This document shows, piece after piece, positions 1 through 7,073 of a stretch of DNA of 7,073 bases (positions within the stretch are counted from its first letter, which is position 1; each line of letters starts with the position of its first letter). This DNA comes from an uncultured beta proteobacterium (GTDB lineage: Bacteria; Pseudomonadota; Gammaproteobacteria; Burkholderiales; Rhodocyclaceae). Location of the stretch: contig CAIVZW010000629.1 of NCBI GenBank assembly GCA_903910495.1, positions 1 through 7,073 of the forward strand, given 5' to 3'. The notes under the pieces were generated by a model, which saw nothing but the letters and a program-made list of their open reading frames with translations, was not told the origin of the DNA and did not search any database. The position numbers were made by a program, and so were the translations under genes.

Positions 1-573
1 TCCGGCCAGCGGAACCCGCAGCACCACCGCCCAATTGATGTTGCCGCTGAGCCGATGGAGCACCGGAAAGGCGATCTTGAGCAGCGCACCGGCGGGCTGC
101 GCCTGCACCCGGGCAACGCTCGCCTGCACCTGCATCATGGCCGCAACGACCTGCTGTTCGGCATCCTCGGCGGGGGCTGCGGCTGCACTGCCGACCAGCA
201 TTTCGCCACGCACGTTGGTGAGCGTGAGCGTGGCGCCCGCCAGCGCCAGTTTCTGGTTTCTCAGAAAAAGGAGCAGATCCGTTTCCCGCCCGGCAGAGTT
301 CGCCAGGGTACTGGCCGTCGCCGGGTTGCTCGCCAGCGACCCGGCCTGCGCCAGCAGGGAAGCTAACTTGACTTCGATTTCACGGCGCTCGAATTTTGCC
401 CGCACCTCGAGCTCGGCGTGGGTGCTGTCGATGATCTGCTGACGCACCATGACAAATGACGCCGAGGCGATAAGCGCCCCGGCCACCAGCACAGCGAAGA
501 TCAGCATCAGCTCGATGCGGCCCTGCGCATCGAGCCGATTGACATACCCGGACAGTGTGTTAAGCAAGCGCAC
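1..573 (-). CDS. Membrane-anchored sensor protein, N-terminal part (runs off the left edge)
   Basis: An open frame of 191 codons, uninterrupted to the window edge, was read by hand. It begins at a GTG (573-571) preceded by AAGGAG with 6 nt spacing, and it overlaps the end of the GGDEF-EAL gene by 14 nt in another frame. The start reads [20 protein letters not shown]. Residues about 22-44 ([20 protein letters not shown]) form one clear membrane helix. The following ~145 residues look extracytoplasmic: a helical stretch (about 46-80), then an alternating strand/helix region with '[14 protein letters not shown]' and '[26 protein letters not shown]', which resembles a Cache-type ligand-binding domain. 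This architecture is typical of the sensor half of histidine kinases, diguanylate cyclases or chemoreceptors. The output domain lies outside the window, so the activity cannot be assigned. As the last visible gene of the receiver/GGDEF-EAL operon it could be the partner kinase, which is inference. Confidence 0.8.
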
Positions 574-2884
574 GGCGTACTCCTTCAAGGGTTTCAGGCG
601 CGTTGCTCGCGGGGGGAAGCGCCGCGCCCTGCTCTCCTGTGGCCGCCGCACGGGGGCCGGAACGCGCTCGCCCGAGCGCCCATTCGAGGAAAACGTCCGG
701 CCGCATCGGGCGCCCGATAAGATAGCCCTGAATCAGGTGGCAGCCTTGGGCGTGAAGCTGTTGCAACTGCTCCAGGGTTTCCACGCCTTCGGCAATGACT
801 TCCAGCCCCATGGCCACCCCCATGCCGACAATGCACGAACTGATGGCTTGCGCACCGCTGTCGGTTTCAAGATCACGCACGAAACTCTGGTCGATCTTCA
901 GCCGGTCAATGGGCAGATGCTTGAGCCGTGAGAGGCTGGAATAGCCGGTGCCAAAATCGTCAATGGCGATCTTGACGCCTAGCGCGCGCAGCGGAGCGAG
1001 GGGGCACGCTTCCGCTTCATGGTGCTTCATGACTTCGCTCTCGGTCACTTCCAGTTCGAGCCGAGCGGGGATGATTCCTGTTTCCTTCAGCACCGACGCC
1101 AGCGTGGCTTCAAGCGCATTGTTGCGCAACTGACGCGGAGAAACATTGACGGACAGGGTAATATGGTCCAGACCCTGCGCTTTCCAGGTCTGCAACTGCT
1201 GGCATGCATTTTTCAGGACCCAGTCACCGATCGCCACGATGGCGCCATTCTTTTCGGCCAGCGGGATAAAGCGGTCCGGCGCAATCTCGCCCAGGGTCGG
1301 ATGCCGCCAACGCAGCAGCGCTTCACAGCCGAGTAGCGTGGTCTGGCCATTGCTGGCCACCTGGGGCTGATACACAAGATAGAGTTCCTGACGTTCGAGG
1401 GCATGCCAGATCTCGGACCCGAGAGTGATCTTTTCCGCCGAGGGCGGCGCCCCAATGGCCGATTCAAACAGGCAGAAGTGGTTTCCGCCGGCCTCTTTTG
1501 CGGCATACATGGCGAGGTCGGCGTGCTTGAGCAGGGCAGCCATCTCCTGACCATCCTGTGGATAGCGCGCACCGCCGATGCTGGCGCCGATCAGTAGCTC
1601 GTGCTCTCCCGCAACGAAGGGCGCGGAGAGAACCTCAATCGCTTTTCCGGCGATTCGGGACAGATCCGCATCGAGGCCCGAGCCGAGGGCCAGGATCACG
1701 AATTCATCACCCCCGACGCGCGCTACCGTATCCCCTTCGCGCACGGCCGCCCTCAGGCGTCCGGCGACCTGCTGGAGAACGATGTCGCCAATGCCATGAC
1801 CGAGACGGTCGTTGATCGGCTTGAAGCGGTCAAGATCGATGTACAGCACGCTCACGCACGAACCGTCGCGCCGCGCTGCCGCCAACGCCTGCTCGGCGCG
1901 ATCATCAAGCAGGCGCCGGTTGGGTAGAGCAGTCAGCGTATCGTGATTGGCCAGATCGGAGAGCTTTCTTTCGGCTTCGATGAGACGGGCAAGATCGGAA
2001 AATACGGCAATGAAAGAGAGCGTGGCGCCACTGTCATCCCTGACCGCGCTAACGGTGACCCACTGCGGGTAGAGTTGCCCGTTCTTCTTGCGGTTGATCA
2101 TCTCACCGCTCCAGCTGCCCGTGTCCAGGATGCTTGCCCAGAAGGCGCGGTAGAACTCGGACCCGTGACAACCCGAGGAGAGCAGGCGTGGATTCTGGCC
2201 CGTGACTTCGTCCTGCGTGTAGCCGGTGATGCGGGTGAAGGCCGGATTGACGGCGATGATCTGGCCTTCGATATCCGTAATCAAGATGCCTTCATGCGCA
2301 CTGCGGAAGACCATGGAGGACATCTGCGACTCGAATTCGGCATTGCGCTTGAGCGACGAGTCACGCATGATCCAGTAGAGGCGTAATTCTCCGGTACTGA
2401 GCACCGGCATCAGCCAGGCGTCAAGCATCACGGTCTGCGCCGGATCGCCGTTGATATAGATAACGAATTCGGCGTGCTCGACCCGGCGCCCGGGGCCTTC
2501 CGTGCCGGCTCTGGCAAGCATTTCTTCGAAACGCGCCCGGTGGTACGGCGCCAACAATTGCCGGAGCGACCGGCCACACAGGGTGGCACCGTTGAGCATC
2601 AGCTTTTCATCGGCACTGAGGCTGGCGTGCCGGATAAGCCCCTGGGCATCGGTCACGACATAGAAATCACTGGCGCAGTGGATCAGATTCTCCAGGATGT
2701 CCTTGCTCTCTAGCAGATGCTCATGCGACTCCTGCAGGTGCTGGTGGTGCTGTTCAAGGTCGGCGTGCCGGTCAAGCAGTATCTGCAGGTCTTCGGCGTA
2801 GCGGTAGAGTTGCGAGTGCAGCGTGGCTTCATGGCTCGCACCGGCCACACGAACAGGGTTGATGGGCTTGCTGTTATCGATCAT
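560..2884 (-). CDS. PAS-PAS-GGDEF-EAL cyclic-di-GMP synthase/phosphodiesterase
   Basis: A 774-residue cytoplasmic protein with no membrane segment. Domains in order: coiled coil with leucines every seven residues (L36, L43, L50, L57, L64); PAS-like domain (about 63-180); typical PAS domain (about 190-305, 'VNPAFTRITGY'); GGDEF domain (about 308-475); EAL domain (about 490-738); low-complexity Ala/Gly/Pro tail. The GGDEF active-site motif is intact (391-395), and an RxxD inhibitory site (R382-D385) sits five residues before it, so product-inhibited c-di-GMP synthesis is possible. EAL residues also look intact: E521-A-L, N580, E612, D642-D643 in DDFGTGYSS, K663, D665, E699 and Q719. Both opposing activities therefore seem possible; which dominates cannot be read from sequence. 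The ATG overlaps the preceding receiver's stop as ATGA and has no good Shine-Dalgarno, which suggests translational coupling. The protein has no receiver of its own, so the two co-transcribed receivers are candidate partners. Confidence 0.95.
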   Translation of the reverse strand: MIDNSKPINPVRVAGASHEATLHSQLYRYAEDLQILLDRHADLEQHHQHLQESHEHLLESKDILENLIHCASDFYVVTDAQGLIRHASLSADEKLMLNGATLCGRSLRQLLAPYHRARFEEMLARAGTEGPGRRVEHAEFVIYINGDPAQTVMLDAWLMPVLSTGELRLYWIMRDSSLKRNAEFESQMSSMVFRSAHEGILITDIEGQIIAVNPAFTRITGYTQDEVTGQNPRLLSSGCHGSEFYRAFWASILDTGSWSGEMINRKKNGQLYPQWVTVSAVRDDSGATLSFIAVFSDLARLIEAERKLSDLANHDTLTALPNRRLLDDRAEQALAAARRDGSCVSVLYIDLDRFKPINDRLGHGIGDIVLQQVAGRLRAAVREGDTVARVGGDEFVILALGSGLDADLSRIAGKAIEVLSAPFVAGEHELLIGASIGGARYPQDGQEMAALLKHADLAMYAAKEAGGNHFCLFESAIGAPPSAEKITLGSEIWHALERQELYLVYQPQVASNGQTTLLGCEALLRWRHPTLGEIAPDRFIPLAEKNGAIVAIGDWVLKNACQQLQTWKAQGLDHITLSVNVSPRQLRNNALEATLASVLKETGIIPARLELEVTESEVMKHHEAEACPLAPLRALGVKIAIDDFGTGYSSLSRLKHLPIDRLKIDQSFVRDLETDSGAQAISSCIVGMGVAMGLEVIAEGVETLEQLQQLHAQGCHLIQGYLIGRPMRPDVFLEWALGRARSGPRAAATGEQGAALPPASNAPETLEGVRRALA
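580..585 (-). promoter_or_regulatory. Ribosome binding site for the GTG-started membrane sensor gene
   Basis: AAGGAG lies 6 nt upstream of the GTG at 573-571, inside the last codons of the GGDEF-EAL gene. It decides the choice of this non-ATG start, because the next in-frame ATG (residue 23) would fall inside the membrane helix. Confidence 0.75.
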
Positions 2885-3243
2885 TTCAGTTTTTCACGCA
2901 CCCAGTTGACCACCTGCAACGGGCTGAATGGCTTGATGAAATAGGCATCCGCTCCGCGTTTCTGTCCGATCTCGTAGTCGGCAGACTGCCCGCGGGCGGT
3001 GATCATGGCCACCAGCGTGTCGCTCAACTCCGGATCACCCTTGATGGTATCGAGTACCTGCAAGCCGTCCAGTTCGCCTGGCATCATGATGTCGAGCAGA
3101 ACCACTTCCGGATGCTGCCGCCGGATGATCTCGAGCGCCGTTAGCCCGTCTTCCGCTTCGAGAACTTCATACGCCTTCCCGAGCGTGATGCTGAGCAGAC
3201 GGCGGATGTCGGAATGATCGTCAACAATAAGAATCTTGACCAT
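2881..3243 (-). CDS. Stand-alone CheY-like receiver (downstream copy, receiver 1)
   Basis: A 120-residue single-domain response regulator with no output domain. Acidic pocket D8-D9, phosphoacceptor D51 in 'LLDIMMPG', switch threonine T82 and lysine K104 in 'FIKPF' are all present, so it should be phosphorylatable. The length is normal for a lone receiver. The TGA stop overlaps the ATG of the GGDEF-EAL gene (ATGA), so production of the two is probably coupled. The SD (GGAG, 9 nt before the ATG) lies inside the last codons of the other receiver gene, only 3 nt upstream. It is 105/120 identical (hand count) to the neighbouring receiver, its tandem duplicate. This copy keeps the conserved proline after the phosphoacceptor loop (P55) and the original stop. 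A likely role is passing a phosphate-dependent signal to the adjacent c-di-GMP enzyme or acting in a phosphorelay; both are inference. Confidence 0.95.
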   Translation of the reverse strand: MVKILIVDDHSDIRRLLSITLGKAYEVLEAEDGLTALEIIRRQHPEVVLLDIMMPGELDGLQVLDTIKGDPELSDTLVAMITARGQSADYEIGQKRGADAYFIKPFSPLQVVNWVREKLK

Positions 3244-3246
3244 GCG

Positions 3247-3642
3247 TCACGGCTCCAGTGAATAAGAACTGAGAAATCCTGATTTCAGTTTTTCACGCAC
3301 CCAGCTGAACACCTGCAAGGGGCTGAACGGCTTGATGAAATAGGCATCCGCTCCGCGTTTCAGTCCGATCTCGTAGTCGGCAGACTGCCCGCGGGCGGTG
3401 ATCATGGCCACCAGCGTGTCCTTCAATGCCGGATCACTCTTGATGGCATCGAGTACCTGCAAGCCGCCCGGCTCTCCAGACATCATGATGTCGAGCAGAA
3501 CCACTTCCGGATGCTGCCGCCGGATGACCTCGAGCGCCGTCAGACTGTCTTCCGCTTCGAGAACTTCATACGCCTTCCCGAACGTGATGTTGAGCAGACG
3601 GCGGATGTCGGAATGATCGTCAACAATAAGAATCTTAATCAT
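3247..3642 (-). CDS. Stand-alone CheY-like receiver with duplication-derived C-terminal tail (upstream copy, receiver 2)
   Basis: A 131-residue single-domain response regulator and first gene of the minus-strand operon. D8-D9, D51, T82 and K104 are retained, so phosphorylation chemistry looks intact. The conserved proline of the 'DxxMPG' loop is serine here (S55). Compared with receiver 1 there are 15 substitutions in 120 positions, seven of them between residues 55 and 74 (55, 58, 59, 66, 69, 72, 74). The segment 75-111, including 'MITARGQSADYEIG' and 'FIKPFSPLQV', differs only at residue 94. After K120 the stop found in receiver 1 is missing and translation continues for 11 residues (SGFLSSYSLEP) into what was the leader of the ancestral gene. 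The tail codons also carry the SD of receiver 1, which starts 3 nt after this gene's stop. Its own SD is weaker (AGAG where receiver 1 has GGAG). I chose the ATG at 3642 by homology to receiver 1. Confidence 0.93.
   Translation of the reverse strand: MIKILIVDDHSDIRRLLNITFGKAYEVLEAEDSLTALEVIRRQHPEVVLLDIMMSGEPGGLQVLDAIKSDPALKDTLVAMITARGQSADYEIGLKRGADAYFIKPFSPLQVFSWVREKLKSGFLSSYSLEP
3253..3256 (-). promoter_or_regulatory. Shine-Dalgarno of receiver 1, embedded in receiver 2 tail codons
   Basis: GGAG lies 9 nt upstream of the ATG at 3243 and is translated as part of the 'LEP' end of receiver 2. The equivalent site before receiver 2 (3652-3655) reads AGAG, one base weaker. The overlap makes translation of receiver 1 depend on, or compete with, ribosomes finishing receiver 2. 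Confidence 0.6.
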
Positions 3643-3742
3643 GCGTCACGGCTCTGGTGAAAGGGCTGAGAAATTCTGAGCGCAGGCCTGAGGAAAGTGC
3701 ATAATCTGACAAAAAACCCTGAAAAGTAACATAGCATAATAT

Positions 3743-3773
3743 AGTATAAACAATTTTTTATCGTTTCTTGCAA
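3743..3773 (-). promoter_or_regulatory. Candidate sigma70-type promoter for the receiver/GGDEF-EAL operon
   Basis: On the minus strand TTGCAA (3773-3768) resembles a -35 box. It is followed either by TTTATA after 17 nt (3750-3745) or by TATACT after 19 nt (3748-3743). A further -10-like TATTAT lies at 3741-3736. Transcripts would have a leader of roughly 90-100 nt before the receiver 2 ATG. AT-rich DNA gives many -10-like matches, so the exact boxes are uncertain. Confidence 0.4.
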
Positions 3774-3778
3774 TCGCC

Positions 3779-3792
3779 CTGCCTGCAGGCAG
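3779..3792. promoter_or_regulatory. Perfect 14-bp palindrome, possible operator
   Basis: CTGCCTG/CAGGCAG is a perfect dyad with no spacer. It sits 5 bp upstream of the candidate -35 box of the minus-strand operon, a usual position for an activator or repressor of that promoter. No known operator was recognised. Confidence 0.4.
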
Positions 3793-3813
3793 ATCAATTG
3801 GATGTCGCCGGAA

Positions 3814-3823
3814 TGGCCGGCCA
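3814..3823. promoter_or_regulatory. 10-bp palindrome in the divergent region
   Basis: TGGCCGGCCA is a perfect dyad centred 33 bp from the centre of the 14-bp palindrome at 3779-3792. Short GC-rich palindromes can arise by chance in such DNA; it is listed because it belongs to a cluster of three. Confidence 0.25.
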
Positions 3824-3832
3824 GATTTGGCT

Positions 3833-3845
3833 GTCTGGGCCAGAC
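3833..3845. promoter_or_regulatory. Inverted repeat GTCTGG-G-CCAGAC, possible operator
   Basis: Two perfect 6-bp arms flank one central base. Outer TGGC (3828-3831) and GCCA (3852-3855) could extend it imperfectly. It lies about 95 bp upstream of the HTH-receiver start and is a candidate binding site for that protein or for another regulator of the divergent region. Confidence 0.35.
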
Positions 3846-3938
3846 GAATTTGCCAGATGTGCAATTTACCGACTTAGCGAGTAATATAACAATATTGATT
3901 TTTCTGAATAACCCAAGACTAGGTGTGAGCAAATTCCC

Positions 3939-4574
3939 ATGATTGAAAAAGACGAACAAGCGCTGAACAAAGTCGGGGATGAGTACATCACGACCCGCCA
4001 GGCGGCAGAAAAGCTCGGCCTTTCCCTCGGCACGGTGCAGCAGATGGTTGAAAGTGGCACGCTGGCGGCGTGGAAGACCGACGGCGGGCACCGCCGGGTG
4101 AGCATGGCTTCGGTCAACGAGCACCTTGCGCGAAGGAGTGGCATGGCGTCGTTGCCGCGAACGCGAAGCAGCGAGTTCTCGGTGCTGATCGCCGAAGATG
4201 ACACCAACCTGCAAACGCTCTACAGAATGACTTTGGCCAGTTGGAACTTGCCCATTACAATCAATATCGTTGACAACGGATATGAAGGTCTGGTGCAAAT
4301 CGGCCTGCAAGCGCCCGCGGTGCTGATTCTCGATCTGAGCATGCCGAAGATTGATGGATTCGAGATGATCCGTACGCTGCGTGCCAATCCTGCATTGTCG
4401 ACGATGGACATCATCGTGGTCACCGGGATGAGCCCCGATATCATTGAGCAGCGCGGCGGCCTGCCCTTGGGTACGACGATCTTCGGGAAGCCGATTCCTT
4501 TCCACCAGTTGCAGGGCTATCTGCAGGCCAAACTGGCACAGCACCAGCGCAGCATGACGGGGAGCAGCAGCTAG
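3939..4574 (+). CDS. Excisionase/MerR-like HTH fused to a C-terminal receiver: DNA-binding response regulator
   Basis: A 211-residue soluble protein. Residues about 16-64 (YITTRQAAEKLGLSLGTVQQ, then the wing 'WKTDGGHRRV') form an excisionase-type winged HTH of the MerR-related HTH_17 class. A short linker with R/S residues (66-78) leads to a receiver domain (about 80-200) with acidic residues E86-D87-D88, phosphoacceptor D132 in 'LILDLSMP', T162 and K184 in 'FGKP', all intact. The order is reversed from OmpR or NarL types, where the receiver comes first. An in-frame TAA at 3909 with no start codon between it and 3939 fixes the ATG as the first possible start; the SD is weak. It is divergent from the receiver/GGDEF-EAL operon and probably binds the shared intergenic region (inference). 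It is not taken as a phage excisionase: no integrase or att site is visible. Its 3' end is 17 bp from that of the convergent kinase-like gene, with no hairpin terminator between. Confidence 0.93.
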   Translation: MIEKDEQALNKVGDEYITTRQAAEKLGLSLGTVQQMVESGTLAAWKTDGGHRRVSMASVNEHLARRSGMASLPRTRSSEFSVLIAEDDTNLQTLYRMTLASWNLPITINIVDNGYEGLVQIGLQAPAVLILDLSMPKIDGFEMIRTLRANPALSTMDIIVVTGMSPDIIEQRGGLPLGTTIFGKPIPFHQLQGYLQAKLAQHQRSMTGSSS

Positions 4575-4591
4575 GCCAGCGCTCAGCGTAC

Positions 4592-7006
4592 TCATACGAC
4601 GGCCAGCGTGGCTTGATCAGCGACGGAGAGCGGCAAGTAAAGGGTGATGCGGCTGCCTTTGCCAAAATCGCTGCTCACTTCGAGCGAACCGCCGTGCAAT
4701 TGAACGATTTCCTTGACCAGCGAAATTCCCAGGCCGGTTCCCGGCGTCTCGCCCGAAGGTTCGGCGCGCCAGAAGCGTTCGCCAAAGCGTGCCAGATGCT
4801 CTGCGTTCATGCCGATCCCGTGATCGACGATGGTCACCCTGACCCGTGGCGGTTCTTCGTCGGACGTGAGGCCTATCGAAATGAACACGGCTTCGTCCGG
4901 CGACGAGAATTTCAAGGCGTTGTCCACTAGATTGTTCAGTGCCTGATGGATTTTCTGCTTATCCACATTGACCAGGGATAAGTGCTCGGGGGCTTCGATC
5001 GCCACCCGGCTGGTGTACTCCGGAAAGGACACGGCGACGGCTTCTACGATCGGCCACAGGTCTTGTACAGCGGGCTTGAAATCCTTACCCTGGCGCGCTT
5101 CGATGCGCGCCAGATCGAGAAGTTCGCTGAGCAGATCGGTGACGCGATGAGCCTGACGGGCGATGATTTCAAGCGGATCGCGGCGGCTTTCCGCATCAAA
5201 ATCGCGCTGCAGAAGCAACTCGGAAAAACCCAGGATGCTGGCCATCGGGCTGCGCAACTCGTAGGCCGCGGTGGATAGAAACTCACTCTTCATCTGTTCG
5301 ATCTCGCGCGCCTTGGTAATGTCCTTGAAATAGAGGAGCAGCGACGTTTCGTGGCTGCCCCGGCGAACCGTCAGCAGCAAGATGCGTTTCTCCGGCTGCG
5401 CCAGCTGAATTTCCATTTCGCAATTCGACGTCCAGCCCGTCGTGTCGAGGGTGCTCGTGCACTTCTCGATACTGCAGTACGGATAGCCTGGAGCACAGAG
5501 TCCGGCAAGGCGCTGATCAAGATCCCGCAGTTGAAGCCCCATCAACGCCGGCAGGCCGAGTCCGAACAGGCGCAGGAAGGTTTCGTTGGCATAGGTGACG
5601 CAATTCTTTGCATCAAGGGTAACCAGGCCGTCAGCGCTCATCGTGCTCAGCACGTCGAGCCGCCTTACCCAGGCCATCAACTCCTGTTCGGCAGATTTCT
5701 GGTCCGTGACGTCGTCCAGCAGTCCGAAGTAATGGGTGAGATTGCCGCTCTCATCATGCACCGGCGAGACTGAAAGCTGGTTCCAGAACAAGCTGCCGTC
5801 CTTGCGGTAATTGCGCAGCGTGACGGTGATCGACTGCTGCCCCAGGATCGTGCGCCGCAATTCTCGCAGGGCAGCCTGATCGATGTCATGCTTGTGGAGC
5901 TTTCCGGGGGACTGGCCGATGATCTCGGCGGCAGAGTAGCCGGTGATCTTCTCAAAGGCCGGGTTGACAGATTCGATCCGGGTTGGCCAATTGCCCATGT
6001 TGACGATCATGACCCCCTTTGAACAGGCCATCATGGCCTGTCTATTCAGCAACAGCTTCTTTACGGTAAGTGGCGCCCCGCCGAGGTTGGCGTGATGCAA
6101 GTAACCGCTTTTGCTGCGCGCCATGCGGTAACCGAGATAAGCGGTGAGGCCGACAACGACGACTAACAGCAGCAGAAAGGAGAAGTGCAAGCGGTATAAC
6201 GGCCGCAGGACATCGTATTCCCGCTGGCTGAATTCCAGCGAGAGTGGCGGTGACAGAGCGACGCTGGACTCTATTGCCATCGACACGCTGAGTCTTGCCT
6301 CGCCATCCGGCAAACTGCCGAGCCGGAGCAGGCTTTCGCCTGAGTCCAGGCGTAACTCGATCATCATGCGCGGGCTGTTCGCGTCAAGGGCCAGAGCGGC
6401 CATCTGGAGAAGATCGAATTCGGCGATCAGCACACGCTGCAGCCTCCTGCTCACCGGCAGGAAGACCGGGTAGCCTACCAGATAGCGCGTCGCCCCCGGC
6501 TGAGTAGCAAAGCGCGCAGCAGGCAAGCCTGTTGCAACAACTTCTGCAAACAGGCGATCACGCAGGTCTGCTGATGTTGCCGATTTTCCGCTGCTGTAAT
6601 GTCTCAGGCCCTGAACATCGAGAGCCGTCAGGGACTCAAGTCCAAGCGGCAATCCCGGGGGACCATTCAGAAAGGGCTGGACTTCCTTGCCGGCCGGGGG
6701 GGTGGCCGCGTATTCCCCGAGTATCGGGGTGCTGCGGCTAAGTGCTTCAACAAGACCCCTGGCGCGCCGGAATTCACCTTCAAGACGCTGCTGCGCCACT
6801 GTTGCCGACGTGTGCAGGCCCTGATCAATGAGCGACTGCGAGAAACTGATCAAAAGCCCTCCGGCGAGCGCGAGAAGCAGGATCGAGATACCGAGAACGA
6901 GGCTCAGACGGATTCCGAAACCGCTGTTTTGCAGTGTCCTTAGCGCCCGCACTGATGCAAACGAATGCTTTGAGCCCTCTGCTGCTGACATGGCTGCCGC
7001 GCTCAT
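4592..7006 (-). CDS. Membrane PAS-PAS histidine-kinase-like protein with Tyr in place of the phosphoacceptor His
   Basis: An 804-residue protein. TM1 about 33-56, extracytoplasmic region about 58-272 (no family recognised with certainty; Cache-like strand pattern near 'GATRYLVGYPVFLP'), TM2 about 274-293. PAS1 about 320-437 contains 'VNPAFEKITGYSAAEIIGQ' and 'NYRKDGSLFWNQLSVSPV'. PAS2 about 445-563 contains four cysteines (C504, C511, C516, C529). A HisKA-like helical hairpin (about 570-638) follows, then a HATPase domain (about 685-795). The ATP-binding motifs look intact: N box 'NNLVDNALKF', G1 'DHGIGM', F-box-like 'FGERFWRAEP' and G2 'GTGLGISLVK'. The H-box reads 'STAAYELRSPMASI'; the usual histidine is Y582 (codon TAC at 5263-5261), one C-to-T change from CAC. 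It may be a pseudokinase, a regulator of another kinase, or a natural or sequencing variant. The ATG at 7006 has GGAG 6 nt upstream. A second in-frame ATG (residue 6) is less well supported. Confidence 0.93.
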   Translation of the reverse strand: MSAAAMSAAEGSKHSFASVRALRTLQNSGFGIRLSLVLGISILLLALAGGLLISFSQSLIDQGLHTSATVAQQRLEGEFRRARGLVEALSRSTPILGEYAATPPAGKEVQPFLNGPPGLPLGLESLTALDVQGLRHYSSGKSATSADLRDRLFAEVVATGLPAARFATQPGATRYLVGYPVFLPVSRRLQRVLIAEFDLLQMAALALDANSPRMMIELRLDSGESLLRLGSLPDGEARLSVSMAIESSVALSPPLSLEFSQREYDVLRPLYRLHFSFLLLLVVVVGLTAYLGYRMARSKSGYLHHANLGGAPLTVKKLLLNRQAMMACSKGVMIVNMGNWPTRIESVNPAFEKITGYSAAEIIGQSPGKLHKHDIDQAALRELRRTILGQQSITVTLRNYRKDGSLFWNQLSVSPVHDESGNLTHYFGLLDDVTDQKSAEQELMAWVRRLDVLSTMSADGLVTLDAKNCVTYANETFLRLFGLGLPALMGLQLRDLDQRLAGLCAPGYPYCSIEKCTSTLDTTGWTSNCEMEIQLAQPEKRILLLTVRRGSHETSLLLYFKDITKAREIEQMKSEFLSTAAYELRSPMASILGFSELLLQRDFDAESRRDPLEIIARQAHRVTDLLSELLDLARIEARQGKDFKPAVQDLWPIVEAVAVSFPEYTSRVAIEAPEHLSLVNVDKQKIHQALNNLVDNALKFSSPDEAVFISIGLTSDEEPPRVRVTIVDHGIGMNAEHLARFGERFWRAEPSGETPGTGLGISLVKEIVQLHGGSLEVSSDFGKGSRITLYLPLSVADQATLAVV

Positions 7007-7012
7007 TGTTGT

Positions 7013-7016
7013 CTCC
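7013..7016 (-). promoter_or_regulatory. Ribosome binding site of the kinase-like gene
   Basis: GGAG at 7016-7013, 6 nt before the ATG at 7006-7004, supports that start over the ATG five codons later. Confidence 0.65.
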
Positions 7017-7020
7017 AGCG

Positions 7021-7073
7021 TCAGTTGGCCAGACGCCCGGGTCTGCCCGCCAACTCATTGACCGTATCGAGCA
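7021..7073 (-). CDS. Probable C-terminal end of an upstream gene (partial)
   Basis: On the minus strand one frame enters from the window edge, reads LDTVNELAGRPGRLAN and stops at TGA (7023-7021), 14 bp before the kinase-like ATG. The stop just upstream of the SD is what an operon junction looks like, and codon third positions are GC-rich like the neighbours. Sixteen residues are too few to identify a family. A second frame is also open across these bases and through the kinase gene start, but it looks like a shadow of the kinase gene. Confidence 0.4.
   Translation of the reverse strand, partial: LDTVNELAGRPGRLAN

Follow-up and report, generated by a model that had tools for sequence, protein, structure and literature searches.

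The window analysed here (7,073 nucleotides of a single contig from an uncultured beta proteobacterium) carries a large gene for a sensor protein of the histidine kinase type, surrounded by genes for receiver proteins and by a gene whose family is associated with c-di-GMP turnover (Table 1). The kinase reading frame is intact over its 804 codons, without internal stop. Just upstream of it lies the end of a receiver-domain gene, LDTVNELAGRPGRLAN followed by a stop, which finishes 14 nucleotides before the first ATG of the kinase. The tandem single-domain receiver genes are 92.6% identical over their first 340 nucleotides and differ, for instance, in MMSGEPGG (copy 1) against MMPGELDG (copy 2), so that copy 1 may be drifting. 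At the other end of the window (1-651), a minus-strand frame of 217 residues with a hydrophobic segment and no Pfam match runs off the edge and is possibly the start of another sensor. An origin from a plasmid or phage was rejected: tblastn matched at least 5000 plasmid records, but among the matches listed identity always stayed under 60% and query coverage never reached 80%, and megablast of the whole window found no match in plasmids or phages.

Table 1. Features of the window, with positions counted from its first nucleotide.
Feature	Positions	Strand	Evidence or remark
804-residue sensor protein: N-terminal helix, sensor fold (about 120-262), second long helix, PAS, second PAS-like fold, HisKA, HATPase_c	4592..7006	-	ORF, Pfam, AlphaFold2
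First PAS domain, residues 331-435	5702..6016	-	Pfam
HisKA (PF00512), residues 572-637	5096..5293	-	Pfam 54.9 bits, cut-off 26.9
Codon 582, TAC (Tyr), phosphoacceptor position of HisKA	5261..5263	-	His in 119/119 other alignment rows
Codon 586, AGC (Ser), H+4	5249..5251	-	Thr in 119/119 others
HATPase_c (PF02518), residues 682-794	4625..4963	-	Pfam 94.1 bits, cut-off 26.4
C-terminus of receiver-domain gene, cut by window edge	7021..7071	-	resembles end of L001 receiver (6367-6756)
HTH_17 and receiver protein, convergent with the kinase	3939..4574	+	17 bases between stops; orthologue L002 2729-3361, 71% identity
Single-domain receiver, copy 1 of tandem pair	3247..3642	-	Pfam
Single-domain receiver, copy 2 of tandem pair	2881..3243	-	Pfam
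PAS-GGDEF-EAL protein, c-di-GMP turnover by family	560..2884	-	Pfam

The HisKA and HATPase_c domains, whose joint presence defines the HisKA histidine kinases at the domain level, both score above their Pfam cut-offs. The AlphaFold2 model (mean pLDDT 80.0, pTM 0.40, from a 31-row alignment) places the second long helix at residues 263-298, followed by two PAS-like folds, the DHp helices (564-600 and 605-638) and the catalytic domain. The two long helices presumably cross the membrane, because their sequence is hydrophobic. On the effect of the Tyr described below the model is uninformative, since the other rows of its alignment are His-bearing.

Plus-strand positions 5261-5263 read GTA, which gives the minus-strand codon TAC and therefore Tyr at residue 582 of the frame 7006..4592. 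This residue lies within the H-box, because it falls inside the Pfam HisKA match. The residue was compared in an alignment built from a homologue search with residues 330-804 as query, in which 7996 candidates were scored and 2956 fell below the cut-off; the alignment holds the best 120 of these 2956, i.e., the window protein itself and 119 others. All 119 carry the phosphoacceptor His that is characteristic of HisKA histidine kinases, and the window protein carries Tyr, which bears out the sequence-only reading that Tyr replaces this His. That reading had also considered the remainder of the H-box conserved, which is mostly so, except that residue 586 (H+4) is Ser where all the others have Thr. 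The Thr at H+4 has a role in the phosphatase activity of histidine kinases. The change T586S is a mild one, given that Ser at H+4 occurs together with His in three kinases (P0121, P0123 and P0125). The proposed origin of the Tyr codon by a single transition from CAC is possible, although the one orthologue whose DNA was read (L001) has CAT. The DHp helices offer no His that could compensate: there is none anywhere in the first helix, and the His of the second (RQAHRV) is no replacement, because P0002, a His-bearing relative, has the same one.

The kinase core is otherwise conserved. Conserved residues are retained throughout the N, G1, F and G2 boxes, so the impression that all ATP-binding motifs are conserved holds for the boxes themselves, with a single nearby departure (D749E) just after the F box. 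Eighty columns show agreement in at least 95% of the other rows, and at three of these the window protein departs (H582Y, T586S and D749E). The number of deviations is ordinary (the median row has one, and 11 of the 119 other rows have more than the window protein); the choice of sites that have changed is not. Given that the His column was hit, the chance that the Thr column is among the other two hits is 2/79, about 0.025. The residues that determine receiver specificity were also compared, using five HK853 positions altered in rewiring structures (according to the PDB entry titles), which the alignment places at 590, 593, 597, 614 and 617. They read SGLIR in the window protein (P0001) and in P0002-P0006 alike. 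This match is consistent with kept receiver docking and is weak as proof, because four of the five positions vary little in any row (of the 119 other rows, all agree at 590 and 593, 118 have Leu at 597 and 110 have Arg at 617, which leaves only 614 with much variation). Conserved columns and specificity positions together support the earlier description of a phosphoacceptor lost in an otherwise conserved kinase core.

It had also been suggested that the protein might belong to a Tyr-bearing subfamily. No second Tyr-bearing member was found among the 119 listed homologues, among the nine other proteins hit by a word search with residues 560-612 (18 candidates, ten hits including the window protein; all nine others His-bearing, six of them new), or among seven H-boxes of six related loci. 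These loci come from the family of genome G001, in which 7 of 199 genomes match at E 1e-110 or better, namely the L001 place itself and L043-L048, whose seven H-boxes all carry His; in the genus of G001, the one genome of two that matched was G001 itself. The subfamily was thus rejected, as every relative inspected carries His. The comparison of close orthologues at column 582, proposed together with the sequence-only reading, returned His in all of them, the outcome that had been named as telling against it. This removes the subfamily and leaves a lineage-specific pseudokinase and a recent loss allele undivided. A search restricted to the sensor region matched, among the 7994 candidates scored, no protein but that of the window; this reflects the limit of search sensitivity, because residues 20-300 have 45% identity to the L001 orthologue.

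A broader count of Tyr-bearing H-boxes was obtained with a DNA pattern for AYELR[ST]P (which also admits other residues); within the order of G001 it matched 7 out of 399 genomes, and on reading, one of the seven lay in a kinase, which belongs to another subfamily. The matching His pattern gave 106 hits (unchecked individually), in 48 of 60 genomes. By scaling, the ratio of Tyr to His H-boxes is roughly 1:700, a crude figure that misses other Tyr H-boxes because both patterns require Ala before the site. The one kinase found in this way (L039, minus strand, AYELRTP at the H-box), which we take to be QseC-like, is a separate His-to-Tyr case.

The closest relatives of the window protein are at most 70% identical over residues 330-804 (among the matches listed), a distance that leaves room for a very recent Tyr change on its branch. 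These nearest relatives carry His, and two of them are named Betaproteobacteria MAGs; the His-bearing proteins P0002-P0006 are 809-813 residues long, with a Pfam list identical to that of the window protein. A tree was built from 41 rows, namely L001 and 40 of the 120 aligned proteins; in it the window protein is sister to P0002-P0006 and L001 (support 96/92), and its branch (0.29) is not longer than that of P0006 (0.33). Against L001, the Nei-Gojobori method gives dN 0.057 and dS 0.94 over the HisKA residues 562-640 (dN/dS about 0.06), and dN 0.21 and dS 1.17 over residues 330-692; in both cases dS is near saturation, and dN/dS averages one His-bearing and one Tyr-bearing lineage. In a simulation of neutral drift (400 runs per rate), the outcome of at most one further hit and no stop had frequencies of 0.05 and 0.005 at 0.02 and 0.03 substitutions per site, respectively. 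These low frequencies indicate that the gene has been under constraint after the loss of the His, or that it changed very recently; the simulation and the dN/dS data do not choose between the two.

The neighbourhood is partly shared with MAG bin-1010, which holds the orthologue locus L001 and, in the same bin, L002. At L001 the order of receiver and kinase and the 14-nucleotide spacing are the same as in the window, with the receiver recognised by Pfam (Response_reg). Directly upstream of this pair (L001 5241-6356) lies a PAS/HATPase protein of 371 residues without a Pfam HisKA match, which on alignment has Cys at the H position and Gly at H+4 and has lost the N and G1 boxes; it has the features of a strongly degenerate pseudokinase adjoining the His-bearing orthologue. 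In a looser relative (G469, locus L043), two His-bearing kinases flank a receiver (Pfam HisKA, Response_reg, HisKA), the second of them ending early, near the contig start. No such kinase-receiver-kinase pattern was found, by crude motif labels, at three other relatives' loci (L050-L052). At L002 three genes, two HD-GYP-like and one for a bacteriohemerythrin, stand between the end of the kinase and the convergent HTH-receiver gene; in the window these three genes are absent from that interval. The comparison covers two genomes, and either arrangement may be the older one.

Among proteins of known structure, the window protein most resembles the canonical HisKA kinases such as HK853 of Thermotoga maritima, with which it shares the core (best PDB matches E 3.6e-35 to 4.6e-34, along with fold matches). 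Wild-type HK853 has the phosphoacceptor His (H260, in agreement with the title of entry 6rh7) where the window protein has Tyr. A precedent for the Tyr is DivL of Caulobacter crescentus (PDB 4q20). According to the excerpted text of PMC4211667, DivL also combines Tyr at the phosphoacceptor site with PAS domains before a HisKA/HATPase-type core, is inactive in vitro both as an autokinase and as a phosphatase, has only weak affinity for an ATP analogue, and is a binding partner of DivK~P; DivL in other bacteria is discussed in excerpts of PMC4426382 and PMC2877005. Because DivL itself binds the ATP analogue weakly, the intact boxes of the window protein are no proof of ATP binding. The two cores can be aligned (E 6.6e-25), with DivL the 8th of 36 PDB sequences for the kinase-core query, behind six HK853-type sequences and SrrB. 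The nearest relatives of the window protein are His-bearing: P0002-P0006 and the bin-1010 orthologue all carry His 582 and Thr 586, where the window protein has Tyr and Ser. This, like the rank of DivL in the PDB comparison, points against orthology to alphaproteobacterial DivL, and the window protein is probably independent of the Caulobacter one. Among the open-licence papers listed, none describes a His-to-Tyr kinase of this family, as far as the beginnings of abstracts show.

Taking the evidence as a whole, and with about even confidence, we consider the window protein to be a lineage-specific pseudo-histidine kinase, placed in a receiver/c-di-GMP cluster of betaproteobacterial type, which keeps receiver docking and lacks His phosphotransfer. 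Provided that the base is correct, His phosphotransfer has very likely been lost; for both the function of the protein and the age of its change, the inference draws on one contig and one Tyr-bearing genome. In this interpretation, the protein would be unable to autophosphorylate on His or to pass phosphate to a receiver, and would perhaps be weakened as a phosphatase, while it should still fold, dimerise and probably bind nucleotide. It would still dock a receiver, for which the likeliest candidate is the one encoded immediately upstream, and would most likely act as a sensor-controlled binding partner, which either sequesters or reads the phosphorylated receiver or modulates a partner kinase. 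This partner is predicted to be encoded just beyond the window edge, because G469 has kinase, receiver and kinase with His in both kinases, and at L001, the nearest sequenced relative, a receiver lies between a degenerate kinase-like protein and an intact kinase. A pseudokinase controlling a partner kinase had been among the original suggestions, and a maintained regulatory pseudokinase is indeed the best reading, at a level of about one half, although a recent loss allele fits the same data.

This last explanation, in which the kinase was disabled too lately for decay to have set in, perhaps together with the loss of its downstream output genes, is a doubtful although serious one. It agrees with the lack of Tyr-bearing relatives among the 119 rows and the nine word-search hits, with the absence of the HD-GYP-like and hemerythrin genes of L002 (a possible sign of ongoing pathway loss), and with the simulation, which permits neutral evolution over a span of up to about 0.02 substitutions per site. 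It fits less well with two H-box sites having changed instead of one, with all other conserved columns but one being unchanged, and with the intact reading frame. An error in the base, or a minority allele in the assembly consensus, is improbable: a single base would suffice to turn a His codon into a Tyr codon that is known from one contig, yet this would leave the second H-box change (T586S) unexplained, in a gene that is free of internal stops. That the protein still autophosphorylates, on Tyr 582 or on another residue, seems very improbable, in spite of the ATP-binding boxes retaining their conserved residues (bar D749E), since the first DHp helix offers no His, the His of the second is also found in P0002, and DivL, with Tyr at the same position, shows no autokinase activity in vitro in the excerpted account (PMC4211667).

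Returning to the lineage-specific pseudo-histidine kinase, a more specific form of it, which we regard as unlikely, is a DivL-like pseudokinase arisen independently outside the Alphaproteobacteria, within a kinase-receiver-kinase module whose kinases are both open to conversion; in MAG bin-1010 this would have befallen the upstream kinase (with Cys), and here the downstream one (with Tyr). The converted kinase would then act as a reader of the phosphorylated receiver, gating the other kinase as well as the c-di-GMP output. DivL is the worked-out His-to-Tyr pseudo-histidine kinase in the literature found; if true, another case of independent origin, in which the core is intact and His-bearing relatives are fairly close, would lend itself to comparative study of the way in which kinases turn into non-catalytic regulators.
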